Below, in pieces: positions 1 through 64,000 of a stretch of 64,000 nt of DNA. Made by a program: the position numbers and the translations under genes. The number at the start of each line of letters is the position of its first letter. Positions within the stretch are counted from its first letter, which is position 1. The notes beneath the pieces were generated by a model, which was not told the DNA's origin, searched no databases, and saw nothing but the letters and a program-made list of their open reading frames with translations. The stretch comes from Blastococcus sp. VKM Ac-2987 (GTDB lineage Bacteria; Actinomycetota; Actinomycetes; Mycobacteriales; Geodermatophilaceae): assembly GCF_026967805.1 (NCBI RefSeq), contig NZ_JAPVBG010000002.1, positions 62,001-126,000 of the forward strand, written 5' to 3'.

Positions 1-965
1 GCCGGATCGCGCACAAGCACACCTCGCTGGGCATCACGCCCGGGCAGTACCAGGTCGTGCACGACAACCTGTTCTGGGCGATCGTCGACGTCCTCGGCGA
101 CGCCGTCACGCCCGAGGTGGCCGCCGCCTGGGACGAGGTCTACTGGCTGATGGCCCACGCGCTGATCAACCAGGAGCGCGGTCTCTACAGCGCCCGCGGG
201 GTGCGGCCGGACACCGTCTGGCGGCAGTGGGAGGTGGCGGAGAAGACCCGGGAGACCGACGACGTCGTCACCTTCCGGGTGCGGCGGGTCGACGACCGGC
301 TGGTCAAGACCTCGCTGCCCGGCCAGTACGTGACCGTGCGGCTGGTCATGGCCGACGGCGTCCGCCAGCCGCGGCAGTACAGCCTCACCCGGGCCGACGA
401 CGGCGAGCACCGCCAGTTCTCGGTCAAGCGCGTGCACGGCGGGGACAAGCCCGACGGGGAGGTCTCCACCCTGCTGCACGACTCCGTGGACGTCGGCGAC
501 CGGCTGGAGATGTCGGTCCCCTTCGGCGACGTCGTCCTCGACGACTCCGGGCGCCCGGTGGTGTTCGCCAGCGCCGGCATCGGGATCACCCCGATGGCCG
601 GGATGCTCTCGCACCTCGCGCACGCCGGCTCAGGCCTCGACGTCCGGCTGTGGCACGCCGACGTCGACGAGGCGTCGTGGGCGCTGCGGGAGCAGGTCGT
701 CGGTGACGTGCAGAAGCTGCCGAAGTCGTCGGTGCACGTCTGGTTCGAGCGGGGCGCCGAGTGCTCGCTGCCGGTCGACGGCGTGCACGCGGGGCAGATG
801 GACCTGTCCCGGGTGGAGCTGCCGGAGGGTGCGGTCTACTACCTCTGCGGCCCGCTGCCGTTCATGCAGGCCGTGCGCAGCGAGCTCATCGACCGCGGCG
901 TCCCGGCCAGGGACATCCAGTACGAGGTGTTCGGTCCCGACCTGTGGCAGGCCGACCTCGACTGA
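1..965 (+). CDS. hmp: Flavohemoprotein (nitric oxide dioxygenase), 5'-truncated by the window edge
   Basis: The reading frame is open from base 3 and its start lies outside the window. The visible part begins in the globin domain: KHTS and a following GQY carry the proximal haem-ligand region (the His of KHTS matches the F8 His of E. coli Hmp). A ferredoxin-reductase module follows: RQYSLT is the FAD-binding RxYSxT motif, GIGITPM is the NAD(P)H pyrophosphate loop, and CGPLPFM is the usual C-terminal NAD motif. The family oxidises NO to nitrate in the cytoplasm using haem, FAD and NAD(P)H. About 320 of the usual 400 residues are present. It converges on the OYE gene, and a strong hairpin separates them. 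An NsrR-type regulator, if any, would be upstream and cannot be seen. Confidence 0.95.
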   Translation, partial: RIAHKHTSLGITPGQYQVVHDNLFWAIVDVLGDAVTPEVAAAWDEVYWLMAHALINQERGLYSARGVRPDTVWRQWEVAEKTRETDDVVTFRVRRVDDRLVKTSLPGQYVTVRLVMADGVRQPRQYSLTRADDGEHRQFSVKRVHGGDKPDGEVSTLLHDSVDVGDRLEMSVPFGDVVLDDSGRPVVFASAGIGITPMAGMLSHLAHAGSGLDVRLWHADVDEASWALREQVVGDVQKLPKSSVHVWFERGAECSLPVDGVHAGQMDLSRVELPEGAVYYLCGPLPFMQAVRSELIDRGVPARDIQYEVFGPDLWQADLD

Positions 966-973
966 GCACCGGC

Positions 974-1014
974 GCGTGCACCCGCCGCGCCCCGAGGGCG
1001 CGGCGGGTGCACGC
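974..1014. terminator. Bidirectional hairpin terminator between hmp and the OYE gene
   Basis: A perfect 19-bp stem (974-992 with 996-1014) closes a 3-nt loop (CGA). It sits 9 bp after the hmp stop and 7 bp before the stop of the opposing gene. There is no U-tract, as is common in actinobacteria. Confidence 0.85.
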
Positions 1015-1020
1015 CGGCCG

Positions 1021-2100
1021 TCAGCGGGCGGCGGCCAGCGACGGGTAGTCGATGTAGCCCTCGGGCCCGGACGCGTAGAAGGTGAGCGGGTCGGGCTCGT
1101 TCTCGGGGTGCTCGCCCTGCCACCGCTCGACGAGGTCGGGGTTGGCCAGGACGGGGCGCCCGACGGCGACGGCCTCGGCGTGCGACTCGTCGATCAGCGC
1201 CAGCGCCTCCTCCCGGGTGGTGACCGTGCCGAAACCGCTGTTGGCGATCAGCGGCCCGCCGAACCGGCGGCGCAGCTCCTGCACCAGGTCGCCGGCAGGT
1301 TCCACGTGCAACACGCTCAGGTAGGCCAGGCCCAGCGGGCGCAGCCCGTCGACGAGCGCGCCGTAGGTGGCGAGCACGTCCTCGCGGTCGGTCTCCAGGG
1401 CGTCCTGGATGTTGTGCTCCGGCGAGATGCGGATGCCGACCCGGCCGGCGCCGATCGCCCCGGCCACGGCCGTGGCCACCTCGACGACGAAGCGGGCGCG
1501 GTTCTCCGGGCTCCCGCCGTAGACGTCGTCGCGCTGGTTGGACGCCGGCGACAGGAACTCGTGCAGCAGGTAGCCGTTGGCGGAGTGCAGCTCGACGCCG
1601 TCGAGCCCGGCCTCGACGGCCCGCACCGAGGCGGCGACGAGGTCGGCGATGGTGGCACGCGCCTCCTCGGTGGTGAGCGCGTGCGGCACCGGGAAGGGCT
1701 TCTTCACTCCCCCACCGATGTGCACCTCACCCCTGATGGCCAGCGCGCTCGGCGCAACCACCCGGGTGCCGGTGAGCTCCGGGTGCGAGACCCGGCCACC
1801 GTGCATGACCTGCAGGACGAGGCGGCCGCCGCGGGCGTGGACGGCGTCGGCGACCTTCCGCCAGCCCTCGGCCTGCTCGTCGGTGACGATGCCCGGCTGA
1901 CCGGCGAACGCGCGGGACTCGTCGTTCGGGAAGGTGCCCTCGGTGATGATCAGCCCGACACCGGCCCGCTGCTCGTAGTGCTCGACGACGATGTCTCGGG
2001 GGATGCCGGCGCGGCCGGAGCGCATCCGGGTCAGCGGGGCCATGACGACGCGGTTGGCCAGCTCGAGGTCACCGAGCCGGACAGGGGAGAACAGGTCCAT
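1021..2100 (-). CDS. Old Yellow Enzyme family alkene reductase (NADH:flavin oxidoreductase)
   Basis: A 359-residue TIM-barrel FMN enzyme. The N-terminus MDLFSPVRLG is typical of the NemA/OYE class, so I chose the ATG at 2100 rather than the GTG 15 bp upstream. The barrel shows HSANGYLLHEF, whose His and Asn (HxxN) bind the carbonyl of the substrate, followed by NQRDDVYGGS and ENRARF. The phosphate-binding strand is ANSGFG, then AVAVGRP. Family members reduce the C=C bond of enones, nitro-esters and quinones with NAD(P)H in the cytoplasm. The natural substrate cannot be read from sequence. It converges on flavohemoglobin, which fits a detoxification setting, but no shared regulation is visible. 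Confidence 0.93.
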   Translation of the reverse strand: MDLFSPVRLGDLELANRVVMAPLTRMRSGRAGIPRDIVVEHYEQRAGVGLIITEGTFPNDESRAFAGQPGIVTDEQAEGWRKVADAVHARGGRLVLQVMHGGRVSHPELTGTRVVAPSALAIRGEVHIGGGVKKPFPVPHALTTEEARATIADLVAASVRAVEAGLDGVELHSANGYLLHEFLSPASNQRDDVYGGSPENRARFVVEVATAVAGAIGAGRVGIRISPEHNIQDALETDREDVLATYGALVDGLRPLGLAYLSVLHVEPAGDLVQELRRRFGGPLIANSGFGTVTTREEALALIDESHAEAVAVGRPVLANPDLVERWQGEHPENEPDPLTFYASGPEGYIDYPSLAAAR

Positions 2101-2277
2101 GCCGGGCGCAACCACCCGCCGAGCGGCCGGGATTCCGCGGTGCGGCGATCATCACGCCGCCGCGGGGGACCCCCTCGACCTCGCGGTGGTGCAGCCGGCC
2201 TCGCGGTCGGCGGCGAGGCCGGCTACGTCCGCGGGCGGGTGACAGGACCGCGGGGTGGCGAGGGCGCTCCCGGCGGT

Positions 2278-4134
2278 TCAGCCGGCGAGGACGGCGTCGC
2301 GCTGGGCGATGCCGGCCAGCCGGGCGTACCGGCCGCCGAGCGCCAGGAGCTCCTCGTGCGTGCCCTGCTCGGCCACCCGCCCGGCGTCCAGGACGATGAT
2401 CCGGTCGGCGTCGCGCACGGTGGAGAGCCGGTGCGCGATGGTGATCGTCGTGCGGCCGCGGGCGGCCTCGTCGAGCGCGGCCTGCACCGCGCGCTCGGTC
2501 TCGTTGTCCAGGGCGCTGGTCGCCTCGTCGAGCACGAGCACCCGCGGGTCGCGCAGCAGCGTGCGGGCGATGGCCAGCCGCTGCTTCTCCCCGCCGGAGA
2601 ACCGGTGCCCGCGCGCACCGACGACCGTCTCGTAGCCCTCGGGCAGCGCGGCGATCACCTGGTGCACCTGGGCCCGGCGGGCGGCATCGACCAGCTCGGC
2701 GTCGGTGGCGTCGGGCCTGGCGTGCAGCAGGTTCTCCCGCACGGTGCCGTGCAGCAGGTAGGTCTCCTGGGAGACGACGCCGACGACGCGGGCGAGATCG
2801 GCCAGCGCCACCTCCCGGACGTCGATGCCGTCGATCAGCACCCGCCCGGAGGTGGGATCGTTCAGCCGCGCCACGAGCGAGGCCAGCGTGCTCTTGCCCG
2901 AGCCGGTCTCGCCGACCAGCGCGAGCGTCGCACCGGCCGGCACGGCGACGTCGACGTCGCTGAGCGCCGGGCGGACGCCGTCGGGGTAGGCGAAGCCGAC
3001 GTGCTCGAACCGCACGTCGCCGCGCACGGCGGCGGCGTCCAGCGGTACCGGGTCGGCGGGGTCGTCGATGTCGACGGGCAGGTCGAGGTACTCGAAGACC
3101 CGGCTGAACAGCGCCATCGAGGCGGTCAGCGAGACACCGATGTCCAGCAGCTGCATGAGCGGGCGGAACAGCGCGCCCTGCAGCGTGGTGAAGGCGACCA
3201 GGGTGCCGATGGTCATCCCGCCGGAGGTCGCCGGCAGCCCTGCGGCCAGGTAGATCAGCGCCGGGATGCCGGCGAAGACCACGCTCATCGTGGCCATCCG
3301 CCAGCGGCCGGCCAGCTGCGAGCGCACCTCGAGGTCGACCAGGAACTCCGAGGTGCCGGCGAACCGCTGCGACTGCGCCGGCCCCGCGCCCAGGGTCTTG
3401 CCGAGCAGGACGCCGCTGACGCTCAGCCCCTCCTCCACCTGCGAGTGCAGGTCGGCCAGGTGGCGCTGGCGCTGGGCGGTGATCGTGCGGCGCATGCGGG
3501 CCACCCGGCGGGTGAGCCAGACCGCCGGGGGCAGCACGACCAGCGACAGCAGGGACAGCCGCCAGCTCAGCACCGCCATGGCGACGACCGTCCCGATGAC
3601 CGTGGTGGCGCTGGAGGCGAACGACGTCGCGGTCGAGGTGACGACCGACTGCATGCTGCCGATGTCGTTCATCAGCCGCGACTGCACCTCCCCGCCCTTG
3701 GTGCGGGTGAAGAAGCCCAGCGACTGGCGTTGCAGGTGGGTGAAGACCGCCGTCCGCAGGCGGTGCATGACCCGCTGCCCGACGGTGGTGGACAGCCAGG
3801 TCTGGACGACGCCGAAGACCGACGTCACCACGGTGACGGCGAGCATCCCGCCGACGGCCCAGAGCAGCAGCGCGACGTCCTGCTCGGGAATCGCCTCGTC
3901 GATGACCAGCCGGATGAGGAAGGGGGTGGCCAGCGCGACCGCCGAGGACGCCACGATCAGGGCCACCACCACGGCCAGCTGCCACCGGTAGGGGCGGAAC
4001 AGCGCGGCCACGCGGCTCCAGCGGACGGGGGACCGGTCGAGCTGGGCGCGGTCGGCGGGGTCGGGCCTCCGCCCACCACCGCCGCCGCCACCGGGGCCGC
4101 CGCCCCGGCCGCCGCCCCGGCCGCCCGTCATCAT
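2278..4134 (-). CDS. ABC exporter, fused permease and ATPase
   Basis: A 618-residue half-transporter. The Gly/Arg-rich N-terminal 25 residues are low complexity. Six membrane helices (about 45-320) form the exporter permease. The ATPase domain (about 370-610) has Walker A GETGSGKST, Q-loop VSQETYL, signature FSGGEKQRLAIART, Walker B VLVLDEATSALD and the H-loop TIAHRLS, so it should be catalytically competent. Such half-transporters dimerise to export drugs, lipids or peptides; the substrate is unknown. Its promoter region carries the palindromic operator at 4167-4192. A close variant of this operator lies in front of the marR-type gene at 5118, so MarR-controlled drug or stress efflux is the best inference. 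Two ATGs at 4134 and 4131 are possible starts. Confidence 0.93.
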   Translation of the reverse strand: MMTGGRGGGRGGGPGGGGGGGRRPDPADRAQLDRSPVRWSRVAALFRPYRWQLAVVVALIVASSAVALATPFLIRLVIDEAIPEQDVALLLWAVGGMLAVTVVTSVFGVVQTWLSTTVGQRVMHRLRTAVFTHLQRQSLGFFTRTKGGEVQSRLMNDIGSMQSVVTSTATSFASSATTVIGTVVAMAVLSWRLSLLSLVVLPPAVWLTRRVARMRRTITAQRQRHLADLHSQVEEGLSVSGVLLGKTLGAGPAQSQRFAGTSEFLVDLEVRSQLAGRWRMATMSVVFAGIPALIYLAAGLPATSGGMTIGTLVAFTTLQGALFRPLMQLLDIGVSLTASMALFSRVFEYLDLPVDIDDPADPVPLDAAAVRGDVRFEHVGFAYPDGVRPALSDVDVAVPAGATLALVGETGSGKSTLASLVARLNDPTSGRVLIDGIDVREVALADLARVVGVVSQETYLLHGTVRENLLHARPDATDAELVDAARRAQVHQVIAALPEGYETVVGARGHRFSGGEKQRLAIARTLLRDPRVLVLDEATSALDNETERAVQAALDEAARGRTTITIAHRLSTVRDADRIIVLDAGRVAEQGTHEELLALGGRYARLAGIAQRDAVLAG

Positions 4135-4166
4135 CTCGCTGATGTCGCCACCTCCGTCCCGATTGC

Positions 4167-4192
4167 TGAGGTTACCTCACCGTGCGGTAACC
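4167..4192. promoter_or_regulatory. Palindromic operator upstream of the ABC exporter (probable MarR site)
   Basis: TGAGGTTACCTCA (4167-4179) is a perfect palindrome around a central T. Overlapping it, GGTTACC (4170-4176) and GGTAACC (4186-4192) form a second inverted repeat with a 9-bp spacer. The left block is repeated exactly at 5066-5078 upstream of the marR-type gene. It lies between the divergent exporter (start 4134) and membrane-protein gene (start 4326), so it could control either. Confidence 0.7.
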
Positions 4193-4325
4193 ACTCTTCT
4201 TCCGCCGCTCTTCCCGGGCGGGGCTGCACATGTCCATCGGGTGACGTTCCGCCGTCGAGGGCGGCCGCGCGGCGGAGAGGGGGCAGGGAGAGGTGACCGC
4301 CGCTACCGATCAAGGACTCTTCCCC

Positions 4326-4964
4326 ATGACGCAGACCCCTCCGCACGGCGCCACCAGAGTGGCCGAGGACGACAAGCGGACGCTCTGGCCGTGGCTGCTG
4401 CTGGCGGCCCTCATCGCCGCGCTGCTCGTCTGGTGGCTCGTCGCCGCGCTGACCGGTGACGACGACGCCGACGTCGACACCGACGCGGCGCCCGGCACGA
4501 CCACCACCGAGGTCACCGAGACGACCGAGGCCACCGAGACCACCACGGAGGCCGACCCCACGGACGGGGCTCCGGCCTCGCCGACCGCCGCGGCCGTGGC
4601 CGTCCCGGGCGCCGTCCTCGTCGGCGACCTCGACGCGCTCGCCCCGGACGTCGACCTGAGCGCCAACCTCGACCAGCCGGTCGAGGCCGACACCGTGCAG
4701 GTCCAGGAGGTCGTGGCCGACGAGGCGTTCTACGTCGGCCCGGAGGCCGGGCAGACGATCCTCGTCCGGCTGCAGAGCTTCGCCGGCGGGGACGCCCCCG
4801 AGTCGCCCTTCGAGGTCGAGGCGGGGGACACGGTGAGCTTCACCGGCGCGCTCCAGCAGGTGGACGACGAGTTCCTCTCCGAGCTGCGGCTCTACGACGC
4901 CTCGGAGGAGCTGACGACCGGCGACTTCTACGTCCAGGTGGAGGACATCACCCTGGCGCAGTGA
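4326..4964 (+). CDS. Single-pass membrane protein with extracytoplasmic domain, unknown function
   Basis: A 212-residue protein that I do not recognise. A short charged N-terminus is followed by one hydrophobic helix (WPWLLLAALIAALLVWWLV, about residues 20-38), with no lipobox. Next comes an acidic Thr/Glu linker (TTTTEVTETTEATETTTEA, about 57-76) and a globular C-terminal domain of about 120 residues rich in Asp/Glu, presumably outside the membrane. I chose ATG 4326 because AAGGA stands 9 bp before it; an upstream GTG at 4293 is possible. It lies between the exporter and its presumed regulator and may share their stress response, but nothing links it biochemically. Confidence 0.75.
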   Translation: MTQTPPHGATRVAEDDKRTLWPWLLLAALIAALLVWWLVAALTGDDDADVDTDAAPGTTTTEVTETTEATETTTEADPTDGAPASPTAAAVAVPGAVLVGDLDALAPDVDLSANLDQPVEADTVQVQEVVADEAFYVGPEAGQTILVRLQSFAGGDAPESPFEVEAGDTVSFTGALQQVDDEFLSELRLYDASEELTTGDFYVQVEDITLAQ

Positions 4965-4985
4965 CACCGCTCCACCCCCACCCGG

Positions 4986-5017
4986 CGACCCCCGGCCCGC
5001 TCGCGGACCGGGGGTCG
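4986..5017 (+). terminator. Hairpin terminator after the membrane-protein gene
   Basis: CGACCCCCGG (4986-4995) pairs perfectly with CCGGGGGTCG (5008-5017) across a 12-nt loop, 21 bp after the stop codon. Confidence 0.7.
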
Positions 5018-5065
5018 TCGCGGTGCACCTGCCCGCGGGTCCGCGGTGGGGGCGCCGATCGGTGC

Positions 5066-5091
5066 TGAGGTTACCTCATGATGTGGTAGCG
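5066..5091. promoter_or_regulatory. Operator upstream of the marR-type gene
   Basis: TGAGGTTACCTCA (5066-5078) is identical to the site at 4167-4179, and the next half-site GGTAGCG (5085-5091) is a decayed copy of GGTAACC. It lies just upstream of the -10 TACTGT (5106-5111), so bound repressor would block transcription of the regulator itself. Confidence 0.7.
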
Positions 5092-5105
5092 CCTCTTTGT
5101 TCGGC

Positions 5106-5111
5106 TACTGT
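5106..5111 (+). promoter_or_regulatory. Extended -10 element (TACTGT) of a leaderless promoter
   Basis: TACTGT ends six bases before the GTG at 5118, so transcription should begin at or next to the start codon. No Shine-Dalgarno sequence is present. Confidence 0.55.
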
Positions 5112-5117
5112 TCCCCC

Positions 5118-5534
5118 GTGGCGGACGACGGGACCGGCGAGCTGGGCGACCTGCTGATGCGGGTCGCCCGCACCCAGCGCCGTCGCTGGCGGGAGGCCCT
5201 CGCCCCCTGGGACCTCTCCCCGCACCAGGCCCGCGCCCTGCGGGTGGTCTGCGAGCGGGACGGCGTCCGGTTGTCCGACCTCGCCGAGTCGCTGCACATC
5301 GCCCCGCGGTCGGCGACCGAGGTGGCCGACGGGCTGCAGGAGCGCGGCCTGGTCGAGCGCAGCCCGGATCCCGGCGACCGCCGCGCGGTCCTGCTGCGCC
5401 CCACCGCCGCGGGCCGGCGGGTCCGGGCCGAGGTCGGGCGCGCCCGGACCGCCGACTCCGCGGACCTCTTCGCCCGGCTGGGGCCCGAGGACCGGGCGAC
5501 GCTGGCCCGGATCCTGCGCACGCTCGCCGACTGA
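5118..5534 (+). CDS. MarR family transcriptional regulator
   Basis: A 138-residue winged-helix protein of typical MarR length. The core reads LSPHQARALRVVCE, then LSDLAESLHIAPRSATEVADGL (recognition helix) and the wing RSPDPGDRRAVLLRPTAAG with the conserved DxRR motif. The GTG at 5118 is preferred because a -10 box sits six bases upstream, indicating a leaderless mRNA. An identical palindrome occurs upstream of this gene and of the ABC exporter, so it probably represses both and releases DNA when a ligand binds. The ligand is unknown. Confidence 0.9.
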   Translation: MADDGTGELGDLLMRVARTQRRRWREALAPWDLSPHQARALRVVCERDGVRLSDLAESLHIAPRSATEVADGLQERGLVERSPDPGDRRAVLLRPTAAGRRVRAEVGRARTADSADLFARLGPEDRATLARILRTLAD

Positions 5535-5720
5535 CCCGGCGACGGCGAGGTCGAGCTCTGCGCCACGATCGGCGCGCCCCCACCGGTCCGTGACCTACCG
5601 TGGCCAGGCTCCTCCCCGGTGGGAGGGAGCCGCGGTGGTCCACCGCCGCAGCCGGCCATCCCGCGCGGGTCCGCGGACGGGGGTCGGGCTACCCGTCCGC
5701 CGCCGTCCGGGGGAGGCCCG

Positions 5721-6284
5721 ATGATGGATCAGCTGGGGATCGACTGGCAGCGGGCCGGGCTGGTCGTCCTGTCCACCGTCGCCATGTACCTGCTGCTGGT
5801 GCTCTGCGTCCGGCTGGTGGGCCAGCGCAGCCTCGCCACCATGTCGAGCTTCGACCTCGGATGCGTCGTGGCGCTGGGCGCCGTGGTGGGCCGGACCGCA
5901 CTGCTGCTCGATCCCACCCTGGGCGTCGGGGTGGTCGCTCTGGGGACGCTGTTCGCGACGCAGGCGATCCTCTCCCTGCTCCGCCGGAACCGGTGGGCCG
6001 ACCGGCTGATGAACCGCCGCCCGGTGCTGCTCATGGCCGGGGACACCCCGCTGCGGGAGAACATGCGGGCCGCCCACGTCGCGGAGGACGAGCTGCGGCA
6101 GAAGCTGCGGCTGGCCGGGATCCGCAACCTCGCCGAGGTGCGCTGCGTCGTCCTCGAGCGCACCGGGGCGGTGAGCGTGGTGCGCCGGTCGGAGCCGCTG
6201 GACCCGTGGCTGTTCTCCGACGTGCCCGGCGCCGAGCGCCTCTGCGGGGCAGCGGAGCCCGACGCCCGGCGGACGTCGTCCTGA
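5721..6284 (+). CDS. DUF421 (YetF-like) membrane protein
   Basis: A 187-residue protein of the DUF421/YetF family. Three N-terminal membrane helices (about 12-100) contain LVGQRSLATMSSFDL, the signature region of the family. A small cytoplasmic alpha/beta domain follows (RRPVLLMAGDTPLRENM, then LRLAGIRNLAEVRCVVLERTG), ending in a polar tail. The Bacillus relatives influence spore and membrane phenotypes, but no biochemical activity is established. GGGAGG lies 4 bp before the tandem ATGs at 5721 and 5724. A -10-like TACCGT near 5596 could supply a leader of about 110 nt. It converges on the selenoprotein candidate, leaving only 3 bp between the two stop codons. Confidence 0.88.
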   Translation: MMDQLGIDWQRAGLVVLSTVAMYLLLVLCVRLVGQRSLATMSSFDLGCVVALGAVVGRTALLLDPTLGVGVVALGTLFATQAILSLLRRNRWADRLMNRRPVLLMAGDTPLRENMRAAHVAEDELRQKLRLAGIRNLAEVRCVVLERTGAVSVVRRSEPLDPWLFSDVPGAERLCGAAEPDARRTSS

Positions 6285-6287
6285 CCG

Positions 6288-6944
6288 CTACCGCTCCGGC
6301 GGGTGCTCGGCGCGCCACTCGTCGAAGGCGTCGAGGAACGACACCGCCATCCGGTGCTCGGCGCGCACCTCCTCCCGGTCCCGGTCGTCGCGCATCCGGT
6401 CGGTCAGCGCCAGGGTGTTGAACTTGATGGCGCGGAAGTAGGGGATGAACGAGCCGGGCGTGAAGGCCCGCTTCGACGGCCGGGGCTCGACGCCCTCCAG
6501 CGCCCACGGCGCGGGCTCCGGCAGCGCCGGGAGCCCCAGCCCCTCCAGGGCGGTCAGGAAGGGCTCGTCGTCGGTGCGGTCGGTGAAGTCCCGGGAGAGC
6601 TCGCGGAAGACCTCGGTGCCGTCCGGGGCGACGGCGACCACCAGCGGCCGGAAGATCGAGGCGTCCTCGTCCCAGGCGCCCAGGGGCCTGGCCAGCCGGG
6701 CGCCGTCGGGATCGCTCGCCCAGCGGAACGGGACGTGCCAGGTGCGGTCGAAGGCCAGCTGGACCTCCGGGGGGTCGACCGACGCGAGGACGACCTCGGT
6801 GCCCGCTGCGGCGAGCCGGGACAGTGACCGGGCCAGGCGGACCGCCTGGGCGCAGCAGTAGGGCTACCAGTCGCCCCGCAGGCCGATCAGGAGCAGGGCC
6901 GCGCGGTCGTCGGACCGCAGCGCGAGCAGGTCGGCGGTGTCCAT
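6288..6944 (-). CDS. Redoxin / peroxiredoxin-like protein with in-frame UAG at the catalytic position (probable UAG-encoded selenocysteine)
   Basis: Read from ATG 6944, the frame gives 26 codons, then UAG (6864-6866), then 191 codons to a final UAG. Around the first UAG the protein reads LLLIGLRGDW-x-PYCCAQAVRL. This is the thioredoxin-fold active site W-C-P-Y-C of AhpC/TSA-like redoxins with the first, nucleophilic residue encoded by UAG. All 26 upstream codons end in G or C and the downstream frame is intact over 191 codons, so it does not look decayed. Geodermatophilaceae are known to use UAG for selenocysteine, and a SECIS-like hairpin lies at 6833-6849. The product would be a 218-residue selenoenzyme reducing peroxides or disulfides. 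A -10 TACGGT six bases before the ATG indicates a leaderless mRNA. The alternative is a pseudogene or base error. Confidence 0.8.
6833..6849 (-). other. SECIS-like hairpin inside the redoxin gene
   Basis: On the minus strand CCAGGC and GCCTGG form a stem around GGTCC, and the closing G-C pair makes it a 7-bp stem with a GUC loop. The GGUC begins 20 nt after the UAG. In E. coli fdhF the comparable GGUC loop, contacted by SelB, begins about 18 nt after the UGA. The position and apical sequence fit a bacterial SECIS, but this is a judgement by eye. Confidence 0.6.
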
Positions 6945-6950
6945 CGACCC

Positions 6951-7017
6951 ACCGTAGGGAGCCGTTCCCGGCCGCGCGACCGGGCACAGGGGCGACGTCG
7001 GTGGTCCGGGCTACGGT
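6951..7017. promoter_or_regulatory. Divergent leaderless promoter pair (redoxin and AlkZ-like genes)
   Basis: On the minus strand TACGGT (6951-6956) ends six bases before ATG 6944. On the plus strand TACGGT (7012-7017) ends six bases before GTG 7024. The two -10 boxes are identical and face away from each other within 79 bp, so the genes could be co-regulated from this gap. Confidence 0.6.
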
Positions 7018-7023
7018 CCCCTC

Positions 7024-8118
7024 GTGACCCCCACGGTGAGCCGGCGCCAGGTCCTCGGCTTCCGGGTGCGCGCCCAGCAGCTCGACCGCGCGGCGGGCAC
7101 CGTCGCCGACACCGCGGTGCTCGACCTGGGCGTGCAGGACACCGGCGCGGACGGCGGCCGCTGGGCGCTGGCGCTGCGCGGCGTGGACGTCGCGGCGCTG
7201 CCGGACGACGCACTGGCCCTCGCGTGGACCCTGCGCGGCGCCCCCCACCTGTACCGCCGCGCCGACATCCCCGGCGTCGCCGCCGCCACGCAGCCGTTCT
7301 CCGAGGCGGACGCCGCGAAGCGGGTCTTCGACGCCGCCAAGCCGCTCCACGCCGCGGGGATCCCCGTCCTCACCGCCCTCGACGAGGTGGCGGCGGCCCT
7401 GCGCTCGATCGTCACCGGGCCGATGGTCAAGGGCGACGTGTCCGGCCGGCTCAACGAGGTGCTGCCAGCCCCCTACCTGCGCGAGTGCCGGCCCTGCAAC
7501 GCCGTCCACGTCCACGAGCAGCCGTTCCGGCTGGCCGCCCTGCGCGCCGGCCTGGAGCTGGAGGAGGGCACGTCGCCGCCGGTGCTGCGGCCCGTTCCCG
7601 GTCCCGGGCCGGCGGCGGAGGTGCCGGCCGGGCTCGACGTGGTCCGCGGCTACCTGCGGCTGCTCGGCCCGGCCACCCGCCAGCACGTCGCCGGTTACCT
7701 GGACGCGCCGGTCAAGGACGTGGCGGCGCACTGGCCGGCAGACGCGGCGGAGGTGACCGTCGACGGCGAGCGGCGCTGGGTCCTGGCCGGCGACGTCGAC
7801 CGGCTGACCGTCGACCCCGCGCCGGTCACCCGGCTGCTGGGCCCGTTCGACCTCTTCCTGCAGGCGCGCGACCGCGCGCTGGTCGTGCCGGACGGCGCCC
7901 GCGCCAAGGAGCTGTGGCGGGTGCTCGGCCGGCCCGGGGGTGTGCTGGCCGACGGCGAGGTCGTCGGCACGTGGCGGGCGCGGAAGGCCCGGGACAGCGT
8001 CTCGGTGGCCGTGGAGCTGTGGGCCCCGGCGGACCGCGCCGCCCTCCACGAGCAGGCCGAGCGGCTGGCCGCGTTCCGCGGGCTGCGGCTGGGCGCGGTC
8101 GAGGTGACCGGGCCGTAG
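7024..8118 (+). CDS. Winged-helix DNA glycosylase-like protein (HTH_42, AlkZ/AlkX family)
   Basis: A 364-residue protein of the YcaQ/AlkZ family, which unhooks interstrand crosslinks or removes bulky alkylated bases. It has tandem winged-helix segments. The N-terminal RAQQLDR holds Q-x-D at the position of the catalytic QxQ/QxD motif; QxD is the AlkX (AlkZ2) variant. Also visible are AWTLRGAPHLYRRAD, the lysine-rich TGPMVKGDVSGRL and a C-terminal LLGPFDLFLQARDR, all typical of the family. Translation probably starts at GTG 7024 on a leaderless mRNA. It is divergent from the selenoprotein candidate, suggesting a joint oxidative or alkylation stress response. The stop codon is TAG. Confidence 0.88.
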   Translation: MTPTVSRRQVLGFRVRAQQLDRAAGTVADTAVLDLGVQDTGADGGRWALALRGVDVAALPDDALALAWTLRGAPHLYRRADIPGVAAATQPFSEADAAKRVFDAAKPLHAAGIPVLTALDEVAAALRSIVTGPMVKGDVSGRLNEVLPAPYLRECRPCNAVHVHEQPFRLAALRAGLELEEGTSPPVLRPVPGPGPAAEVPAGLDVVRGYLRLLGPATRQHVAGYLDAPVKDVAAHWPADAAEVTVDGERRWVLAGDVDRLTVDPAPVTRLLGPFDLFLQARDRALVVPDGARAKELWRVLGRPGGVLADGEVVGTWRARKARDSVSVAVELWAPADRAALHEQAERLAAFRGLRLGAVEVTGP

Positions 8119-8126
8119 CCGGCGGG

Positions 8127-8579
8127 TCAGGAGCCGTCGTCGACGACGACGGCCCAGAGCACCTTCCGGTTCCCGTCCGGGCACCACCCGTGCTGCTGCG
8201 ACAGGTCGGCGACCAGGTACAGGCCGAAGCCGCCGCTGCCCGGATCGCGGCCCACGGCCGGTAAGGGCGGGGTGGCCCCCGCGGAGTCGCTGACCGCGAT
8301 CAGCCACCGGTCGCCCGAGCGGCTCAGCGTGGCACCGGCCGGGGCGGCGCCGTGGCGCAGCGCGTTCGAGGCGAGCTCGTCCACGACGAGCACCATGCGC
8401 TCCGACCAGTGCTCCCGCTCCGGGTGGTCGACGGTGGAGCTGCCGGTCAGCGAGGCGCGCAGCCGCGACCGCAGCCGCGCCAGCGCGGCGATCGAGTGCA
8501 GCTCCTCGTGCCACACCTCGGCGAAGCCGCGGGGCACGCCGCTCGACTGCCACAGGGGCGGTGCCACGATCACCTCCAC
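8127..8579 (-). CDS. Single-domain ATP-binding protein, anti-sigma-factor kinase type (HATPase_c)
   Basis: A 150-residue RsbW/SpoIIAB-like GHKL ATPase. VLVVDELASNALRHGA is the N-box (catalytic Glu and metal-binding Asn). GGFGLYLVADL is the G-box, and the ending HGW....KVLWAVV is shared with the proteins at 32242 and 40474. Such proteins bind or phosphorylate anti-anti-sigma factors, but neither a partner nor a sigma factor is adjacent. I chose GTG 8579 because GAGGGGAG lies 7 bp upstream; the longer frame has no support. It converges on the AlkZ-like gene, 8 bp away. Confidence 0.85.
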   Translation of the reverse strand: MEVIVAPPLWQSSGVPRGFAEVWHEELHSIAALARLRSRLRASLTGSSTVDHPEREHWSERMVLVVDELASNALRHGAAPAGATLSRSGDRWLIAVSDSAGATPPLPAVGRDPGSGGFGLYLVADLSQQHGWCPDGNRKVLWAVVVDDGS

Positions 8580-8735
8580 CGGTCGGCTCCCCTCTCTGCC
8601 GCCCGACCCTAGGGCCGGTCCCGGCGCGCCGCCCGCGGGGTGGGTCCGGACGCGCCGCCCGCCGCGCGGGGCCCAACGCGCCGCTCGGTGCGGGAACCTC
8701 TCCGCCGGTGCTTCCCGGAGCAGGTATCTCACCGC

Positions 8736-8741
8736 TAAGGT
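8736..8741 (+). promoter_or_regulatory. -10 element (TAAGGT) of the hyuAB leaderless promoter
   Basis: TAAGGT ends seven bases before ATG 8749, and no ribosome binding site is present. This promoter should drive both hyuA and the overlapping hyuB. Confidence 0.55.
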
Positions 8742-8748
8742 TTCCGCC

Positions 8749-10821
8749 ATGACTGCGCGCCGGGTCCGCATCGGCATCGACACCGGGGGGACGTTCACCG
8801 ACGTCGTCGCGGTGGACGAGGAGACCGGCGCGACCACCACCACCAAGACCCCGTCCACCCCCGCCGACCCGGCGGAGGGCTTCCTCACCGGCGTCCGCAA
8901 GGTGCTCGACCTGATGGGCCTGACCGGCGAGTCGGTCACCGCCGTCAGCCACGGGACGACGGTCGCCACCAACCAGCTGCTCGAGGGCAAGCTGGACCGG
9001 ATCGGGTTCATCACCACCGAGGGCTACGAGTCGGTGCTGGAGATCGCCCGCCAGTCGGTGCCCGACGGCTACGGCAACAGCTACTTCTGGGTCAAGCCGC
9101 CGCGGATCGTCCCGGCCGACCTCGTGCGCACCGTGCGCGGGCGCCTGGACCACACCGGCGCCGAGGTGCGCCCCTTCGACGAGGACGACGCCCGCGCCGC
9201 CGCCCGGTTCTTCCGCGACGCCGGCATCACGACCGTCGGCGTCTGCTTCCTGCACGCGTACGCGAACGACGCCCACGAGCAGGCCATGCTCGAGGTGATC
9301 CGCGAGGAGCACCCCGGCGCGGTGGTGAGCATCAGCTCGCAGGTGCTGCGCGAGTACCGCGAGTACGAGCGCTCGGTGACCACGCTGGTCGACGCCGCGG
9401 TCAAGCCCAAGGTCGGCGCCTACGTGACCAACATCCGCACCCGCCTCGACGAGATCGCGCCCGGCGTGCCGTTCTACGTGATGAAGAGCAACGGCGGCGT
9501 GCTGTCGGCGGCCGAGGTGGTGCACCAGCCGATCACCACGATGCTCTCCGGCCCGGCGGCCGGCGCCCTGGGCGCCGCGCTGATCGCGGGCACCGCCGGC
9601 TTCGACCGGGTGCTCACCTGCGACGGCGGCGGCACCTCAACGGACGTCACCGTCGTCATCGACGGGGAGCCGGCCCTCACCACCGAGGGCTCGGTCGGCG
9701 ACTACCCGTCGAAGATCCCGATGATCGACGTCGTCACCGTGGGTGCGGGCGGCGGCTCGATCGCCTGGCTCTCGCCGGAGGGCACCCTCAAGGTGGGCCC
9801 GAAGTCGGCCGGCGCCGACCCCGGCCCGATCTGCTACCCCGACGGGGGCGACCAGCCGACGGTCACCGACGCGCACGTCGTCCTCGGCCGGATCCCCCCG
9901 CACCTGCTGGGCGGGGAGATCCCGCTGTCGGTGGATGCCGCTCGCGAGGGTCTCGAGCAGCTCGGCGCGAAGCTGGACCTCTCGCTGGAGCGCGCCGCCA
10001 CCGGCATCCTGGAGATCTCCGCCTGGAACCAGGCCAACGCGCTGCGCCAGGTGACGGTGGCCAAGGGCCTCGACGTCCGGGACTTCACGCTCACCACGTT
10101 CGGCGGCTCCGGCTCGCTGCTGGCCTGCCGGCTGATGGACATCCTCAACCTGCCGCGCACGCTGGTGCCGCCGAACCCGGGCAACGTCAGCGCCTTCGGG
10201 CTGCTGACCGTCGACGTCCGCAACGACTACGTGCAGACCGTCGTCAGCAAGCACCTGGACCTCGACCTGGACCGGGTGGCCACGGTCTACGCCGGGCTGG
10301 AGGGCCAGGCCCGCGAGGCGCTGGACGGCGAGGGCTTCGGCCCCGACGAGCAGCGCATGCAGCGGACGGCGGACCTCCGCTACGTCGGCCAGGCGTTCGA
10401 GGTGCGGGTGCCGGTCACCGACGGGGAGCTCGACCGCGCCGCGGCCGAGGAGGTCGCCCAGGCCTTCCACGCGGCCCACCGCCAGCTCTACGGCTACGAC
10501 TTCGCCGACGACCCGCGCCAGGCCGTCGAGTGGGTCAACCTCCGGGTCAGCGGGATCGGGCCGATCCGCCGTCCCGACCTGGTCGAGCTGCCCGCCCAGG
10601 ACGGCGGGCCCGAGCGGGCCCGCACCGGCTCCCGCCCGGTCTTCTTCGACGACTGGGTCGACACGCCCACCTACGACCGGCCCCGCCTCGCCCCGGGCGA
10701 CGTCGTCCCCGGCCCGGCGATCGTCGAGGAGTTCGGCTCCACCGTCCCCGTCCACCCGGGCTTCGCCGCGACCGTCGACGCCTACGGGAACCTGCTGCTC
10801 ACGAAGGAGACCGGCCGATGA
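8749..10821 (+). CDS. hyuA: Hydantoinase/oxoprolinase subunit A (acetone-carboxylase beta-like ATPase)
   Basis: A 690-residue protein of the HyuA family. The N-terminus VRIGIDTGGTFTDVV is the actin-like ATPase phosphate-1 loop. VSHGTTVATNQLLEGK, MKSNGGVLS, LSGPAAGALGAA and CDGGGTSTDVTV are family signatures of the two ATPase lobes (about 5-180 and 200-490). A C-terminal substrate or partner domain follows. With HyuB it should form an ATP-dependent hydrolase or carboxylase acting on hydantoins, 5-oxoproline, acetone or acetophenone-like substrates; sequence alone does not choose among these. It starts at ATG 8749 on a leaderless mRNA and overlaps hyuB by 4 bp (ATGA), indicating translational coupling. 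Confidence 0.93.
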   Translation: MTARRVRIGIDTGGTFTDVVAVDEETGATTTTKTPSTPADPAEGFLTGVRKVLDLMGLTGESVTAVSHGTTVATNQLLEGKLDRIGFITTEGYESVLEIARQSVPDGYGNSYFWVKPPRIVPADLVRTVRGRLDHTGAEVRPFDEDDARAAARFFRDAGITTVGVCFLHAYANDAHEQAMLEVIREEHPGAVVSISSQVLREYREYERSVTTLVDAAVKPKVGAYVTNIRTRLDEIAPGVPFYVMKSNGGVLSAAEVVHQPITTMLSGPAAGALGAALIAGTAGFDRVLTCDGGGTSTDVTVVIDGEPALTTEGSVGDYPSKIPMIDVVTVGAGGGSIAWLSPEGTLKVGPKSAGADPGPICYPDGGDQPTVTDAHVVLGRIPPHLLGGEIPLSVDAAREGLEQLGAKLDLSLERAATGILEISAWNQANALRQVTVAKGLDVRDFTLTTFGGSGSLLACRLMDILNLPRTLVPPNPGNVSAFGLLTVDVRNDYVQTVVSKHLDLDLDRVATVYAGLEGQAREALDGEGFGPDEQRMQRTADLRYVGQAFEVRVPVTDGELDRAAAEEVAQAFHAAHRQLYGYDFADDPRQAVEWVNLRVSGIGPIRRPDLVELPAQDGGPERARTGSRPVFFDDWVDTPTYDRPRLAPGDVVPGPAIVEEFGSTVPVHPGFAATVDAYGNLLLTKETGR

Positions 10822-12689
10822 GCCTCACCGACAGCTCCGTCGCCGCCGACCCCGTCCTCGTCGAGATCGTCGCCGGCACGCTGGCCGCGATCGAGAAGGA
10901 GGTGGAGACCTCCATCGGCCGGACGTCGAGGTCCCCCATGATCCGGGATGCCCACGACTTCCGGGCCGGCATCCACGACCGTGAGCTGCGCAAGCTCACC
11001 GGGCGCTCGTACTCGGCGCTGGTGCACCCGGTGGTGCGCGACTACCCGCTCGAGACGATGAACGCCGGGGACGTCTACTTCCACAACGACGTCTACCTCT
11101 CCGAGGGCGGCATCGGCCACCTGCCGGACCTCTGCGTGACCGTGCCGGTGTTCGCCACCGTGGACGGCGCCGAGCGCGTGGTCGCCTTCGTGCAGGCCTT
11201 CGGCCACCACGACGACATCGGCGGCGCCGTCCCGGGCTCGATGCCGAGCGCGGCGACCAGCGTGTACGAGGAGGGCCTGATGGTCCCCCCGATCAAGCTG
11301 TGGGACCGCGGCGTGCCCAACGAGAGCGCGCTGAAGATCATGACCCGCAACTCGCGGATGCCCGACTCGCTGGCCGCCGACCTGGACGCCGAGTGCTCGG
11401 CCTGCCTGGCCGGCGCGCGGCGCCTGGGCGAGCTGTTCGACCGCTACGGCGTCGAGGCGGTCGAGGCCTGCTTCGACGCGATCCTGGACAGCTCCACCGA
11501 GATCTACCGGCGCGAGATCCTGTCGCAGATCCCCGACGGCACCTACGTCTGGGAGGACTACGCCGAGCACGACGGCGTCGAGGAGCCGCAGCTGCACCGG
11601 CAGCGGATCACGCTGATCATGGACTCCACCCAGGAGACGCCGCTGGTGATCGACTTCACCGGCACCGGCCCGCAGGCGAAGGGCCCGATCAACCACTGCG
11701 GGGACTACGCCGACGGCAACTTCCTGAAGAAGTGGCTGGCGCCGATCCTGCGCAACCTGGCGGAGTCGCCCGAGCGGATGGCCCAGCTCGACGTCAACGA
11801 GGGCGTCGTGCCGCTGATCGAGATGCGCTTCCCGGAGAAGGGCACGCTGCTCACCCCGATCTTCCCGGCACCGACCAACGCCCGGACGTTCGTGATCCTA
11901 CGGCTGCTCGGCGTCCTCGCCGGCGTGCTGGCCAAGGCGACCGGCGGCCGGATGCCCGCCGACCAGGAGACGATCCGCTACACCGGCGTCTACGGGACCG
12001 ACGTCGACGGCGAGCCCTACCTCATGCGCGAGGTGCTCGGCGGCGGCTCGGGCGGGCGGTACTACGCCGACGGCGAGGACACCATCCACGTCGTCCCCGA
12101 CTCCCGGAACCTGCCCACCGAGTTCACCGAGGGCCGTTTCCCGCTGCGCGTCGAGCGGCTCGGGCTGGCGATGGACTCCGGCGGCCCGGGGCGCTACCGC
12201 GGCGGCTGCGGCTACGAGAAGCACATCCGGGTGCTGCGCGACGCGCACTTCATGTCGATCGCCGACCGGTCGATCCTGGCGTGCTGGGGCGTGAAGGGCG
12301 GCAAGGCCGGGCGGCCGTTCCAGATCACCGTGGACCCGGGCGGGCCGGACGAGCACGAGGTGGACGCGCTGGCCGACGCCGAGCCGCTGCGCGCCGGCAC
12401 GGTCGTGCGGATCCGGACGACGGGCGGCGGCGGCTGGGGCGACCCGCTGGACCGGCCGGTCGAGGAGGTCCTGCGGGACATCGCCTGGCGCAAGGTGTCG
12501 GTGGAGGGCGCCCGCGCGGACTACGGCGTGGTCGTCCGCGAGGACGGGACGGCCGACGAGGCCGCCACCGAGGCGCTGCGCGCGGAGCTGCGGGGCGCCC
12601 GGACCGGCGAGGAGCCGTTCTTCGACCGCGGCCCGGGCTACGCGACCCTCTCCGGCGGCGCCGCGTTCAACGAGTTCGACGTCCTGTAG
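10818..12689 (+). CDS. hyuB: Hydantoinase/oxoprolinase subunit B
   Basis: A 623-residue partner of HyuA. Typical segments are GDVYFHNDVYLSEGGIGHLPD, FGHHDDIGG, a conserved MPDSLAADLDAE and, near the C-terminus, DSGGPGRYRGGCG, then TTGGGGWGDPLDRP, which ends most HyuB proteins. The complete length suggests a functional enzyme. No transporter, hydantoin racemase, carbamoylase or third carboxylase subunit follows, so the substrate stays open. The stop is TAG, and a long hairpin follows at 12708-12749. Confidence 0.93.
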   Translation: MSLTDSSVAADPVLVEIVAGTLAAIEKEVETSIGRTSRSPMIRDAHDFRAGIHDRELRKLTGRSYSALVHPVVRDYPLETMNAGDVYFHNDVYLSEGGIGHLPDLCVTVPVFATVDGAERVVAFVQAFGHHDDIGGAVPGSMPSAATSVYEEGLMVPPIKLWDRGVPNESALKIMTRNSRMPDSLAADLDAECSACLAGARRLGELFDRYGVEAVEACFDAILDSSTEIYRREILSQIPDGTYVWEDYAEHDGVEEPQLHRQRITLIMDSTQETPLVIDFTGTGPQAKGPINHCGDYADGNFLKKWLAPILRNLAESPERMAQLDVNEGVVPLIEMRFPEKGTLLTPIFPAPTNARTFVILRLLGVLAGVLAKATGGRMPADQETIRYTGVYGTDVDGEPYLMREVLGGGSGGRYYADGEDTIHVVPDSRNLPTEFTEGRFPLRVERLGLAMDSGGPGRYRGGCGYEKHIRVLRDAHFMSIADRSILACWGVKGGKAGRPFQITVDPGGPDEHEVDALADAEPLRAGTVVRIRTTGGGGWGDPLDRPVEEVLRDIAWRKVSVEGARADYGVVVREDGTADEAATEALRAELRGARTGEEPFFDRGPGYATLSGGAAFNEFDVL

Positions 12690-12707
12690 ACCCACCCCGC
12701 GCGCTCT

Positions 12708-12749
12708 GCGCAGGAGCCCCCGTCAGCGTGCCGGCGGGGGCTCCTGCGC
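12708..12749. terminator. Bidirectional hairpin between hyuB and the MerR-type gene
   Basis: GCGCAGGAGCCCCCG (12708-12722) pairs perfectly with its complement at 12735-12749 across a 12-nt loop. The stop codon of the opposing regulator (12723-12725) lies in the loop, and its last codons form the right arm. Confidence 0.8.
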
Positions 12750-13487
12750 GGTTCCGGCCGGTCCGGCGGCCGGGGCCGGTCGCCGGTCGAGGTAGGCGTC
12801 CAGCGCGGCAGCGCCGCGGAGCATCGCGCGGCCCCGGGCGGCCACGCGGGCGTGCCAGTCGTCGAGCACGGCCTCCAGCTCTGCGACGCCGCCGGCGGAC
12901 CGGACCTGGGCGATCACCGGGGCGATCTGCTCCAGCAGGTAGCCACCCCGTCGCAGCTGGGCGGCCAGCAGCGCGTCGCGCACGTCCGCCGGCCCGTAGA
13001 CCCGGTAGCCGGTCCGCGGATCGCGGCGCGGCCGGACCAGGCCGGCGCGCTCCCACGTGCGCAGCGTGGCCGGGCCGATGCCGAGCCGGTGCGCGAGCGG
13101 CCCGACGAAGACGTCGCCGCGCCCCGGCGCCTCCGGTTCCAGATCGCGGACGGCGGCTTCGACGGCCTGCAGGGTGCGCCGGTCGTCGACGAGCTGCACG
13201 TGGCTCTCGTCGACGAGCCGGAGCGCCTCCTCGACCGCGCCCCGGTCGACCGCCCGCATGATCGCCGTGGCCGTCCGGTGCCCGTGCCCGGCCACGAGCG
13301 CGAGGAACGCCCGCAGCGCCTGCGCGTGCAGCGGCGTGTACGTGCGGTAGCCGGACGGCGTGCGCTCCGCCGCCGGGAGGACGCCGGCCGCCTCGTAGTT
13401 GCGGATCGCCTGGGTGGACAGTCCGTGGGCGCGCGCCAGGTCGACGGGCCTGAGCCGCACGCCGCTTTGAGAGTTCGCCCGCGCCAT
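12723..13487 (-). CDS. MerR/TioE-type regulator with two HTH domains
   Basis: A 254-residue protein. Its first MerR-type winged helix (about 9-75) reads RPVDLARAHGLSTQAIRNYEAAGVLP, then RTPSGYRTYTP. A second one (about 125-190) reads FVGPLAHRLGIGPATLRTWERAGLVRP, then DPRTGYRVYGPAD. This two-HTH arrangement matches TioE-family regulators. No metal-binding cysteine cluster is present, so an organic ligand is more likely than a metal. I chose ATG 13487, with GAGGG about 6 bp upstream. It is divergent from the erythromycin-esterase-type gene, whose -10 region carries an imperfect palindrome, so it probably controls that gene. Confidence 0.85.
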   Translation of the reverse strand: MARANSQSGVRLRPVDLARAHGLSTQAIRNYEAAGVLPAAERTPSGYRTYTPLHAQALRAFLALVAGHGHRTATAIMRAVDRGAVEEALRLVDESHVQLVDDRRTLQAVEAAVRDLEPEAPGRGDVFVGPLAHRLGIGPATLRTWERAGLVRPRRDPRTGYRVYGPADVRDALLAAQLRRGGYLLEQIAPVIAQVRSAGGVAELEAVLDDWHARVAARGRAMLRGAAALDAYLDRRPAPAAGPAGTAQEPPPAR

Positions 13488-13522
13488 CCCGCCCTCGTCG
13501 CCGCGGAGTCTCCACCGTCGTT

Positions 13523-13538
13523 TCAACGATACCGTTCA
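13523..13538. promoter_or_regulatory. Imperfect palindrome over the -10 of the esterase gene
   Basis: TCAACGATACCGTTCA has 6-bp arms with one mismatch and includes the -10-like TACCGT, which ends eight bases before ATG 13544. It lies 36 bp upstream of the MerR-type start, a likely regulator site. Confidence 0.5.
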
Positions 13539-13543
13539 GGTGC

Positions 13544-14746
13544 ATGAACGCACGCATCGCAGAGTCCACCTGCGCCGTCGACGCCGCGGCCGTCATGGCG
13601 CTGCTCCCGGCCCGACCGCGGCTGCTCGCCCTGGGCGAACCCACCCACGGCGCGACCGAGCTGCTCGAGCTGCGCAACGACCTCTTCCGGCAGCTCGTCG
13701 AGCAGCAGGGCTACCGGACGATCGCCCTGGAGAGCGACTGCCTGAGGGGCCTGGTCGTCGACGACCACGTCCGGTCCGGCACCGGCACCCTCGACGACGT
13801 CGTGGCGCGCGGCTTCAGCCACGGCTGGGGCGCCTACCCGGCCAACCGGGAGCTGGTGCGCTGGATGCGCGCGCACAACGACGGCCGGCCGGCGTCCGAG
13901 CAGCTGCGCTTCGCCGGGTTCGACGGCCCGCTGGAGATCACCGGCGCGGCGAGCGCCCGGCAGGCCCTCACCGCGCTCCACGGCTACCTCGCCGACCGGG
14001 TCGACGCCGACCTGCTCCCCTGCGACGCCGGCACGCTGGACCGGCTGCTCGGCGCCGACGACCGGTGGACCGACCCGGCCGTGATGCGGGACCCGGCCCG
14101 CTCGGTGGGGCGGACGCCGGAGGCCCGGCAGCTGCGGCTGCTCGCCGACGACCTGGGAGCGCTGCTCGACGCGCAGACGCCGGGGCTGGTCGCGGCGTCC
14201 TCGCGGCAGGAGTGGGACCGGGCACGACTGCACGGGCGCACCGCCACGGGGCTGCTGCGCTACCACTCCGCGATGGCCGACCCGTCGCCGCGCCGCCTGG
14301 CGCAGCTGCTCGGCGTCCGCGACTCGATGATGGCCGCCAACCTGCTCGCCCTCGCCGAGCGGGGCCCGACCCTGGTGCACGCGCACAACGCCCACCTGCA
14401 GCGGGAGCTGAGCCGGATGCGGATGGGCGACCTGCCGGTGGCGTGGTGGAGCGCCGGCGCGCTCGTCGGCACGCACCTGCGCGACGGGTACGCGTTCCTG
14501 GCCACGGCCCTCGGCACGCTCCGCGACGAGGGCGTGCACACCCCGCCGCCGGACACCGTCGAGGGGCTGCTGCACGCGCTGCCGGAGAACCGGTACGTCG
14601 TCGACCCCCGGCGGCTGGGAACGGCCCTCGACGGGACTGCACCCGCGCCGCGGGTGTCCCCCTGGTTCGGCTACGCCCCGTTCGACCCGGCGCACCTGGC
14701 CGGCGTCGACGGGCTGGTCTTCGTCCGCGACGCCCGGCGGAGCTGA
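13544..14746 (+). CDS. Erythromycin esterase family protein
   Basis: A 400-residue member of the erythromycin esterase (Ere) family. LLALGEPTHGATELLELRN near residue 30 contains the conserved GExTHG, followed by IALESDC. Later ones are SHGWGAYPANRELVRWMR and VHAHNAHLQR, the latter carrying a conserved His pair of the family. Characterised Ere enzymes hydrolyse the macrolide lactone, but most environmental homologues have no proven drug substrate, so resistance should not be assumed. It has no Shine-Dalgarno sequence and a -10 box close to ATG 13544, consistent with a leaderless transcript controlled by the divergent MerR-type protein. Confidence 0.88.
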   Translation: MNARIAESTCAVDAAAVMALLPARPRLLALGEPTHGATELLELRNDLFRQLVEQQGYRTIALESDCLRGLVVDDHVRSGTGTLDDVVARGFSHGWGAYPANRELVRWMRAHNDGRPASEQLRFAGFDGPLEITGAASARQALTALHGYLADRVDADLLPCDAGTLDRLLGADDRWTDPAVMRDPARSVGRTPEARQLRLLADDLGALLDAQTPGLVAASSRQEWDRARLHGRTATGLLRYHSAMADPSPRRLAQLLGVRDSMMAANLLALAERGPTLVHAHNAHLQRELSRMRMGDLPVAWWSAGALVGTHLRDGYAFLATALGTLRDEGVHTPPPDTVEGLLHALPENRYVVDPRRLGTALDGTAPAPRVSPWFGYAPFDPAHLAGVDGLVFVRDARRS

Positions 14747-14759
14747 CTCCTCCGCGGAC

Positions 14760-14798
14760 GGTCCGGCTCTGCCCGGCGAGGCTGGGCAGAGCCGGACC
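14760..14798. terminator. Bidirectional hairpin after the esterase gene
   Basis: GGTCCGGCTCTGCCC (14760-14774) pairs perfectly with 14784-14798 across a 9-nt loop, between two convergent genes. The core CTCTGCCC/GGGCAGAG recurs in the hairpin at 29912-29951. Confidence 0.85.
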
Positions 14799-14807
14799 TC
14801 GCGCGGA

Positions 14808-14984
14808 TCAGCGAACGGGGTCGGTGCTGCCGGACGACGGCTTGGCGTCGTCGCCCGTCACGCCCTCGTCGCCCGTCGGGCGGGCCTCGTCGCCGGCCCC
14901 CTCGACGTCATCGGGGACGAGCGGGGTCTGCTCCTCCACGTTCTCGCGGGCCTGGTCGCGGTCGGTGCCGGGCACCTCGGTCAT
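14808..14984 (-). CDS. Small acidic hydrophilic protein, unknown
   Basis: A 58-residue frame starting at ATG 14984 with an excellent GAGGAGG about 4 bp upstream. The protein is almost wholly hydrophilic (MTEVPGTDRDQARENVEEQ at the N-terminus, then repeated GDE and GDD) and probably disordered. It has no recognisable domain. The strong ribosome binding site and the following terminator argue that it is real. Confidence 0.65.
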   Translation of the reverse strand: MTEVPGTDRDQARENVEEQTPLVPDDVEGAGDEARPTGDEGVTGDDAKPSSGSTDPVR

Positions 14985-15154
14985 GGGACCTCCTCGGGAT
15001 GGGGTGCCGGTCCCCTACCCGGCCGACCCGGAGGCAGGCGCGCGTTCGCTCCCGGCGCACGCCGGTCGACGGCGGTGGCCGAAGCGGGTCACCGTGCTGA
15101 GGAAGCGCGCCCTCCGGGTCGCCGGTCTCCGCGGGCGGCGGCAGGCTCGGCTGC

Positions 15155-15286
15155 ATGAGTGAGCCGCAGCAGGAGACCGACCAGCCGAACCTCCGGCCGG
15201 GGCAGCACGACGAGGGCGGGACCGGCGGCATGGCCACCCGCGAGCTCGCCGCCCACGAGCAGGAGGCGGCGGCCGACGACGACTGA
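15155..15286 (+). CDS. Small hydrophilic protein, unknown
   Basis: A 43-residue frame (MSEPQQETDQPNLRPGQHDE at the N-terminus, ending AAADDD). It resembles the preceding small protein in being acidic and apparently disordered. The start lacks a clear ribosome binding site. It converges closely on the DUF1992 gene, 8 bp away. I do not recognise it. Confidence 0.5.
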   Translation: MSEPQQETDQPNLRPGQHDEGGTGGMATRELAAHEQEAAADDD

Positions 15287-15294
15287 GCCGGGGA

Positions 15295-15774
15295 TCAGGG
15301 CCGGCGGCGGCGCCACCAGGACCGCCGCCGCGCGACCACCACCGGGAGGGCGGGCGGCGGCTCCGGCGGGCGGGCCAGCCGCCACCCGTCGACGAGCGCC
15401 TCGACGTCGGCCAGGCCGGGCACCGGCGCCCAGCGGCTGGGCTGCGGCGTGCGCCAGAACGCCTCGACGCGGGCGTTGTAGTCCTCGGCCAGCGCCCGGA
15501 CGGCGGCCTCGGTGCCCAGCCGCGCCGCGCGCTCGGGCAGCACGTCGCGCTCCCGGCGCAGCGCGAGGCCCGGCGGCAGCATCTCCGCGGTCTCGACGCC
15601 CTCCCGCCGCGCCTTGGCCACGGCCCAGTCGTAGGCCGTCAGATCCCGGTGGAGGTCGGCGATCGGCTTGCCGGCGCCGCTGAGACCGTCGAAGTCCCCG
15701 CGCTCCCGGGCCCGCGCGATCTGCGTGTCCACCCACGTCTCGAAGGAGACCCCCGGTGGCTTCCGCTCGGTCAT
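15295..15774 (-). CDS. DUF1992 (DnaJ-C28-like) domain protein
   Basis: A 159-residue protein. The first half is a clear DUF1992 domain: VDTQIARARERGDFDGLSG, then GKPIADL and a basic helix. It is found without a J-domain, as is usual in bacteria. A role near chaperones or membranes has been proposed for the family, but no activity is established. The C-terminus is Pro- and then Arg/Trp-rich (RRRSWWRRRRP), which may bind membrane or nucleic acid. I chose ATG 15774; no ribosome binding site is obvious. Confidence 0.85.
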   Translation of the reverse strand: MTERKPPGVSFETWVDTQIARARERGDFDGLSGAGKPIADLHRDLTAYDWAVAKARREGVETAEMLPPGLALRRERDVLPERAARLGTEAAVRALAEDYNARVEAFWRTPQPSRWAPVPGLADVEALVDGWRLARPPEPPPALPVVVARRRSWWRRRRP

Positions 15775-16020
15775 CACCGTCCATGGTCCACGCCTGTGCC
15801 AGAGGCGCGCCACCGTGCGGGCGACGGACAGCAGGGGGGTCCACCGCGCCCCGTGGACGGCCGGTCCACCGACGGGGCCTCGCTCCCGGCCTGCGCACCG
15901 CTCCTGCTCGCCCGGGCCCGAGCCCGGCTGCGGAGCGTGGCGACCGGCCACGAAGGGGTGAACCGCGAGCTCACGGCGCTGCACGCGGGATCGCGATACC
16001 ACAGGCTGGGCGCCGTGCCG

Positions 16021-17025
16021 ATGTCCGTCCCGGGTCTGCCCGCGCTGCCGCCCGAGCTGGCCGGGCCGGTCGCCGTGGAGCTGGCCAAGCCCGTCCGGGA
16101 GATCCCGCACCCGGGCGCCCTGACCGGCGGCTGCCGCTACGAGCCCAAGTGGGACGGCTACCGCCTGGTGGTCGTGCGCGAGCGGAACACCGCCCGGCTG
16201 TGGTCGAAGCAGGGCCGGGACCTCACCGACCGCTTCCCCGACGTCGCCGCGGCCGCCCTGGCGCAGGTGCCGCCGGGCTCGGTGGTCGACGGCGAGGTCG
16301 TCATCTGGAACGGGGACCGGCTGGACTTCGGGCTGCTGCAACGCCGGATGGTCGCCGCCGCCGGCCGCATCGCCGCCCTGGCCGCCGCCGCACCGGCCTC
16401 CTACGTCGCCTTCGACCTGATCGCGGCCGGCGGGGAGGACCTGCGCGGCCAGACCCTCACCCGCCGCCGGGCGGCCCTGGAGCGGCTGGCCCGCCGGTGG
16501 GCGCCACCGCTGCAGCTCTCCCCGGTCACCGCCGACGCCGCGCAGGCGCGGCAGTGGTTCGACGACTTCCGGCCCGCCGGCGTCGAGGGCCTGGTGGTGA
16601 AGGGCGCGGCCACCCGGTACGCCCCCGGCCGCCGGGAGTGGCTCAAGGTGAAGAGCTGGGAGACCACCGAGGTGCTCGCCGGCGGCGTGATCGGCGCCCT
16701 GGAACGACCGAGCCAGCTGGTGGCCGGCCGCTACCGCGACGGCGAGCTGGTCGTCGTCGGCCGGACCAGCCCGCTCACGCCCGCGCAGTCGGCGGAGCTG
16801 GCCGCGGTGCTGCGCCCGGCGGGGCCGGACCACCCCTGGCCCGAGCGGATCGGCACCGGCCGGTTCGGCGGCGGCCGGCTGTCGGTCCCCCTCACCCGCG
16901 TCGAGCCGGCCACCGTCGTCGAGGTCAGCGCCGACGCCGCGCTGCAGGCCGGGGTGTTCCGCCACCCCCTGCGCTTCGTCCGGGTCCGCCCCGACCTCCG
17001 GCCCGAGGACCTCCCCCCGGTCTGA
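16021..17025 (+). CDS. ATP-dependent DNA ligase (LigC-like)
   Basis: A 334-residue ligase of the small LigC class. EPKWDGYRLVVV contains motif I (KxDG) with the adenylated lysine. WSKQGRDLTDRFPDV is motif Ia/III region, VVDGEVVIW is motif III/IIIa, EGLVVKGAATRY motif IV and WLKVKSWE motif V. An OB-fold of about 110 residues follows. Actinobacterial LigC proteins act in non-essential repair, sometimes with Ku and LigD, but neither is adjacent here. The start could be ATG 16021 or GTG 16015; I use the ATG. About 245 bp upstream of it contain no gene. Confidence 0.92.
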   Translation: MSVPGLPALPPELAGPVAVELAKPVREIPHPGALTGGCRYEPKWDGYRLVVVRERNTARLWSKQGRDLTDRFPDVAAAALAQVPPGSVVDGEVVIWNGDRLDFGLLQRRMVAAAGRIAALAAAAPASYVAFDLIAAGGEDLRGQTLTRRRAALERLARRWAPPLQLSPVTADAAQARQWFDDFRPAGVEGLVVKGAATRYAPGRREWLKVKSWETTEVLAGGVIGALERPSQLVAGRYRDGELVVVGRTSPLTPAQSAELAAVLRPAGPDHPWPERIGTGRFGGGRLSVPLTRVEPATVVEVSADAALQAGVFRHPLRFVRVRPDLRPEDLPPV

Positions 17026-17051
17026 GCCGGCGCACCGCATCCCCCCTGCGG

Positions 17052-18941
17052 ATGAGCGGGGGTCGACCGGTGGCCGCTGCCCGCCGATGGGACCGGGTGA
17101 CCACTCCCGCGCCCCCGGCCACCGCTCGTGCCGCGTGGCTGCACGCCGGCCTGGCCGTGCTCGTGGTCGCCGTCGTGGTCCTCCTCGTCCCGGTGGGCCC
17201 GTGGCGGCCCGCGGCCGAGATACCGCTCTTCCTGCTCGGCATCGCCGGCACCCTCACCGCGCTGCGCCGCCACGCCGCGCCGCAGCGCGTCGCCTGGGGT
17301 GCGCTGACCGCCGCGCTCGTCCTCTTCGCCCTGAGCTGCGCGGTGGAGGTGCCCGCGCAGGCCGGCGTCCTCCCCGGGACCTTCGGGAGCCTGGAGTCCG
17401 GCTTCGACGTCGCGGCGTACGCGTCCCTGGTCGTAGGGGCGCTCGGCGTCGTCCGCGACGGTCGCCGCAGCCGGGACTGGGCCGCCTGGGCCGACACCGC
17501 CACCCTGCTGCTGGCCGCCGGGCTCGCCCTGCTGGCCGTCCGCGGGGACGACGGCGCCGTCACGGCCGACCACGTCGAGACCGGCGTGGGCACCCCGCTG
17601 CTCACGGTCGTGCTCCTGCTCGTCTGCCTCCCGCTCGTCGCGGCCCGCGGCCGCCGCTCGGTCAGCTCGCTGGCCCTGCTCGCCGCCGCGGTCCTCACCG
17701 TGGCCGGCTACACCGGCCGGTTGCTCTTCGGGGCGCTGCGCGACACCCCGCTGATCGACCCGCTGCCGCTGCTCGCGGTCGCCGCCCTCGTCCTCGCCGG
17801 GCGGCACCCGTCGGTGGCCGCGCTGGGCCGGCGGCCGGACTCCGAGCACGACGCCGCGTCGAGCCGGGTGCTCGGCCTGTGCGTCACCCTGCTGGTCAGC
17901 CCCGCGCTCCTGCTGCTGTGGAGCTTCAGCCACGGCGGCGAGGGTTACCTGCTCGGCGGGGGCAGCGCGCTGCTCACCGGACTGGCCCTGTGGCGGCTGG
18001 TGACGCTGAGCCGCGAGCGCGAGCGGACCCGGGCGGCCCTCGCCGCCAGCGAGGGGCGGATGCGGCTGCTGCTGGCGAACGCCTCCGACGTCATCGCCAC
18101 CATCGACCCCACCGGCACGATCACCTATCTGAGCCCGGCCGCGGAGGGCCTGCTCGGCCAGCCCAGCAGCAGCTACGTCGGCCGCTCGGCCATCGCGCTG
18201 GCCGATCCCCGCGACCAGGTCCGGCTGCGGGCAGCGGTCGCGGCCGCGGGCGAGGCCGGCGCCGCCGTGGCCGGGTTCGTCGACGCCGACATCCGCGTCC
18301 AGCACAGCTCGGGCGGCAGCCGCTGGGTCGAGGTGCGGATCAGCGGCAAGGTGGAGGAGGCCGGCCTGGAGGGCTGGGTGGTCGTCCTCCGCGAGGTCAC
18401 CGACCGCAAGCTGTTCGAGGACGAGCTCCGCCGCCAGGCCCGGACCGACCCGCTCACCGGCCTGCTCAACCGGGCGGCGTTCAACGAGCGGCTGGCCGCG
18501 GCCACCGCCGCCGCCGACCCGGACGCCCGCCCGGCGGTGCTCTTCGTCGACGTCGACGACTTCAAGGGCGTGAACGACACCCTGGGGCACGCCGCCGGCG
18601 ACGAGCTGCTGCTGACCGTGGCGGCCCGGCTCTCCGCCGACGTGCGGGGCGAGGACGTGGTGGCGCGGCTGGGCGGCGACGAGTTCGCCGTCCTGCTCAC
18701 CGACGCCGACGGAGCGCGGCTGCGCGACGTCGCCGACCGCCTGCTCGCCGCACTGCGCGCCCCGGTGCAGCTCGCCGACCGCACGGTCACGGTCACGGCG
18801 AGCATCGGCGGCGCGCTGGCCGACGCCGGCTGCACCGCCGAGCAGCTGCTGCACCGCGCGGACACCGCGATGTACACCGCCAAGCGGGCGGGCAAGGACT
18901 CCCGCGCCCTACTGGGCGTGGCCGAGACCGCGCTGTCCTGA
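17052..18941 (+). CDS. Membrane PAS-GGDEF diguanylate cyclase
   Basis: A protein of about 629 residues. It has about ten N-terminal hydrophobic segments (residues 20-315) forming an integral membrane sensor. A PAS domain follows (about 330-450; MRLLLANASDVIATIDPTG, ending VVVLREVTDRKLFED). The GGDEF domain (about 460-625) has the intact active site LGGDEFAVLL and a complete inhibitory I-site RGED five residues upstream. It should make c-di-GMP and be subject to product inhibition. The start is uncertain: ATG 17052 is used, but GTG 17070 or 17097 is possible. No phosphodiesterase is adjacent; others lie at 45-49 kb. Confidence 0.88.
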   Translation: MSGGRPVAAARRWDRVTTPAPPATARAAWLHAGLAVLVVAVVVLLVPVGPWRPAAEIPLFLLGIAGTLTALRRHAAPQRVAWGALTAALVLFALSCAVEVPAQAGVLPGTFGSLESGFDVAAYASLVVGALGVVRDGRRSRDWAAWADTATLLLAAGLALLAVRGDDGAVTADHVETGVGTPLLTVVLLLVCLPLVAARGRRSVSSLALLAAAVLTVAGYTGRLLFGALRDTPLIDPLPLLAVAALVLAGRHPSVAALGRRPDSEHDAASSRVLGLCVTLLVSPALLLLWSFSHGGEGYLLGGGSALLTGLALWRLVTLSRERERTRAALAASEGRMRLLLANASDVIATIDPTGTITYLSPAAEGLLGQPSSSYVGRSAIALADPRDQVRLRAAVAAAGEAGAAVAGFVDADIRVQHSSGGSRWVEVRISGKVEEAGLEGWVVVLREVTDRKLFEDELRRQARTDPLTGLLNRAAFNERLAAATAAADPDARPAVLFVDVDDFKGVNDTLGHAAGDELLLTVAARLSADVRGEDVVARLGGDEFAVLLTDADGARLRDVADRLLAALRAPVQLADRTVTVTASIGGALADAGCTAEQLLHRADTAMYTAKRAGKDSRALLGVAETALS

Positions 18942-18957
18942 CGGGCGGGCCCGTCAG
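18938..18957. terminator. Palindromic terminator overlapping two convergent stop codons
   Basis: CTGACGGGC and GCCCGTCAG form a 9-bp stem around GG. The TGA of the GGDEF gene (18939-18941) and the TGA of the opposing marR-type gene (18954-18956) lie symmetrically within the arms. Confidence 0.7.
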
Positions 18958-19457
18958 GGCTCCTGCGGCACCCGGCCCAGGCCGACCAGGAGGCGGCGCA
19001 GCAGCGCGGCGAGCTGCTCCCGGTCCTCGGACGGGAGGGCGTCGAGCAGCCGCCGCTCGGTCTCCAGGTGGTCGGGCAGCGCGGTGTCCAGCGCCGCCCG
19101 GCCGGCGCCGGTCAGCGTGACGACGACGGCGCGGCCGTCGGCCTCGCTGCGCTCGCGGGTGATCAGGCCCTTCTCCTCGAGCCGGTCCAGCCGCTGGGTG
19201 ATGGCCCCGGAGGTCACCAGCGCCGTGCGCATGAGGGCGGTGGGCGTGAGCTGGTAGGGCTCCCCCGCCCGGCGCAGGGCCGCCAGCACGTCGAAGGACG
19301 GCGCGTCGAGGCCGTGCCGCGCGAAGGTCGCCCGCTGGGCCAGGTGCACCTCCCGCTGGAGCTGGGTGATGCGCCCGACGACCCCCATGGGCGAGCAGTC
19401 CAGGTCCGGCCGCTCCCGGGCCCACTGCCGCAGGATCAGGTCGACGGCGTCCTCCAC
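18954..19457 (-). CDS. MarR family transcriptional regulator
   Basis: A 167-residue MarR protein. The core is APSFDVLAALRRAGEPYQLTP, then TSGAITQRLDRLEEKGLI (recognition helix) and the wing RSEADGRAVVVTLTGAG. It has an N-terminal extension of about 35 residues (LILRQWARERPDL, then GVVGRITQL), as in the PenR/MhqR-like group. The minus-strand -10 TACGGT (19465-19470) ends seven bases before GTG 19457, so I prefer this to GTG 19466, which would overlap the promoter. Its target is not evident. The downstream MEDS gene is separate, and no palindrome like that at 4167 is present. Confidence 0.88.
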   Translation of the reverse strand: MEDAVDLILRQWARERPDLDCSPMGVVGRITQLQREVHLAQRATFARHGLDAPSFDVLAALRRAGEPYQLTPTALMRTALVTSGAITQRLDRLEEKGLITRERSEADGRAVVVTLTGAGRAALDTALPDHLETERRLLDALPSEDREQLAALLRRLLVGLGRVPQEP

Positions 19458-19503
19458 GTCGCTCACCGTAGTTGCCCCGCCCGCCCAGCCCGGACGCCGC
19501 GCG

Positions 19504-20496
19504 TCAGCGCAGCCGGGCGCTGAGCCGGACGGTGCACCCCACCTGGTCCGGCAGCACGTCGACGTGGTCCCAGAGCTTGCGGGCCAGCCACAGGCCCATG
19601 CCGCCGTTGGCCAGGTCCACGCCGTGGGCCGGCCGGAAGCCGGCGAAGGGCACGTCGAAACCGCAACCGGAGTCGGTGATCGCGCACACCAGCCGGTCGG
19701 CGGTCGCCCACACCCGGGCGGAGACCGGCCGGGCGCCGTGCCGGAAGGCGTTGGAGGCGATCTCGCTGAGCGCGAAGTGCAGGTCGGCGGCCTGGTCGGG
19801 GTCGGGCACCCGGCTCTCGAGGACCACCCGCAGCTCGCGGCGCAGTACGGCCAGCGACGGTGCGTCGTCGATGGCGACGTCGGGGGCGGCGTCCTCCACC
19901 GGCTCGCGCGGCAGGGGCAGCCGGCGCACGAAGTCGGCCGGCTCCTGGAACTGCGCACTGGCGCGGGTGCCGCGCCCGTCCAGCAGCTGGGGGTGCGTGG
20001 CGGCGGCGCCGGCCAGCACCTCGGCCGGCAGCACCCGCCCGTCGAACACGCACAGCGCCGACACCGGCCGGGCGGCCAGGAGCATGTTGATCGCCGCCTC
20101 GTAGCGGAGCCCCTCCCGCCAGTTCCGCGGCTCGGGGCCGAACTCGAGCCCGCCGGCCAGGCGCAGCCGCCCCGAGGGGGTCTCCCTGGCCCGCCGCATC
20201 AGCTCCCAGGTGGCGGCGGCGGCGTCGGGCACCGAGGTGTCCAGCAGGCACAGCCGGGTGTCGGACTCGACCGACCCCGCTCGCTCGCCGAGCGCGTCGG
20301 AGATCAGCGCCGCGGTGTCCGGAAGGCAGGAGAGGACGACGAGCTCGTCGTCGCGCAGGCCCTCGTCCAGGTACGGCAGGACGCAGGCGAGCAGCTCCTC
20401 GTCGGAACCGACCAGTGCGGCCAGGTGGACGCTGGGCGCGCGGGCGCCGGAGGCGGGGCGGGCCACGGCCGCGTCCCCTCCGACCACCTGAGACAT
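19504..20496 (-). CDS. MEDS sensor domain fused to HATPase_c (anti-sigma-type ATPase)
   Basis: A 330-residue protein. Its N-terminal half is a MEDS domain (about 20-185), recognised by HLAALVGSDEELLACVLPYL, RLRLAGGLEFGP and EAAINMLLAARPVSALCVFD. These domains belong to methanogen/DcmR-type sensors. The C-terminal half is a GHKL ATPase: FALSEIASNAFRHGA (N-box) and GGMGLWLARKLWDHV (G-box). The combination is common in actinobacteria and is thought to sense a small molecule and act in sigma-factor partner switching. I use ATG 20496; ATGs at 20562/20559 would add 22 polar residues. No cognate partner is adjacent. Confidence 0.85.
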   Translation of the reverse strand: MSQVVGGDAAVARPASGARAPSVHLAALVGSDEELLACVLPYLDEGLRDDELVVLSCLPDTAALISDALGERAGSVESDTRLCLLDTSVPDAAAATWELMRRARETPSGRLRLAGGLEFGPEPRNWREGLRYEAAINMLLAARPVSALCVFDGRVLPAEVLAGAAATHPQLLDGRGTRASAQFQEPADFVRRLPLPREPVEDAAPDVAIDDAPSLAVLRRELRVVLESRVPDPDQAADLHFALSEIASNAFRHGARPVSARVWATADRLVCAITDSGCGFDVPFAGFRPAHGVDLANGGMGLWLARKLWDHVDVLPDQVGCTVRLSARLR

Positions 20497-20681
20497 CCCG
20501 ACCCCTGCGCCATCCGGGACCGGGACGTCCCGGCCGACTGGTTGAGCATTCTGCGACATCATCCGCCGCGCCTCGCCGCCGGGGCGCGGCGGGACCGGGT
20601 CGGTTCACCCCATGGGGCGGCTCCCGGGGTGCCGTCGGGCACGAGCATGTTCCACGTGGATCACCGCGGTCCGCAGAAGCC

Positions 20682-21812
20682 TCAGCGGCGGCGGGACACC
20701 GTCACCGTGAACTTGGGGTCCTGCCCGGCGACGCGCGTCGGCCCGACCACCCGGTTCAGCGCCGGCCGGTACCGCAGCGCGGAGTTGTAGACCGTCCAGA
20801 GCTCGCCCCCGGGCCGCAGCAGCCGCGCGGCTGCCGCGAAGAGCCGGTCGGCCGCCGTGGTCACGACCGCGGCGCCGACGTGGAACGGGGGGTTGCAGAC
20901 GACGAGGTCGACGCTGCGGTCGGGGACGGTGGCCGCGGCGTCGTCCCGGATCGCCGTCACGCGGTCGGCGACCCCGTTGGCGGCGGCGGTCGCCGCGGCG
21001 GAGGCGACCGCCGCCGCGGACTGGTCCACCGCCAGCACCCGCAGCTCCGGCCGGCTGCGGGCGAGCAGGGTGGCCAGCACGCCGGTGCCGCAGCCGAGGT
21101 CCAGGGCGGTCCGCGCGTCGGCGGCCATCTCCGGCAGCGAGCGGAGCAGCGCCCGGGTGCCGACGTCGATCTTCGTGCCGGCGAACGCGGCGCCGTGGGC
21201 GCAGACGGTCAGCCCCGGATCGGGGTGCACCTGCTGCCGGGGGAACGACGACGGCCCGGGCCTCGGCCCCCGCGCGACGAGCACCCGGGACTTCTGCCGG
21301 GCCAGCGTCGCCGACACCTCGCCGAAGGACGCCCCGAGGACGTCGTTCATGGCGTGCGTCATGTGCTTCACCCGACCACCCACCAGGACGGTGACGTCGG
21401 GGGCCGCGGACGCCGCGATCACCTCGGCGATCTCGCGCAGCGCGTCCAGCGCCTTGGGCGCCTTGACCAGCACCACGCGGGCGCCGGCGGCCAGCTCCGG
21501 GCCCAGCGGCAGCGACCGGGAGCTGCCGGCCAGGCCGACCCGCTCGGCGTTCGCGGCCAGCGCCCGCTCCCCCACCAGCAGGTCCTGGCTCACCCGCACG
21601 CCGGTGAGGCCGTGCCGGGCGGCGAGCCCCAGGGCCAGCGCGCCGTAGGAGTCGTCGACGACGGCGACCTCCCCGCCCGCGCAGCCGGCGACGAGGTCGG
21701 CCGCGAGGTCGAGCAGCAGCCGGTCGGTCGCGTCGACGGCGACCAGGTCGGGCGCCTCGACGTCCGGCTCCCGCCGCAGCGCCCCGAGCACCTCCGCCGC
21801 GGGGACGGGCAC
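20682..21812 (-). CDS. RsmC/RlmG-like class I methyltransferase
   Basis: A 376-residue protein with the two-domain layout of RsmC/RlmG enzymes. An N-terminal degenerate methyltransferase-like domain (about 1-190; VLVKAPKALDALREI) is followed by an active C-terminal domain. The latter has SAM-binding motif I ALDLGCGTGVLATLLA and motif IV VVCNPPFHVG, the NPPF of N2-guanine methyltransferases. It likely methylates a guanine in rRNA. GTG 21812 lies 8 bp after the dehalogenase stop, so the two genes are probably cotranscribed. An extra N-terminal domain of this kind is normal for the family. Confidence 0.87.
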   Translation of the reverse strand: MPVPAAEVLGALRREPDVEAPDLVAVDATDRLLLDLAADLVAGCAGGEVAVVDDSYGALALGLAARHGLTGVRVSQDLLVGERALAANAERVGLAGSSRSLPLGPELAAGARVVLVKAPKALDALREIAEVIAASAAPDVTVLVGGRVKHMTHAMNDVLGASFGEVSATLARQKSRVLVARGPRPGPSSFPRQQVHPDPGLTVCAHGAAFAGTKIDVGTRALLRSLPEMAADARTALDLGCGTGVLATLLARSRPELRVLAVDQSAAAVASAAATAAANGVADRVTAIRDDAAATVPDRSVDLVVCNPPFHVGAAVVTTAADRLFAAAARLLRPGGELWTVYNSALRYRPALNRVVGPTRVAGQDPKFTVTVSRRR

Positions 21813-21820
21813 GTCCGCGC

Positions 21821-22738
<918 letters not shown>

Positions 22739-22758
22739 GAACCAGCCTCTCCGTTCCA

Positions 22759-22818
22759 GGCATAGGAAGCTATGCCTACGGTTTCGGGGTCTGAACCGTA
22801 GGCATTGCCTCCTATGCC
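22759..22818. repeat. 60-bp nested palindrome upstream of the dehalogenase gene
   Basis: Outer arms GGCATAGG (22759-22766) and CCTATGCC (22811-22818) and inner arms ATGCCTACGGTT (22772-22783) and AACCGTAGGCAT (22794-22805) share one centre at 22788.5. An additional GGCATAG-GAAG-CTATGCC palindrome sits at 22759-22776. It may be an operator with repeated GGCAT half-sites or an msrA terminator. Confidence 0.75.
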
Positions 22819-22831
22819 CGGGGAGAGCGGG

Positions 22832-23485
22832 TCAGACGCCGGGCAGGCCCACCGGGCAGGAGACGCCGGTCGAGTGCACCGGGCAGTAACCGTTGGGCAC
22901 CTTGTAGAGGTACTGCTGGTGGTAGTCCTCCGCGTAGAAGAACTCCCCCAGCGGCGCGATCTCGGTGGTGATCTCGCCGTAGCCGGCCGCCTTCAGCCGC
23001 TCCTGGTAGGCGTCGCGGGTGGCGAGGGCGGCCTTCTCCTGCTCCGGCGAGGCGTAGTAGATCGCCGAGCGGTACTGGGTGCCGATGTCGTTGCCCTGCC
23101 GCATGCCCTGCGTCGGGTCGTGGTCCTCCCAGAACGCCTTGAGCAGCTGCTCGTAGGAGGTCACGGCGGGGTCGAAGACCACGAGGACCACCTCGGTGTG
23201 CCCGGTCCGCGCGGAGCAGACCTCGTCGTAGGTGGGGTTCGGCGTGTGCCCGCCGGCGTAGCCCGCGGCGGTGGAGTAGACCCCGGGCAGCTCCCAGAAC
23301 ACCTTCTCCACGCCCCAGAAGCAGCCGGCGCCGAAGACCGCGGTCTGCATGCCGTCGGGGAAGGGCGGCTGGATGCGGTTGCCGTTGATCGCGTGCACCT
23401 CGGGCACGTGCGGCAGCGGGTCGGGACGGCCGGGCAGCGCGTCCTCGGCCGGGACGGGCTGCGTCTTGGACCGGGAGAGGAACAT
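22832..23485 (-). CDS. msrA: Peptide-methionine (S)-S-oxide reductase
   Basis: A 217-residue MsrA. The catalytic Cys55 lies in [11 protein letters not shown], the invariant [26 protein letters not shown] and [12 protein letters not shown] are further family motifs, and the tail [12 protein letters not shown] carries cysteines suitable for recycling. It repairs methionine-S-sulfoxide in proteins with thioredoxin in the cytoplasm. A roughly 40-residue N-terminal extension is usual for the long MsrA form. Translation starts at ATG 23485 with TACGCT (23492-23497) six bases upstream, a leaderless transcript. It is ordinary Cys-MsrA, without any in-frame stop at the active site. Confidence 0.95.
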
Positions 23486-23491
23486 GCCCCG

Positions 23492-23497
23492 AGCGTA
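23492..23497 (-). promoter_or_regulatory. -10 element of the msrA leaderless promoter
   Basis: TACGCT on the minus strand ends six bases before ATG 23485, and there is no ribosome binding site. Confidence 0.5.
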
Positions 23498-23574
23498 GGC
23501 CCGCGTCGCAACCCGGCGGTGCACGACCGGACCGGCCGCTGCGGCCCTGACCTGCACGGGGCAGGATCGCGGGT

Positions 23575-24588
23575 GTGCCCGTGACGACGCGTGAATGGCA
23601 GCTGGCGGCCCGGCCGCACGGCGAGCCGACCCCCGACGACTTCCGCCTGGTCGAGCTGGAGCGGCCCGACCCGGCCGACGGCCAGGTCGTCGTCCGGATG
23701 CTGGTGATGAGCGTCGACCCGTACATGCGCGGCCGCATGAACGCGGGGAAGTCCTACGCCGCCAGCTGGGAGATCGGCGAGACGATGAAGGGCGGGGCGG
23801 TCGGCCGGGTGGTCGCCTCCCGCTCCCCCGACGTGCCCGAGGGGGCCCTCGTCCTCGCCGACGCGGCCTGGCGGGACGTCGCCGTGCTCGACGCCGCGCA
23901 CGTCCGGGTGCTGCCCGAGCTGCCGGGCATCCCGCCCAGCTACCACCTCGGCGTCCTCGGCATGCCCGGCCTCACCGCCTGGGTGGGGCTGTTCCGGCTG
24001 GCCGGCTTCCAGGAGGGCGACGCCGTCTTCGTCTCCGGCGCCGCCGGCGCGGTGGGCAGCCTGGTCGGCCAGTTCGCGAAGCTAAACGGCGCCTCCGCGG
24101 TCATCGGCAGCGCGGGCACGCCGGAGAAGGTGCGCTGGTTGACCGAGGAGCTCGGGTTCACCGCGGCCTTCGACTACCACGACGGGCCGGTGCGGGAGCA
24201 GCTCGCGGCGGCGGCGCCCGGCGGCATCGACGTCTTCTTCGACAACGTCGGCGGTGAGCACCTCGAGGCGGCCATCGGCGCGTTCAACGAGTTCGGCCGG
24301 GGCGCGCTGTGCGGGGCCATCTCGGGCTACAACGCCGTCGAGCCCCAGCCCGGGCCGCGCAACATGTTCATGATGGTGACGAAGAAGCTCAGCCTGCGCG
24401 GCTTCATCGTCGGCGACCACGCGGACATGCGCGACGAGTTCACCGAGAAGGTCGGCGGCCTGCTCACCTCGGGGCAGCTCGTCGTCCGCGAGACCGTCCG
24501 CGAGGGGCTGGACAACGCGGTGGACACGTTCCTCGACCTCCTCCGCGGGGGGAACACCGGGAAGATGATCGTCAAGCTGGCCGACTGA
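23575..24588 (+). CDS. NADP-dependent MDR oxidoreductase (CurA / prostaglandin-reductase-like)
   Basis: A 337-residue zinc-free medium-chain reductase. [13 protein letters not shown] and the early LEVP-type segment are typical of the CurA/leukotriene B4 dehydrogenase subgroup. [21 protein letters not shown] is the nucleotide-binding Rossmann loop, and [17 protein letters not shown] and GAISGYN follow in the usual order. These enzymes reduce the C=C bond of enones and curcumin-like compounds with NADPH. I chose GTG 23575, with AGGA about 8 bp before it. It is divergent from msrA, and both fit electrophile or oxidant defence. Confidence 0.92.
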
Positions 24589-24629
24589 CCCGGGCGGTTC
24601 CCGAGGACCGGGCGCGCCGACGAGGTCTG

Positions 24630-25367
24630 CTAGCGGAGAGCTGCGACGTCGGTGGTCACGTCGTCCGCCCGGTCCGCCGTTCCGGCCCCCACCAGCTCCA
24701 GCCGGACCCCCGGCGCGGCACGCCGCAGCACCAGCATGCGCAGGCCACCGCCCAGCAGCGCCACCCCACCGAGCATCTCGCCCGCCTCCTCGAGGTGGTA
24801 GCAGAGGACGAAGGGCAGGCCCAGCCGACCCTCCGACACCAGCCAGCCCTGCACCAGCTCCCCGCCGAGAGCAGAGCCCAGCAGGAGGAGGAAGCCCAGC
24901 ACCAGCCAGCGACGGGCCTGACGCGGCGCGGTCCAGGTGAGCACGACGACGCAGATCACGACGGCCGCGCCGATGGCCAGCCCGGGCACCACCCACAGGT
25001 AGGGGAAGTCCTCGGGACTCAGCCAGTCGAGCACGAACCTGTCCAGCCGCTCGTGCAGCACCGTCGCCTCGTCGAGGGAGAGCAACGCGACGACCGCGGC
25101 CAGCACCGCCCACCGGCGGCGCTGCCAGCCCGGCCCTGACAGCGCGGCCACCACCGCGTAGGAGACGGCCCCGAGCGCCAGCACGACCGTGGACCACCAC
25201 GTCGTCAGGTTCGTCTCGTCGTAGACGTCGACGTACATCCGCCACTGACCGCGCTCGACGAGCATCGGCGAGGCCGACCAGGCCAGGGCACCGCTGAGGA
25301 CGACGAGACCGAGCGTCACGACCACGAACGGGATGAGCCAGCGGGTCGGGCGCAGGGAGTCGGGCAC
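24630..25367 (-). CDS. Six-helix membrane protein with conserved acidic/histidine residues, unknown
   Basis: A 245-residue integral membrane protein with six predicted helices (about 11-31, 57-80, 86-106, 121-145, 152-175, 190-215). The ends of helices 3 and 6 carry LSLDEATVLHERLD and YHLEEAGEMLG, a pattern of Asp/Glu/His residues at the membrane interface that suggests metal or proton chemistry. I recognise no named family. It starts with GTG 25367, preceded by a -10-like CAGAAT (25374-25379) six bases away. It has no operon partner; the next gene is divergent. Confidence 0.7.
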   Translation of the reverse strand: MPDSLRPTRWLIPFVVVTLGLVVLSGALAWSASPMLVERGQWRMYVDVYDETNLTTWWSTVVLALGAVSYAVVAALSGPGWQRRRWAVLAAVVALLSLDEATVLHERLDRFVLDWLSPEDFPYLWVVPGLAIGAAVVICVVVLTWTAPRQARRWLVLGFLLLLGSALGGELVQGWLVSEGRLGLPFVLCYHLEEAGEMLGGVALLGGGLRMLVLRRAAPGVRLELVGAGTADRADDVTTDVAALR

Positions 25368-25467
25368 GACCCGATTCTGGTCGTGGCAGGACGGCGACCG
25401 CGAGGCCCCACCCCGGTGAGGGGTGCCCGGGGTTCACCGTCGGCCGTCGGCGGGCAGACTGCACCTC

Positions 25468-25686
25468 ATGTGGCTCTTCTTCACCCGCCGGCTGCGCATG
25501 TGGCTGCTCCTGACCTTCGTCGTCCCCCTGGCCACCGGCGTGCTGCGCCGGCTCGGGCGGGCGCTCGAACGGCGCCGCGGCCCGTCCACGATCAGCAACG
25601 CCCTGCTCAAGGCCGGTGACCTCGGCGACCGAGCCCGGGCCAGCCTGGGCGGCGGACGCCGGTCCCGCCGATCCCGCCGGGCGTGA
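25468..25686 (+). CDS. Small basic membrane-anchored protein, unknown
   Basis: A 72-residue protein. A hydrophobic N-terminal segment (MWLFFTRRLRMWLLLTFVVP) is followed by a basic, polar tail ending GGGRRSRRSRRA. It resembles short actinobacterial proteins of unknown function found before hydrolases. A -10 CAGACT (25455-25460) ends seven bases before ATG 25468. Its stop overlaps the next start by 4 bp (GTGA), so the pair is translationally coupled. Confidence 0.7.
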   Translation: MWLFFTRRLRMWLLLTFVVPLATGVLRRLGRALERRRGPSTISNALLKAGDLGDRARASLGGGRRSRRSRRA

Positions 25687-26369
25687 CCGAGCCGGTTCTC
25701 GAGACCCGGGCGGCGACCACCGAGCCCCGCGCGGTCGCGCTGTTCTGCCACGGCGGGACGGTCGCGAGCGTGGAGCCGCCCAAGGAACGCGCCCTGTCGG
25801 TCGTGCGGATGCGGGCGATCGAGCAGTTCGTGTCCTCGGCCGCCGCCGGCCAGGGGCTGACCACCTGCCTGCTGCGCTACCGGGTGGCCGGCTGGAACGG
25901 TGCGGCGGCCGACGCCTACGCCGACGTGCGCTGGGCGCTGGACCGGATCCGCGCCGAGCACGGCGACCTGCCGGTGGTGCTCGTCGGCCACTCGATGGGC
26001 GGCCGGGCGGCGTTGCGCGCCGGCGGGCACGACGGCGTGACGGCGGTGTGCGCGCTCGCGCCCTGGACGCCGCCCGGCGAGCCGGTGGGGCACCTGCGGG
26101 ACCGCACCGTCGCGATCCTCCACGGCAGCGGGGACCGGTGGGTCCCCGCCCAGCTCTCCGCCGACTTCGCCGTGCGGGCCCAGCGGGCGGGCGCCCGGGT
26201 GGCCCGGTTCACCGTTCCGGGCGGGCACAGCATGCTGCGCTCCGCGCACCGCTGGCACGCCTTCACCCGTGACGTCGTCCTGGCCGGGGCGGGGCTGGCG
26301 CCGATGCGGCCCGACGTCGCCGCGGCGCTGGCCCGGCCGGCGCCGGAGGGCCTGGCCGTCCCGCTCTGA
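25683..26369 (+). CDS. Alpha/beta hydrolase
   Basis: A 228-residue alpha/beta hydrolase of the dienelactone hydrolase or serine-esterase type. The nucleophile elbow is LVGHSMGGRAA (GxSxG). The acid is probably the Asp of GSGDRWVP and the His that of PGGHSML. The oxyanion region is ALFCHGGT. The substrate is unknown. It starts at GTG 25683, overlapping the stop of the small membrane protein by 4 bp. Confidence 0.87.
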   Translation: MTEPVLETRAATTEPRAVALFCHGGTVASVEPPKERALSVVRMRAIEQFVSSAAAGQGLTTCLLRYRVAGWNGAAADAYADVRWALDRIRAEHGDLPVVLVGHSMGGRAALRAGGHDGVTAVCALAPWTPPGEPVGHLRDRTVAILHGSGDRWVPAQLSADFAVRAQRAGARVARFTVPGGHSMLRSAHRWHAFTRDVVLAGAGLAPMRPDVAAALARPAPEGLAVPL

Positions 26370-26405
26370 GGACGCACCGCCGCCGTCCCGCGGATCAGCT
26401 GCGGG

Positions 26406-26693
26406 TCAGCTGCCGGGGGCGGTCCCCGGGGCCCCGGTCGTCCGGTAGCCGATCCGCGCGTTGCCCTGGCGCAGGTCGATCGAGTGCACCGTCACGGACC
26501 CGAGCAGGTCGCCCGTGCCGCCGTCCACCACCGCCCACGAGGCGCGGCCGGGCTGGATGCGCAGCCGCTCGACCAGCGCGACCGCGTCCTCGCGGGTGTC
26601 GAGGGCGCCACCGCCGGCCCACAGCCGGGACGCCGGGTCCGCCGTCTGCGCGGCGAACACGGCGTCCACGTCGGTCTCCCGCCACGGCCGCAT
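26406..26693 (-). pseudogene. GNAT acetyltransferase remnant, C-terminally truncated
   Basis: The frame reads MRPWRETDVDAVFAAQTADP and later SVTVHSIDLRQGNARIGY, which matches the first half of a RimJ/RimL-type GNAT enzyme (usually about 170-190 residues). It then runs through a short TTGAPGTAPGS tail to a stop and lacks the acetyl-CoA pyrophosphate loop (Q/RxxGxG/A). Upstream the frame stays open with GNAT-like LRMRPW context but no good start, and it overlaps the SDR stop region. It is therefore probably a decayed gene. A short functional variant is unlikely. Confidence 0.6.
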
Positions 26694-26751
26694 CCGCAGC
26701 GGACCAGCGGTCAGCTCCGGCGGCGTCCCGCGCCCGATCGTGCCCGACGGC

Positions 26752-27555
26752 TCACCCGTCGGCGGACCCCGGGGCGGTCATCGGCTTCATGGTCTTCGCG
26801 GCGACCGTGTCGGGGGTCATCGCCGACATGCGCCCCATCGCCCTGCTGGCCAGGGACCCGGCGAACACGGTGGCCTCGCCCTTCATCAGGGCGCGGAAGC
26901 CCTGCTCGGCCACCTGCGCCGGGTCGTCCTTCTTGTCCGAGGCGCCCAGCTTGGTGTCGGTGAGGTCGCCGCGGTCGAAGAACTCGGTGTCGGTCGGGCC
27001 GGGGAGCATGGCGGTGACGGTGACGCCGGTGTCGGCGACCTCCTCGCGCAGCGCCAGCGCCAGGGACTGGACGAACGCCTTCGACGCCCCGTAGACCGCC
27101 TGGAAGGGCTGCGGCGCCTGGGAGGCGACCGACGAGGTGAACAGGATGCGCCCCTCGCCGCGGACCACCATGTCCTGGGCGACCCGCTTGGCGAGGTGCA
27201 TCGTGGAGACGCAGTTCAGCGCCACCAGGTCCAGCTCCGCCTCCAGGTCGGTCTCGACGAAGCGGCCGCCGACGCCGACGCCGGCGTTCAGGGCGGCCGC
27301 GTCGAGCGGGCGGCCCGCGCCGCGCACGGCGGCCACCAGCTTCTCCACCTCCTCGCGGCGGGCCAGGTCGGCGCGCACCGGGGAGACGGCGGCGCCGCGC
27401 TGGCGCAGCTGCAGGGCCGCCGCCTCCAGCGCGGTGTCCTCCGCGGCGACGATCAGGTCGTAGCCGTTCTCGGCGAACTGCTTGGCCAGCTCGAGCCCGA
27501 TGCCGCTGGAGGCACCGGTGACGAGGGCGAGGGGGCGGACGGCGGTGTCGGGCAC
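26752..27555 (-). CDS. Short-chain dehydrogenase/reductase
   Basis: A 267-residue classical SDR. LVTGASSGIGLELAK is the dinucleotide-binding TGxxxGIG, NAGVGVGG the NAG motif, and TSSVASQ plus YGASKAF supply the catalytic Ser, Tyr and Lys. The C-terminal ATVFAGSLASRAMGRMSAM is typical of SDRs that use lipid or steroid-like substrates, though specificity is not readable. It starts at GTG 27555, with GGAGG 4 bp upstream. No operon partner is intact, since the gene that follows is a truncated GNAT. Confidence 0.9.
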   Translation of the reverse strand: MPDTAVRPLALVTGASSGIGLELAKQFAENGYDLIVAAEDTALEAAALQLRQRGAAVSPVRADLARREEVEKLVAAVRGAGRPLDAAALNAGVGVGGRFVETDLEAELDLVALNCVSTMHLAKRVAQDMVVRGEGRILFTSSVASQAPQPFQAVYGASKAFVQSLALALREEVADTGVTVTAMLPGPTDTEFFDRGDLTDTKLGASDKKDDPAQVAEQGFRALMKGEATVFAGSLASRAMGRMSAMTPDTVAAKTMKPMTAPGSADG

Positions 27556-27656
27556 GGGACCTCCAGGAGCGACGGGTGTGCCCCCGTCCCTGCCCAGCCG
27601 GGCCGCTGCCGACCCATCCGGATCCCCGCCGTCCGCGCGCCCCGGCCGTCGCCGGC

Positions 27657-27673
27657 AAGGCGAGCCTGACCTT
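27657..27673. promoter_or_regulatory. DtxR/IdeR/MntR-type metal box upstream of the Nramp gene
   Basis: AAGGCGAGCCTGACCTT is palindromic in six of eight base pairs around a central C and resembles the DtxR-family consensus (AGG, AGnCT core, CCT). It lies about 90 bp before the Nramp start. Manganese or iron repression is the natural inference. Confidence 0.5.
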
Positions 27674-27765
27674 GGCCCCCGGGGGCCACCGGTCGGCCCC
27701 GGCGTGACACCCCGGGCGGGCAGGACAGGAGCGACCGCCCAGTCCTGATCCGCCCGGAGGCCTAC

Positions 27766-29055
27766 GTGTACCTGTCGAAGACCGAGGCCGCCGTGCTGCC
27801 GACGACCCTCGGGGCGCCCGTGCGCCCCGCACCGCCCGCGCCGGGCCGCCGGCGGCTGTGGTCGATGCTGGGCCCGGCCTTCGTCGCCGCCGTCGCCTAC
27901 GTCGATCCGGGCAACTTCGCGACCAACTTCTCCGGTGGCGCGGCGTTCGGGTACACGCTGCTGTGGGTCATCGTCGCGGCCAACCTCATGGCGATGCTGA
28001 TCCAGTCGCTGACGGCGAAGCTCGGGCTGGCCACCGGCCGCGACCTGGCCACCCTCTGCCGCGAGCGCCTCCCCCGGCCGGTCACCTGGGGCCTGTGGCT
28101 GCAGGCGGAGGCCGTCGCCATCGCCACCGACCTGGCCGAGATCGTCGGCGGCGCGATCGCCCTGAACCTGCTGTTCGGGGTGCCGCTGCCGATCGGCGGG
28201 CTGATCACCGCGGTCGTCGCCTTCATCCTGCTGGCGGCCCAGTCCCGCGGGCACCGGCCGTTCGAGCGGGTCATCACCGGGCTGCTGCTGGTCGTCGGCC
28301 TGGGCTTCGGCTACACGCTGGTCGGCGCCGGGGTCGACATGGGCGGCGTGGCCGGCGGCATGGTGCCCTCGTTCGAGGGCGCCGACAGCATCCTGCTGGC
28401 CACCGGCATCCTCGGCGCCACGGTCATGCCGCACGTCATCTACGTGCACTCCGCGCTCACCCCCGGTCGCTACGGCGACGCGGTCACCGCCGGCCGCACC
28501 CACCAGGGACGGCGGCGGCTGCTGCGGGCCCAGCGGCTGGACGTGCTGCTGGCGATGGGGCTGGCGGGGCTGGTCAACGCCGCGATGCTGATCATCGCCG
28601 CGCAGCTGTTCACCAGCGGCAGCGGCGCCGACACCCTCGAGGGCGTGCACGCCGGGCTGGGCGACCAGCTGGGCACCGGTGCCGCGCTCGCCTTCGCCGT
28701 CGCCCTGCTGGCCTCCGGGTTCGCCTCCTCCTCGGTCGGCACGCACGCCGGTCAGGTCGTCATGGCCGGCTTCCTGCGCAGGCACATCCCGGTGCTCACC
28801 CGCCGGCTGATCACCCTGGCGCCGGCGCTGGCGGTGCTGGTGCTGGGCGGCGACCCGACGACCGCCCTGGTGTGGTCGCAGGTGGTGCTGTCCTTCGGCA
28901 TCCCGTTCGCGCTGGTGCCGCTGCTGTGGCTGACCAGCCGCCGCGACCTGATGGCCGGCTGGGTGAACCGCCGGGTCACCACGATCGCCGGGGCCGTGAT
29001 CGCGGCGCTGATCATCGGGCTCAACGCCCACCTGCTCCTCGGCCTGCTCGGCTGA
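27766..29055 (+). CDS. mntH: Nramp-family divalent metal ion transporter
   Basis: A 429-residue Nramp transporter with about 11 helices. VAYVDPGNFATN in helix 1 has the metal-binding Asp47 and Asn50 (DPGN), and TVMPHVIYVHS in helix 6 has the Met221 and His223 signature (MPH). Both mark proton-coupled Mn(II)/Fe(II) importers rather than Mg or Al types. A polar N-terminus of about 30 residues precedes helix 1. GTG 27766 has CCGGAGG about 5 bp upstream. A DtxR-type box upstream suggests metal-dependent repression. It stands alone and is followed by a terminator. Confidence 0.92.
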   Translation: MYLSKTEAAVLPTTLGAPVRPAPPAPGRRRLWSMLGPAFVAAVAYVDPGNFATNFSGGAAFGYTLLWVIVAANLMAMLIQSLTAKLGLATGRDLATLCRERLPRPVTWGLWLQAEAVAIATDLAEIVGGAIALNLLFGVPLPIGGLITAVVAFILLAAQSRGHRPFERVITGLLLVVGLGFGYTLVGAGVDMGGVAGGMVPSFEGADSILLATGILGATVMPHVIYVHSALTPGRYGDAVTAGRTHQGRRRLLRAQRLDVLLAMGLAGLVNAAMLIIAAQLFTSGSGADTLEGVHAGLGDQLGTGAALAFAVALLASGFASSSVGTHAGQVVMAGFLRRHIPVLTRRLITLAPALAVLVLGGDPTTALVWSQVVLSFGIPFALVPLLWLTSRRDLMAGWVNRRVTTIAGAVIAALIIGLNAHLLLGLLG

Positions 29056-29063
29056 GCCGCTCC

Positions 29064-29091
29064 TCCGCGGGGCGGGGCGGGTCCCCGCGGA
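29064..29091 (+). terminator. Hairpin terminator after the Nramp gene
   Basis: TCCGCGGGG (29064-29072) pairs with CCCCGCGGA (29083-29091), 8 bp after the stop. It separates this gene from the riboswitch operon. Confidence 0.65.
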
Positions 29092-29125
29092 AAGCGGGGG
29101 TGGGGCGGCGGTCGGCGGGCTGGTC

Positions 29126-29131
29126 TACGCT
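29126..29131 (+). promoter_or_regulatory. -10 element of the thiamine-transporter operon
   Basis: TACGCT lies about 30 bp before the riboswitch core, so transcription should start near 29138 and give a leader of about 115 nt that includes the aptamer. Confidence 0.5.
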
Positions 29132-29159
29132 CGGCGGCACAACTGAAGACACATTCACA

Positions 29160-29242
29160 GCAGGGGAGCGCTTCGGCGCTGAGAGTGCGGGACACCGCAG
29201 ACCCTCGAACCTGATCCGGGTCATGCCGGCGCAGGGAGCCTG
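29160..29242 (+). ncRNA. TPP riboswitch (THI element)
   Basis: The conserved parts appear in order: GGGGAGC, the stem loop, CTGAGAG (about 29179-29185), a variable stem, ACCCTCGAACCTGATCCGGG, then the CATGCCGGCGCAGGGAG closing strand. It ends just before the AGGAAG ribosome binding site of ykoE, so TPP probably blocks translation initiation. Confidence 0.95.
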
Positions 29243-29253
29243 GAGGAAGAGAC

Positions 29254-29877
29254 ATGGCCCGACCGGCCGTCCATCCGTCGTCCGCCGACACCACCGAGCG
29301 CAACCCTGGTGGCGTGCGCTGGCGCACCGTCGACATCGTCGTCACCGCCGTCCTGGGCGTCGCCTTCGGCGTCGTCTTCTGGGCCTGGAACCTGGTCGGC
29401 GAGGCGGCGTCCACGCCGCTGGACTTCTTCCCGCCGATCAAGGGGCTGCTGAACGGCGTCTACCTGATGCCGGGCGTGGTCGCCGGGCTGCTGGTGCGCA
29501 AGCCGGGGGCGGCGGTGTTCGCCTCCACGCTGGCCGCCGCGGTCAGCCTGCTGCTGGGGTCCCCCTACGGCGGCATCATCGTCGTCTACGGCCTGGTGCA
29601 GGGCCTCGGCGGTGAGCTGGGCTTCCTGCTCACCCGCTACCGCAGCTTCGGCTGGGGCACCGCGATCCTGGCCGCCGTCACCGCCGGGCTCTCCACGGCG
29701 ACGCTCGACATCACGCTCTACTACGCCGAGGTCGCGTTCGGGCTGAACGTCGCCTACGCCGTGTTCACCGTGCTCTCCAGCGTGCTGCTCGCCGGCGTCG
29801 TCGGGCTGCTGCTGGTGCGCGCGCTGGCCCGCACGGGAGCGCTCAGCTCCTTCGCCGCGGGCCGCCAGCGGGTCTGA
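29254..29877 (+). CDS. ykoE: YkoE: substrate-binding (S) component of a thiamine-precursor ECF transporter
   Basis: A 207-residue membrane protein with five or six helices. It matches the YkoE family, the ECF S-component for hydroxymethylpyrimidine or related thiamine precursors. Family landmarks include FGVVFWAWNLVGEA, LLNGVYLMPGVVAGLLVRKPG and GSPYGGIIVVYGLVQGLGGELGF. GGAGGAAGA stands 3-8 bp before ATG 29254, and the TPP riboswitch abuts it directly, which confirms the thiamine role. YkoD and YkoC follow, completing the transporter. Confidence 0.94.
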   Translation: MARPAVHPSSADTTERNPGGVRWRTVDIVVTAVLGVAFGVVFWAWNLVGEAASTPLDFFPPIKGLLNGVYLMPGVVAGLLVRKPGAAVFASTLAAAVSLLLGSPYGGIIVVYGLVQGLGGELGFLLTRYRSFGWGTAILAAVTAGLSTATLDITLYYAEVAFGLNVAYAVFTVLSSVLLAGVVGLLLVRALARTGALSSFAAGRQRV

Positions 29878-29911
29878 CCCGGCGCCGCGTGCTCAGGAGG
29901 AGCACCCCCGG

Positions 29912-29951
29912 CGGTCGGTCTCTGCCCACCACCGTGGGCAGAGACCGACCG
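29912..29951. terminator. Perfect 18-bp hairpin between ykoE and ykoD
   Basis: CGGTCGGTCTCTGCCCAC (29912-29929) pairs perfectly with 29934-29951 across a CACC loop. A smaller hairpin (GTGCTC/GAGCAC, 29889-29905) precedes it. It could be a partial terminator or a processing/stability element lowering ykoDC relative to ykoE. Confidence 0.7.
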
Positions 29952-30002
29952 TCCGGGGAGGGCGGTGCGTCCGGGACCGTCGCCGGGGGCCCGTCCCGGA
30001 TC

Positions 30003-31376
30003 GTGGCCCGCGGCCTCGGCGTCCGGCACGCCTCGCGGCGGGCCTGGGCGCTGGCCGACGTCGACCTGACCGTCGAACCCGGTGAACGGGTGCTCCTGAC
30101 GGGTGCGTCCGGGGCCGGGAAGTCGACGCTGCTGGCGGCGCTGGCCGGCATCCTCGACCCGGAGGCCGCCGAGCAGGCCGGCCAGCTCACCGTGGACGGC
30201 GTCGCGCCGCACGCCGCCCGCGGGCGGCTCGGGATGCTCGCCCAGGACCCCGACAGCCAGCTGGTCATGACCCGCGCCGGTGACGACGTCGCCTTCGGGC
30301 TGGAGAACGCCGGCCTGCCCGCCGACGAGATCTGGCCGCGCGTGGACGAGGCCCTGGCGGCGGTCGGGTTCGGCTACGGGCGGGAGCGGCCGACGCAGGC
30401 GCTGTCCGGCGGGGAGAAGCAGCGGCTGGTGCTCGCCGGTGCGCTGGCCCGTCGCCCCGGCCTGCTGCTGCTCGACGAGCCGACCGCCCAGCTCGACCCC
30501 GCGGGAGCCGACGTGGTCCGGGCCGCCGTCGCCCGGGCGACGGCCGACCGGCGGGCGACCGTGGTCGTCGTCGACCACGACGCCGGCCCGTGGCTGCCGC
30601 TGGTGGACCGCGTGGTGGAGCTCCTGCCGGGCGGGCTGGTCGAGCAGCCCCCGGGCTGGCGGCCGGCCCGCCGCACCGCCGGGCTCGAGCTCCTCCCCGG
30701 AGCGGACGGACCGGTCCTGCTCACCGCCGACGCGGCCGGCTTCACCTACCCCGGGACGGCGACCCCGGCGCTGCGCCCCACCGGCGCCGCCCTGCAGGGC
30801 GGACGGGCCCTCGCGGTGACCGGGCCCAACGGGAGCGGCAAGTCCACGCTCGCGCTCCTGCTGGCCGGCCTCCGCTCGCCGACCACCGGCCGCGTGGAGG
30901 CGGCCGGGGAGCTGGCCGCCGGGGTGCGCGGCGGGCACCGGGCGCCCATCCGCTGGCGGGCCGGCGAGCTGGTCACCCGCATCGGCACGGTGTTCCAGCA
31001 CCCCGAGCAGCAGTTCCTGACCGGGCGGTTGCGCGACGAGCTGGCGCTGGGGCCGCTGCGGTCGGGCACCGGGGACGCCGCCGCCCGGGCCACGGCCGAG
31101 GAGCTGCTGGAGCGGCTCGGGCTCACCGCGTTCGCCGACGCCAACCCCTACACGCTCTCCGGCGGGCAGCAGCGCCGGCTGTCGGTGGCCACCGTGCTGG
31201 CCACCTCCCCGCGCGTGCTGGTGCTCGACGAGCCCACCTTCGGGCAGGACGCCGCCACCTGGCGCGAGGTGGTGACCCTGCTCGCCGAGCAGCGGGCCCG
31301 GGGCTGCGCCGTCGTCACGGTCACCCACGACCGTGACCTGGTCGAGGTCCTGGCCGACGCAGAGCTGGCGCTCTGA
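30003..31376 (+). CDS. ykoD: YkoD: double ATPase (A) component of the ECF transporter
   Basis: A protein of about 457 residues with two ABC ATPase modules. The first has Walker A TGASGAGKSTL, signature LSGGEKQR and Walker B LLLLDEPTAQLD. The second has TGPNGSGKST, LSGGQQRR and VLVLDEPTFGQD. Q-loops are LAQDPDSQLV and VFQHPEQQFL, the PE/PD-type typical of ECF A-components. It energises uptake with YkoE and YkoC. The start is uncertain. The frame is open from GTG 29889, but this would place a strong hairpin inside the gene. GTG 30003 aligns the ATPase N-terminus best, although its ribosome binding site is weak. Confidence 0.9.
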   Translation: MARGLGVRHASRRAWALADVDLTVEPGERVLLTGASGAGKSTLLAALAGILDPEAAEQAGQLTVDGVAPHAARGRLGMLAQDPDSQLVMTRAGDDVAFGLENAGLPADEIWPRVDEALAAVGFGYGRERPTQALSGGEKQRLVLAGALARRPGLLLLDEPTAQLDPAGADVVRAAVARATADRRATVVVVDHDAGPWLPLVDRVVELLPGGLVEQPPGWRPARRTAGLELLPGADGPVLLTADAAGFTYPGTATPALRPTGAALQGGRALAVTGPNGSGKSTLALLLAGLRSPTTGRVEAAGELAAGVRGGHRAPIRWRAGELVTRIGTVFQHPEQQFLTGRLRDELALGPLRSGTGDAAARATAEELLERLGLTAFADANPYTLSGGQQRRLSVATVLATSPRVLVLDEPTFGQDAATWREVVTLLAEQRARGCAVVTVTHDRDLVEVLADAELAL

Positions 31377-32131
31377 TGGTCATGGTGCTGGGGCCGGTGG
31401 CCGACGTCCCGCTGTCCCGGATCAACCCGGTGGCGCAGCTGACCGCCATCGGGATCGTCACCGTCGTGCTGCTCACCAGCCTCGACATCGTCACCCCGGC
31501 GATCGTGCTCGCGGCCGAGCTGTGCCTCCTGCCGGCCGCCGGCCTCACCGACCTGCGCGACCTGTGGCGGCGCACCTGGCCGCTGCTGCTCGGCGCCGCC
31601 TCGGTCGGCGTGGTCAACGTGCTGCTGGCCTCCGACGCCGATCCGGTGACCGGCGCCGGACTGGCGCTGCGGGTGATCGGGCTGGCCCTGCCGGGGGTGC
31701 TGCTGGTCGCCTCCACCGACCCCGTCCGGCTCGCCGACGCGCTGACCATCCACTGGGGGGTCTCCACCCGCTTCGCCTACGGCGCGCTGGCCGCGCTGCG
31801 CCTGGCCCCGCTGCTGGTGGCGGAGTTCGAGGCGGTGCGGCTGGCCCGGCGGACCCGCGGGGTGGAGGCCGGCCGCAACCCCGTGGCCCGCGTCCGGCTG
31901 CTGGCCGGGGTGGGCTTCACGCTGCTGGTCGGCGCGGTGCGCCGCGGCTCCCGGCTGGCGACGGCGATGGACGCCCGGGGCTTCGACTCCGGGATCACCC
32001 GCACGAACGCGCGGGGGTCCCTGCTCCACCCGCGCGACACCTGGTTCGTGCTGGCCACGGGAGCCGTCTGCGCGGTCGCCGTCACCGTCAGCGTCCTCAC
32101 CGGGTACTGGTCACCGGTGTTCATCGGCTGA
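31376..32131 (+). CDS. ykoC: YkoC: transmembrane (T) component of the ECF transporter
   Basis: A 251-residue T-component with about five helices. The cytoplasmic coupling helices contain the conserved A-R-[GA] signatures: VRLARRTRGVE and ATAMDARGFDSG. SRINPVAQL near the N-terminus is typical of EcfT/YkoC. It links the YkoD ATPase to YkoE. Its ATG at 31376 shares one base with the ykoD stop (TGATG); ATG 31382 is an alternative. No thiaminase or thiD gene follows. Confidence 0.92.
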   Translation: MVMVLGPVADVPLSRINPVAQLTAIGIVTVVLLTSLDIVTPAIVLAAELCLLPAAGLTDLRDLWRRTWPLLLGAASVGVVNVLLASDADPVTGAGLALRVIGLALPGVLLVASTDPVRLADALTIHWGVSTRFAYGALAALRLAPLLVAEFEAVRLARRTRGVEAGRNPVARVRLLAGVGFTLLVGAVRRGSRLATAMDARGFDSGITRTNARGSLLHPRDTWFVLATGAVCAVAVTVSVLTGYWSPVFIG

Positions 32132-32158
32132 CCGATCCGTGTGATCTGGGCGACTTCA

Positions 32159-32188
32159 GGTTTGATCCCCGCCGGAGAGGCCGATACG
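32159..32188 (+). promoter_or_regulatory. Possible SigB/SigF-type promoter
   Basis: GGTTT (32159-32163) and GGCCGATAC (about 32179-32187) resemble the GGTTT and GGGTAT elements of general-stress promoters at roughly the usual spacing. They lie 54 bp before a gene for an anti-sigma-type ATPase. This is a weak, by-eye match. Confidence 0.3.
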
Positions 32189-32241
32189 AGATTGTTCGGC
32201 CGACGCGGAACCACGCCGGCCCGGGGGATCGAGGAGCGCGC

Positions 32242-32664
32242 GTGACAGGGCAGGCGGCCGGCACCATCTGGCCGTCGGCGTTCCCCCCTCCCGCCGAGAC
32301 CGTGCTCTCCTGGCAGCTGCGCGACGTCGCGCAGCTCCCCGCCGTCCGCGCGGAGGTGCGGCGGTGCGTGCACGGGTGCGCGGTCGACGACCTCCTCGAC
32401 CGGCTGGTGCTCGCCCTGGACGAGATGGCCTCCAACGCGCTGCGCCACGGCGGCGGGGAGGTGCGGGCGGCGCTGCGCAGCACCGGCAGCGCCTTTCTCG
32501 TCGAGGTCTCCGACCAGGCGACGCAGACCCCACCGACGCCGGCCGTGGGCCGCGATCCCAGCTTCGGCGGGCTCGGGCTCTACCTCATCGCCGAGCTCGC
32601 GCCGCAGCACGGGTGGTACGTCGGCGACGGCGCGAAGCACGTCTGGGCCCTGCTCGCGAGCTGA
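32242..32664 (+). CDS. Single-domain ATP-binding protein, anti-sigma-factor kinase type
   Basis: A 140-residue GHKL ATPase. LVLALDEMASNALRHGGGEV is the N-box, and FGGLGLYLIAELAPQHGW the G-box. The tail KHVWALLAS matches its paralogues at 8127 and 40474. GTG 32242 follows GAGGAGCGCGC, a good ribosome binding site. It converges on the SpoIIE-type phosphatase, leaving 6 bp between them, and the two are a natural kinase-phosphatase pair for one anti-anti-sigma factor. That target is not visible nearby. Confidence 0.87.
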   Translation: MTGQAAGTIWPSAFPPPAETVLSWQLRDVAQLPAVRAEVRRCVHGCAVDDLLDRLVLALDEMASNALRHGGGEVRAALRSTGSAFLVEVSDQATQTPPTPAVGRDPSFGGLGLYLIAELAPQHGWYVGDGAKHVWALLAS

Positions 32665-32670
32665 GCCCGC

Positions 32671-35220
32671 TCAGTCCTGCGGGTGCAGGCGGATGGCCAC
32701 CAGGGCGACGTCGTCCTGCAGCCCCTCGGGCCGCAGGCGCTCGATCACCGCGTCGCACAGCTCCGGGAGCGGCCGGTCGGCAAGCTCGACCAGCGCTGAC
32801 CGCAACCGGTCCGTGCCCTCGTCGAGCGAGAGGTCGCGCCCCTCCACCAGGCCGTCGGTGTAGAGGAGCACGGTCGTGCCCCGCGGCACGGTCACCACCG
32901 TCTCGGTCCGTCGCGCGCCGGCGTCCACCCCCAGCATCAGCTCGGCGCGCTCGCCGGCCAGCTCCTCGATCCGGCCGTCCGGGCGGAGCACCAGCGGCGG
33001 CGGGTGACCGGCGTTGGACCAGCGCAGCCGGGTGACGCCTGCGACGCGTTCCTCGGCGGTCTGCTCGACGCGGACGATCGCGGCGGTCGCCAGGGTGCCC
33101 ATGCCCAACCCCTGGACGGCGGCGTCGAGGTCGGCCAGGACGGTGGCCGGGCCGATGCCGTCCCGGTAGCCGATGCCGCGCAGCATGCCGCGCAGCTGCC
33201 CCATGGCCGCGGCCGCCTCGGTGTCGTGGCCGACGACGTCGCCGATGACCAGCATCGTGGCGCCCGACGGCTGCAGGAAGGCGTCGTACCAGTCACCACC
33301 GACCTCGGCGACGGCCATCGCCGGGTGGTACCGCACCACGATCTCGGAGTGGTCCGGCTGCGGCGGGGCGGTGAGCAGGCTGCGCTGGAGCCCCTCGGCC
33401 AGCCGCCGCTGCTGCTGGTAGAGCCGCGCGTTGTCCAGCGCCAGCGCGACCCGCCCGGCGATGTCCCGCGCCGTCGCGACGTCCTCCTCACCGGGTACCG
33501 GCCGGTCGGCCGACCGGTAGAGGCTGATCGCGCCGAGCGTCCGGCCGCGGGTCGCCATCGGCAGCGTCATCGCCGACCGCGGGGAGAGCGACCAGAACGC
33601 GTCGCTCGCCGGACCCGGCGGCAGCGTCCGGCCGACGGCCGCGCCGACGTCGGGGACGACGAGCGCCTGGCCCGAGGCGAGCGCCCGCAGGACGGGGGCG
33701 TCCGGCCGCAGGGCCGCGAGCCGGGTGGCCGCGTAGTCGGCGACCACGCCCCCGCGGTCCGCGTCGCGGTGCGCGCTGGCGACGTCGCGCATCCGCCCCT
33801 CGGCGTCGACGAGGCTGAGGATCACCCAGTCCCCGAGCTCGGGGACGAGCAACCCGGCGACCCGCTGCAGCGCGGCCTCCTCCTGCCCCCGGCTGTCGAG
33901 CGAGGCGGCCATGGCCGTCGTGCTGTGCGCGACGAGTGCGAGGCGGGAGGCGCTGCGCCGGGCCCGCTCCTCGGCCGCCCGGCGTTCGGTCACGTCGAGG
34001 AAGGACACCGACAGCCCGTCGGGCGTGGGCCAGGCGCGCACCTCGAACCACGCGTCCAGCGGCGGCGGGTAGTAGGCCTCGAACAGCTGCTCGTCGCCGC
34101 TGGTCACCGCGGCCCGGTAGTGCCGCTCGAAGTCGCTGCCCAGGGCCGCCGGGAACAGCTCCCAGACCACCCCGCCGAGCAGCTCCTCGCGCGAGGCGCC
34201 CAGGACGCGCTCGGCCTCGGCGTTGACGTAGGTGAAGCGCCACTCCCGGTCCAGGGAGAAGAACGAGGCCTTCATCGCCTCGAGCAGACGGGCGATCCGC
34301 ACGTCCCCCTGCCGCTGCGGCGTGGTGTCGTACCCCGCCCCGAGCAGCCGCACCGCCGTCCCGCCGTCGTCGGCGACCGCGCGGCCGCTGCCCCGCACCC
34401 AGCGGGTCGCCCCCGTCGGCAGCACGACGCGGAACTCGGCGTCGTAGTCGCGCTCCCCGTCGACGGCAGCCTGCAGGGCGTCCGTCGTCCGCTCCCGGTC
34501 GTCGGGGTGGATGCGCGCGAGGAAGGAGTCGATGGTCTCGTCGAACTCCGCCCGCTCGTAGCCGAACAGGGCGAGCAGCCGGTCGTCCCAGAGCAGCCGC
34601 CCGGTCTCCAGGTTCCAGTCGAAGCTGCCGATGCCCGCGGCGTCGATCGCCAGCTCGAAGCGCAGCCGGTGGGCCTCGTACTCGGCCGTGAGGGCCATGA
34701 GCTGCAGCTCCGTGCCCACGGAGTCGGCGAGCTGGCGGAGCAGGGCGACGTCCCGGTCGGTCCAGGTCCGCGCCCGGGGCTCGTAGACGCACAGCGCACC
34801 GATCGGCTCGCCGCCCATGACCCGGAGCGGGATGCCCAGGTAGGCGCCGACCTCCCCCGCGCGGACCGGTTCCCGGTCGGACACCCGCTCGTCGCGGGCG
34901 GCGTCCGGCACGACGAGGGGCTCGTCGGCCATGACGGCGACGGCGCACAGCGACTCGGTCAGCGGCAGCCGTGCCCCGATGCCGCCGGGCGGCAGCCCCG
35001 TGCCGGCCACCGCGGTCTGGACCTCGCCCACGAGCGACACCTGGGCGGAGTCGCAGTCGAGCAGCCGGGTGGCCAGATCGGTGAGCCGCTGCAGGCTGCG
35101 GTTGCCGAGGGCCTCGCCGGCCAGCCGGCGCACCAGTTCGGCGCGGTCCCCGGGACCGGACGCGACCCCGTCCGGGGACCCCTGGGGGGCCGGCCCGTCG
35201 GGGAGCTCGGCGGCGCTCAC
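32671..35220 (-). CDS. GAF-PAS-PAS-GAF-SpoIIE (PP2C) phosphatase
   Basis: An 849-residue multi-sensor phosphatase. In order: GAF (about 35-175; VPDAARDERV, LGIPLRVMGGEPIGALCVYE), PAS (about 190-305; DAAGIGSFDWNLETGRLLW), PAS (about 315-430; WRFTYVNAEAERVLG), GAF (about 450-600; SAMTLPMATRGRTLGAISLY) and SpoIIE (about 625-845; EVGGDWYDAF, VIGDVVGHDTEAAAAMGQLR, LLYTDGLVEGR, QDDVALVAIRL). The Asp residues of these last motifs bind the metals. It probably dephosphorylates an STAS anti-anti-sigma protein in response to signals sensed by GAF/PAS. GTG 35220 has GGAGG about 8 bp upstream. No membrane segment is present. Confidence 0.92.
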   Translation of the reverse strand: MSAAELPDGPAPQGSPDGVASGPGDRAELVRRLAGEALGNRSLQRLTDLATRLLDCDSAQVSLVGEVQTAVAGTGLPPGGIGARLPLTESLCAVAVMADEPLVVPDAARDERVSDREPVRAGEVGAYLGIPLRVMGGEPIGALCVYEPRARTWTDRDVALLRQLADSVGTELQLMALTAEYEAHRLRFELAIDAAGIGSFDWNLETGRLLWDDRLLALFGYERAEFDETIDSFLARIHPDDRERTTDALQAAVDGERDYDAEFRVVLPTGATRWVRGSGRAVADDGGTAVRLLGAGYDTTPQRQGDVRIARLLEAMKASFFSLDREWRFTYVNAEAERVLGASREELLGGVVWELFPAALGSDFERHYRAAVTSGDEQLFEAYYPPPLDAWFEVRAWPTPDGLSVSFLDVTERRAAEERARRSASRLALVAHSTTAMAASLDSRGQEEAALQRVAGLLVPELGDWVILSLVDAEGRMRDVASAHRDADRGGVVADYAATRLAALRPDAPVLRALASGQALVVPDVGAAVGRTLPPGPASDAFWSLSPRSAMTLPMATRGRTLGAISLYRSADRPVPGEEDVATARDIAGRVALALDNARLYQQQRRLAEGLQRSLLTAPPQPDHSEIVVRYHPAMAVAEVGGDWYDAFLQPSGATMLVIGDVVGHDTEAAAAMGQLRGMLRGIGYRDGIGPATVLADLDAAVQGLGMGTLATAAIVRVEQTAEERVAGVTRLRWSNAGHPPPLVLRPDGRIEELAGERAELMLGVDAGARRTETVVTVPRGTTVLLYTDGLVEGRDLSLDEGTDRLRSALVELADRPLPELCDAVIERLRPEGLQDDVALVAIRLHPQD

Positions 35221-36007
35221 GGGACTTGCCTCCACAGACGGTCCGCGGGGCCGACGGCACGGTCGGCTCCGGTGCCGCGGCGGGAGGTAGAGCCTGTCAC
35301 ACCCCCGGACCGGACGTGCGCGACTCGGGCGGGGTCCGCAAGGGGAAGGGGACCGGGCGGTACCCGGAGCCGGGGCGGGCGCCCGGCCGGGGGCCGGACC
35401 GTCCAGCGGTCCGGCCCGCTCCGGCGGGGCGCCCGCCGTCCGGCGGGGAGAGCGGACGGGGCGTCCCGTCCACCGGCACGGGCCACGGTCGCCGGGACGT
35501 CGTCCCCGCGCTGCCCCGGAGCGCTGGTCCGTGGACGTCGGACCCCGGGTCCCGGGGACGTCGGCACCCCTGCCGGCCGGCGGGCCGGTGGCGCGCCGCG
35601 CCGCAACCCGGCCAGGCACCGGCCGGTCAGAGACCCGGTGGTCGCGAGGGGGATCGCGCCAGCGGGCACCGGCAGGAGGCCTGTCGTCCACCTCGCGGGA
35701 CGGTTCCGGGTCCGCGGTCCGGCCGCCGGCGATCCGTGCCTCCCTGGAGGGTCCGCGCGCTGCCTGCGGAGCAGGAGCCGTGCGGGGGGACGAGGCCGGA
35801 TACGTCGAGCGGAGCGGTCTGCGGGCGCCCGGAGGGGCACCGTCGGAGGTGGGCCAGGTGCGGCCGAGGTCGGCCGAGGGGGGACGTGCTCGGGAACCGA
35901 GTCGACGATCCGTGCCACCCGGGGAAGAGGGTGGCCGGTTCCGGCGTGCTCGACAGGAGAGCGGGAGACGGCGTTCCGCGGCTGGGTGCCGTGGTCGCGC
36001 GGCAGGT
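35221..36007. other. No confident gene: G-rich stretch
   Basis: About 790 bp follow the phosphatase promoter. Long open frames exist on both strands, but none has a plausible start, a recognisable domain or the strong third-position G/C bias of neighbouring genes. The plus strand is rich in short G-runs and in GGTCCG/CGGACC words. I see no tRNA, repeat array or insertion sequence. Confidence 0.5.
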
Positions 36008-37003
36008 TCAGCTCGGCGCGGGGGGCGCCGGGCGGGGGTGCGACGAGGGTGGCCGCACGGGGAACGGCTCAGGAGGAGGTCCGTTCGCGGGCCAGGTTCG
36101 TCGCGGCGGGAGGGGCGAACCCCGGACCGGGCACCCGGACGGATCGCCCCGTGCCCCGGCGCCACCGGACCCCCCGGGGGATCTCGGTGCCGGCACCCGG
36201 GGGGTGCGGCTCGTCGGGCCGGAGGTGCGGACCGGGGAGGACGGCGGCGTGGACCGCGCCCCGTACCGAACCGAGGACGGCCGGTCCCGCGGTGGACGCC
36301 AGCCGACGCCTGGCCGGCTCCGTGCCGAGGGCTCCGTGGAGCTCGGGGCGGTGGGACGGGCGGTCGCGTCAGGTGCGGCCGTACCGGTTCGCGACCCCGG
36401 CGACGAGGCCGGTCCCGCGGGAAGGAGCGCCGCGACGGGGGAAGACGCCACGGGCTGGATCGAGGGGGTGCTGGGCAGCTCGCGCAGCACCACGGGAGCG
36501 TCGACGCCGGGCCGCGTGGAGCGGGCGGGCCCGCCCCAGGCGAGGTGCTCGCCGTGCTCGCCGGCGCCCCAGAGGGCCATCCGGCGGCCGAAGGCGCGCA
36601 CGGCGGCGCGGCGGCGGCCCGGCTCCGGAGCGGGGTGCGCGGCGACGCGCCAGGCCAGGTTCTCGCCCTGCTCCCCGGCGCCCCAGAGCGCCATCCGCCG
36701 GGTGATCCCGCGCAGCCCGCCGAGGGGCCGGCGGACCCGCTCGGGGACGACGACGACGCGCGGGGTGAGCGGGGCGGGCACCCGCGCGGCGCGGGCCGGC
36801 GGTGCCGGCGGGACGGACCGCAGCGGCACGGGGCGGGCGGCCGCGCGGTGCGGAGCCGGACGGGGGCGCTGGCGCGGCCGGGCCTCGTCGGCCCGGTCGA
36901 GGACGCCGATGAGCCCCGCCAGCGTGCCGGCCGGCTCCCGCCCGGGCAGGCCGGCGCGCACGGCCGCCGCGGCCGGCCGTACGGCTGGCTGGCTGCTGCT
37001 CAT
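36008..37003 (-). CDS. Pro/Arg-rich protein with two copies of an RMALWGAGE repeat, unknown
   Basis: A 331-residue frame with a convincing start: GGGAGG 4 bp before ATG 37003. It is Ala/Pro/Arg-rich and probably disordered, except for two near-identical 16-residue repeats, RMALWGAGEQGENLAW (103-118) and RMALWGAGEHGEHLAW (141-156), each preceded by an Arg-rich stretch. Codon usage is typical of the genome down to about base 36460, then third positions become less G/C-biased. The C-terminal 140 residues could thus be a poorly constrained tail, or the frame could run into non-coding DNA. No membrane segment or known domain is visible. The leader has a hairpin (GTCCGCAGC/GCTGCGGAC, 37022-37049). 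Confidence 0.55.
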   Translation of the reverse strand: MSSSQPAVRPAAAAVRAGLPGREPAGTLAGLIGVLDRADEARPRQRPRPAPHRAAARPVPLRSVPPAPPARAARVPAPLTPRVVVVPERVRRPLGGLRGITRRMALWGAGEQGENLAWRVAAHPAPEPGRRRAAVRAFGRRMALWGAGEHGEHLAWGGPARSTRPGVDAPVVLRELPSTPSIQPVASSPVAALLPAGPASSPGSRTGTAAPDATARPTAPSSTEPSARSRPGVGWRPPRDRPSSVRYGARSTPPSSPVRTSGPTSRTPRVPAPRSPGGSGGAGARGDPSGCPVRGSPLPPRRTWPANGPPPEPFPVRPPSSHPRPAPPAPS

Positions 37004-37328
37004 GTCGCCTCCCGAAGTCGTGTCCGCAGCCGGGGAAGGTGCTGCGGACAAGGAGAAAGGTAGGGACCGGGAGCGTCCTGACGGCGCTGTTCCGACACGC
37101 CTCCGGAAGCGCGTGACCCAACCGTTGCCGGGCCTTTCCCGAATGGCCGGTGACCCCTTTCCCGGCGCATTCCCTTGTCGACTTACCGGTGCGCCCTGAG
37201 CGTGGAAAGAGCGGACGGAGGGCCCGGTCATGCCGGGGGCTGCGCGCTGCGCCTGGCGTGTCGGACGTCTCGCCCGGTCGGGCGCCCGCCGAATTGCCGC
37301 CGCTCCGGGCCGCTCGCAGACTCAGCCG
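37004..37328. promoter_or_regulatory. Divergent intergenic region with direct repeats
   Basis: This gap between the repeat protein and the APC permease holds CCTTTCCCG twice (37133-37141 and 37156-37164, 23 bp apart) and a leader hairpin at 37022-37049. It ends with the permease -10 CAGACT (37317-37322). The spaced direct repeats suggest an activator or repressor site. Confidence 0.45.
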
Positions 37329-38717
37329 GTGAGTGATCATGGAGCCGCCGACGGCAGCGACCCCGCCGAGGCGGACCCCACCCGGTTGCGCCGCGCGGTC
37401 AGCGGGCGGCTGCTGTTCCTGTTCATCCTCGGCGACGTGCTCGGCGCCGGGATCTACGCGCTGATCGGCGTCATCGCCGGCGAGGTGGGCGGGGCCGTGT
37501 GGCTACCGCTGCTGGTCGCGCTCGGCCTCGCGCTGCTCACGGCCGCCAGCTACGCCGAGCTGGTCACCAAGTACCCCCGCGCGGGCGGCTCGGCGGTGTT
37601 CGCGCAGCGGGCCTACCGGAGCCCGCTGATCTCGTTCCTCGTCGGGTTCTGCATGCTCGCGGCCGGTGTCACCAGCGCGGCGGGCCTGTCGCTGGCCTTC
37701 GCCGGCGACTACCTCGGCGTCTTCCTCGACGTGCCCGCCGTCCCGGCCGCCGTGGTCTTCCTGCTGCTCGTCGGGCTGCTCAACGCGCGCGGCATCCATG
37801 AGTCGGTGCGCGCCAACGTCGGGATGACCGTCATCGAGGTCTCCGGGCTGGTCCTGGTCGTGGTGCTGGGGGCGCTGGTGCTCGGCCGGGGCGACGGCGA
37901 CCCCGGCCGGGTGCTCGAGTTCCCGGCGGGGGTGTCGGTGACCTCCGGCGTGCTGGCCGCGGCGCTGCTGGCCTACTACTCCTTCGTGGGGTTCGAGACC
38001 TCGGCCAACATCGCCGAGGAGGTGCGCGACGTGCGCCGCGTCTACCCGCGGGCGCTGTTCGGTTCGCTGCTGGTGGCCGGGCTGGTCTACCTGCTCGTGG
38101 GCCTGGCGGCGTCGGTGGTGCTCGCGCCGGACGAGCTGGCCGCCTCCTCCGGCCCGCTGCTCGCCGTCGTCCAGGCGGCCGACGTCGGCGTGCCCGACCA
38201 GCTGTTCAGCCTCGTCGCGCTGATCGCGGTGGCCAACGGCGCGCTGCTGACCATGATCATGGCCAGCCGGCTGGTCTTCGGGATGGCCGAGCAGCGGCTG
38301 CTCCCCAGCCCCCTGGGCCGGGTGCTGCCCGGGCGCCGCACCCCGTGGGTGGCCATCGTGCTCACCACGCTGGTGGCGATGGGGCTCACGCTCGTCGGCG
38401 ACCTCGGCGCCCTGGCCAACGCCGTCGTCCTGCTGCTGCTCCTGGTCTTCCTCAGCACCAACGTCGCCGTGCTCGTGCTGCGCCGCGACCGGGTCGAGCA
38501 GGAGCACTTCCGCGCGCCGGCGGTGCTGCCGGTGCTGGCGATCGCCTCCTGCCTGCTGCTGCTGTGGCAGCAGGAGGGCCGCACCTGGCTGCTGGCCGGC
38601 GCGGAGCTGGCCGTCGGCGTGCTCCTCTACCTCCTGGCGCGGGCGCCGTGGTGGGCGGGAGCCGACCGGGCCGGCCCGGACGCACCCGCCGAGCCGGCTG
38701 GGAGGATCCCGCGGTGA
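37329..38717 (+). CDS. APC superfamily amino acid/polyamine permease
   Basis: A 462-residue permease with about 12 helices. FLFILGDVLGAGIYALIGV is helix 1 with the substrate-binding GxGIY break typical of the APC fold. AYYSFVGFETSANIAEEVRD is the helix 6 and following signature (FxGFE) of the cationic amino acid and related transporters. Substrate identity cannot be set from this. GTG 37329 is preceded by CAGACT six bases upstream, a leaderless start. Its stop overlaps the nucleoside hydrolase start by 4 bp (GTGA), which raises the possibility that the pair handles nucleosides or related compounds. Confidence 0.9.
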   Translation: MSDHGAADGSDPAEADPTRLRRAVSGRLLFLFILGDVLGAGIYALIGVIAGEVGGAVWLPLLVALGLALLTAASYAELVTKYPRAGGSAVFAQRAYRSPLISFLVGFCMLAAGVTSAAGLSLAFAGDYLGVFLDVPAVPAAVVFLLLVGLLNARGIHESVRANVGMTVIEVSGLVLVVVLGALVLGRGDGDPGRVLEFPAGVSVTSGVLAAALLAYYSFVGFETSANIAEEVRDVRRVYPRALFGSLLVAGLVYLLVGLAASVVLAPDELAASSGPLLAVVQAADVGVPDQLFSLVALIAVANGALLTMIMASRLVFGMAEQRLLPSPLGRVLPGRRTPWVAIVLTTLVAMGLTLVGDLGALANAVVLLLLLVFLSTNVAVLVLRRDRVEQEHFRAPAVLPVLAIASCLLLLWQQEGRTWLLAGAELAVGVLLYLLARAPWWAGADRAGPDAPAEPAGRIPR

Positions 38718-39661
38718 CCGACCGCACCCCGCTGGTGATCGACACCGATCCGGGCATCGACGACGCCCTCGCCGTCCTGCTCGCCCTGGCCAGCCCGGAG
38801 GTGGACCTGCGGCTGGTCACGACCGTGCACGGCAACGTCGAGCTGGCGCAGGTCACCGAGAACGCGCTGCGGGTGCTGCACCTGGCCGGCCGCTCGGACG
38901 TGCCGGTCGCCGCCGGCGCGCGGGCCTCGCTGATCCACCCCCAGCCGGAGCGGGCCGGGCACGTGCACGGCGCCGCCGGGCTCGGGGGCGTGGAGCTACC
39001 GCCGTCCCCGGCCGCGGTCGACCCGCGCCCCGCCGTGGTCGCCCTGGCCGAGCTGCTGCTGTCCTCCCCGGAGCCGGTGACCGTGGCCGCCATCGGCCCG
39101 CTCACCAACATCGCGCTGCTGCTCGCCGTCTCCCCGGACGCGGCCGCGCGCATCGGGCGGCTGGTGGTCATGGGCGGCTCCGCCGGCCGGGGCGGCAACG
39201 TCACCGCCGCGGCGGAGTTCAACATCTGGTCCGACCCCGAGGCGGCCCAGGCGGTGTTCACCTCCGGGCTGCCCACGGTGCTGGTGGGGCTGGACGTCAC
39301 CCTGCCCACGGTCCTGACCGTGGAGGGCATCGCCCGCTTCGCCGCGGCCGGTCCGGTCGGCCGCTCCGCCGCGGCGATCCTGCAGCAGTACGTCGACCAC
39401 GCCCGGGACGCGTACGGCACGGCCGGCGTCGTGGTGCACGACGCCCTGGCGCTCACCGAGGCGATCGTCCCGGGCACCCTGGGCACCGTGCGGCGCGACG
39501 TCGTCGTCGACACCACGCTCGGTGCCGGCCGCGGCCAGACGCTGGTCGACCGGCGGTCGGTCTCCGCGGCCGGCACGGCCGTGGAGGTGGCCGAGCACGT
39601 CGACCCCGCGGCCGCGGTGGAGTTCCTGGTGTCCCGGCTGGCCCGCCTGGACCTCGCCTAG
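38714..39661 (+). CDS. Inosine-uridine preferring nucleoside hydrolase family protein
   Basis: A 315-residue nucleoside hydrolase. IDTDPGIDDALAVL is the hallmark Asp cluster that binds calcium. TTVHGNVELAQVTENALRVL, AIGPLTNIALLL, VVMGGSAGRGGN, AAEFNIWSDPEAA and VVVHDALAL, carrying the catalytic-region His-Asp, follow in order. It splits ribonucleosides into base and ribose in the cytoplasm for salvage. GTG 38714 overlaps the permease stop, so the two are one transcription unit. Its TAG stop shares CTAG with the TAG of the opposing gene. Confidence 0.93.
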   Translation: MTDRTPLVIDTDPGIDDALAVLLALASPEVDLRLVTTVHGNVELAQVTENALRVLHLAGRSDVPVAAGARASLIHPQPERAGHVHGAAGLGGVELPPSPAAVDPRPAVVALAELLLSSPEPVTVAAIGPLTNIALLLAVSPDAAARIGRLVVMGGSAGRGGNVTAAAEFNIWSDPEAAQAVFTSGLPTVLVGLDVTLPTVLTVEGIARFAAAGPVGRSAAAILQQYVDHARDAYGTAGVVVHDALALTEAIVPGTLGTVRRDVVVDTTLGAGRGQTLVDRRSVSAAGTAVEVAEHVDPAAAVEFLVSRLARLDLA

Positions 39662-40347
39662 GAACGCGCCACGACCCCGTCGACGATGCCGGCGGCGATG
39701 TCGCGCAGCTTGCGGTTGTACCGCTGGGAGGCCTGCCGGAGGACCTCGAACGCCTGCTCGGCGTCGACGCCCTGCTGCGCCATGAGGACGCCCTTGGCCT
39801 GCTCGATGACCGCGCGCGACTCCATGGCGATGCGCATGTTCCGGGCGTCGTCGGCCAGCCGGGCGTGCGCGTCGGCGTTGGCGACGGCCACCGCGATCAT
39901 CTCCGCCGCCCCCAGCCCCGCGGCCAGCGAGTCCGGCGACGCGAAGGCCGCCACCTCGGTCGAGTAGACGTTCAGGGCGCCGATGCTCGTGCCCTGGTAG
40001 GGCAGCGGCACCGAGAGCGAGCTGCGCACCCGGGTCGTCCGGACCCGGGCCATGTAGTCCGGCCAGCGCTCCTCGGTGCGCACGTCGTCGATGCGCAGGA
40101 CGACCCCGCCGCGGCCGGCGTCGATGCAGGGGCCGCTGCCCTCCTCGTACTGGAGCTCGTCGGCCTCCAGCGACATCGCCCCGGCGTGCGCGGCGGTGAA
40201 GGCCTTCTCACCCCGGATGAGGGTGGTCGACACGGACTCGGCGCCCGGGATCACCCGCGCCGCGATGGCGGTGATGTCGCCCAGGACGTCGGCGAGCTCC
40301 CGCCCACCGAGGGCCACCCGGCTGAGCTCGCGCAGCGCGTCGTCCAC
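39658..40347 (-). CDS. GAF-ANTAR RNA-binding regulator
   Basis: A 229-residue protein. An N-terminal GAF domain (about 15-155; LQYEEGSGPCIDAGRGGV, SSLSVPLPYQGTSIGALNVYS) is followed by an ANTAR domain (about 165-222; MESRAVIEQAKGVLMAQQGV, then AFEVLRQASQRYNRKLRDIA). ANTAR proteins bind paired RNA hairpins to stop transcription termination; the GAF part supplies the signal. The minus-strand -10 CACACT (40354-40359) ends six bases before GTG 40347, so the mRNA is probably leaderless. Its RNA targets are not evident in the window. Confidence 0.92.
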   Translation of the reverse strand: MDDALRELSRVALGGRELADVLGDITAIAARVIPGAESVSTTLIRGEKAFTAAHAGAMSLEADELQYEEGSGPCIDAGRGGVVLRIDDVRTEERWPDYMARVRTTRVRSSLSVPLPYQGTSIGALNVYSTEVAAFASPDSLAAGLGAAEMIAVAVANADAHARLADDARNMRIAMESRAVIEQAKGVLMAQQGVDAEQAFEVLRQASQRYNRKLRDIAAGIVDGVVARS

Positions 40348-40473
40348 CCGTCCAGTGTGCCTGGTGCGGAACTCGCCGGTCGCCCCCCTTCGCGCGCCGG
40401 CGCGGCATCGGTCAGGATGGTGCGACCAAGCCGGGTCCCGGTGCCGCCTGCGGAGCAGACGCGAGAGGAAGCG

Positions 40474-40983
40474 ATGGCCGACGAGCTGGCCCACGACGCG
40501 TGGCCGAGCGCGCCCGTCCCCTCCGTCCCCGGCGACGTCTGGCACTGGCAGCTGGAGGCCATGCAGGTCGTCTCCCGGGTGCGCACCGACCTGCGCGCCC
40601 GGATCGCGCACCCGTCGGTCTCCGCGGCGTCGACCGAGGACGCCCGCGACGGGCTGCTCCTGGTGTTCGAGGAGCTGGCCTCCAACGCGCTGCGGCACGG
40701 TGGCGGCGACGTGCGCGCCCTGGTGGTGGCCGGCCCCGCCGGCTGGCTGCTGGACCTGAGCGACGAGGCTCCCGACCGCCCGCCGGTACCGGCCGTGGAC
40801 CGCGATCCCGCGCTCGGCGGCATGGGCCTGCACCTGGTGGCCCAGCTGTCCACCGCCTACGGGTGGGAGGAGCGGCCCGGCCGCAAGCACGTCTGGGCGC
40901 TGCTGCCCACCGGCCGGGAGGTGGCCGAGCCGTTCCGCGACCGGCTCCCCGAGCAGCGCTCCCCGGGGATCCCCCGGGACTGA
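40474..40983 (+). CDS. Single-domain ATP-binding protein, anti-sigma-factor kinase type
   Basis: A 169-residue GHKL ATPase, third of its kind here. LLLVFEELASNALRHGGGDV is the N-box, and GGMGLHLVAQLSTAYGW plus KHVWALLPTG the C-terminal part, closely parallel to 8127 and 32242. It has an extra 20-residue polar tail. ATG 40474 follows GAGAGGAAGCG, a good ribosome binding site. It sits divergent from the GAF-ANTAR gene and 2 bp from the convergent GTPase gene. Partner proteins are not adjacent. Confidence 0.86.
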   Translation: MADELAHDAWPSAPVPSVPGDVWHWQLEAMQVVSRVRTDLRARIAHPSVSAASTEDARDGLLLVFEELASNALRHGGGDVRALVVAGPAGWLLDLSDEAPDRPPVPAVDRDPALGGMGLHLVAQLSTAYGWEERPGRKHVWALLPTGREVAEPFRDRLPEQRSPGIPRD

Positions 40984-40985
40984 CC

Positions 40986-42599
40986 TCAGCGCCGGGCGGC
41001 GGCCACCGCGGCGCAGAACCGGCCGGCGTCGGTGCGCACCTCCCCCATGGGGGCCAGCAGCTCCTCCACCGCCACCTCCCGGACGGCCGCCCGCAGCCGC
41101 CGGTCGGCCGTCCGGGCCCGCCGGCGAGCGCGCAGCGCCACGAGCGGGCGGCACAGCACGGCGAGCAGCAGGCCGGCCAGCAGCCCGCCGACCACCAGCA
41201 GGGTGGGCAGCGGCACGCCCTCCACCCGGGGCAGCGGCACGATCTCGTCGAGCTGGAAGAACCCGAGCGCGACGAGCGCCAGCAGCCAGAGCGCGCCCAC
41301 GAGCGCGGTGGCGAGCAGCAGCCACTGCAGCCCGGCGGCCGCCCGCTGCCAGAGCGGCACCCGGTCGGGGCCGAGGTCGGTACCGCCGACCGCCCGGTCC
41401 AGCGCATCGGCCAGCCGGTCCTCGGACACCTCGGCCGTCCGCCGCAGCTCGTCCCGCCAGGCCGGCGCCAGCCCCTCCCCGACGGTCTCGCGGGCTTCTC
41501 GCACGGCGGTCGCCATGCGCGCGCGCTCCACCACGCCGGCCGCCGGCAGGGAGGTGCGCGCCCGGGCGTCGCCCAGGTGCAGGCGGTCGAGCGGGTCGGC
41601 GCGCAGCTTGCGCGTCCAGCGCAGCAGCGGCCAGCCGGTGTACCCGGTCCCCTCCCTGCGGGTCGAGCGCTCGACGGCGGCGGTCACCGTGGGCACCCCG
41701 GCCGCGTCGGCCAGGGCGCCGGTGAGGTCCTCGGCGAGCCCCTCGTCGGGCGGCCCGCCGGCCGACCGGCCCCAGCGGCGGCCGCCGCCGTCCGGGGACT
41801 CGGGGCAGTGCGCCGCCAGGCCCGCGGCGCTGCCGCGCACATCGGCCAGCAGCCGCTCGCCGGCCGCCCGCCGGGCGCCCACCCGGCGGGCCATCTCACC
41901 GCGCAGCTCCGCCAGCCCAGCGCCGGTGCGTGCGGAGACCGCGAGCAGCGGCGTGGCGGCCAGCCCCTCCCGGTCGAGCAGGCCGCGCAGGTCGGCCAGG
42001 CACGCGCGGGCGGCCGCCTCGTCGAGCCGGTCGACCTGGTTGAGCACGACCAGCAGCACCCCCGCGTGGCCGGCCAGGGGCGCCAGGTAGCGCTCGTGGA
42101 CGGCGGCGTCGGCGTACTTCTGCGGGTCCAGCACCCAGACCAGGACGTCGACCAGCCCGACCAGCCGGTCGACCTCCAGCCGGTGCTCGACGCGCACGCT
42201 GTCGTGGTCGGGCAGGTCGAGCAGGACCAGCCCGTCCAGGGCGGCCTCCGGCTCGCGGCGGTGCCGCCGGGGCACCTCCAGCCAGTCCAGCAACCGGTCG
42301 GTGCCGTCGTCCGGCCGGCCCCAGACGGTGGCGTGCGCGACGCCGGTGGTGGGCCGCCGCACGCCCGGCGTGCTCACCTCGCTGCCGGACAGGGCGTTGA
42401 ACAGGGTCGACTTCCCGCTGCCGGTGGCCCCCGCCAGCGCGACGACCGTGGCGTCGCCGAGTGCCTCGCGGGCCCCGGCCTTGGCGAGCACGGCCCGGGC
42501 CTGGGCGATCTCCGGGACCTCCAGCCGTCCGTCGGCGACCTCGACGGCCTCCCGCAGGGCCGCCAGCCGGTCGGCCAGCGACGTGTCCTTGCCCCTCAT
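40986..42599 (-). CDS. Membrane-associated dynamin-like GTPase (second of a pair)
   Basis: A 537-residue GTPase. Walker A is LAGATGSGKSTLFNALSG (about 55-72), a threonine switch follows in RRPTTGVAH, DLPDHDSV is the DxxG-type G3, and LNQVDRLD is a G4-like motif. An alpha-helical stretch of about 150 residues follows, then two membrane helices near the C-terminus (LLLATALVGALWLLALVAL, and LPTLLVVGGLLAGLLLAVL) and a basic helix. The layout resembles Streptomyces DynB-type bacterial dynamins, which act in septation. Its ATG overlaps the stop of the upstream GTPase by 4 bp (ATGA), so the two are coupled and likely form a hetero-complex. Confidence 0.85.
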   Translation of the reverse strand: MRGKDTSLADRLAALREAVEVADGRLEVPEIAQARAVLAKAGAREALGDATVVALAGATGSGKSTLFNALSGSEVSTPGVRRPTTGVAHATVWGRPDDGTDRLLDWLEVPRRHRREPEAALDGLVLLDLPDHDSVRVEHRLEVDRLVGLVDVLVWVLDPQKYADAAVHERYLAPLAGHAGVLLVVLNQVDRLDEAAARACLADLRGLLDREGLAATPLLAVSARTGAGLAELRGEMARRVGARRAAGERLLADVRGSAAGLAAHCPESPDGGGRRWGRSAGGPPDEGLAEDLTGALADAAGVPTVTAAVERSTRREGTGYTGWPLLRWTRKLRADPLDRLHLGDARARTSLPAAGVVERARMATAVREARETVGEGLAPAWRDELRRTAEVSEDRLADALDRAVGGTDLGPDRVPLWQRAAAGLQWLLLATALVGALWLLALVALGFFQLDEIVPLPRVEGVPLPTLLVVGGLLAGLLLAVLCRPLVALRARRRARTADRRLRAAVREVAVEELLAPMGEVRTDAGRFCAAVAAARR

Positions 42600-44293
42600 G
42601 CCCGGCGGATCCCGGCCAGGGCCCGGGCGGCCGCGCGCAACTCGTCCGCGGCGGGTGGCAGCGGGGCCGCCGCGGCGATCCGGTCGTCGAAGCGGTCCTG
42701 CTCGTAGGCCAGCAGCGTCTCCGCCCGATCGTCCAGATCGGCCCGCGCCCGCTCGGCCAGCGCCCGCACCGCGGCGTCGCCGAACACCGCCTCCAGCACC
42801 CGCTGGCCGACGGCCGTCGTCCCGCCGGCCACCGCGACCTCGCCGCCGGTCAGCCCGCCGGTCTGGGCGAAGACCGCCACCATGACCACCGCCCCCGCAC
42901 CGTTGACCCCCCACGACAGCAGCCGGGCGCGCGAGCGCTTGTCGGCGCCCTCGCTGCGCACCAGGTCCAGCACCGTGCCCTGCCAGTCACGCACCTGCGC
43001 GGCGGCGGCCTCGGGGAAGTCCGGGGACACGCCGGCGAGCTCGCGCTCGTCGCCCGCCAGCAGCGCCGGGCCGGCCGGGAGCGACCGCCAGGCCGTGACC
43101 GTCCGCTCCGCGGCCCGGTCCGCCTCGGCCCGGAGGAGCTGCTCCACGCTGCTCTCCAGCGCGCCCTGCAGGCTCTCGGCCGGCGCGGGACGGCCGGTCA
43201 GCGCCGCGGCGACCCGGTCGCGCACCCACCCGACCCGGTTCTGCAGCGTCCGCATCCACTCCCCCGTGCCGACGAACTCCTGCCAGCGGGCGAGCACCTC
43301 CCCGCGCAGCAGGCTGCCGCTACGGACGCCCTCGTCGATCCCGTCGCGCGCCGCGTCGTACGCGGCGGCCGCGGCGTCGTGCAGGGCCCCGGCGACGGCG
43401 AGCTGCTCGTCCACGGCCGCGGCCACCACGGCGGTGCGCTCCTGCAGGCTGTCCAGGGCACCGCCGAGCGTCTGGCGCACCACGGCCGCCCGCTGCTCCT
43501 GGTCGGCCGCCAGGCCGTGCAGCCAGCTCCGCAGCGGGGCGACCTGGTCCTCGGGCAGCCGGCCCTCGGTGAGGGGGCGCTCCTCGATCACGAACAACCG
43601 GGCCGCGGCCAGGCCGGACCGCTCGAGCATGCCCGCGAGGTCGGCCGTGATCTCCGCGGCCGCCTCGGGCGGCACCCGGTCCAGGACGACGGCCAGCGCC
43701 GTGCCCCGCTCCTCGGCGGTGCGCAGCAGGTCCCAGGGCACCGCGTCGGCGTAGCGGGCCGCCGTCGTGACGAAGACCCACAGGTCGGCGGCGGCCAGCA
43801 GCTGCCCGGCGAGGTCGCGGTTGGAGGCGACCACCGAGTCGACGTCCGGCGCGTCGAGGACGGCCAGGCCGGCGGGGACGTCGTCGCGGACGACGAGTTG
43901 CACCGTCCCGGGCCCGCCGTCGCCGCCGGTGACCCGGGCCAGCCCGGGGAGGACGCGGTCGCCGGAGAAGCTGCCGGCGTCGGCCCGGGAGCAGACCAGC
44001 ACCGGGGCCCGCGTCGTCGGGCGCAGCACCCCGGCGGTCGTGACCGGCGCGCCGACCAGGCTGTTGACCAGGGTCGACTTCCCGGCGCCCGTGGAGCCGC
44101 CGATGACGGTGAGCAGCGGGGCGTCGAGGTCGAGCAGGCGGGGCAACAGGTAGTCGTCGATCTGGTCGGCGACGCTCCGGGCGGCCCGGACGGCGTCGTC
44201 GCGCGCCGGCGTCGCCAGCCCCAGCGGTGCGGTGGCCAGCCGGTCCCGGAGGACCATGAGGGCCTCGGGCAGGCGAGGCGTCGACGTGGTCAC
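42596..44293 (-). CDS. Dynamin-like GTPase (first of a pair)
   Basis: A 565-residue GTPase. Walker A is VIGGSTGAGKSTLVNSLVGA (about 64-83), the switch threonines lie in LRPTTRAPV, and LDAPDVDSV is the DxxG-type motif. VVLDRVP sits where the G4 base-specificity motif is expected but lacks the canonical N/TKxD. A helical stalk-like region follows, with a hydrophobic segment near residue 470 (WGVNGAGAVVMVAVFAQTGG) that could associate with membrane. It resembles actinobacterial dynamin-like proteins that work in adjacent pairs. Translation probably starts at GTG 44293; the ribosome binding site is weak. Confidence 0.85.
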   Translation of the reverse strand: MTTSTPRLPEALMVLRDRLATAPLGLATPARDDAVRAARSVADQIDDYLLPRLLDLDAPLLTVIGGSTGAGKSTLVNSLVGAPVTTAGVLRPTTRAPVLVCSRADAGSFSGDRVLPGLARVTGGDGGPGTVQLVVRDDVPAGLAVLDAPDVDSVVASNRDLAGQLLAAADLWVFVTTAARYADAVPWDLLRTAEERGTALAVVLDRVPPEAAAEITADLAGMLERSGLAAARLFVIEERPLTEGRLPEDQVAPLRSWLHGLAADQEQRAAVVRQTLGGALDSLQERTAVVAAAVDEQLAVAGALHDAAAAAYDAARDGIDEGVRSGSLLRGEVLARWQEFVGTGEWMRTLQNRVGWVRDRVAAALTGRPAPAESLQGALESSVEQLLRAEADRAAERTVTAWRSLPAGPALLAGDERELAGVSPDFPEAAAAQVRDWQGTVLDLVRSEGADKRSRARLLSWGVNGAGAVVMVAVFAQTGGLTGGEVAVAGGTTAVGQRVLEAVFGDAAVRALAERARADLDDRAETLLAYEQDRFDDRIAAAAPLPPAADELRAAARALAGIRRA

Positions 44294-44345
44294 ACCTGCT
44301 GCTCTGCCCCGGGACGCCGCCCGCTACCCGCCGGTTCTCCCGCGG

Positions 44346-44984
44346 TCACTCGGCGAGCCGCGCGCGCTCCTCGCGCAGCGCCTGGAACACCCTCCGCCGG
44401 ACCCGGTCCTCCTCCTTCTCGGCGATGCCGACGAACCGGATGCTCATCACCCAGCGGGCGCCGCGGGCCTGCAGGCGGATCACCTCGCCGGTGACCCGGA
44501 GCGGTCCGTCCTCGAAGCGGAGGGTCAGCGCCAGCGTGGTCCCGGGCTCGGGCGGGATGCCGAAGCCCTCGAACTGGACCCGCAGGCCGGCCTCGCTGAC
44601 GTCCAGCGTCTCGCCCGAGAGCTCCACGGAGCCGAGGCCGGCCTCCACCGGCAGGACCACCCGGCCCCGGACCGCTGCCCGGCGCTGGCTGTGCTCGGCC
44701 GGGCCGGTGACCGTGAGCCGCCAGCGCACGACCGCACCCTGCTGGACCTCGAGCACCTCGGCCGGCAGCGCGCGCTGCCCCTCGGTGGTGCGCCAGAACA
44801 CCTCGACCGCGTCGCCGGGCTGCACGACGGTCTCCGCCACGTACTCGCCGGCGGACGGCCGCACGGAGATCACCCCGGAGTGGACGACCTCCACCCGCGA
44901 GCTCACGGCGACGTTCGTGCCGGCCAGCCGGACCTCGGCCTCGGTCTGCTCGGCCGGGTGGTCGACGCCGGGAACGCTGGTCAT
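44346..44984 (-). CDS. PilZ domain c-di-GMP receptor
   Basis: A 212-residue protein. An N-terminal YcgR-like beta domain (about 15-95) precedes a PilZ domain (about 98-205). The PilZ motif is complete: QRRAAVR supplies the RxxxR arginines and DVSEAGL the (D/N)xSxxG. It should therefore bind c-di-GMP and act on an unknown effector. GAAGAGG stands about 5 bp before ATG 44984. It lies directly downstream of a GGDEF gene in the same direction, with 144 bp between, which suggests one signalling unit. Confidence 0.9.
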   Translation of the reverse strand: MTSVPGVDHPAEQTEAEVRLAGTNVAVSSRVEVVHSGVISVRPSAGEYVAETVVQPGDAVEVFWRTTEGQRALPAEVLEVQQGAVVRWRLTVTGPAEHSQRRAAVRGRVVLPVEAGLGSVELSGETLDVSEAGLRVQFEGFGIPPEPGTTLALTLRFEDGPLRVTGEVIRLQARGARWVMSIRFVGIAEKEEDRVRRRVFQALREERARLAE

Positions 44985-45128
44985 GGATCCTCTTCCGATT
45001 CGGTGCTCGCGCCGGCGCCCTGGTGCTCCGCCGACCCGCGCGGGAACGGTAACCCGGTCCGGGGCGGCCGCCGGTGCGCCCGCCCGGCGACGCGCCGTGG
45101 CGACTCGCCGTCGTCCCGTCCCCGCAGG

Positions 45129-46421
45129 TCAGGGGGACGGACGGGTCCCGATCACCGGGCGGGCTGCCGCTGCGGCGACGGGTTCCGCGGCGCCGACGGC
45201 GTTCCGCGTGGTCTTGGCCCGGTAGAGCCGCTCGTCGGCCCGGGACATCAGCTCCGGCGGGTGGGCGTCCGCGCCGGCTGCGGCGGCCACCCCGAGGGAC
45301 AGGCTGAGCTCCCCCGGCGAGAACCCCGGCGGCTGCAGCAGGCGGGCCTCGCGACGCAGCTGCTCGGCCACCTCGGCCGCCCGCACCGCGTCGGCGCCGG
45401 GCAGGAGGACGGCGAGCTCGTCGCCACCGAGGCGGGCGACGAGGTCGCCCCCGCGCACCCGGGCGGACAGCAGGCCGGCGACCGCGCGCAGCGCGTCGTC
45501 ACCGCCGCCGTGCCCGTGCCGGTCGTTGACGTCCTTGAAGTGGTCGAGGTCGACGAGCACCACGCTCAGGACCTCGCCGCGCTGCCTGGCCCTCGTGCAC
45601 AGCGCGGTCAGCTCGGCGTCCCACCGGCGGCGATTGGCCAGCCCGGTGAGCGGGTCCTCGTGGCTGAGCCGTTCCAGCTGGGCGAGCAGCAGGCCGGTCC
45701 GCTGCTGCTCGTGCTCCAGCCGCGCCCGGGTGAGCAGCTCCCGGGTGGTGAGCGTGTGCCGGCGCAGGTGGGCGAGCACGGCGATCAGGGACGCGGTGGC
45801 CAGGTAGACGCTCACGGCCAGCAGGTCCGCGGCCGACAGCCCGGTGCCGGTGCTGAGGGAGAAGAACCCCAGGGCGGCCCAGGAGACGGCGACCAGGGCC
45901 ACGGTCCAGCGCGGCCGCGCGACGAGCACGCAGCCGCTGCCGTAGATGGCGAGGGTGAAGCCGAGCAGGTGGTACTGCGGATCGGCCGACCGCGTCACGA
46001 TCCACGCCACCTCCGACTGCACCACGGCCAGCACCAGGAAGGTGAGCAGCTCGGGTCGGCGACGGCCCAGCGGCAGGCGCCAGAGCGCGAGCAGGGCCAG
46101 CAGCATCGGGATCTCGCACAGGAGGCGCACCGCCAGGAAGGTGGTGGCGTTCTCGGCCTCGGCCTCGGTCACCAGGTCGACCAGCGACCACAGCGGGACG
46201 GCGGCGACGGCGACCCCGGCGACCAGCAGCCCGGCGGTGCGGGCCCGGTCGGCCAGCTCCTCGGGCAGGCCGGGGACGGCCTGGGCCAGCTGGCCGACCG
46301 TCGCGGCGCCTCCCCGCCCGCCCACCGGCATGCCGCCGGGCACCGGGGACGGCGCCACTGCGGGCAGCACGTCGCTCCGGCGCAGCATCCCCAGCAGGCG
46401 CAGGGGGATCGAGAACGGCAC
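45129..46421 (-). CDS. Membrane GGDEF diguanylate cyclase
   Basis: A protein of about 430 residues. Six hydrophobic segments (about 65-230) are followed by a short coiled linker and a GGDEF domain (about 255-410). The active site is LGGDELAVLL (GGDEL, a functional variant), and the I-site RGGD lies five residues before it. It should make c-di-GMP under product inhibition. The start is unclear: GTG 46421 is used, with ATG 46388 or ATG 46499 as alternatives. It lies upstream of the PilZ gene on the same strand. Confidence 0.85.
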   Translation of the reverse strand: MPFSIPLRLLGMLRRSDVLPAVAPSPVPGGMPVGGRGGAATVGQLAQAVPGLPEELADRARTAGLLVAGVAVAAVPLWSLVDLVTEAEAENATTFLAVRLLCEIPMLLALLALWRLPLGRRRPELLTFLVLAVVQSEVAWIVTRSADPQYHLLGFTLAIYGSGCVLVARPRWTVALVAVSWAALGFFSLSTGTGLSAADLLAVSVYLATASLIAVLAHLRRHTLTTRELLTRARLEHEQQRTGLLLAQLERLSHEDPLTGLANRRRWDAELTALCTRARQRGEVLSVVLVDLDHFKDVNDRHGHGGGDDALRAVAGLLSARVRGGDLVARLGGDELAVLLPGADAVRAAEVAEQLRREARLLQPPGFSPGELSLSLGVAAAAGADAHPPELMSRADERLYRAKTTRNAVGAAEPVAAAAARPVIGTRPSP

Positions 46422-46467
46422 GGTTCTGCGATCGGCAGGTCCGGGGGCTCCCTGAACGATCCGGGGA

Positions 46468-46500
46468 GATGCCACCCGGACGGGTGACCCGGACGGCATC
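46468..46500 (-). terminator. Possible hairpin terminator after the NYN gene
   Basis: GATGCC (46468-46473) pairs with GGCATC (46495-46500), enclosing ACCCG/CGGGT. It lies about 20 bp after the NYN stop and upstream of the GGDEF gene. Confidence 0.4.
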
Positions 46501-46521
46501 CGCCCAGGTCAGCCGCCCAGG

Positions 46522-47226
46522 TCAGCCGTTGCGGCGGGCCGTGAACCCGGCGACGAACTCGCGCAGGCTGCGGGTCGGCCGCAGCCAGGCACCGTCCGGC
46601 GGCAGGGCGTCGAGGCGGACCCGGTCCAGGGGCTCGACGAAAGCGCCCGGGACGTCCTCGATGTCGATGAACTGCAGCAGGTCCGAGCCGATCGCGTACC
46701 CGGCCACCTCGCTGAAGGCCACCACGACGACCTCGGTGCCCTGCCGGACGAGCTCCTCGAGGGGCTCGGCGAAGTTGCGGCCGTCACCGGAGAACACCAC
46801 CAGCCGCCGGAGCCGGTGGCTGTGCTGCCGGACGGCGATGTGGTCGAGCATGTCCTGGTCGATGTCGTCGTCGGGCTGCGACTTCGGCCGGGCGAACACC
46901 GAGTAGCCGAAGCCCCGCAGCGCCTCCACCCAGCGCTGCAGCGAGCCCGGCTGCGGCGGGATGTTGGCGAAGACGCAGGCCTCGACGTCGGGCACGTCGG
47001 GGGCGGTCTCGGCCCCGCCGGCGCCCTCGACGAACCAGGCGGCGATCGCGTCGAAGCGCGGCCGCGAGGCTGCCGTGGGCCGGGCACCGATGACCGTCGA
47101 CAGGGTCATGTCGATGTTGGGGGCGTCCCAGATCAGCAGGTCCAGCGGGGGGCGCGGCCGCCCGTCGTCGGCGGCCCGCGCCGGCTTCGCACCGATCCCG
47201 GCCGTGGCCTCGGAAGTGTCCAGCAC
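46522..47226 (-). CDS. NYN domain (PIN-like) putative ribonuclease
   Basis: A 234-residue protein of the NYN/LabA-like family. LDLLIWDAPNIDMTLSTVIG carries the conserved Asp-Asn of the first strand, IDQDMLDHIA and VVFSGDGRNFAEPLEEL the further acidic residues (SGDGDF-like), all consistent with a metal-dependent nuclease of PIN fold. Its RNA target is unknown. A minus-strand -10 CAGACT (47233-47238) ends six bases before GTG 47226, so the mRNA is likely leaderless. It lies between two c-di-GMP genes; any functional tie is only positional. Confidence 0.87.
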   Translation of the reverse strand: MLDTSEATAGIGAKPARAADDGRPRPPLDLLIWDAPNIDMTLSTVIGARPTAASRPRFDAIAAWFVEGAGGAETAPDVPDVEACVFANIPPQPGSLQRWVEALRGFGYSVFARPKSQPDDDIDQDMLDHIAVRQHSHRLRRLVVFSGDGRNFAEPLEELVRQGTEVVVVAFSEVAGYAIGSDLLQFIDIEDVPGAFVEPLDRVRLDALPPDGAWLRPTRSLREFVAGFTARRNG

Positions 47227-47232
47227 GGGGAC

Positions 47233-47238
47233 AGTCTG
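47233..47238 (-). promoter_or_regulatory. -10 element of the NYN leaderless promoter
   Basis: CAGACT on the minus strand ends six bases before GTG 47226. The same hexamer serves the genes at 25468 and 37329. Confidence 0.45.
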
Positions 47239-47342
47239 CCCGGCGCCGGTGCCCGGCGTCCCCGGGGGCGACGGTGCGGGCGTGGCGGCCGGGCGCGGCG
47301 GACCGGCGGGCGCGGTCGCACGGCGCCCGGGACGGCGGAGGA

Positions 47343-49574
47343 TCACCCGGGTGCGGGAACGGCGTGGCCGGCCATCGCGAGGGCGCAGAGGTCCCCGCCG
47401 GCCAGCTGCACCTCGCGGACCCAGCCCGGCAGCCGGTCGGCGGGCATGGGGTGGCCCAGCAGCCAGCCCTGGGCGAGGTCGCAGCCGGCCTCGCGGACCA
47501 TCCGGAGGTGCTCCGTGGTCTCGATCCCCTCGGCCACCGAGCGGATGCCCAGCGTCCGGGTGAGCCCGACGATCGCCGCGAGCACCGCACCCGTCTCGCC
47601 CGCGGCCACCCGCTCGGCCGCGGCGAGCAGCGAGCGGTCGATCTTGAGGGTGCCGATCGGCAGCGAGAACAGCTGCGCCAGCGAGGACCAGCCGGTGCCG
47701 AAGTCGTCGATGGCCACCCGGACGCCGAACCCGCGCAGCACCGAGAGCTGGTCCTCGGCCCGGGTGGGGTCCTCCGCGACGCTGGTCTCGGTGAGCTCGA
47801 GGACGAGCTGGTCCGCCGGCAGGCCGGACTGCTGCAGGGCGACCCGGACGTCGCGGACCAGCGTCTCGGCGGAGAAGTGCCGGGCGCTGACGTTCACCGA
47901 CATCCGCAGGTTCAGGCCCTGGGCGGCCCACTCGGCCGCCTTGCGGGTGGTCTCCCGCAGCAGCCAGCGGGTGATCGGGATGATCTGGCCGGTCTCCTCC
48001 GCCACCGAGAGGAAGGTGTCCGGGGAGAGCAGGCCGCGCTCGGGGTGCTGCCACCGCACCAGCGCCTCCACGCCCTCGATCTCCCCGGTGTCCAGGCGCA
48101 CGACCGGCTGGTAGTGCACCACCAGCTGGTCGATGGCCTCGCCGCGCAGCCGGGTGGCGACCTCCAGCCGCCAGCGGGCCGCCTCCCGCAGCACGGGGGA
48201 GAACAGGTGCACGCGGTCCCGGCCGGAGCTCTTGGCCGCGAACATCGCCGCGTCGGCGTCGCTGAGCAGGTGGTGGGCGTCCCGGACGTCGGGTCGCGCC
48301 ACCGCCACGCCGATGCTGGCGCTCAGCGGGACGGTGATCTCCCCGACCGCGAAGGGGCGGGCGAACACCGTCTGCAGGCGGAAGGCCAGCGCCGCGGCCT
48401 CGGACGCGTCGCACCCGTGCGCGAGCACCACGAACTGGTCGGCTCCCAGGCGCGCGACGGCGTCACCCGGGCGCAGCTGCTCGGAGAGCCGGCCGGCCAC
48501 CAGGCGCAGCAGCTCGTCGCCGATCTGGTGCCCCAGCGAGTCGTTGACCGTCTTGAACGCGTCCAGGTCCAGGACCAGCAGGGCGACACCGGCGCGGTGG
48601 TCGGCAGCCAGGGCCTCGGTGGTCAGCTCCAGCAGGCGGGCGCGGTTGGGGAGCCCGGTGAGGTCGTCGTGCCGGACCTTCCAGACCAGCTCGTCGCGGG
48701 CCCGCACCTGATCGGTGATGTCGGTGTGGGTGATGACCACGCGTCCCTCGGCGTCGACCCGGGTGGCCTGCAGGTGGAACCAGAGCACCCCCTCCCGCGT
48801 CGGGGAGGCGTAGTCGAGGTGGAAGGATCGGCCGTCGGAGCGGGCGGCGTCGGTGAGCAGCGACCGGACGCCCGAGGCGAGGTCGTCGTGCGCGGAGCGG
48901 TCCAGGCTGCGAGTCATGCTCGCCAGGTAGTCCTCACCCACCCGCCCGGGCCAGGCCGCGTCCGGCAGCAGCCGCCGGCCGTTGCGGTTCCAGGCCCCGT
49001 TCGTCGACAGGATCCGCCCGTCCGGGCCGATGAGGACCGTGGGCGTGGGCAGTGCGTCGAGCACGGCGGCCAGCTCGCGGAGCTGGGTGTCGCGCTCCTG
49101 CTCGCTGCGCCGGCGGGTGTCGATGTCGCGGAACAGCACCGCCGCGCCCGCGGGATCGGCGAAGACCCGCACCTCGTACCAGCGGGACGTCGGTTCGTAG
49201 AAGAAGTGGAACTCCCGCGACCGGCCGTCGTCGAGCACCTGGCGGACCTGCTCCTCGGCCACCGAGCCGCGCAGTCCCGGGAACGCCTCGCGGACGTCGC
49301 GGCCGAGCAGCTCGTCGGCACGTTGCCCCAGGAGGCGTTCGGCGGCCTCGTTGAGGTAGGCGAAACGCCCCTGCGCGTCCAGGCGGTAGACCGCATCGGG
49401 CACGCCGCTCAACGGGTCGGGCCGGCCCTCCCCGGGCCGGTCGTCACCTGGTAGCACGCTGCCCGCTCTCGTCCGGTGGTGGTTCGCGTCCGCTCGCACG
49501 GAGACGGCACGGCCGCCCGAGATGGGCACGGGCAGCACGTGAGCCGTCCCCGAGAGTAATAGCCCGGGGGCCAC
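47343..49574 (-). CDS. PAS-PAS-GGDEF(degenerate)-EAL c-di-GMP phosphodiesterase
   Basis: A protein of about 743 residues at most. Two PAS domains (about 55-165 and 170-295) precede a GGDEF domain (about 300-465) whose active site reads GADQF in place of GGDEF, so cyclase activity is doubtful. It may be a GTP-sensing regulator. The EAL domain (about 480-725) is complete: GVEALVRW, SVNVSARHF, LELTETSV, IDDFGTGWSS, KIDRSLL and EGIETTEH carry the metal and catalytic residues. It should degrade c-di-GMP. The start is uncertain: GTG 49574 is the longest; GTGs near 49538 and 49460 are possible. No membrane segment is present. Confidence 0.88.
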   Translation of the reverse strand: MAPGLLLSGTAHVLPVPISGGRAVSVRADANHHRTRAGSVLPGDDRPGEGRPDPLSGVPDAVYRLDAQGRFAYLNEAAERLLGQRADELLGRDVREAFPGLRGSVAEEQVRQVLDDGRSREFHFFYEPTSRWYEVRVFADPAGAAVLFRDIDTRRRSEQERDTQLRELAAVLDALPTPTVLIGPDGRILSTNGAWNRNGRRLLPDAAWPGRVGEDYLASMTRSLDRSAHDDLASGVRSLLTDAARSDGRSFHLDYASPTREGVLWFHLQATRVDAEGRVVITHTDITDQVRARDELVWKVRHDDLTGLPNRARLLELTTEALAADHRAGVALLVLDLDAFKTVNDSLGHQIGDELLRLVAGRLSEQLRPGDAVARLGADQFVVLAHGCDASEAAALAFRLQTVFARPFAVGEITVPLSASIGVAVARPDVRDAHHLLSDADAAMFAAKSSGRDRVHLFSPVLREAARWRLEVATRLRGEAIDQLVVHYQPVVRLDTGEIEGVEALVRWQHPERGLLSPDTFLSVAEETGQIIPITRWLLRETTRKAAEWAAQGLNLRMSVNVSARHFSAETLVRDVRVALQQSGLPADQLVLELTETSVAEDPTRAEDQLSVLRGFGVRVAIDDFGTGWSSLAQLFSLPIGTLKIDRSLLAAAERVAAGETGAVLAAIVGLTRTLGIRSVAEGIETTEHLRMVREAGCDLAQGWLLGHPMPADRLPGWVREVQLAGGDLCALAMAGHAVPAPG

Positions 49575-49575
49575 C

Positions 49576-51204
49576 TCAGCGCGGGACGATGCCAGACCGC
49601 TGCACGATCCCGGCCGCGGCGGTCCCCGCCGGCAGGGTGCCGAGGACGGTTCCGGCCTCCCCGCCCAGGCGGGAGGCGCAGAAGGCGTCGGCCACCGCCG
49701 CCGGGGCGTGCCGCAGCAGCAGCGAGCCCTGCAGGCACAGCGCGAGCAGCCCGGCGACCCGCCGGGCGCGGAAGGGCAGCCCGTCGCGGTTCCCGAGCTC
49801 GGCCGACAGCCCCTTCACGGCGTCGTCGAACCGCCGGTCGGCGCCGCGCGCCAGCTCGATCTCGGCCGAGACGGCGGCCAGCGACTCCGACGAGCGCTCC
49901 AGGGCGCGCAGCACGTCGAGCGCGATGACGTTGCCCGAGCCCTCCCAGATGGAGTTCAGCGGCGCCTGCCGGTAGAGCCGCGGCAGCCCCGACTCCTCGA
50001 CGTAGCCGTTGCCGCCGAGGACCTCCATGGCCTCGGCCACGACGCCGGGCGTGCGCTTGCAGACCCAGTACTTGGCCGCCGCCCCCGCGAGCCGCAGGAA
50101 GGCCGCCTCCCCGGCGTCCACCGCCGCGGCCAGCCGGATGCCGAGCGCGGTGGCGGCCTCGCTCTCCACGGCGAGATCGGCGAGCACGTTCTGCATGAGC
50201 GGCTGGTCGGCCAGCAGGGCTCCGAAGGCCCGGCGGTGCCGGGCGTGGTGGATCGCCTGCGTCAGGGCCGCCCGGACCGTCGCGGCCGAACCGAGGACGC
50301 AGTCCAGCCGGGTCGTGCTGACCATCTCGATGATCGCGGGGACGCCGCGACCGGGCTCCCCCACCAGCCAGCCGGTGGTGCCGTCGAACTCCACCTCGCT
50401 GGAGGCGTTGGAGCGGTCGCCCAGCTTGTCCTTGAGCCGCTGCAGCCGGAACACGTTGCGGCTTCCGTCGGGCAGCACCCGCGGGACGGCGAAGCATGAG
50501 ACGCCCTCCTCCAGCCGGGCGAGCACGAGGAACAGGTCGCCCATCGGCGCCGACGTGAACCACTTGTGGCCGGTGAGCGCGTAGCTCCCGTCGGGCCGGG
50601 CGACGGCCCGCGTGGTGTTGGCGCGGACGTCGGAGCCGCCCTGCTTCTCGGTCATCCCCATGCCGGCGACCAGGCCGCTCTTGGCCGCCGGCGGGGTCAG
50701 GCCGAACTCGTAGGCGCGCGCGGTGAGGCCGGGTTCGTAGCGGGCGGCGAGCTCCGGGGCGCCGCGCAGCGCCGGGACGACGGCGTAGGTCATGGTGGTC
50801 GGGCAGCCGTGGCCCATCTCGACCTGCGTCCAGCCGAGGTAGCCCACCGCGCGGCGCACGTGGGCGTGCGGGTCACCGCCGTCCTGGTCCGCCCACGGGG
50901 CGCCGCCGAGGCCGTGCTGCATGGCCGTGCGCATCAGCTCGTGCCAGGCCGGGTGGAACTCCACCTCGTCCACCCGGTGGCCGTACCGGTCGTGGGTGCG
51001 CAGCGTGGGCGGGTTCTCGTTCGCCAGCCGGCCCCACTCCTGGGCCTGCGCGCTGCCCGCGAGCTCCCCGAGGTCGCGCAGGGACCGCAGCGTGGCCTCG
51101 TCGGCGTGCCGGGTGCACGCCTCGGCGAGCGCGGCGTCCCCGGCGATCGGGTCGTGCCCGACCAGCGACGGGACCTGGTTGGTGACCTCGTGGGTGGCGG
51201 TCAT
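49576..51204 (-). CDS. AidB-like acyl-CoA dehydrogenase
   Basis: A 542-residue acyl-CoA dehydrogenase of the long AidB type. MGMTEKQGGSDVRANTTRAV, GHKWFTSAPMGDLFLVLARL, STTRLDCVLGSAATVRAAL and VLGGNGYVEESGLPRLYRQAP are characteristic, and the C-terminal extension beyond 400 residues is an AidB feature. E. coli AidB protects DNA from alkylation, but actinobacterial relatives may act on isovaleryl-type acyl-CoA. A minus-strand -10 TAGCGT (51211-51216) ends six bases before ATG 51204, so it is leaderless. Its stop lies 1 bp from the GTG of the downstream EAL gene, suggesting cotranscription. Confidence 0.92.
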   Translation of the reverse strand: MTATHEVTNQVPSLVGHDPIAGDAALAEACTRHADEATLRSLRDLGELAGSAQAQEWGRLANENPPTLRTHDRYGHRVDEVEFHPAWHELMRTAMQHGLGGAPWADQDGGDPHAHVRRAVGYLGWTQVEMGHGCPTTMTYAVVPALRGAPELAARYEPGLTARAYEFGLTPPAAKSGLVAGMGMTEKQGGSDVRANTTRAVARPDGSYALTGHKWFTSAPMGDLFLVLARLEEGVSCFAVPRVLPDGSRNVFRLQRLKDKLGDRSNASSEVEFDGTTGWLVGEPGRGVPAIIEMVSTTRLDCVLGSAATVRAALTQAIHHARHRRAFGALLADQPLMQNVLADLAVESEAATALGIRLAAAVDAGEAAFLRLAGAAAKYWVCKRTPGVVAEAMEVLGGNGYVEESGLPRLYRQAPLNSIWEGSGNVIALDVLRALERSSESLAAVSAEIELARGADRRFDDAVKGLSAELGNRDGLPFRARRVAGLLALCLQGSLLLRHAPAAVADAFCASRLGGEAGTVLGTLPAGTAAAGIVQRSGIVPR

Positions 51205-51210
51205 GCCCGC

Positions 51211-51216
51211 ACGCTA
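51211..51216 (-). promoter_or_regulatory. -10 element of the acyl-CoA dehydrogenase leaderless promoter
   Basis: TAGCGT on the minus strand ends six bases before ATG 51204; no ribosome binding site is present. Confidence 0.5.
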
Positions 51217-51275
51217 ACCGGCGCCCGCGCGTGGCCGTGCCCGCCGTTCCCCGGCGGGGCGGCGCGGGGAAGGGC

Positions 51276-51665
51276 TCAGCGGCGCACCAGGCGGCCCAGG
51301 GCCAGGCGCGCCGGCGGGGCGTAGGCCAGCACGACCGGTGCCGGCCCGGAGAGCCGCAGGCCGGTGGTCGTGCCGCCGTCCGGCCCGTCGGACACCCAGT
51401 GCAGCAGCGACAGGCGCAGCGGGCCGACCGCCACGTGCCACGACCACCGGCGGGCGGCCTCGTCGACGTGCTCGACGGTGACGGGCACGGCCAGCCCCAG
51501 CGGGCCGCGCACCCGGCCGGAGACCCCGCCGGTCAGCCGCTCGACCGGCAGCTCCACGCCGGTGATCTGCGGCGACCACTCCGGCCAGCGGGCGGGGACG
51601 GCGTAGCGGTCCCAGACCTCGTCGGGGGAAGCGGTCCCGGTCGCGCGCAGGGTGAGGGTCGTCAC
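51276..51665 (-). CDS. SRPBCC (START-like) family protein
   Basis: A 129-residue small-ligand-binding fold. SPDEVWDRYAVPARWPEWSPQI is the typical first helix and strand of SRPBCC polyketide-cyclase-like proteins, with WSWHVAVGPLRLSLLHWV and the C-terminal amphipathic helix APPARLALGRLVRR. It could bind a lipid or hydrophobic ligand; no substrate is implied. GTG 51665 lacks a clear ribosome binding site. It follows cinA in the same direction with a 43-bp gap. Confidence 0.8.
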   Translation of the reverse strand: MTTLTLRATGTASPDEVWDRYAVPARWPEWSPQITGVELPVERLTGGVSGRVRGPLGLAVPVTVEHVDEAARRWSWHVAVGPLRLSLLHWVSDGPDGGTTTGLRLSGPAPVVLAYAPPARLALGRLVRR

Positions 51666-51708
51666 GGCGAGGGGGTGCCCGCGAGGGGCGGGACGGACAC
51701 CTGCCGGA

Positions 51709-52992
51709 TCAGGCGGGCGGGCCGCCCAGCAGCAGCTCGCGCAGCAGGTGCATAGCCATCGTGACGGACCGGTCCCGGACGGCCGACCGGGACCCGGGCA
51801 GCGCCAGCGACCGCGTCCGCTCGCCGTCGGGGCCGAGCACGCACAGGTGCACCGTGCCCACCGGCTTCTCCGCCGTCCCCCCGCCGGGGCCGGCCACCCC
51901 GGTGATGCCGACGCCGACGTCGGCGCCGAACCGGGACCGCGCCCCCTCGGCGAGGGCGCGGGCGACCGGGGGGCTCACGGCACCGTGCTCGGCGAGGACC
52001 GCGGTGGGGACGCCGAGCAGCTGCTCCTTGGCGTCGTCGGCGTAGGCCACCACCCCGCCGAGCACCGCGGCCGAGGCGCCGGGGCGCTCGGTGAGCCGCG
52101 CCGCCAGGAGGCCACCGGTGCACGACTCGGCGGTCGCCACCGTCAGGTCCCGCCCGGTCAGCGCCGCCGCGACGAGCTCGTCGAGGGTGGGCCCGGTGGA
52201 GAAGAGGGTGCCGGCGTACCGCTCGCCGAGGACCGCGGCGAAGCGGTCGTAGGCGGGCTGGGCGGCGGCGGGGAAGCGCGTCACGATCTCCAGCTCGCCC
52301 TCGCGCAGGCACGTGGTGATCTCCAGCTCGGCGAGCTCGGGCTCGACCTCCCGGAGCGTGGCGGCCAGCTGCGCCTCGAGGGTGCCCCACAGCCGGAGCG
52401 TCTCCTGCCGGAGCTCCGTAGCGCCGGACAACGCCGCGCGGACGGGTTCCGCCGCGACCGACGCCGGCCACATGCCGCGCAGCTCCCCGGGCGGCCCGGG
52501 CAGCACGAGCACCGGCGGGCCGGTGCGGCCCGCCGCGGGGGGCACCACCAGGCCCGGGGCGGTGCCCACTGGTTCGAGGACCGTGGCGCCGTCGGGGACC
52601 AGGGCCTGCTTGCGGACGCCCGCCGCGGTCGCCGCCGGGTCCGAACGCCAGCCGCGGCGGGCCATCAGCCGCTCGACGACCTGCCCGACCCGCTCCTCCA
52701 GCCCGGGGTCGACGGCCGAGGGACGGCCCTGGAACTCGCCGACCACCTGCGCGGTCAGGTCGTCGGCGGTGGGCCCGAGCCCGCCGGTGGTGATGATCAG
52801 GTCGGCGCCGGTAGCGGTCAGGAAGGCCAGCGCGGCCAGGAGGTCCTCGGGCCGGTCCCCGACCACCACGACGTGGCCGACGTCGACGCCGGCCCGCCGC
52901 AGCTGCTCGGCGAGCCAGGGACCGTTCCGGTCGGCGACCCGACCGGTGAGGACCTCGGTCCCGGTGACGACGATTCCCGCTCGGGTGACCAC
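51709..52992 (-). CDS. cinA: CinA family protein (ADP-ribose pyrophosphatase / NMN deamidase)
   Basis: A 427-residue two-domain CinA. The N-terminal MoCF-like COG1058 domain (about 1-170; VVTGTEVLTGRVADRNG, TTGGLGPTADDLT) is an ADP-ribose pyrophosphatase. The C-terminal PncC domain (about 270-425; VATAESCTGGLLAARLT, VVAYADDAKEQLLGV, ALAEGARSRFGADVGVGITGVAGPGG) deamidates NMN. It recycles NAD breakdown products. A minus-strand -10 TAGGGT (52999-53004) ends six bases before GTG 52992, a leaderless start. The SRPBCC gene follows. Confidence 0.94.
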   Translation of the reverse strand: MVTRAGIVVTGTEVLTGRVADRNGPWLAEQLRRAGVDVGHVVVVGDRPEDLLAALAFLTATGADLIITTGGLGPTADDLTAQVVGEFQGRPSAVDPGLEERVGQVVERLMARRGWRSDPAATAAGVRKQALVPDGATVLEPVGTAPGLVVPPAAGRTGPPVLVLPGPPGELRGMWPASVAAEPVRAALSGATELRQETLRLWGTLEAQLAATLREVEPELAELEITTCLREGELEIVTRFPAAAQPAYDRFAAVLGERYAGTLFSTGPTLDELVAAALTGRDLTVATAESCTGGLLAARLTERPGASAAVLGGVVAYADDAKEQLLGVPTAVLAEHGAVSPPVARALAEGARSRFGADVGVGITGVAGPGGGTAEKPVGTVHLCVLGPDGERTRSLALPGSRSAVRDRSVTMAMHLLRELLLGGPPA

Positions 52993-52998
52993 GGCCCG

Positions 52999-53004
52999 AC
53001 CCTA
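52999..53004 (-). promoter_or_regulatory. -10 element of the cinA leaderless promoter
   Basis: TAGGGT on the minus strand ends six bases before GTG 52992. Confidence 0.5.
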
Positions 53005-53133
53005 GGCGTGCCGCTTCCGGCGCACGACCGACGCGGTCCCCGGGTGGCGTGCGGACGCGGGCACCCGCCGCCGCTAGCGTGCGGGGGCACCGCACCGACC
53101 GGTTCCCGCCGGAGCCGTCCCGAGGAGGCACCC

Positions 53134-53892
53134 GTGAGCACGCCGTCCGACCCGCAGACCCCCGCCCCGGGCACGGGTTTCGCGCAGCCCGACACGGCGG
53201 AGATCCCCGTGGTCGCACCCGCCGCGGCCAGGACGACGGTGCAGCAGCTCCCGCCGCCCTCCTCGCCGAGGGCCGGGTCCGAGTCCACGTCGGCGTCGGG
53301 AGCCACGTCGGCGTCGGCAGCTCCGTCCGCGTCCGTGCCGCAGCCGGACCCCGCGACGGCGCCGCAGCCCACCGGCCCGGTCGACTTCGTCCCCGGCCCG
53401 CCCGGCGCCGGCTCCCCTGCTCCGCCGGCCCAGCCGGCGACGTCGTCCTGGCCGGAGATCCTCGAGGCCGGTGAGTCCGCGGACGAGGCCGCGGCCACGA
53501 AGCAGCCGCGCGCCCCCCGGGACCGCACCGCGCTCGCCGGCGCGGGGCTGGTGGCGCTCGCCCTGGTGCTGCTCCAGCTGGGGCTGGCCCTGGCGTTCGG
53601 CACCGGGTCGTTCTGGTCGGCCATCCCGCTGTGGTCGGCGTTCGCCACCGGCTGCGTCCTCCTGGGCCTCGCCGGGTTCGCCGGGCTGGTGCCGACCGGC
53701 CGGCGGCTGGGCGAGCGCACCGGCCGGCGGATCGCCGCCGGCGGCCTGGCCGGCCTCGCGGTGTTCTGGGTGCTCGTCGTGCTGCCGAACGCCGACACCG
53801 ACCGCGGTTTCCTGCACACCGCCGCACTCGCCGCTCTCGGCGGCGCGGTGTGGCTCGCCACGGGTCGCGCCGACCGGACCGCCGCGGGGTGA
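53134..53892 (+). CDS. Pro/Ser-rich membrane protein with C-terminal helices, unknown
   Basis: A 252-residue protein. The first 130 residues are Pro/Ala/Ser-rich and disordered, with repeats of SAS and ATSAS. Four hydrophobic helices follow (about 134-155, 160-180, 195-215 and 225-242). GAGGAGG stands 5-11 bp before GTG 53134, a strong ribosome binding site. The disordered Ser/Thr-rich N-terminus beside two Ser/Thr kinase genes could be a phosphorylation target, but only position suggests this. I recognise no family. Confidence 0.75.
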   Translation: MSTPSDPQTPAPGTGFAQPDTAEIPVVAPAAARTTVQQLPPPSSPRAGSESTSASGATSASAAPSASVPQPDPATAPQPTGPVDFVPGPPGAGSPAPPAQPATSSWPEILEAGESADEAAATKQPRAPRDRTALAGAGLVALALVLLQLGLALAFGTGSFWSAIPLWSAFATGCVLLGLAGFAGLVPTGRRLGERTGRRIAAGGLAGLAVFWVLVVLPNADTDRGFLHTAALAALGGAVWLATGRADRTAAG

Positions 53893-53896
53893 GCGG

Positions 53897-55486
53897 CTAG
53901 GTCGCCCGGCTCAGGCCGCGACCCCGTCCGTTGGCGGCCCCGTTGCCGTTCCCGCCGGCATTGCCGTTGCCGCTGCCGTTGCCGTTCCCGCCCGCGTTGC
54001 CGTTCCCGCCCGCGTTGCCGTTCCCGCCCGCATTGCCGTTGCCGTTCCCGCCGGGGTTGCCGGGCGGCTCGTCGTCGGCCCCGTCGTCGCTGTCGTCGTC
54101 CCCCTGGTCCTGCTCGCCGTCGGGGACCGGTCCGGGGTCCACCGGGAGGGGGACCACGGGCGCCGGGGCGGGGACCACGGGCGCCGGGTCCGGCGCCGGG
54201 ACCGGCTCGGGGTCGGGCGGTGCGATCGCGTAGGTGACGGTGACGACGGAGCCGCGGGTCAGCGTGCCCACCGGGCCGAGGTCGAGCACGTGGTCGGCGG
54301 GCACGGCCGAGCTCTCCGCCCCGACCAGGTCCACGCCCAGCCCGGCGGCGGTCAGCTCGGCCGCCACGTCGGCGACCGGCCGCCCGAGGTGGTCGGAGGC
54401 GGCGAGCACCACGGTCTCCGGAGCCTCGGTGGTACCGGTTCCGGGGCCGACCGGGGCGTCGCCCCACACCTGCAGCGCGGCCACGCCGAGCCCCGCGCCG
54501 ATCAGGAGCGCGGCGAGCGGGGCGACGAGCCGCCGGCGGGCAGGACGCGGTGCCGGAGCACTCGCGCCGGCGGAGGCGGCGGGGAACGCGGTGGCGGCGA
54601 AGGCCCGCGTGTCGCCGCGCGGGGCCACCGGCGGCAGCGGCCGGCCGGCGCGGATGTCGTCGACGGCGTCCCGGAACGCGGCACCGTCGGGGAAACGCTC
54701 GGCCGGGTCCTTCAGCAGGGCCCGGTCGATGAGCGCGCGCACCTGCGCGGGGACGTCGGCCGGCAGCGGGTCGGGCACCTCCCGGAGCTGGCGCAGGGCG
54801 ATCTGCACCGAGTTCTCGCCGTCGAAGGCCCGGCGCCCGGCGAGGCACTCGTAGCCGATCATGCCCAGCGCGTAGACGTCGCTGGCCGGGCCGGCCTTGC
54901 TGCCGGCGGCCTGCTCGGGGGAGAGGTAGTGCGCGGTGCCCACCACCTGCCCGGTCTGGGTCAGCGGTGCGCTGGCGGCCGACCAGGCGATGCCGAAGTC
55001 GGTGATCTTCACGGTGCCGTCGGTGCCCACCAGCACGTTCCCCGGCTTGACGTCCCGGTGCACCAGCCCGGCGTCGTGCGCGGCGGCCAGGCCGGCGGCC
55101 GTCTGGCGCAGCACCTCCAGGGTGCGGGCGACGGTGAGCCGCCCCTCCCGCTCCAGGAGCTGCGCGAGCGACTCGCCCTCGACCAGCTCCATCACCAGGT
55201 AGGCCAGCGGCTCCCCGTCGTCCGCGACGCCCTCGCCGTAGTCGAACAGCGCCGCGATGTTGCGGTGGGTCAGCAGCGCGCTGTGCTGGGCCTCGGCGCG
55301 GAACCGGGCCACGAACGTGGCGTCGCCGGTGTACTCGCTGCGCAGCACCTTCGCCGCGACGGGCCGCCGGAGGACGACGTCGCGCGCCCGCCACACCTGG
55401 CCCATGCCGCCGGTGGCGAGCAGGGAGAGCAGCTCGTAGCGGCCGCCGAGCAGTCTCGTCGAGGGCGGCCGGCGCCCCGCCGTCAC
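53897..55486 (-). CDS. PASTA Ser/Thr protein kinase with Gly-Asn repeat tail (second of a pair)
   Basis: A 529-residue receptor kinase. The cytoplasmic kinase domain (about 15-275) has LATGGMGQVW (Gly-rich loop), Lys46 in VAAKVL, HRDVKPGNVLV (catalytic loop), DFGIAW and LSPEQAAG. Activity looks intact. A membrane helix (about 313-333; LVAPLAALLIGAGLGVAAL) leads to one extracytoplasmic PASTA domain (about 350-415; LGRPVADVAAELTAAGL). An Asp-rich segment and a tandem GGNGNGNAGGNGNA-type tail follow. A cell-wall or secreted-ligand sensor is likely. GTG 55486 overlaps the upstream kinase stop by 4 bp. The stop is TAG. Confidence 0.9.
   Translation of the reverse strand: MTAGRRPPSTRLLGGRYELLSLLATGGMGQVWRARDVVLRRPVAAKVLRSEYTGDATFVARFRAEAQHSALLTHRNIAALFDYGEGVADDGEPLAYLVMELVEGESLAQLLEREGRLTVARTLEVLRQTAAGLAAAHDAGLVHRDVKPGNVLVGTDGTVKITDFGIAWSAASAPLTQTGQVVGTAHYLSPEQAAGSKAGPASDVYALGMIGYECLAGRRAFDGENSVQIALRQLREVPDPLPADVPAQVRALIDRALLKDPAERFPDGAAFRDAVDDIRAGRPLPPVAPRGDTRAFAATAFPAASAGASAPAPRPARRRLVAPLAALLIGAGLGVAALQVWGDAPVGPGTGTTEAPETVVLAASDHLGRPVADVAAELTAAGLGVDLVGAESSAVPADHVLDLGPVGTLTRGSVVTVTYAIAPPDPEPVPAPDPAPVVPAPAPVVPLPVDPGPVPDGEQDQGDDDSDDGADDEPPGNPGGNGNGNAGGNGNAGGNGNAGGNGNGSGNGNAGGNGNGAANGRGRGLSRAT
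53941..54063. repeat. Tandem repeat encoding the Gly-Asn tail
   Basis: Units close to GCGTTGCCGTTCCCGCCC (18 bp), plus shorter GTTGCC pieces, repeat across this stretch inside the kinase C-terminus. Copy number probably varies among strains. Confidence 0.75.
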
Positions 55487-57132
55487 GGAGCGGGGGGCGC
55501 GGTCGACGGCGCTGACGTCGTCGTAGGGGGCGGGGGCGAGGACGAGGTGGGGGTCGACGTCGAGGTCGACGTGGGGGCCGCGCTGGTCGACGTGGCCGTC
55601 GTCGTCCCGGTCGGCGTCGTCGCGGTCGGCTCGGTCGCCGTCTCCTCGGGCGGCTCGCTGGTGGTCGTCGCCGGGAGCGTGGGGGTCGTCGTCGCCGCCG
55701 GCGTGGGAGGGGGTGGAGCCACCGGCTCGGTCGTGCGCCGCGTGGTCGACGGCGCGGGGCGCTCCACCGCCGCGCCGGTCACCACCGAGCCGCGGGGCTC
55801 CTCGCGCTGCTGGGGCGCGGCCGCGGCGTAGCGGACGACCACCCGGTCGCCGTTCTGCAGGGGACGGCCCGCGGGCGAGATCCCGGTCACCCGGTCGGGG
55901 ACGACGTCGTCGCGGACCTCGGCCCGCACGGTGACGGTCAGCCCCAGCGCGGCCAGCCGCTCGGCGACCTCGCCCACCGGCCGGCCCAGGTAGTCGCCCT
56001 CCGCCAGGACGAGGCTGCCCGCGAGGCGCTGCTCGGCGGCCACCGGGCTCGGAGGCGGCGGCCCGTCGGTGAGCGACTGCAGCACGGCCGCGCTGATCCC
56101 CGCCCCGGCCAGCAGGCCCAGCAGCGGCAGGAGCACCACGGTCGCCCTCCCGCGCCGGCGGGCTCCCGGCGGACGCGCGACGCCGAGCTCGGTCGGTGCC
56201 CCCGACGGGTGCGCCCCGGCCGGGCGGGACCCGCCGGCCCGGCGCCGCCGGGGCCGCGGCCGGTCCGCGCCGGTGGTCGCGTACCGGGGCCGGCGGCCGG
56301 CCTGCAGGTCGGCGACGGCCGCGGCGAAGCTGGCGCCGTCCGGGATGCGGGCGTCGGGGTCCTTGACCAGGGCGTGGCCGATCAGGGTCCGGACGCCGGG
56401 GGGCAGCCCGCCGGGCAGCGGGTCGGGGTCCTCCCGCACCTGCTTGAGCGCGATGGTGACGGCGTTGTCGCCCTCGAACGCCGGGTGCCCGGTGAGGCAC
56501 TCGTAGCCGATCAGCCCGAGGGCGTAGACGTCGCTGGCGGGGGTGGCGTGCCGCCCCTCGGCCTGCTCGGGGGACAGGTACTGCGGCGTGCCGATGACCT
56601 GGCCGGTACGGGTGAGCGCCACGCTGCGCGCCGACCAGGCGATGCCGAAGTCGGTGATCTTCACCGTGCCGTCGGGGCGGACCAGGATGTTCCCGGGCTT
56701 GACGTCGCGGTGCACCATGCCGAGCCGGTGGGCCTCGGCCAGCCCCGAGGCGGTCTGGTGCAGCAGCGACAGCGTCGTCTCCGGGCGGAGCGGGCCCTCG
56801 CGCCGGAGCAGGGCCGACAGCGGCTCCCCCTCCACCAGCTCCATCACCAGGTAGGCGAGCGTCTCCCCCGACCCGTCCTGGGCGGTCTCCTCCCCGTAGT
56901 CGAAGACCGCCGCGATGTTCGGGTTCCCGAGCGAGGCGGCGTGCTGCGCCTCGGCGCGGAAGCGGGCGACGAAGGTCGGGTCGCCGGTGTACTCGCTGCG
57001 CAGGACCTTCACGGCGACCGGGCGGTCCAGTGCGGTGTCCAGCGCCCGCCAGACCTGGCCCATGCCGCCGGCGGCGATCAGCTGGTGCAGTTCGTAGCGG
57101 TTGCCCAGGCACCTGCGTCCCGGTTCCACCAC
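55483..57132 (-). CDS. PASTA Ser/Thr protein kinase with Thr/Pro-rich tail (first of a pair)
   Basis: A 549-residue receptor kinase. Kinase domain (about 12-270): IAAGGMGQVWRA, Lys42 in VAVKVL, HRDVKPGNILVRPDGTVKI, DFGIAWSA, LSPEQAEG. A helix (about 330-350; VVLLPLLGLLAGAGISAAVL) is followed by one PASTA domain (about 372-436; LGRPVGEVAERLAALGL). A roughly 100-residue Thr/Pro/Ser-rich tail ends the protein and may be glycosylated or span the wall. GTG 57132 follows AGGAG at 8 bp. The two kinases share a 55% or so identical core by eye, overlap by 4 bp and probably arose by duplication. Confidence 0.9.
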   Translation of the reverse strand: MVEPGRRCLGNRYELHQLIAAGGMGQVWRALDTALDRPVAVKVLRSEYTGDPTFVARFRAEAQHAASLGNPNIAAVFDYGEETAQDGSGETLAYLVMELVEGEPLSALLRREGPLRPETTLSLLHQTASGLAEAHRLGMVHRDVKPGNILVRPDGTVKITDFGIAWSARSVALTRTGQVIGTPQYLSPEQAEGRHATPASDVYALGLIGYECLTGHPAFEGDNAVTIALKQVREDPDPLPGGLPPGVRTLIGHALVKDPDARIPDGASFAAAVADLQAGRRPRYATTGADRPRPRRRRAGGSRPAGAHPSGAPTELGVARPPGARRRGRATVVLLPLLGLLAGAGISAAVLQSLTDGPPPPSPVAAEQRLAGSLVLAEGDYLGRPVGEVAERLAALGLTVTVRAEVRDDVVPDRVTGISPAGRPLQNGDRVVVRYAAAAPQQREEPRGSVVTGAAVERPAPSTTRRTTEPVAPPPPTPAATTTPTLPATTTSEPPEETATEPTATTPTGTTTATSTSAAPTSTSTSTPTSSSPPPPTTTSAPSTAPPAP

Positions 57133-57594
57133 GGAGGTCGCTCCTCGTCCGGCCCGTGCGCCGGGCCCTGTCCGTCCGGGGAACCGCGCAGCACCCCGAC
57201 GTCTGGTGTCCAGCCCGGGCCCGGGCTACACATCACGGTTCGGCCACATCGTCCCCGACGGGTGCGGGTGCTCCGGACCGGTCCTGCTGCGACGCTCGCC
57301 ATCCCCGGCGTGCCGGTTGCGCCGCGTAGGCGCGGCGCCACGTCGTCGCTCGCTCCTCGACCCGCTCCGCGGTCGTCCCGTCATCGCCGCGACCCGGGTC
57401 GACCCCCATCGGACAGGGTGGAGCCGGGTGCGCAGCCGGCTCCACCTCGCCGCGCCCGGGTCGACCCGGTGGCGACGGGCGCCGGAGGGCTCGACCGAGG
57501 ACGCGGACCACGCCCCGGTGCAGCCTGGCAAGGTGACGGCCGACAGGGCCGCGCAGCCGTGGCCGCACCGAACGAGCCGGAAGGCAGGACGACG
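57133..57594. other. Intergenic region between the kinases and the enoyl-CoA hydratase, no gene
   Basis: About 460 bp without a convincing gene: open frames here lack starts or domains. It holds the kinase promoter (a minus-strand start near 57200-57230 is likely) and the repeat/hairpin group at 57393-57467. Confidence 0.5.
57393..57467. repeat. Hairpin flanked by direct repeats
   Basis: CCCGGGTCGACCC occurs at 57393-57405 and 57455-57467, each a near-palindrome (GGGTCGACCC). Between them, GGTGGAGCCGG (57417-57427) pairs perfectly with CCGGCTCCACC (57436-57446). It lies 130-200 bp before the enoyl-CoA hydratase gene. Confidence 0.65.
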
Positions 57595-58371
57595 ATGTCC
57601 GACACCGTGACCCGGGAGGACGCCGGCGGCGTCGCCACCCTCACCCTGCTGCGCGCGGGGCTCACGTCGGCGCTGCGTCAGGACCTGCGCGCCGCGGTCG
57701 AGGACGTCGCGGCGGACGAGTCGGTGCGGGCCGTGCTGCTCACCGGCACCGGTCGGGCGTTCTGCGTGGGCCAGGATCTCGGTGAGCACCTGCAGAAGCT
57801 GCAGGGGGAGGGCGAGCCGCCGCTGTCGGTGGTGGAGCGCGAGTACAACCCGCTGGTGCTGGCGCTGGCCGGGCTCCGGGTGCCGGTCGTCGTCGGCATC
57901 AACGGGGCCTGCGCGGGCGCCGGGCTGGGCATGGCCCTGGCCGGTGACCTCCGGGTCGCGGCCGCCGGGGCCAAGTTCACGACGGCGTTCACCGGCATCG
58001 GGCTGTCCAGCGACTCGGCGCTGGCGGCGCGGCTGGTGCACAGCGTGGGCGGCTCCCGCGCGGCGCAGCTGCTGCTGATGCCCGAGCCGTTCCTGGCCGA
58101 GACCGCCGCGGAGTGGGGGCTGGTGCACCGCGTCGTGGCGCCCGAGCAGGTGCTGCCCGAGGCGCAGGAGCTCGCGATGCGGCTGGCCGCGGGCCCGACC
58201 GCCGCCTACCGCGCGGTGAAGACCGTGCTGGCCACCGCGGCCACCGACTCGCTGGCGGAGACCCTCGCCCTCGAGGCGCGGCTGCAGTCCGAGGTCGGGC
58301 AGACCGCCGACCACCGCGAGGCGGTCGAGGCGTTCCTCGAGAAGCGGGCGCCGCGCTTCACCGGCCGCTGA
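57595..58371 (+). CDS. Enoyl-CoA hydratase/isomerase family protein
   Basis: A 258-residue crotonase-fold protein. AFCVGQDLGEH and GINGACAGAGLGMALAGDLR carry the oxyanion-hole glycine and CoA pocket; TAFTGIGLSSDSALAARLV lies where hydratases place the second glutamate region. Here the usual catalytic Glu pair is not obvious: the position after the GxGL segment reads SSDSA, as in PaaG-type isomerases. A ring-1,2-epoxyphenylacetyl-CoA isomerase-like role is therefore possible. AGGCAGGA stands 5-12 bp before ATG 57595. A terminator follows at 58402-58438. Confidence 0.88.
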   Translation: MSDTVTREDAGGVATLTLLRAGLTSALRQDLRAAVEDVAADESVRAVLLTGTGRAFCVGQDLGEHLQKLQGEGEPPLSVVEREYNPLVLALAGLRVPVVVGINGACAGAGLGMALAGDLRVAAAGAKFTTAFTGIGLSSDSALAARLVHSVGGSRAAQLLLMPEPFLAETAAEWGLVHRVVAPEQVLPEAQELAMRLAAGPTAAYRAVKTVLATAATDSLAETLALEARLQSEVGQTADHREAVEAFLEKRAPRFTGR

Positions 58372-58401
58372 CGCCGGGCCGCTCGCGCCGGGATACGTGC
58401 A

Positions 58402-58438
58402 CCTGCCGTCGGGCGGGCGGGTCCGAGCCGACGGCAGG
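58402..58438. terminator. Hairpin between the hydratase and the small zinc-finger-like gene
   Basis: CCTGCCGTCGG (58402-58412) pairs perfectly with CCGACGGCAGG (58428-58438), between convergent genes. Confidence 0.75.
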
Positions 58439-58470
58439 GCGTCAGGGGGTCGCCGTCGCCGGCGACGTGA

Positions 58471-58689
58471 TCAGCGGGCGAGCGTGGTGCACGAGGGGCA
58501 GACGTCGGCGGCGCGCAGCGGCCACGCCTGCTCCGGGGCGATGCGGGCCAGCGAACCGCAGACGGTGAGCTCGCAGGCCCCGTCCAGCTCGGCCGGCGGC
58601 CGGTGCAGCTCCACGGCGTGCCACAGCGCGGCGGTGGGCCCGTGGGCGCGGCTGCGCGCGGCGGCGAACACGGTCGTCTGCAGCATCAT
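58471..58689 (-). CDS. Small cysteine-containing protein, unknown
   Basis: A 72-residue protein from ATG 58689 (ATG 58686 also possible). The C-terminal half has cysteines in CELTVCGSLARI and ADVCPSC, a spacing that could bind zinc or form a small ribbon. I recall similar short actinobacterial proteins, but no function is known to me. The ribosome binding site is weak, so the start is uncertain. Confidence 0.55.
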   Translation of the reverse strand: MMLQTTVFAAARSRAHGPTAALWHAVELHRPPAELDGACELTVCGSLARIAPEQAWPLRAADVCPSCTTLAR

Positions 58690-58789
58690 GCGGAGGACGT
58701 CGGCAGGGCGGGCGGCCCGCGAGACGGGGCCGGGGCCGCGTCCCACCCCGAAGGGTGAGGGGCGCCGCCCGCGGTGCAGGATCGGCGGC

Positions 58790-59428
58790 ATGGAGCTCAC
58801 CAAGCACGGTCATGCCTGCGTGGTCCTCGCCGAGGGGGACCGGCGACTGGTCATCGATCCCGGCGCCTTCACCGATCCGGTGGCGCTGGACGGCGCGACG
58901 GCGGTGCTCGTCACGCACGAGCACGCCGACCACTTCGTGCCCGACCGGCTGCGCGCGGCGATGGAGGCGAGCCCGGGTCTCGAGGTGTGGACCAACCGCT
59001 CGGTGGCCGCCCAGCTGGAAGGTGCCGGGGACCGGGTGCACGTGGTGGGCGCCGGCGACGTGGTCACCGCCGCGGGCTTCGAGGTGCAGGTGCACGGGGA
59101 GCTGCACGCGGAGATCCACGCGGACCTGCCCCGGGTGGCCAACGTGGGCTTCCTCGTCGACGGCACGGTCTTCCACCCCGGCGACGCCTTCACGGTGCCC
59201 GACGCGCCGGTCGCGACGTTGCTGCTGCCGCTGCACGCGCCGTGGTCCCGGACGGCCGAGGTCATCGACTACCTGCGGGCGGTGCACGCCGACCAGGCGT
59301 TCGCGGTGCACGACGGGCTGCTCAACGACACCGGGAAGGGCGTCGTCGGCGGGCTGCTCGGGGAGCGGGGTCCGGGGACCCCGACCCCCGTCAGCCTGCT
59401 GACCCCGGGGGAGACCGTCGAGCTCTGA
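58790..59428 (+). CDS. MBL-fold metallo-hydrolase (UlaG-like)
   Basis: A 212-residue metallo-beta-lactamase-fold enzyme. THEHADHF is the HxHxDH zinc motif, VDGTVFHPGDAF has the later Asp, and the final His is in LLLPLHAPWS or FAVHDGLL. It is the short form typical of UlaG-like hydrolases, and no substrate can be assigned. A -10-like CAGGAT (58777-58782) ends seven bases before ATG 58790, so a leaderless start is likely. Confidence 0.88.
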   Translation: MELTKHGHACVVLAEGDRRLVIDPGAFTDPVALDGATAVLVTHEHADHFVPDRLRAAMEASPGLEVWTNRSVAAQLEGAGDRVHVVGAGDVVTAAGFEVQVHGELHAEIHADLPRVANVGFLVDGTVFHPGDAFTVPDAPVATLLLPLHAPWSRTAEVIDYLRAVHADQAFAVHDGLLNDTGKGVVGGLLGERGPGTPTPVSLLTPGETVEL

Positions 59429-59449
59429 GTCCCCCCGGGGCCGGCCGGG

Positions 59450-59728
59450 TCAGTGCCGGACGGAGCGGTTCGAGCGACCCGCCGTGCCCGCGTAGCCGCC
59501 GACCAGCACGAGGGCGGCGACGACGGCGAGCACGAAGCCCAGGATGTTGAGCTCGAAGATGTCACCGGTGCCGAAGAAGCTGGCGATGAGACCACCGATG
59601 ATGGCGCCGAGGACACCCAGCACCAGGGTGGCGACGATGCTGATGTGCTGCTTGCCCGGGAGCAGCAGCCGGGCGAGGGCGCCGATGACGAGACCGATCA
59701 CGATGAGGCCGAGGATGTCGAAAAGCAC
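59450..59728 (-). CDS. GlsB/YeaQ/YmgE family membrane protein
   Basis: A 92-residue protein with three hydrophobic helices and the family pattern LGLIVIGLVIGALARLLLPG, then LVLGVLGAIIGGLIASFFG. These small proteins are often induced by stress and of unknown biochemical role. GTG 59728 has GAAGGAGAA 4-12 bp upstream, a strong ribosome binding site. It converges closely on the MBL gene. Confidence 0.9.
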   Translation of the reverse strand: MLFDILGLIVIGLVIGALARLLLPGKQHISIVATLVLGVLGAIIGGLIASFFGTGDIFELNILGFVLAVVAALVLVGGYAGTAGRSNRSVRH

Positions 59729-59866
59729 AGGGTTCTCCTTCGTTCGACCGGCGCTGCGCTACCGGCAGGAGGCCGGGCACACCACGCCGGTGCACGACTG
59801 GAGCAGGTACCCGGTCATGTGACAGTGATGCGTCGATCCCCCGATCGGGGTGGCGATCACAGCAGG

Positions 59867-60334
59867 TCAGGAGGTACCCGTGGCCCGCGCCACATGTGCG
59901 GGCACCTTCGCCAGCTCCTCCTCGACGGTCCGCGCGACCAGCTTCCGGAGGGCGCTGCGCTGCAGGCTGCGGACCACCCGGCTGCCGCCGACCGGCTCGT
60001 GCGTCAGGGTGATCGACACGCGGGTCCCGCCGGCCGGGGTCTCGGCCAGCTCGATCCGCGTCGTCCAGCGCTCCGGCGTCAGGTCCAGGCGGGAGACGAC
60101 CAGCCGGGGCTCGTCCCACTCCAGGATCTCGCCCCGCGGGGCACCGGCGCCCGGGGGCGTGCCGTCGAGCTGCCCGGGCGCGCAGACGAACGTCGTCCCG
60201 ACCCCCGGCGCCCCGGCACCCCCGAGGACGTACGAGACGTCGCAGACGGCGCAGTAGGGCTCGAGCACCGCCAGGGCCCGCCAGACGTCGGCCCGTGGCT
60301 CGGGCACCTCGCGGGTACCGCTCGCGGTCGTCAC
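59867..60334 (-). CDS. SRPBCC family protein
   Basis: A 155-residue START-like protein. PRADVWRALAVLEPYCAVCDV is the first helix, GGAGAPGVGTTFVCAP and ILEWDEPRLVVSRLDLTPERW the central sheet, and a long C-terminal helix (RSLQRSALRKLVARTVEEEL) closes the cavity. It probably binds a hydrophobic ligand. GGAGGG stands 7 bp before GTG 60334, and the GntR stop lies 1 bp upstream, so the two form an operon. Confidence 0.85.
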   Translation of the reverse strand: MTTASGTREVPEPRADVWRALAVLEPYCAVCDVSYVLGGAGAPGVGTTFVCAPGQLDGTPPGAGAPRGEILEWDEPRLVVSRLDLTPERWTTRIELAETPAGGTRVSITLTHEPVGGSRVVRSLQRSALRKLVARTVEEELAKVPAHVARATGTS

Positions 60335-60335
60335 C

Positions 60336-61076
60336 TCAGCGCCCTCCCACGGAGACCTCGAACTCGACCTGGCTGACGTCCGGTCGCAGCCGGGAGAAGC
60401 TGTGCACCAGCGGCCGCCCGTCGCTGTCCCGCACGGTGGTCCGCACCACCAGCAGCGGGGAACCGGCCACCACGTTGAGCAGGTCGGCCTCCTCGGGCGC
60501 GGCGGTCCCGACGTCGACGACGATCCGCGCGTGAGCCAGGTCGGCGGAGTACTCCCGCCGGAGGAACTCGTAGAGCGACCCCTCGCCGAAGTCCGCCTCC
60601 GCGGCCCGCGGGTAGAGCTCGGCGGGCAGGAAGCTGTGCGCCACGTGGTTGGGCGTGCCGTCGACGCTGCGCAGCCGGACCAGCTCCACCACGTCGGCAG
60701 CGGGCTCCAGCTTGAGCTCCGGGACCACCGGAGCCGGCACCGGCACGATCCGCTGGGTGAGGACCGTGGTCCCGACCTGGGCACCCTGCTCGGTCATGAC
60801 CGAGTTGAACCCGGCGATGCGGTGCACGAAGCTCTCGCGGTACTCGTGCCGGATGGCCGGGCGGGTCACATAGGTGCCCCGGCCCTGCTCGCGGACGAGG
60901 TGGCCGTCGGCGACCAGGCCGTCCACGGCGCGGCGCAGCGTGATGCGGCTGACCCCGTACTCGGCGCAGAGCACCGGCTCGGGCGGCAGGAGGGTCAGCT
61001 CCGGCAGTGCGGCCACGCGGCGGCGGAGATGCTCCCGGACCGACAGGTACTTCGGTCCGTACACGGGGCTGGCCAC
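60336..61076 (-). CDS. GntR/HutC-type regulator with UTRA domain
   Basis: A 246-residue regulator. The N-terminal GntR winged helix (about 10-75; LRRRVAAL, EYGVSRITLRRAVDGLVADGHL, GRGTYVTRP) precedes a UTRA ligand domain (about 95-245; VELVRLRSVDGTPNHVAHSFLP, LLVVRTTVRDSDGRPLVHSFSRLRPD). The ligand is unknown. A minus-strand -10 TACCTT (61083-61088) ends six bases before GTG 61076, so the mRNA is leaderless. The palindrome CAGACGTCTG just upstream is a candidate autoregulatory site. The SRPBCC gene is its only apparent operon partner. Confidence 0.9.
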   Translation of the reverse strand: MASPVYGPKYLSVREHLRRRVAALPELTLLPPEPVLCAEYGVSRITLRRAVDGLVADGHLVREQGRGTYVTRPAIRHEYRESFVHRIAGFNSVMTEQGAQVGTTVLTQRIVPVPAPVVPELKLEPAADVVELVRLRSVDGTPNHVAHSFLPAELYPRAAEADFGEGSLYEFLRREYSADLAHARIVVDVGTAAPEEADLLNVVAGSPLLVVRTTVRDSDGRPLVHSFSRLRPDVSQVEFEVSVGGR

Positions 61077-61082
61077 GGGACA

Positions 61083-61088
61083 AAGGTA
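61083..61088 (-). promoter_or_regulatory. -10 element of the gntR-type gene
   Basis: TACCTT on the minus strand ends six bases before GTG 61076 and lies 9 bp from the palindrome at 61098-61107. Confidence 0.5.
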
Positions 61089-61097
61089 CTGCCCGGG

Positions 61098-61107
61098 CAG
61101 ACGTCTG
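61098..61107. promoter_or_regulatory. Palindrome CAGACGTCTG and related half-site
   Basis: This perfect 10-bp palindrome lies in the gap between divergent gntR- and tetR-type genes. Its AGACGTC core recurs at 61124-61130, 25 bp away. Either regulator could bind here. Confidence 0.55.
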
Positions 61108-61225
61108 GTCGTCATGTCGTATGAGACGTCACATCCGAACGGGTCCGGGACGGGCGGCACGCCACGGAGAGATGACAGCCGGGGCCGGGTGGCACGGATC
61201 CGGGCCGGGGGTCGAAGATCAGCCG

Positions 61226-61798
61226 GTGACCGATGCTCCGGACTGGCGAAGGCGCAGGTGGGAGGCCACCCACGAGCGGATCTTCACCGCCGCCGTGGGG
61301 TTGTTCGAGGAGCTCGGTTTCGACCAGGTGAGCGTCGGCGCCATCGCCACGGCGTCCGGCGTGTCCGTGCCGACCTTCTACGCGCACTACCCGAGCAAGG
61401 AACACCTCGTCATGCGGCTCACGGCACCGGAGCAGGTGGCCGCGCTCATCGCCGCCCAGCCGCTCACGCTCCCCCTGGCAGCGCGCATCCGCCGGGCCGC
61501 GGTCAGCTCGCTCGACGGCGTCGACGGCGAGCACCGCGCGCAGCTGCACGCCCGCTGGCAGATCATCGCCGGCAGCCCCGCGCTGCGGCACCGGGCCGGC
61601 GAGTTCGACCGGATCACCGCGACCATGGTCGCCGAGGCGCTCGCCGACGGCGGCCCTCCGCGCACGGTCGACCTGGTGGTGGCCAGCGCCTACATGGCCG
61701 CCTACACGACCGGCCTGCTCGCCTGGGCCGACAGCGGCGACGCAACCTCCCTCGAGGAGTGCGTCCAGGCGGCCTTCGACGCCCTCGAGCAGGCCTGA
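61226..61798 (+). CDS. TetR family transcriptional regulator
   Basis: A 190-residue TetR protein. The HTH (about 10-55) reads ATHERIFTAAVGLFEELGF, then VSVGAIATASGVSVPTFYAHYPSKEHLV, the classic TetR recognition helix. The C-terminal ligand domain is short and unassigned. I chose GTG 61226, with a -10-like GAAGAT six bases upstream. It is divergent from the GntR gene and converges on the phosphoesterase, 3 bp away. Its targets are not clear. Confidence 0.88.
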   Translation: MTDAPDWRRRRWEATHERIFTAAVGLFEELGFDQVSVGAIATASGVSVPTFYAHYPSKEHLVMRLTAPEQVAALIAAQPLTLPLAARIRRAAVSSLDGVDGEHRAQLHARWQIIAGSPALRHRAGEFDRITATMVAEALADGGPPRTVDLVVASAYMAAYTTGLLAWADSGDATSLEECVQAAFDALEQA

Positions 61799-61801
61799 CC
61801 G

Positions 61802-63178
61802 TCAGCTCCGCGGCGCCCGCAGCTCCACGACCGTGACCTCCGGCCGCGCCCCGATCCGCATCGGCGGCCCCCAGTACCCGGCTCCCGAGGTGACGTACAG
61901 CTGGGTGTCCCCGTGCCGGGAGAGACCCTCCACCGCCGGCTGGTCCAGCCGCACGGCGTAGTCGAAGGGCCACAGCTGCCCGCCGTGGGTGTGCCCGGAC
62001 AGCTGCAGGCCCACCCCGGCGGCCGCCGCCTGCTGCACCTGCACCGGCTGGTGCGCCAGCAGCACCACCGGGGTGGCGTCGTCCCGCCCGTCCAGGGCGG
62101 CGTCGAGGTCGGCGCCGTGGCCCGGCAGCCCGGAGGCCGCCGCCGTCCGGTCGTCGATGCCGGCGAGGTCGAAGGACGCGCCGCCGCGGCGGATGGCCAC
62201 CCGCTCGTTCCGGAGCACGTCCACGCCGAGGGTCGGCAGGTGGCGCAGCCAGGCCCGGGTGTCGACGAAGTACTCGTGGTTGCCGGTGACGAAGTAGACG
62301 CCCTGCTCGCTCACCAGGTCGGCCAGCGGCGCGACGTCCTCGCGGAGGTCGTCGACGTCGCCGTCGACCAGGTCGCCGACGATCGCCACCACGTCGGGTC
62401 GCTGCTCGTTGACGATCTCGACCACCCGCTCGAAGCGCCGGCCGCCGTAGGTGGCCGAGAGGTGGCCGTCGGAGAAGGTGACGACGCGCAGGCCGTCCAG
62501 CGCCGGGTCCAGCCCCTGCAGCGTCACCGGGACCCGCCGGACCACCGGCGCCGAGTTGGCGAAGTACGCCCCCGTCCCGGCCGTGCCGAGCGCCACCGCC
62601 CCCGCGGTCACCGCCAGCCCCCGGGCCAGGAAGAGCCGCCGGGGGAGGCCCGGGTCGGCGCCGGGGGCGGCAGCCCCGTCGTCCGCAACGTCACCGGTCC
62701 TGACCTCGGCGATGACACCGGCCGTGACACTGCCGTCCTCCCGGACAGCACCGCCACCAGGTGCCGTCCCCCCGTCGGGCGGAGCCGCTGCGTCGTCCCT
62801 GCGCGAACCCCTCCGGGGCCCGCTCGGGACGAGCGTGCCCTCCTTGCGCCTGATCAGGGCGTTCCCGACCAGGCGGACCGGCTCGAGCGCCAGCAGGGCG
62901 ACGACGGCGTAGAGCGCGATGCCGAGCCAGCTGTACCCGACCCAGCTCAGCGGGGTGAGGGCGTCCTGGGGAAGGGCGCCGCGCAGCGTGACCGCCAGGA
63001 CCGGCAGCACCGCGAGGACGGCGGTGAGCGCCGTCAGCCGGCGGCGCAGCCGGCCCGGCCGCGTGGTCCCGCGGACCAGGCGCAGCCACAGGTAGGCGTG
63101 CAGCAGCCCCACGGCCAGCAGGACCACCGTCCCGAAGCCCAGCAGACCGATGAGGGACAGGGCAGGCCTCCGGAGCAC
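61802..63178 (-). CDS. YkuE-type membrane metallophosphoesterase
   Basis: A protein of about 458 residues. Five N-terminal helices (about 5-115) and a charged loop (about 120-185) precede an internal RRLFLARGLAVTAGAVALGT segment that looks like a Tat-type signal or membrane anchor. The catalytic domain (about 215-455) has FSDGHL, VGDLVDGD, TGNHEYF, AHQP and GHTHGGQ, the five motifs of the calcineurin-like fold that bind two metals. It acts outside the membrane on an unknown phosphoester. GTG 63178 is the likely start; a longer frame exists to 63361 but has no support. Confidence 0.87.
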   Translation of the reverse strand: MLRRPALSLIGLLGFGTVVLLAVGLLHAYLWLRLVRGTTRPGRLRRRLTALTAVLAVLPVLAVTLRGALPQDALTPLSWVGYSWLGIALYAVVALLALEPVRLVGNALIRRKEGTLVPSGPRRGSRRDDAAAPPDGGTAPGGGAVREDGSVTAGVIAEVRTGDVADDGAAAPGADPGLPRRLFLARGLAVTAGAVALGTAGTGAYFANSAPVVRRVPVTLQGLDPALDGLRVVTFSDGHLSATYGGRRFERVVEIVNEQRPDVVAIVGDLVDGDVDDLREDVAPLADLVSEQGVYFVTGNHEYFVDTRAWLRHLPTLGVDVLRNERVAIRRGGASFDLAGIDDRTAAASGLPGHGADLDAALDGRDDATPVVLLAHQPVQVQQAAAAGVGLQLSGHTHGGQLWPFDYAVRLDQPAVEGLSRHGDTQLYVTSGAGYWGPPMRIGARPEVTVVELRAPRS

Positions 63179-63260
63179 GCGAACGGGTGGGGCGTCGGCG
63201 CGGTGTGCGCCGGTGCAGAGGGGAGACGACGGAGAGCTGCGCCGCGTTCCCGTCGGGCGG

Positions 63261-63887
63261 TCAGCCGGCGATGCCCAGCCTGGACGACAGCGCGAACGCC
63301 AGCTTCGAGGCGCGCGGGGACGGGCGGGCGCCCGCGGCCACCAGGACCTCGCCCACGGCACCCAGCAGGGGCTCCTCCCCCTCCACCAGCTCCACCTCCA
63401 CCTCCCGCCAGGAGCGCACCTCCGGGGTCCCGCCCCGGGCTGCGGCCCGCACGGTCGCCGTCACGGTGTCGTCGGCGACCTCGGCCAGAGCCCGGCCCCG
63501 GGCGTCCCGGAGGACGGTGACCACCCGCCGGGTGCGCATGGTCACGACCGGCTCCGGCACCTCGCCCGCCAGGAGGCCGGCGACCGCGTCCAGCAGCTCA
63601 GCGGGAGCGCTGCCGGCGCCGTCGTCCAGCGGCAGGTGCAGCTCCCGGCGGGCGGCGCCGGCGGGCAGCTTGAGGTGCCAGCCCGCGTCGGGCCCGCCGG
63701 TGCGGCGGCGCAGGGTGACCCGGCCGCGGACCAGCCGCAGCCCGGGGGTGTCGTGGTAGACCGCCTCCAGCTCGTGCGCCTCCGGCGGGTCGGCGGCGGC
63801 GACGCCGGGGACCGCCTCGAGCGGGGGCAGGGCGAACGCCTCGTCGACGTCGAACTTGCGCTCGACCTCCAGCTGCTCGGTGACCAC
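63261..63887 (-). CDS. CYTH domain protein (triphosphate tunnel metalloenzyme)
   Basis: A 208-residue CYTH protein. LEVERKFDV is the N-terminal ExExK metal-binding signature, and YHDTPGLRLVRGRVTLRRRTGG, WHLKLPAG and WREVEVELVEGEE supply the tunnel strands with alternating basic and acidic residues. Such proteins hydrolyse triphosphate or adenylate. There is no CHAD domain attached. A minus-strand -10 TACGGT (63895-63900) ends seven bases before GTG 63887, so it is leaderless. Confidence 0.92.
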   Translation of the reverse strand: MVTEQLEVERKFDVDEAFALPPLEAVPGVAAADPPEAHELEAVYHDTPGLRLVRGRVTLRRRTGGPDAGWHLKLPAGAARRELHLPLDDGAGSAPAELLDAVAGLLAGEVPEPVVTMRTRRVVTVLRDARGRALAEVADDTVTATVRAAARGGTPEVRSWREVEVELVEGEEPLLGAVGEVLVAAGARPSPRASKLAFALSSRLGIAG

Positions 63888-63950
63888 GGACCCGACCGTA
63901 GGGCAGCCGGCGGTCGGCGGCTCCTGCGCCCGCTGGCTACCGTGACCACC

Positions 63951-64000
63951 ATGCCCCCGACGCGCCCCGAGCAGCGGTGGGCGGTGGCGGCGGCGCTGCC
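63951..64000 (+). CDS. Start of a gene cut by the window edge, unknown
   Basis: ATG 63951 opens a frame (MPPTRPEQRWAVAAAL) that runs off the end. TACCGT (63938-63943) ends seven bases upstream, a leaderless promoter divergent from the CYTH gene. Sixteen residues are too few to assign a family. Confidence 0.6.
   Translation, partial: MPPTRPEQRWAVAAAL

Follow-up and report, generated by a model that had tools for sequence, protein, structure and literature searches.

A redoxin gene of Blastococcus sp. VKM Ac-2987 with an in-frame UAG very probably read as selenocysteine

The redoxin gene and its product

The window, which is the whole stretch of 64,000 nucleotides that was analysed (contig NZ_JAPVBG010000002.1, positions 62,001 to 126,000), belongs to a genome of 4613437 bases in 12 contigs (99.73% complete) and carries at 6288..6944 on the minus strand the gene of a putative selenoprotein, a redoxin of the AhpC/TSA, peroxiredoxin-like UxxC type with 218 residues and selenocysteine (Sec) as residue 27. 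Read from 6944 to 6288, the frame comprised 219 triplets with an ATG start, an internal UAG as codon 27 (6866–6864, minus strand) and a terminal UAG (6290–6288, minus strand); UAG has two roles in this gene, as an internal and as the last codon. A sequence-only reading had described a 218-codon frame broken by UAG alone at the nucleophile position of a redoxin motif, and both points were confirmed (W-[UAG]-P-Y-C, in extended form W-U-P-Y-C-C), as were the G or C in the third base of all 26 codons upstream of the UAG and the stop-free run of 191 codons downstream of it.

A gene for a DUF421/YetF-type protein (window 5619–6284, plus strand) converges on the redoxin gene, and a gene for an AlkZ-like DNA glycosylase (window 7024–8118, plus strand) diverges from it. 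When 20 named loci were compared with flanks of 3 kb at E 1e-8, the DUF421 gene was kept beside the redoxin gene in three and the AlkZ-like gene in none, so the gene context gave no functional hint.

With the UAG read as a residue, the AhpC-TSA domain (PF00578) matched residues 17–109, spanning the Sec site (E 2.2e-11, 44.2 bits against a cut-off of 26); an NCBIfam search of the product assigned no family. The AlphaFold model (15 homologues in the alignment) reached a mean pLDDT of 86.4, with a helix (28–39) that begins directly after residue 27 and a C-terminal pair of long helices (163–181 and 187–213). Peroxiredoxins were the best PDB fold matches of this model (TM about 0.5 by query length) and made up nearly all of the 50 fold matches listed; when solved structures were searched by sequence, three weak matches appeared, two to protein disulfide isomerases and one to a Bcp-type thiol peroxidase. 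The signature of peroxidases is P-x-x-x-T, and none was visible ahead of the W-U-P-Y-C-C motif, by which measure a role as disulfide reductase would be as likely as one as peroxidase. The product is best described as a predicted peroxiredoxin-like thiol:disulfide oxidoreductase with Sec27 as nucleophile, in which Sec27 would attack the substrate and Cys30 or Cys31 would resolve the resulting bond.

The hairpin behind the UAG and the Sec machinery

Directly behind the UAG lies a hairpin that was absent from the description in the sequence-only reading (6833..6849, minus strand), with a 6-bp stem (6849–6844 paired with 6838–6833) and the loop GGUCC (6843–6839). With the initial base of the stop codon as position 1, positions 18–23 pair with 29–34. 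The register was set from the window sequence and the set of rows was picked after inspection: pairing was counted in 43 of the 61 homologous loci that were read (28 UAG and 15 UGA rows of PYCC type), with 15 PYCN-type UGA rows, two frameshifted rows and one TGC row excluded. All six stem pairs were intact in 43/43 rows and three of them showed double changes, namely 22–30 (G-C, G-U, C-G and U-A), 21–31 (G-C, G-U and A-U) and 23–29 (C-G, U-G and U-A), and loop bases 25–26 were GU in all 23 distinct hairpin sequences. The paired fraction was 1.0 in these 23 sequences, a value that none of 5000 shuffles reached (their mean was 0.88), and it dropped to 0.10–0.50 when the register was slid by 1–3 bases. 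The same six-pair register does not fit the 15 PYCN-type UGA rows, which counts against the reading of UAG as Sec; other small hairpins appeared in the single-sequence folds of those PYCN-type rows that were folded.

Within the window, 262 TAG triplets on both strands were compared, and a 6-bp stem with a GU loop within 3 bases of this spacing was found behind the redoxin UAG only; composition shuffles of the sequence behind this UAG gave rise to such a hairpin in 31 of 20000 cases. Folded alone, the 67 bases that start with the UAG did no better than shuffles (z −1.14; 26 of 200 shuffles as good), so the evidence for the hairpin is the comparison across homologues. Synonymous variation was likewise reduced at the hairpin, with a mean entropy of 0.29 (12 columns) against 0.56 (86 columns elsewhere; one-sided p 0.011, 28 intact copies). 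The GU loop is similar to that of E. coli fdhF, and the hairpin as a whole has the position and pairing of a putative bacterial SECIS-type element directly behind the UAG.

The machinery that the sequence-only reading had proposed to look for was found in the genome. A tRNA-Sec gene with anticodon CUA matched RF01852 over its full length, scoring 67.7 bits where the gathering score is 47, and this was the only match in an Rfam scan of the 3092-base tRNA locus; the second RF01852 match above cut-off in the genome was a tRNA-Ser(UGA) with 49.5 bits. The gene is adjoined on one side by selA, with selB beside selA, and on the other side selD follows at a distance of about 700 bases; each scored above its NCBIfam cut-off (selB 284.4, selA 414.3 and selD 387.5 bits). 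By the route established for UGA in bacteria, SerRS would charge tRNA-Sec(CUA) with Ser, SelA would use selenophosphate made by SelD to turn the Ser-tRNA into Sec-tRNA, and the Sec-tRNA would be brought to the UAG by SelB while it is bound to the hairpin that closely follows. UAG codons lacking a hairpin, such as the last codon of the redoxin gene, would still terminate, so that the hairpin would decide which of the two UAG codons is Sec and which is a stop.

Homologues and the Sec codon inside and outside the family

As a class-level search at E 1e-15 yielded no match outside the genus (none in 392 other genomes), an alignment was used to search the phylum, and 39 of 396 Actinomycetota genomes, source included, matched at E 1e-12. 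The 41 other matches listed in this search held one TGA (29 matches), two TGA (1) or no stop (11). Of 200 genomes in the family of G532, 14 matched, two of them already known from the phylum search; the five genomes of the family of G526 held no homologue besides that of G526 itself. The Sec-site codon was read in 31 outside homologues (the 19 best-scoring of the 41 phylum matches and 12 new ones; the more distant loci L090–L149 are excluded from the count) and was TGA in 30 and TGC in one. In 16 of the 38 matching genomes a tRNA-Sec was searched for; 15 had it, with 16 copies in all, every one with anticodon UCA. The codon and tRNA-Sec counts take in one of the 11 stop-free phylum matches, the TGC homologue of G672, and this genome was the only one of the 16 with no tRNA-Sec match. 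Three of the 12 new loci (L276, L277 and L280) carry, in addition to the TGA at the Sec site, one more in-frame stop within the stretch that matched. As far as sequence can tell, the redoxin gene shares its descent with UGA-type selenoproteins found elsewhere in Actinomycetota, and because UGA stands at the site in the best-scoring homologues from other families, the derivation of the UAG from a Cys codon, which the sequence-only reading had assumed, is improbable.

Release factors compete with any decoding of a stop codon, and on this ground the internal UAG might mostly terminate, leaving a 26-residue product, the remainder being made through readthrough at a low level that inserts an ordinary amino acid. 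This explanation was judged very unlikely in view of a Sec machinery with the matching CUA anticodon, the covariation in the hairpin and the UGA that stands in place of UAG in the outside homologues, where the tested genomes carry UCA tRNA-Sec.

Inside Geodermatophilaceae, 112 genomes were searched, of which 38 had a match at E 0.001. The redoxin gene was present in 30 of them, source included, and codon 27 was TAG in 30/30 copies, with Cys or TGA in none; in the eight other genomes the best match was weak (at most 28.1 bits), with a TGA inside one of the eight and no stop in the rest. The homologue alignment that the sequence-only reading had called for thus gave UAG, not Cys, in the 15 aligned homologues and in all 30 family copies. 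Identity to the query was 72–90% among the 27 full-length family relatives (83% for the homologue in G009), and the 14 aligned relatives were 73–91% identical in protein. Apart from the UAG, 28 of the 30 copies were intact, and their terminal stops were TAG in 14 and TGA in 14. Behind the UAG the frame was under constraint, with dN of 0.07–0.20 against dS of 0.31–0.68 and dN < dS in six of six comparisons.

The other two copies, L037 (in G104) and L038 (in G028, Blastococcus sp. CT_GayMR19), are frameshifted just behind the UAG, which counts against the reading of UAG as Sec. They lack one nucleotide at CDS base 95, within a CCC run that lies at the foot of the SECIS-type hairpin, and their remaining frame is open. 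They belong to different genera and neither is among the 12 nearest of the other, yet the one-base deletion is identical; at the corresponding position in the opposite arm of the hairpin the run is the shorter one. The deletion may thus stem from a quasipalindrome hot spot, or else from an assembly error.

These two copies, together with the patchy occurrence of the gene (30/112), which also counts against Sec, favour the alternative of a decaying Cys redoxin in which the UAG is a nonsense mutation or an error of sequencing. Scattered frame damage of the kind that would mark a decaying gene was looked for and not found, the two exceptions sharing their single deletion, and the claim that the gene is not decaying held. 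With the UAG common to all 30 copies, the relatives as similar as stated and the frame behind the UAG open and constrained (dN < dS), decay was rejected as extremely improbable, short of a single error common to all 30 records.

A tRNA-Sec was found in 108 of the 112 family genomes and in all 96 of the good ones, and selB was above cut-off in 106 of 112. Among 110 tRNA-Sec copies the anticodon given by ARAGORN was CUA in 102 and UCA in eight, seven of the latter lying in genera g5–g7 and the eighth being a second copy in G058. An unrooted SelA tree of 23 rows, all from inside the family (46 tRNA loci were tried, and rows with over 200 aligned residues were kept), separated the UCA rows (3) from the CUA rows (20) by one branch with 100/100 support; the outside genomes tested fall on the UCA side by anticodon. 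That UAG might be a pyrrolysine codon and the CUA tRNA a tRNA-Pyl, which is the label ARAGORN gave it, was rejected as having next to no probability, since this tRNA matches the tRNA-Sec model end to end with no other Rfam match above threshold and sits between selA and selD, sister genera carry UCA tRNA-Sec on the same model, and outside homologues have UGA or, once, Cys at the site, consistent with Sec chemistry.

What the DNA itself establishes is an open frame, a set of machinery genes, a CUA anticodon, a conserved UAG and a covarying hairpin. The redoxin as a UAG selenoprotein of Geodermatophilaceae, the reading first put forward from the sequence, is supported by the CUA tRNA-Sec, by selA, selB and selD, by the UAG in 30/30 copies and by the intact homologues, and residue 27, the nucleophile, is very probably a selenocysteine encoded by UAG.

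Other candidate selenoproteins of the family were searched for as well. UGSC proteins matched in 54 of 112 genomes, and of the 95 matches 72 held one TAG and 23 no stop; the source genome has two, both with TAG-G-S-C, and a single-sequence fold gave a hairpin behind each. With the formate dehydrogenase profile TIGR01591, 97 of 112 genomes matched at E 1e-100, one of them above cut-off; the FDH-like gene of the source genome has no internal stop, which counts against the reading of UAG as Sec, and no UAG formate dehydrogenase was confirmed among these matches. Genus g7 has FDH-like matches with one TGA inside (G071:C41:3-1655, G073:C52:1555-3207 and G074:C118:2-1249); the three tRNA-Sec copies found in the genus are all UCA, with none found in G071. 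The simplest account of the codons is that the Sec codons shifted together with the tRNA anticodon in one move inside Geodermatophilaceae, presumably from UGA to UAG.

G058, a genome of the Geodermatophilus group, carries besides its CUA copy a second tRNA-Sec with anticodon UCA (81.8 bits, positions 1173–1263 of locus L273, which lies on contig C17 of 69133 bases). Beside it lies a CMD-family (AhpD-like) frame (1579–2154) with an in-frame TGA in C-F-Y-[TGA]-M-E-S-H (CxxU); the other family matches listed for this AhpD were 30–40% identical and had no stop. The stretch with the UCA tRNA-Sec and the AhpD gene has 59–65% GC, and the adjoining sequence of higher GC appeared transposase-like by eye. 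The contig may be contamination. A scenario in which a single concerted UGA to UAG move in Geodermatophilaceae (anticodon, redoxin and UGSC) was followed by the arrival of a low-GC island with a UGA AhpD and tRNA-Sec(UCA) in the Geodermatophilus group, in G058 at least, perhaps with two Sec codons in one cell and one SelB, is plausible but somewhat less likely than not.

Significance and comparison with known systems

A gene caller using the standard code would truncate the redoxin at residue 26, and the selenoprotein is therefore easily overlooked. Its UGA, UAG and Cys homologues with the matching anticodons are natural material on how the Sec codon moves between stops, and a genome that truly holds both types of tRNA-Sec, as G058 may, would allow a direct test of whether the anticodon alone sets the choice of tRNA by SelB at each codon.

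The statement of the sequence-only reading that UAG-programmed selenoprotein synthesis had been reported in Geodermatophilus and Blastococcus agrees with the accessible parts of PMC5330540 and PMC5133445: the former cites Mukai et al. 2016 for formate dehydrogenases and UGSC proteins of Geodermatophilaceae that use UAG, and the latter names UAG as the codon for Sec in Blastococcus. UAG is also named as a natural Sec codon in the accessible part of PMC10778597, and the accessible part of a 2026 review (PMC13188914) treats bacterial Sec with UGA and includes UGSC and a UxxS form of the AhpC/TSA family. In titles and abstract openings, with subscription papers mostly outside the scope, no published account was recognised of a genome with both Sec codons or of the codon change in Geodermatophilaceae.

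The Prx-like thiol:disulfide oxidoreductase selenoproteins (pfam00578) of PMC9312934 share with the redoxin the PF00578 domain and the UxxC motif; in the accessible part of that source they are described without mention of UAG. With the UAG selenoproteins of Mukai et al. 2016, as cited in PMC5330540 and PMC5133445, the source genome has in common the CUA tRNA-Sec, the UAG at the Sec site, the bacterial family and UGSC proteins with UAG; the proteins of that study are, by the citation in PMC5330540, formate dehydrogenases and UGSC proteins, whereas the gene studied here encodes a redoxin. The closest counterpart, described in PMC5330540 itself, is an AhpC with Sec-TAG and bSECIS in Blastococcus saxobsidens DD2, another species under the same genus name, which agrees in AhpC type, TAG at Sec, bacterial SECIS and CUA tRNA and is, on comparison by description and not by sequence, probably the orthologue. 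The redoxin is a further UAG selenoprotein of an already described kind; in the literature examined, as far as accessible, the UGA homologues, the anticodon census and a Geodermatophilus-group genome with both types of tRNA-Sec were not encountered.
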